The notes beneath the pieces were generated by a model. That model did no database searches. It was not told where the DNA came from and was given only the letters and a program-made list of their open reading frames with translations. 10,184 nucleotides of DNA from Auxenochlorella pyrenoidosa (lineage: Eukaryota > Chlorophyta > Trebouxiophyceae > Chlorellales > Chlorellaceae), in contig KQ482027.1 in assembly GCA_001430745.1 (NCBI GenBank), positions 429,207 through 439,390 of the forward strand. Reading direction: 5' to 3'. The translations under genes were made by a program, and so were the position numbers. Of the stretch, positions 1 through 10,184 are shown piece by piece. The stretch's first letter is position 1. Each line of letters starts with the position of its first letter.

Positions 1-141
1 GGCACACCTGTTGGCCGAATCTGGCGCCCACCTGGGAGCCTGCCTGCCTGCAAATCCCGCGCATCCGCCAGATGGGACAGCCGCCCTGGGCACCCTCCCA
101 CGACCGCGCCTGCCCCCTCCACCTCCGCCCCGCCCCGCCAG
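1..141 (+). other. 3' part of an upstream intron with acceptor
   Basis: The stretch before the first recognised exon reads as the end of an intron. It contains CTGC/CCTG filler, then a C-rich pyrimidine tract from about 110 to 139, and ends in CCAG at 138-141. The next base begins the codon for the first Cys of the peptidase active-site motif. Family knowledge says a Gln (oxyanion hole) should directly precede this Cys. CAG at 139-141 could in principle be that codon, but it also serves as the acceptor, so the Gln is probably encoded at the end of the exon outside the window. The donor, signal peptide and propeptide are not in view. Confidence 0.55.
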
Positions 142-3100
142 TGCGCCGGCTGCTGGGCGTTTGCCGGGGTGGCCGCCATCGAGTCCAAGATCCTGATCGA
201 CAGCGGCGCCAACGCCAGCGCGCCGCCGCCGCTCGACCTTTCAGAACAGCAGCTGCTCGACTGCGCCGATGCCGATGCCGGCTTTGACAGCCGGGGCTGC
301 CAGGGTGGCTACCTCTTTGACCCCTTCATCTACGCCTCCAGGCAAGGCGCCGGCTGGATGGGCAGGGCGGAGAGCAGGCGGGGGGCGCAGGGTTGGTGGG
401 CTCGGGACCTGGCAGTGCTGGCCTGACTTGCCTTGCCCTGCTGCCCGCATGCACCTCCATCTCCCGCTCAACCGCGCTTTGTGCGACCTGCATGCCGAGG
501 CTCTGACTGCCGCACACACACACACACAAACACACGCACAGGCACACGCACAGAACACGCACACGCACGCGCACACGCAAGCACGCTCGCACTCACACAC
601 ACTGTCACCTGCCTCACCTGCTCCAGGGGGCTGGGCTTCCTGACCACCGAGCTTCTATACCCCTTCAAGGGCCAGTCGGGGGCCTGCGACGCCTCGCGGC
701 TGCAGACCATCGACGGCGCCTCCAAGTTTGAGCTGGCAGAGGGAGCTTACGAGATGGTGCGGCCCTGGTCGGCGGCAGGACTGAGAGAGGTGGGAGCCAC
801 GCCCTCGCCGCCGGTGCTGCTTAGCTGGCGGCGTGGGCAGGGCAACGGTGCAGCAGAGGGCAAGCAAGGCGCTGTTGGGCTGTGCCGGTGCTGAAAGCGG
901 GGTTTCGGTCTAGAACATGTGCAGTGGCTGGAAAGAGGCCCATGGCAGCACGAGACAGCCCTTGCTGACCCCAGCTCCTGCCCGTCCCTGCAGGCTGTGC
1001 TCATCTCGCCAGTTGTGGTGTCCATCAATGCGCCAGACCTGTTCCAGTTCTACTCGGGTGGGTGCGCTGGCCCCGCCTGCCCGCTGCCTGCCCTGTCGTG
1101 CATGTGGATTGCACCGGAACCTTAGCTCGGCTCTGTGCCATGCCACGCTCTGTCCTGTACTGCGCGGAAGCAGTGCAGCAACTGGCCAGCTCGTGCAACC
1201 ACCGATGGCGGCCCCCCCCCTGGAGCCCTGCAGGCGGCCTGTGGACTGCTGCTGAATGCGAGGTGCCCGACGGGCCGCCCGCCTTCAGCAGGGCACGCAT
1301 GAACCATGCTGTGCTCGTCGTGGGCTTCAACCTGACGGCCCAGCCGCCCTACTGGCGAGCCTGGGGGCGGGGCCTGGGGGTGGGCGGTGCAGCCTGCAGG
1401 CGCTGCTTGCAGGCGTGCAGCGTGCCGCTCGCTGAGGCGGCGCAGCAGCCCGGCTATGGCGGGGGTCGCACGCTGCCAGGGTGGCACCATGCCAAGGGCG
1501 CCGCGAACAAACGCCCTGCCCGCCTGCCAACCTGCCTGCCTGCCCCCAGGATCTTCAAGAACTCCTGGGGCGGCGGCGACTCCTGGGGGGACGACGGCTA
1601 TGGCATGATAGAGATGACTGGGCTGGACGGCAAGCCCAGCTGGGGAGGTGCGCCGCCAGACGACACAAGCCCCGGCGCCAAGTGCACCGTGCCCATGCTC
1701 AAGGACAAGACCCGCGCTCACACTCCCACGCTCTCGCATTCCAACTTCCCACGTTTCGTTGTTGTGCAATTCGTGCAGCGTGCAGCATGTACTTCTGGAT
1801 GCTGCGCCCCGCAGAGGTGCTGCCGCGGCAGGGCGACGCCGTCCCGGCTGCGCCAAAGACACGTGAGAGCCGGGGCACAGGGCAGCGCTGGGGGCACGCA
1901 CTAGACAGTAGCACGGCCATTGCAGCGCGCCTCGCCGCTGCCTTGGCCTGGGTTTGGGGGGCACACCCGCTGATGCCGGCTCTTGTGTCTGTGCTCTCCC
2001 CCGCCCTGCAGCCACGCTGCGCTTGATGCCTGGCAACTCGCAGAGGCAGTACGGCAGGTTGGAGATACTGGTCAATGGCACCTGGGTGAGCGGGAGGGCA
2101 GCAGCCGCAGCTGCCTGGAAGCTACCTGCCAAAAATCCTGCTGCATGCATTTTTTCAACTGCCGTGGCGGCACAACCTGCCGGCCCACCTCTGGGTGCTC
2201 GCCGCTGCTGCCGAAATCCCAGCTGCATACATTTCCTGACTGCCATGGAGGCGCCTCAACCTGCGGGGCCTCGCCGCTGCCTGCCGCTGCGTGCAGAGCA
2301 CCATCTGCAGCCGTGGCTTCGATGCCGTGGATGCAAGCGTCGCGTGTCGGCAGCTTGGGGTGGGTGGGCAAGATGTGCCATCCCTGCTTTGCAGCACATC
2401 GTTCAGATGGCGGGCTTGCGCCCTTGACATTCGGGCTGGCCAGGCCATGGGCTCCGTGTCTGGCGTCAGTGCAAATGCCGACTGGGCAACGTGCAATCTG
2501 ATGTGCGAGGGGATCCCCTCCTCATGCTCATGCTCCGCGACTGCATTTCTCTTGCAGCTGGGCACCTCTGGCAGGGCCCTGGCCGGCACCCCCTTTGGCC
2601 AGGGCACCGGCCTGCCCATCGCGCTCAACCAGGTGGAGTGCACCGGCGAGGAGCAGGCCCTGCAGCAGTGCGGCGCGCTGAGCGGCGCCGCCGGTGTGTC
2701 GGGGTGCACGCACGCAGAGGACACCTCCATCCAGTGCGGGGACGCGCTGCCAGAGGGTGAGCTTGACTGCAGAGGCAGCCGTGCAGAGGGCTTGTAAAGG
2801 CAGTGGCTGCTTGTGCAGTAGTTGGCCAACAGCAGGGATGTGTTGTCCACGGTGGGGAGGATGGGCGAAAACAGGGAGGCACAAGTTGGCTGGCCTGCTT
2901 GCCGACCACAGCTCTCACCAGGGCCGCCATGAAGGCCATGCAGCCCGCAGGTGCTGGGCTCAGCCGTGCGCACTGCATGCACGGCTCACCGCCGGCCCGC
3001 TCTTGCAGGCCCCTCCACACCCCACCCCCACCCGTTTGCACCCTCCCCTTCTGTCCCTCATGCCGCAGTCACTGTGCGGCTGGTCAGCCCCGATGGCAAT

Positions 3101-6100
3101 GCGCAGCAAGGCAGGCTGGAGGTGTTCCATGCCGGCACCTGGTGAGCTGTGAGGGCCAGGGCACAGCGGCTCGGGATCAGGGTGCCGCAGGCAAGGTTCC
3201 CGGGATCGTGCACCATTCCGGCCTGGCAAGCCCATTCGTCACGGCACAGCATGCTGTCCCGTACCCACACTGCTTGGAAGCTTCTCCCTGGCTCCCAGGG
3301 GCACAGTGTGCGACGACGGCATGACGGACGACGCCGCTGGCGTGGTGTGCAGCCAGCTGGGCCTGGGCGGCTCCGGGTCCACCATCAAGCACGCCCCCTT
3401 TGGCGAGGGCAACGGCACGATCTGGCTGAGCCGCGTGCGCTGCAGCGGCGATGAGTATCGCCTGGAGGACTGCCCCAACGCCGGCTGGGGCGCCGCCACT
3501 GGCTGTTCACACGCCGAGGATGTGGGCGTTTCGTGCCTGGGCAGCGTGGGCGCCGCCGACGTGGCGCCCGGCGTGGGTGAGCGCGCCCTCCGCCCCTGTG
3601 CATGGCAGGTTTGGCGGCGCGTGGCAAGTGGACCTGCCGACGTGGGTGCAGAGTGGTCGCACCGAAAAGTGCGCTGCCGGCCGTGCCAGGGATATGGTGT
3701 GCGAGGGCTGCCCATTCACGCCCGTTTACTGCCCGCGCTGCCGCAGTGACTGTGCGGCTGGTCGGCGGCTCCACCAAGCGCCAGGGCCGGCTGGAGGTGC
3801 TGCAGAAGGGCTTGTGGCGTGAGTGGGCACTTGGGGCGATAAGGAAACTGCTTGCTTACTTACCTTTCGGCACGTGGCATCACGACGAAGCCATCAGCAC
3901 TTGTCATCGCTTGCGAGAGTCTGTCGTTTCAGCATCAGGCTGTGCCAATGGACTAACACCCCCGGCGCTGCCCCTGCAGGCACGGTGTGTGACGACGGCG
4001 CTGACGGCGGGCTTGCAAGGTCGGCAGCAGCTCTCTCAGTGCCGCCTGAAGCCTGGCAGCTCAAGCCTGGCTGCACTTTGCCTGCCCATCCCGCCCTGAC
4101 GCAGCGTCGCTCTGCTTGCCTTGCCGCAATTGCATGCGCTCACCACCCAGCGCTACTGCATGCCCTTGATGTGCTGCAGGGTGGTGTGCAAGCAGCTGGG
4201 CCTGCCCCCCACGCGCACCCCAAACGTCACAGTGGGTGGCGCCTACTATGGCCAGGGCACCGGCGGCCTGCCCATCTACCTGCACTGCACCGGCAGTGAG
4301 GCCTCCTGGGAGCAGTGCAGCACCGGCGGCCTGGGCACGCGCTCCTGTGAGTGCCCGGTCTGCCCTGTGGGCAGGTACTTGCCTGGCTTCTTGGGTTTGC
4401 ACAGGGCCAAGCATGTGCCGGTACGAGGCATCTGCGCTGCAACCCGGCAGCCGTCGCATCGCAGCAGTTGACGCCAACCAGCAGCCACTGTTCAGGCAGT
4501 AGGTTGTGGCGTGTATCCAGAGCCCCTCCCCTGCTGGAACGCCCTTCATTGTTGTGCTGCAGGCTCGCATGCCGAGGATGTGGGCATCTCCTGCGGCGCA
4601 CCCCTCGACGGTGGGCTTGGCTGCTGTATGCTGTGCCCTGCCCCCGTTCCCACTACCTACCAATCCAATCCAGTCAATCACACGGCTGCTTGTGCGCCTG
4701 ATGCGCCCGCTTGCCTGCCTGCCTGCGCTGCCGGGGGTCCCCCTGCGCACGGCCACGCACCCGCGTTCATGGCCTGCCCTGCGTGCGATGCCCCTGCAGC
4801 GATGGTGAGGCTGGCTGGGGGGCCCAACTCGCGGTCGGGCCGGCTGGAGGTGCGGCGCAACGGGCGGAACAGCACCTGGGGAACCGTCTGCAGCAGGCAA
4901 GTGTCGCCCCAACGCTGTGCTCATCGTCATCATTTTGATCACTGTCCGCACCGATCTGGCCCCCGTGTCTGGCGTCCTGCACACAGCAGTCAGGGGTCGA
5001 CCTTCGCACCTGCCCTCTGCTGCGTAGCTAGCCGCTGCATCCAGCGGGTTGCCCTGCCTTGCCTTGCCCTTTGCAAGCGTGCTTGCCCGCCGTGCCGCGC
5101 CCTTTCCGACTGCCCTGCAATACCTGACCGCGGCTCTCAGCGATTTCAACCCTGTCTGCAGGGGCTTTGACCCGCTGGATGCGCGTGTGGTGTGTCGCAC
5201 GCTGGGCCTGGGATCCTTCGGCTCGGTGGCCGCTGCGGGCGCCTTTGGCGCCGGCACGGGGCGCATCTGGATGTCCGACGTGGCCTGCTCCGGATCAGAG
5301 GCCACACTGCTGGAGTGCGCCAGCCGCAGCCCCCTGGGCTGCACGCACGCTACGGACGTGGGCATCCGCTGCGGGGACGCGCCCCCGAATGTACGTGAGT
5401 GCGGGGGCTGGCAAGGTGCTTGGGAGCCCTGCGGATGCGCTGGACAAGCCGCACCCGCTTTGCTGTGGAGCTAGGTCCAAGATCTCCCCGCGCCCCCCCC
5501 CCCCCCCCTCCTTTTGTGTGCTAGGGCATGAGTGATGCCTTTGCTTAAGCCAGGGTTCTGCCCAAGCAGTAGCTGCTCTGCCAACGGAAAAGCTGTGAAA
5601 ATGGGGTGCCGGCCTCTGACCCTTTCGTGCTTGTAACCGTGCGCCCTGCCATGCCTGCAGCCACTCTGCGGCTGGTGGGCGGCCCGAACTCCACTAGCGG
5701 CCGGGTGGAGCTGCTGAAGGATGGTGTATGGTGAGCATGCCTAAGCTGCTTCCCTGGGCCTGGAATGCCCCGCCCGTCGTCTTGTTGGCTAATGTCAGCT
5801 CATCACGCTTCGACTGACAGCCTGCAATCTTGAGAGGTCCTGCCCGAACATTTTGAGGCCTGCCGGCCTGCTTGCCCTGCCGGCCTGCTTGCCCTCACCT
5901 CGACTGTCTTCTCACCTCCCTTCCTTCCTGTTTGCTGTTCGCTGCCGTGAAGGGGCACCATCTGCGACTCGGACACAGCCGACCAGACAGCCACCGTTGT
6001 GTGCCGCCAGCTGGGCCTGGGGTCGGCGGGGGCTCTCAAGACCAACGCCTTCTTTGGGGAGGGCACAGGGCCCATCTATCTGGCGGGGGTGCGCGCCTTG

Positions 6101-8970
6101 ATCCTTTCTTTGGGGAGGGCACATGGCCCATCTACCAGCAGGCCCAGCTGGCCGGTGTGCGCACCCGGCTGGCCTGACAGCTGGGGCTGCACAGCTAGCC
6201 TGTTTTGAGCAGGGACCCGCAACAAGAACGGGCTTGGCTTTGAGGGCGAATCACGAATGGGCATGCGTATGCTCCCCGCTGCCCCGCCCGTGACTGCAGT
6301 TGAACTGCAGCGGCGCTGAGACCCGTGTCCAGGATTGCCCCACCTACTACCCGGACAGTTTCTCCTGTGAGCAGATGCCGTGTCAGCACGCTTTTAGCAC
6401 AGCAGATTCGCTGGTAGTGGTTGCAGCCGGCAAGCCGGGCGACAAGCAAGCATGCTGGCTGGCCAGGCAGCATGCACGTGGCACACTGGCGTTGCAAGCC
6501 CCCGCCCCCACCGCCTGCAGGCCGGCATTACGAGGACATCGGCGTCGTCTGCTCCGGTGAGGCATGGGCAAAGGCCACGCTTTTTGCGATGCGGCGGCAA
6601 GCCTGTTGCGCCGCAGCGGCTCAGCCGACACCCTGCTGAGCGCTGCTCACTGATACCCTCCCCCAATGCTTCCCTGCAGACCCGCCCGCCTCCATGTACA
6701 CGGTGCGGGCCTCCCTGATGGCAGCCAGCAGCGCTGCTGCCTCCACGCTCGCGGTCCGTGCCTGCCGCAGGGCGCTCCGCTTGCGGTGCAGGCCTCGGCC
6801 CATGCTTGCTTGCCCGCTGCCTGCCTGGCCTGCCCACCTGCAGTTTGCTGGCAAGTGGGGGGGCAAGGGCACCGGCGACGGCTTGTTCAAGAGCATTCTC
6901 GGCATAACCGCCACCCGCGGGGGCGACATCCTCGTGTGCGGTGAGGCCCGGCCCGCGTGCTGCGCTGCATCGAGCCGGGCAGCGCTGCCACCGCACCATG
7001 TGCCTGTGCAACAGTTTTCAGACTGGGGCAACGCCTGCCCGCTTGCTTTGCTGCAATCCCTCCCCGCAGATGAGGGCGGGGACCGCATCCAGCGCTTCAC
7101 GTCCACCGGCACCTTTGTTTCAGCCTTTGGGGAAGGTCGGATGCTCGAACACGTGGCAATGGCTGCCAAGCCTGCACGGCAGCCGTGGCAACAAAGGAAA
7201 TCTGCCATGCCTATCCTGCGGCATGGATTAGCGTCGCTCCCCTCGCCAGGCCAGCGCATGAAGCGTGTCCCACTGTGGTGCGCTCCTTTTGCAGGCCGGC
7301 TTTCTGGTCCGGTTGCGATAGCTCAGATGGATACATCGACTGATGTCCTGGTTGCTAACGAATTGACGCAGCGCATTGAGAGGTACGCCAGCGCCAAGGC
7401 GGCCCTCGCCACCCCTGCGGGTGGCGGTCATTCATGGCATGCTCTTTCCCTTGTCATGCCAGATCAGCACTTGAAAGAGGCGCTCTACAGCGGTGGGCGA
7501 TTGCATGGGCCGCTCCGCCCTGCCCACGACGGCCGACGAAGCCCTTGCTGCCACGCCCTTCCCGCCCACACCTTGTCCGTGTCACAAGTTCCATTGCGGT
7601 TAGACACACTTTAAACCCAAACCAGCATTACTATCCTGCCGTGCTGCAGGTTTACCCTGCAAGGCCAATATGTTGGCGGGTTTAAAGCAGGCTCTGCTAC
7701 GACCAGCATCAACAACAAACTGGGGGTACTTGTACGCAGTAACACCGTCTACGTGAGCTCAAGCTAACAATCCGCGGGATTGAGGAGGGAGTGCAGTCGC
7801 GCTTGCCCCCCTGCCTGGCCCGACCCGCGCATTTGCTTGCATGCGAGCCACCTTGCCTGCCTGCGCAGCCTGCTGCACTCCAGCTCACCTGCCTGCCTGG
7901 CAGGCAGCATGCCATGAAGAGCTGCTCAGCAGGCTCTTCGCCCTCCAACCCCCTCCCTGTGTTCCAGCTTGCCGACTCTATTGCACATCGCGTCATAGCC
8001 TACGGCATTGACGGCACCTTCATACGGCAGTGGGGCATGCAGGGCACTCTGGAGGGCCAGCTCTTCAGGCCATGCGGCCTTGGCCTTGACAGCAGCAGGC
8101 AGACGCTGTACGTGAGTACCCAGTGTGGCCGGCGCTGCTGCCCTGCCCTTGGCGTTGCAGCGCTCCCTGTGTGCACTGCCCTGCACAGCTGGAACCTGCA
8201 ACGCCCTGTCCTACATCTAGCCTGCTGCGCCGCCGGCCCTCCCAAAAGGTTGCCGCATGCCTGCTTGGCTGCTGGCCCTCACCACAGCTTGCCATCATTC
8301 ATTTTGTGATGTTCTGTTACTCCGTTAATTGCAGGTCCTGGAGTGCGGCACGGACCGTGTCTCCCGCTTTGCCGCCGCCGATGGACGCTTCCTGGGCTCC
8401 TTTGGCCGCCAGCAGCTGTTCGCGAGCGGCGACATGTGCGTAGCGGAGGACGGCCGCGTCATCGTGGCGAACAAGACAAACGCGGTGGTGTTTGCAGTCA
8501 ACGGCACGTACTTGGGCAGCTTCCCTGTGTTCCAGCCGGGCGATCCCGCCGTGAACGAGTTGACAGCCATTGCCTGCAGCGTCGACGGCGGGGGCGCAGT
8601 GTTTGTGGCAGACTTCGTCCTCAACACCGTGCGCAAGTTCCTGCAGTCGGCGCAGCCCGCAGCGGCGGCAGCCAAGCAGGCCGCTGCTTCTACGGCTGTG
8701 GCGCTCGCAGCGGCCGGCACTACGGGCACAACACTGCAGGGGCGTGAGGAGCCGGCGGCGGCGGCGGGGGCAGCGGTGACAGAGGCAGCTTTGGCAGGCT
8801 TTCCAGCCGACTCCAGCATGGCACGCATGCAAGCCAGGGTGGCGGCCTTTGCTGCTCACATGTCAGCGCTGCCGCTGTCCCCAGCACAGCTGGAGCGCCT
8901 TGCGGGGATGGCTGACAGCCACGGTGCCCTTCTCGATACTTTTCAAGAGGAACTGCAAGTGCAGAGCTGA
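142..8970 (+). CDS. C1A cysteine peptidase - five SRCR domains - NHL propeller fusion protein (5' partial, 28 exons)
   Basis: Exons threaded by homology and phase: 142-341, 627-789, 994-1057, 1234-1354, 1550-1647, 1779-1862, 2012-2085, 2297-2359, 2558-2756, 3069-3141, 3299-3576, 3747-3818, 3980-4019, 4180-4346, 4563-4610, 4800-4896, 5162-5394, 5661-5730, 5953-6088, 6300-6366, 6521-6556, 6680-6753, 6844-6940, 7070-7135, 7295-7382, 7650-7752, 7968-8111, 8335-8970. Every junction keeps frame; the total is 3591 nt, 1196 residues plus stop. Domain order by residue of this partial protein: peptidase 1-243, SRCR1 244-355, SRCR2 356-472, SRCR3 473-581, SRCR4 582-691, SRCR5 692-794, linker 795-819, NHL repeats 820-1088, Ala-rich tail 1089-1196. 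Sequons (NAS, NLT, NGT, NVT, NST, NKT) occur throughout and the SRCR cysteines are complete, so I infer a secretory-pathway protein. Likely role (inference): proteolysis directed by ligand-binding modules. The weakest calls are the 1648 and 6754 donors and the AAG acceptor at 5952. A two-gene reading is unlikely: only 149 nt separate peptidase and SRCR exons, they are phase-compatible, and no stop/start pair lies between them. Confidence 0.85.
342..626 (+). other. GC-AG intron carrying a CA-rich microsatellite
   Basis: The exon ends AG and the intron begins GCAAGG, a good GC-type donor; the acceptor is CTCCAG at 621-626. Splicing joins [16 protein letters not shown], which restores the papain fold between the GC.GG motif and the Y-P-F loop. 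No GT donor gives this join. The intron carries the CA-rich tract at 511-602. Confidence 0.75.
511..602. repeat. CA/CG dinucleotide microsatellite (imperfect)
   Basis: About 90 bases of nearly unbroken alternation of C with A or G, mostly CA steps with CACG and CGCG interruptions and one AAA and one GAAC break. It lies wholly in the intron 342-626. Alternating purine-pyrimidine tracts of this sort can adopt Z-DNA, and their length varies between strains. The opposite strand reads as GT repeats and gives spurious Cys/Val/Arg reading frames. Confidence 0.9.
1355..1549 (+). other. GC-AG intron inside the peptidase active-site region
   Basis: The exon ends in the first two bases of a Trp codon (1353-1354), followed by GCGAGC. 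The acceptor CCCCAG ends at 1549, and G at 1550 completes TGG. The join gives P-Y-W-I-F-K-N-S-W-G, exactly the family pattern around the catalytic Asn. The nearest GT (1370s) puts the downstream exon out of frame. The donor is a poorer GC type (GCGAGC) than the one at 4897. Confidence 0.65.
2012..2756 (+). other. SRCR domain 1 (three exons)
   Basis: Exons 2012-2085, 2297-2359 and 2558-2756. The first reads [19 protein letters not shown] then VNGTW; the second [20 protein letters not shown]; the third has [16 protein letters not shown], then C-G-A-L and [11 protein letters not shown]. Six cysteines are present, the group A pattern, with 12 residues between the first two, as in all five SRCR copies here. 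Introns flanking the domain are phase 1. Internal introns fall right after the conserved Trp (phase 0) and after C-R-Q-L-G (phase 0). SRCR domains are extracellular disulfide-bonded protein- or ligand-binding modules; the ligand cannot be told. Confidence 0.88.
2127..2280. repeat. Imperfect tandem duplication inside an SRCR1 intron
   Basis: Copy A (2127-2208) and copy B (2209-2280) lie side by side. Both run TGCC, A-rich AATCC, GCTGCATRCATTT, ACTGCCRTGG, AACCTGC, and end CTCGCCGCTGC. Copy A is about 10 bases longer near its end. Many point differences suggest the duplication is not recent. It lies wholly in intron 2086-2296 and adds nothing to the coding sequence. Confidence 0.75.
2757..3068 (+). 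other. Intron between SRCR1 and SRCR2, 312 nt
   Basis: GTGAGC donor, TGCCGCAG acceptor, phase 1, one of the longest introns in the gene. No coding signal on either strand agrees with neighbouring domains. It holds a perfect inverted repeat at 2962-2986 and a C-rich pyrimidine stretch from about 3008 to the acceptor. Confidence 0.75.
2962..2986. repeat. Small inverted repeat (8-bp arms, 9-nt loop)
   Basis: AGCCGTGC at 2962-2969 and its reverse complement GCACGGCT at 2979-2986 frame a 9-nt loop. It sits in the intron about 80 bases before the acceptor. It could fold in the pre-mRNA, but arms this short can arise by chance in GC-rich DNA. Confidence 0.5.
3069..3576 (+). other. SRCR domain 2 (two exons), the most canonical copy
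   Basis: Exons 3069-3141 and 3299-3576. It begins [10 protein letters not shown], then [54 protein letters not shown] and [11 protein letters not shown]. Six cysteines, group A spacing. The intron interrupts the Trp codon itself (TG|G, phase 2), and the domain is flanked by phase-1 introns. Having two exons for a six-cysteine SRCR matches the usual animal group A organisation. A sequon (NGT) sits in the GEGNGTIW loop. Confidence 0.92.
3747..4610 (+). other. SRCR domain 3 (four exons)
   Basis: Exons 3747-3818, 3980-4019, 4180-4346 and 4563-4610. Reads [61 protein letters not shown], then [11 protein letters not shown]. Six cysteines; the 12-residue spacing between the first two is restored only by splicing the 40-nt exon 3980-4019, which supports it. 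Arg replaces the usual Gly after Trp. The last intron splits the fifth Cys codon (T|GC), the same place as in SRCR5, evidence of common descent of those two copies. The donor at 4020 (GTCGGC) is weak. Confidence 0.85.
4800..5394 (+). other. SRCR domain 4 (two exons, GC-AG intron between)
   Basis: Exons 4800-4896 and 5162-5394. Reads [69 protein letters not shown] and [10 protein letters not shown]. Six cysteines. Unlike copies 1, 2, 3 and 5 it has no intron at the conserved Trp; its intron comes five codons later, after C-S-R. The domain's flanking introns are phase 1. An NST sequon lies just before the conserved Trp. Confidence 0.9.
4897..5161 (+). other. GC-AG intron with consensus donor
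   Basis: The exon ends CAG and the intron begins GCAAGT, the ideal GC donor; the acceptor is CTGCAG at 5156-5161. It joins C-S-R to G-F-D-P and restores the 12-residue cysteine spacing seen in the four other SRCR copies. A GT four bases downstream (4901) would give the wrong phase and a stop in the next exon. Confidence 0.8.
5493..5508. repeat. C16 homopolymer
   Basis: Sixteen uninterrupted C residues inside the intron 5395-5660, preceded by CGCG. A run this long is prone to length variation and sequencing error, but lies outside the coding sequence so it should not affect the protein. Confidence 0.9.
5861..5894. repeat. Perfect 17-bp tandem repeat (two copies)
   Basis: TGCCGGCCTGCTTGCCC occurs twice back to back, 5861-5877 and 5878-5894, in the intron 5731-5952. 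It resembles the CCTGC/CTTGCC filler of other introns here and probably arose by slippage. Confidence 0.9.
6049..6165 (+). repeat. Tandem duplication of an SRCR5 exon end into the following intron
   Basis: Copy 1 (about 6049-6097) is the 3' end of exon 5953-6088 plus its donor. Copy 2 (about 6105-6165) follows at a 56-bp offset; 6050-6078 and 6106-6134 match at 28 of 29 bases, with G/T at the one mismatch. Copy 2 has an extra CAGCAGGCCCAG, then a similar ending with its own GT (CCGGTGTGCG). Since 56 is not a multiple of 3, reading through would lose the SRCR frame; splicing at 6089 removes copy 2. The downstream exon at 6300 joins correctly to copy 1. Confidence 0.8.
6680..6753 (+). other. 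Linker exon between SRCR5 and the NHL propeller
   Basis: This exon enters in phase 1 and leaves in phase 0, encoding [11 protein letters not shown] followed by an Ala/Ser-rich stretch of about 14 residues. The donor GTCCGT at 6754 is weak, so the 3' limit may differ. The Ala/Ser part is too polar for a membrane span. I read it as a spacer. Confidence 0.6.
6844..8643 (+). other. Six NHL-type repeats, probable six-bladed beta-propeller
   Basis: Exons 6844-6940, 7070-7135, 7295-7382, 7650-7752, 7968-8111 and the start of 8335-8970. The entry strand [13 protein letters not shown] is the classic NHL opening. Blades: (1) [20 protein letters not shown] and [16 protein letters not shown]; (2) [20 protein letters not shown] and [15 protein letters not shown]; (3) [17 protein letters not shown] and [17 protein letters not shown]; (4) [16 protein letters not shown] and [18 protein letters not shown]; (5) [18 protein letters not shown] and [13 protein letters not shown]; (6) [19 protein letters not shown] and NTVRKFL. 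Each has the hydrophobic G-x-A/V, VxVAD/N and R-x-F.x.G.F pattern. NHL propellers bind protein, RNA or small ligands, or in some families are enzymes; nothing here decides which, but linkage to SRCR argues for an extracellular partner. Confidence 0.88.
7889..7907. repeat. Inverted repeat (9-bp arms, 1-nt centre)
   Basis: CTGCCTGCC at 7889-7897 and GGCAGGCAG at 7899-7907 form a near palindrome in intron 7753-7967. It is built from the CCTGC filler common in these introns. No function is visible. Confidence 0.7.
8644..8970 (+). other. Ala-rich C-terminal tail and stop
   Basis: After the last NHL strand the same exon continues 108 residues to TGA at 8968-8970. The first half is Ala/Thr/Gly-rich ([20 protein letters not shown]) and low in complexity. 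The second half has mixed charged and hydrophobic residues ([39 protein letters not shown]) and looks amphipathic-helical. There is no ER-retention motif or hydrophobic anchor. I do not recognise the tail as a known domain. Confidence 0.8.
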
Positions 8971-9015
8971 GTTGGAGTGCAGCTGAGCCAGGATTGTTCC
9001 TGCATTGAGTTTTAT

Positions 9016-9045
9016 GTGCGGATCACCACAGTGCGGATTACCACA
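9016..9045 (+). repeat. 15-bp tandem direct repeat in the 3' UTR
   Basis: GTGCGGATCACCACA (9016-9030) is followed directly by GTGCGGATTACCACA (9031-9045), with one base difference. It lies 46-75 bases after the stop codon and could be an RNA-binding site or a simple slippage product. Confidence 0.85.
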
Positions 9046-9124
9046 GTCAAACCCACCTTTTTGTTCTGTTCATTCTTTATTTCTCACCCCCAACCTTGCC
9101 TCATACACGGTACAGAAATGATGC

Positions 9125-9129
9125 TGTAA
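9125..9129 (+). terminator. TGTAA polyadenylation signal of the fusion gene
   Basis: TGTAA is the usual chlorophyte polyadenylation signal and cleavage follows it by roughly 10-20 bases. This is the first TGTAA after the stop, 155 bases downstream. A second one at 9172-9176 could be an alternative site. Confidence 0.65.
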
Positions 9130-9171
9130 GGCATGCATCATCAGTCGGCGCGCTTAGCCGACAGGGATGCA

Positions 9172-9176
9172 TGTAA
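9172..9176 (+). terminator. Second TGTAA, possible alternative polyadenylation signal
   Basis: Lies 47 bases after the first TGTAA, inside ATGCATGTAAGC. It may be a back-up site for the same transcript. Confidence 0.4.
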
Positions 9177-9204
9177 GCTATGCTGCATCCAGCATGGCGT
9201 GTTG

Positions 9205-9209
9205 TTACA
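9205..9209 (-). terminator. TGTAA on the minus strand, possible signal for the convergent gene
   Basis: TTACA on the plus strand reads TGTAA on the minus strand, about 290 bases past the minus-strand stop at 9495. If used, the two 3' ends would nearly meet, leaving a very tight convergent arrangement. Confidence 0.4.
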
Positions 9210-9494
9210 GGTAAGGGGGGCCTGCTGTGCAAATGTGTGTATTCGGCTTACGTCTGCATGGTTCACATGCCTCTTCAGCATCCCTGTGCAGAGGCCATGC
9301 CATCACGGCAGTAAAATGGTGGTGCATGCTGCGCAATCTCCAGCATCGAATGGTGTCAGGCGGTAGCTAACGCCTATAAGGACAATATTCAGCCATGAAA
9401 TCAGTGTTCAAGTAAGTATGAGAAAAGGAATACACGGGGATAACATATAGGCATGTGCCTGCAATGCTTGGCACAGCATCTTTGGAAACAAACC

Positions 9495-10184
9495 TCACCA
9501 GCGGGAGCGCACAGAGTAGGTGGAGCATAGTTTATACGACTTGCAAGAGAGCGCCGCCAAGGATTGCTTGGCAGGACAGCGGCGCATGGGCTGCCACCCT
9601 GCTGGGCGCCATTCACAATCTGCGGCGGGGCGGTGGCCGACGAGGCGGCGGTCCCCTGGGCGGTGGCCGGCGGGGCGGCGGCTTGCTGGCTTTGCTAGGA
9701 GGCGGCGGCTTCCTGGGCGGAGAGGGGCGTGGTGGCGGCCGCGGAGGGGAGGGTCGCGGCGGGCGCGGAGACGGCAGGCGTGGCGGGGAGGGGTGCGGGG
9801 GTCGTGGGGTAGGCGGCTTGGGTGGCAGAGGGGGTGGCGGGCGGGGCGGAAAGGGTCGCTGAGGTGACGGCGAAGGCGGGCGGGGAGGGGAGGGCCTGGG
9901 CGACGATGGGGGGGACGGTGGCAGCGGCGGAGGGGGCCGCAACGGGGGCCGCGGCTTGGGCGGTTTGGGGGCGGGCCGGGAGGGAGGGGCGGTGCGGGGG
10001 GCCTTGGGGGCGCGGGAGGCAGGGCCCCAGGGTACACTCGGTCCATTGTCAGCTGTGCCAGGCTGTACACCGCCAGGCGGGAGGCAAGGTACGGCAGGTC
10101 GGCGCTGCCGTTGGCTTGCAGCCAGGCCAGGCAGGGCCGCACGTAGTCGGCGATGCCCTCGTGCCAGGAGTAGGCGATGTTCAT
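9495..10184 (-). CDS. Probable proline-rich protein, partial, frame uncertain after about 10035
   Basis: Read on the minus strand from the window edge, the frame opens with ATG at 10184-10182 (which may be internal) and gives MNIAYSWHEGIADYVRPC, then LAWLQANGSADLPYL and LASRLAVYSLAQLTMDRVYP. This is a normal mixed composition that I do not recognise. It runs straight into a proline-rich tract (ALPPAPPRPPAPPLPPGPPP). The same frame stays open to 9495, but below about 9945 it becomes Arg/His/Pro-rich. The frame one step over instead gives regular P-P-S-P-P / S-P-R-P units ending at TGA 9613-9615, typical of green algal hydroxyproline-rich wall proteins. The third frame is Ala/Thr/Pro-rich to a TAG near 9690. 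A small intron, an assembly error in this C-rich tract, or a real long frame could each explain it. No good GTGAG-type donor is visible. I infer an extracellular-matrix-type protein at low to moderate confidence. Confidence 0.4.
   Translation of the reverse strand: MNIAYSWHEGIADYVRPCLAWLQANGSADLPYLASRLAVYSLAQLTMDRVYPGALPPAPPRPPAPPLPPGPPPNRPSRGPRCGPLRRCHRPPHRRPGPPLPARLRRHLSDPFRPARHPLCHPSRLPHDPRTPPRHACRLRARRDPPLRGRHHAPLRPGSRRLLAKPASRRPAGHRPGDRRLVGHRPAADCEWRPAGWQPMRRCPAKQSLAALSCKSYKLCSTYSVRSRW
9605..10025 (+). repeat. G-rich low-complexity tract (plus strand), G-quadruplex-prone
   Basis: About 420 bases of the plus strand are dominated by GGCGG, GGGG and GGTGGC units with little T and A. Many sets of four nearby G-runs could fold into quadruplexes on the plus (template) strand. 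The complementary strand encodes the proline-rich tract. Such sequence is error-prone to assemble, which matters for the frame question. Confidence 0.75.

Follow-up and report, generated by a model that had tools for sequence, protein, structure and literature searches.

A single gene on the plus strand of an Auxenochlorella pyrenoidosa scaffold encodes a papain-type C1A peptidase domain, followed by five SRCR domains and a putative six-bladed NHL propeller. The gene lies at positions 142..8970 of the window, i.e. of the whole stretch of 10,184 nucleotides that was analyzed. All of its domain families are known; what is new is their order, and the protein does not amount to a novel type of system. 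The original prediction, which was made from the sequence alone, knew of no described family with this order. Among the open-licence papers listed, mostly as titles, no description of it was found, nor was a printed account of a green-algal protein that joins C1A to SRCR, or NHL to one of the two. However, two Micractinium 'hypothetical proteins' at NCBI already carry the order, one in whole and one in part.

Gene model and domain content

The source genome comprises 51.6 Mb in 65 contigs, and the window forms the last part of a scaffold of 439,390 bases (C38). Homology and splice signals guided a manual reconstruction of the splice chain. The rebuilt chain (142-8970, plus strand) contained 28 exons and 3591 nt, had no internal stop, and encoded 1196 codons plus stop. 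The independent rebuild thus arrived at the count of the original prediction, and both junctions that had been singled out there, 1862/2012 and 6556/6680, were recovered. The count itself was nevertheless revised at the end of exon 22 by comparison with the two Micractinium relatives. In this region, both relatives read LYKFAGKWG, whereas the original chain contains a stretch of 26 residues, and 17 residues of that chain, in the interval between SRCR5 and the propeller, are absent from both. A donor at 6702/6703 (ACG/GTGCGG) drops exactly the 17 extra residues and keeps phase 0. Because the relatives lack these residues, the donor was placed at 6702 and not at 6753, so that exon 22 most likely spans 6680..6702 (plus strand) and 1179 codons is most likely the better count.

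The donor is GC in three of the 27 introns, namely introns 1 (342..626), 4 (1355..1549) and 16 (4897..5161), all GC-AG and on the plus strand. The paralog counterparts of introns 1 and 4 start with GT, and at the point of intron 16 three residues are missing from the model of Micractinium sp. CCAP 211/92. The final exon ends with an Ala-rich C-terminal tail and a TGA stop codon (8641..8970, plus strand; stop at 8968-8970). On the minus strand, a Pro/Ala-rich open frame at 9495-10184 runs off the scaffold end; it yielded no Pfam match at E 1.

The single gene stood, but position 142 did not stand as its start: the first exon opens at papain Cys22. The window itself opens with a run of N, and the sequence preceding it is N throughout the 10,000 bases covered. 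The gene is therefore 5'-incomplete; its start codon, any signal peptide and propeptide, and the oxyanion Gln would lie outside the window.

Pfam analysis of the spliced protein yielded Peptidase_C1 (3e-34, residues 1-204), SRCR (7e-117, five stretches) and NHL (8e-5, one stretch). Profile and homology scores of such size are evidently not due to chance. The C1A domain, from Cys22 onward, occupies 142..1819 on the plus strand according to Pfam and an alignment with actinidin (2act); it is encoded by exons 142-341, 627-789, 994-1057, 1234-1354, 1550-1647 and the first part of 1779-1862. The profile score was 119 bits, compared with a cut-off of 20.7. The actinidin alignment placed the catalytic Cys, His and Asn at residues 4, 167 and 187 (codons 151-153, 1305-1307 and 1560-1562, plus strand), and all three are invariant in both relatives. 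In both relatives, the motif KDQGEC with its Gln directly precedes the first residue of the window. A profile search of the first 95 residues of the M. tetrahymenae protein, the annotated start of which may be wrong, gave no I29 family match, and inspection by eye revealed no clear signal-peptide-like start at the annotated N-terminus of either relative. The linker between the C1A domain and SRCR1 (1820..2013, plus strand) is spliced over a phase-1 intron (1863-2011) and is contiguous in both relatives; in the paralog, an intron of phase 1 lies a single alignment column off.

The five SRCR domains follow on the plus strand at 2014..2743, 2756..3539, 3576..4597, 4802..5375 and 5663..6555. Each contains six cysteines, as do both SRCR domains of the paralog, which agrees with SRCR group A. 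In group A, each domain is encoded by two or more exons, and in the splice chain all five domains are encoded by 2 to 4 exons. The introns bounding the SRCR units are in phase 1 in six of six cases, compared with 13 of 27 overall (hypergeometric p 0.006, for a pattern sought post hoc), and the pairwise identity among the five units is 41-52%. The SRCR units resemble modules delimited by introns of phase 1; together with the unit identity, this fits a growth of the array by duplication of such modules.

Cation site 2 of SALSA/DMBT1 consists of D1019, D1020 and E1086, and both aspartates are required for ligand binding, according to the available part of PMC7043408. The D-D-E triad is complete in two of the five domains (SRCR2 and SRCR3), partly kept as D-S-E in SRCR5, and not kept in SRCR1 and SRCR4; the same motif comparison found it complete in neither of the two SRCR domains of the paralog. 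The register of this comparison was taken from the motif and the numbering in the accessible text of PMC7043408, not from a printed SALSA alignment. The window protein contains ten N-glycosylation sequons, which would fit an extracellular protein without proving it.

An intron in phase 1 (6557..6679, plus strand), found in the splice chain and backed by both relatives, separates SRCR5 from the NHL part. The propeller was assigned to 6844..8640 (plus strand) from Pfam, a TRIM71 match and a blade alignment, with exons 6844-6940, 7070-7135, 7295-7382, 7650-7752, 7968-8111 and the first part of 8335-8970. A single NHL repeat exceeded the Pfam cut-off (8e-5). The region matched the solved NHL propeller of TRIM71 (8j72) with an E value of 4e-24 over query residues 5-265 of 276. 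Six blades that share a strand pattern could also be aligned, the blade limits being set by eye. The TRIM71 propeller has six blades, and the NHL part of the window protein would likewise comprise six blades that close a ring. An AlphaFold run on the Micractinium sp. CCAP 211/92 protein plus six other rows gave a mean pLDDT of 29 and a pTM of 0.23, and thus no usable 3D model.

Related Micractinium proteins

A search with the full protein scored 7968 candidates, of which 1189 passed, and the relatives were taken from the best 120 of these 1189. Among the matches listed, the closest relatives of the window protein were Micractinium proteins: ABPG75_008680 from Micractinium tetrahymenae (P0001, 950 aa) and ABPG77_005509 from Micractinium sp. 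CCAP 211/92 (P0002, 1125 aa), each annotated by NCBI as 'hypothetical protein'. This kinship suggests that the sequence stems from Micractinium or a close neighbor of that genus. BLASTP identity was 83% over 70% of the query for P0001 and 67% over 90% for P0002; in the alignment, the identities to the window protein were 82% and 71%, respectively. A separate query with the C1A part retrieved three of 5258 candidates at E 1e-3, the third of which was without SRCR by Pfam; this search covered proteins of about 660-2090 aa, so that short C1A-SRCR relatives would escape it.

Both relatives have the order C1A, five SRCR stretches and then NHL. The NHL part is only begun in P0001, and it is largely present in P0002, where it stays below the Pfam threshold. 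On the revised chain, 22 of 27 exon junctions were free of gaps in P0001 and 23 of 27 in P0002, counts that include junction 22, which had been fitted to these relatives. The gapped junctions were 23-27 in P0001, all of them in the NHL part, where the model ends early, and 11, 16, 24 and 26 in P0002. The C1A/SRCR1 and SRCR5/NHL junctions were gap-free and had conserved flanks in both proteins, which are predicted models and not transcripts. That one gene carries C1A, five SRCR domains and NHL, as originally predicted, is thus supported by two gene models that cross both module junctions.

The alternative that two or three neighboring genes were wrongly joined draws on the paralog described below, a C1A-SRCR gene that ends without NHL. 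It is opposed by the conserved crossing of both named junctions in the two other gene models, and also by the distribution of TGTAA, which we take to be the usual green-algal poly(A) signal. On the plus strand, this motif occurs only twice within the gene, both times in introns, and the next one lies past the final stop (9125..9129, followed by another at 9172). We regard a wrong join as extremely improbable.

Compared with the window gene, the two Micractinium models are shorter and odd in places, and they carry no function or family name. In P0002, translation in a shifted frame matched at SRCR2 with a score of 46, compared with a maximum of 38 for same-frame shuffles, and in the tail with a score of 140, compared with 80. 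In P0001, the best shifted-frame match in the tail was rightly placed, with a score of 41 compared with 55 for the shuffles. In P0001, moreover, the Trp next to the catalytic Cys is replaced by Arg, and one of the SRCR4 cysteines is missing; together with the early end of its NHL part, this may mean that constraint has loosened in M. tetrahymenae. These oddities would reflect either slips in the records or the decay of some copies.

A gene that is decaying within the genus and intact only in the window by chance would account for the two P0002 frame shifts, the early stop in the P0001 propeller and its Arg at the active site. However, the window copy is open across 28 exons, P0001 is 82% identical to it, the catalytic Cys, His and Asn are conserved in both relatives, and GC-donor introns or base-call slips may distort both models. 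Decay therefore appears very unlikely.

A shorter paralog and the genomic setting

A 5'-incomplete paralog of 15 exons and 449 aa lies on a second contig (C49:231815-236048, plus strand). It consists of C1A, the linker, two SRCR domains and a stop. From the C1A domain through the linker and SRCR1 to SRCR2, the paralog is colinear with the window protein, with an identity of 45% (212/468 columns). Introns 1, 2, 4, 9 and 10 of the window gene have paralog introns in the same column and phase. For introns 6 and 7, the paralog introns are 1-2 columns away in equal phase, and for intron 3 there is one three columns off in a different phase. Introns 5 and 8 have no counterpart, and intron 11 lies beyond the end of the paralog.

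The two genes have the C1A domain, the linker, the SRCR order and introns in common, but the paralog has two SRCR domains and is without NHL. Because it is colinear and shares introns, the C1A-SRCR fusion evidently predates the duplication that gave rise to the paralog. After this duplication, either one copy would have acquired the NHL part or the other would have lost it. No NHL part was found downstream of the paralog by tblastn over 15 kb from C49:232000, 2173 bases of which are N, while the NHL part of the window was found as a positive control. A genome-wide NHL family search had missed the window's own NHL exons, and the absence at C49 is based on the separate tblastn.

At both C1A-SRCR loci, a run of N precedes the assembled sequence, which opens within about 140 bases of the exon with the active-site Cys (positions 1-141 side in the window; up to 231768 in C49, with an adjoining CA repeat). 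These runs may be assembly gaps or withheld sequence. Methyltransferase-like open frames were noticed by eye 3' of the paralog, at about 4811-6190 of locus L024.

A six-frame search of the genome yielded at least 20 SRCR matches, on C38, C49, C35, C26, C6, C59 and C64, and at least 25 C1A matches, which are adjacent to SRCR on C38 and C49. The only further C1A match on a contig with SRCR is about 720 kb away from the latter, on C59. Around the other SRCR places, tblastn with the C1A part of the window found no match in seven stretches, some of which contain N. No subtilisin was detected beside SRCR in the six-frame search, which gives lower bounds, and the nearest was 285 kb off on C64. Gametolysin was matched at least once, on C23. 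The search for C-type lectins gave no matches in the genome, and none in its own controls, which makes it uninformative.

Other propellers that matched the window protein at E 1e-3 were confined to C53, with 37-40% identity over blade 1. There are three such NHL loci, near 266, 278 and 304 kb on the minus strand. A separate NHL-propeller gene lies upstream of the window on C38 (L027, about 389.9-392.2 kb), on the same strand and 5' of the N run, with an apparently signal-like start by eye. Unlike the C53 loci, it did not match the window protein at E 1e-3.

Possible functions of the protein

SRCR domains are best known from animal immunity. Animal SRCR serine proteases such as neurotrypsin, hepsin and complement factor I also unite a protease and SRCR on one chain. 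However, their protease is S1 and not C1A, and they have no NHL propeller; the likeness lies only in how they work. An S1 trypsin-like domain was absent among the seven Pfam families matched by the window protein from Cys22 on. The propellers of TRIM71, TRIM2, TRIM3, Brat and Thin belong to regulatory proteins of the cytosol with RNA or protein as ligands; the window propeller resembles this group with E values of 2e-27 to Thin and 4e-24 to TRIM71.

The premise that SRCR domains occur in green algae agrees with published work on Chlamydomonas, for which the available texts report over 20 SRCR proteins (PMC6704257) and over 30 genes with SRCR and/or C-type lectin domains (PMC8226300). The partners named in the accessible portion of PMC6704257 are lectin, hydroxyproline-rich and TRP-channel parts, with neither C1A nor NHL among them. 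PKD2-like Chlamydomonas proteins with SRCR are also described, the available part of the source naming no protease (PMC11015965).

The explanation that we favor, with a confidence about evenly balanced, is that the protein is a papain-family endopeptidase with targeting surfaces of its own, which would be extracellular and attached to a target rich in glycan or protein. The protein would enter the secretory path, SRCR2 and SRCR3 may bind anionic glycans or glycoproteins via their cation sites, and the NHL propeller may hold a protein partner. The enzyme would then cut proteins at the cell surface or wall, e.g. in wall remodeling or daughter-cell release. Against this stand the cation triads, which three of the five SRCR domains, and both of those in the paralog, lack or keep only in part. 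The P0001 start without an I29 match, the two relatives without a clear signal-like start, and the Arg and missing SRCR4 Cys of M. tetrahymenae also speak against it.

Wall remodeling is slightly favored over defense because SRCR and wall peptidases appear to be linked in Chlamydomonas: in the available text of PMC8895990, SRCR genes are grouped with wall metalloproteases and subtilisins, and 36 genes of this group are upregulated in the cht7 mutant. The lectin and hydroxyproline-rich parts of Chlamydomonas SRCR proteins point the same way. The suggested wall role is thus drawn from another algal class. In a defense or recognition protease, the SRCR array would bind bacteria, viruses or host cells and bring the protease to them. 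Animal SRCR domains bind microbes via the cation site that SRCR2 and SRCR3 retain (PMC7043408, accessible part), and a part in immunity or chemoreception has been proposed for the Chlamydomonas SRCR/lectin genes (PMC8226300, available text). However, the site is complete in just these two domains and in neither of the paralog's, and SRCR cation sites bind self matrix too. We consider a defense role possible, but rather doubtful.

The protein could also be a vacuolar, lysosome-like digestive protease, with SRCR and NHL binding cargo inside the cell. The closest solved C1A structures include SPE31, actinidin and cathepsins K and H, several of which are vacuolar or lysosomal. Nevertheless, the SRCR proteins known to us act at the cell surface or outside the cell, the sequence at hand shows no readable targeting signal, and we judge the vacuolar reading unlikely.

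Micractinium species are free-living or live inside ciliates, and M. tetrahymenae is a ciliate endosymbiont according to the available part of PMC12516953. A self-targeting immune-type protease of a unicellular green alga may be imagined. Its SRCR domains would recognize, in a cation-dependent manner, the surface of a microbe, a virus or a ciliate host, its NHL propeller would sense another cue, and its papain domain would cut. We regard this as quite unlikely; if true, a single chain would do what animals achieve with cascades of several SRCR proteins and proteases.

With this gene, a cysteine protease and a propeller are added to the reported partners of green-algal SRCR domains. The paralog pair provides a long and a short version of one protease that lend themselves to comparison. 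Under the favored explanation, a surface-targeted protease with binding arrays would be a candidate for wall remodeling, daughter-cell release or partner recognition in these algae.
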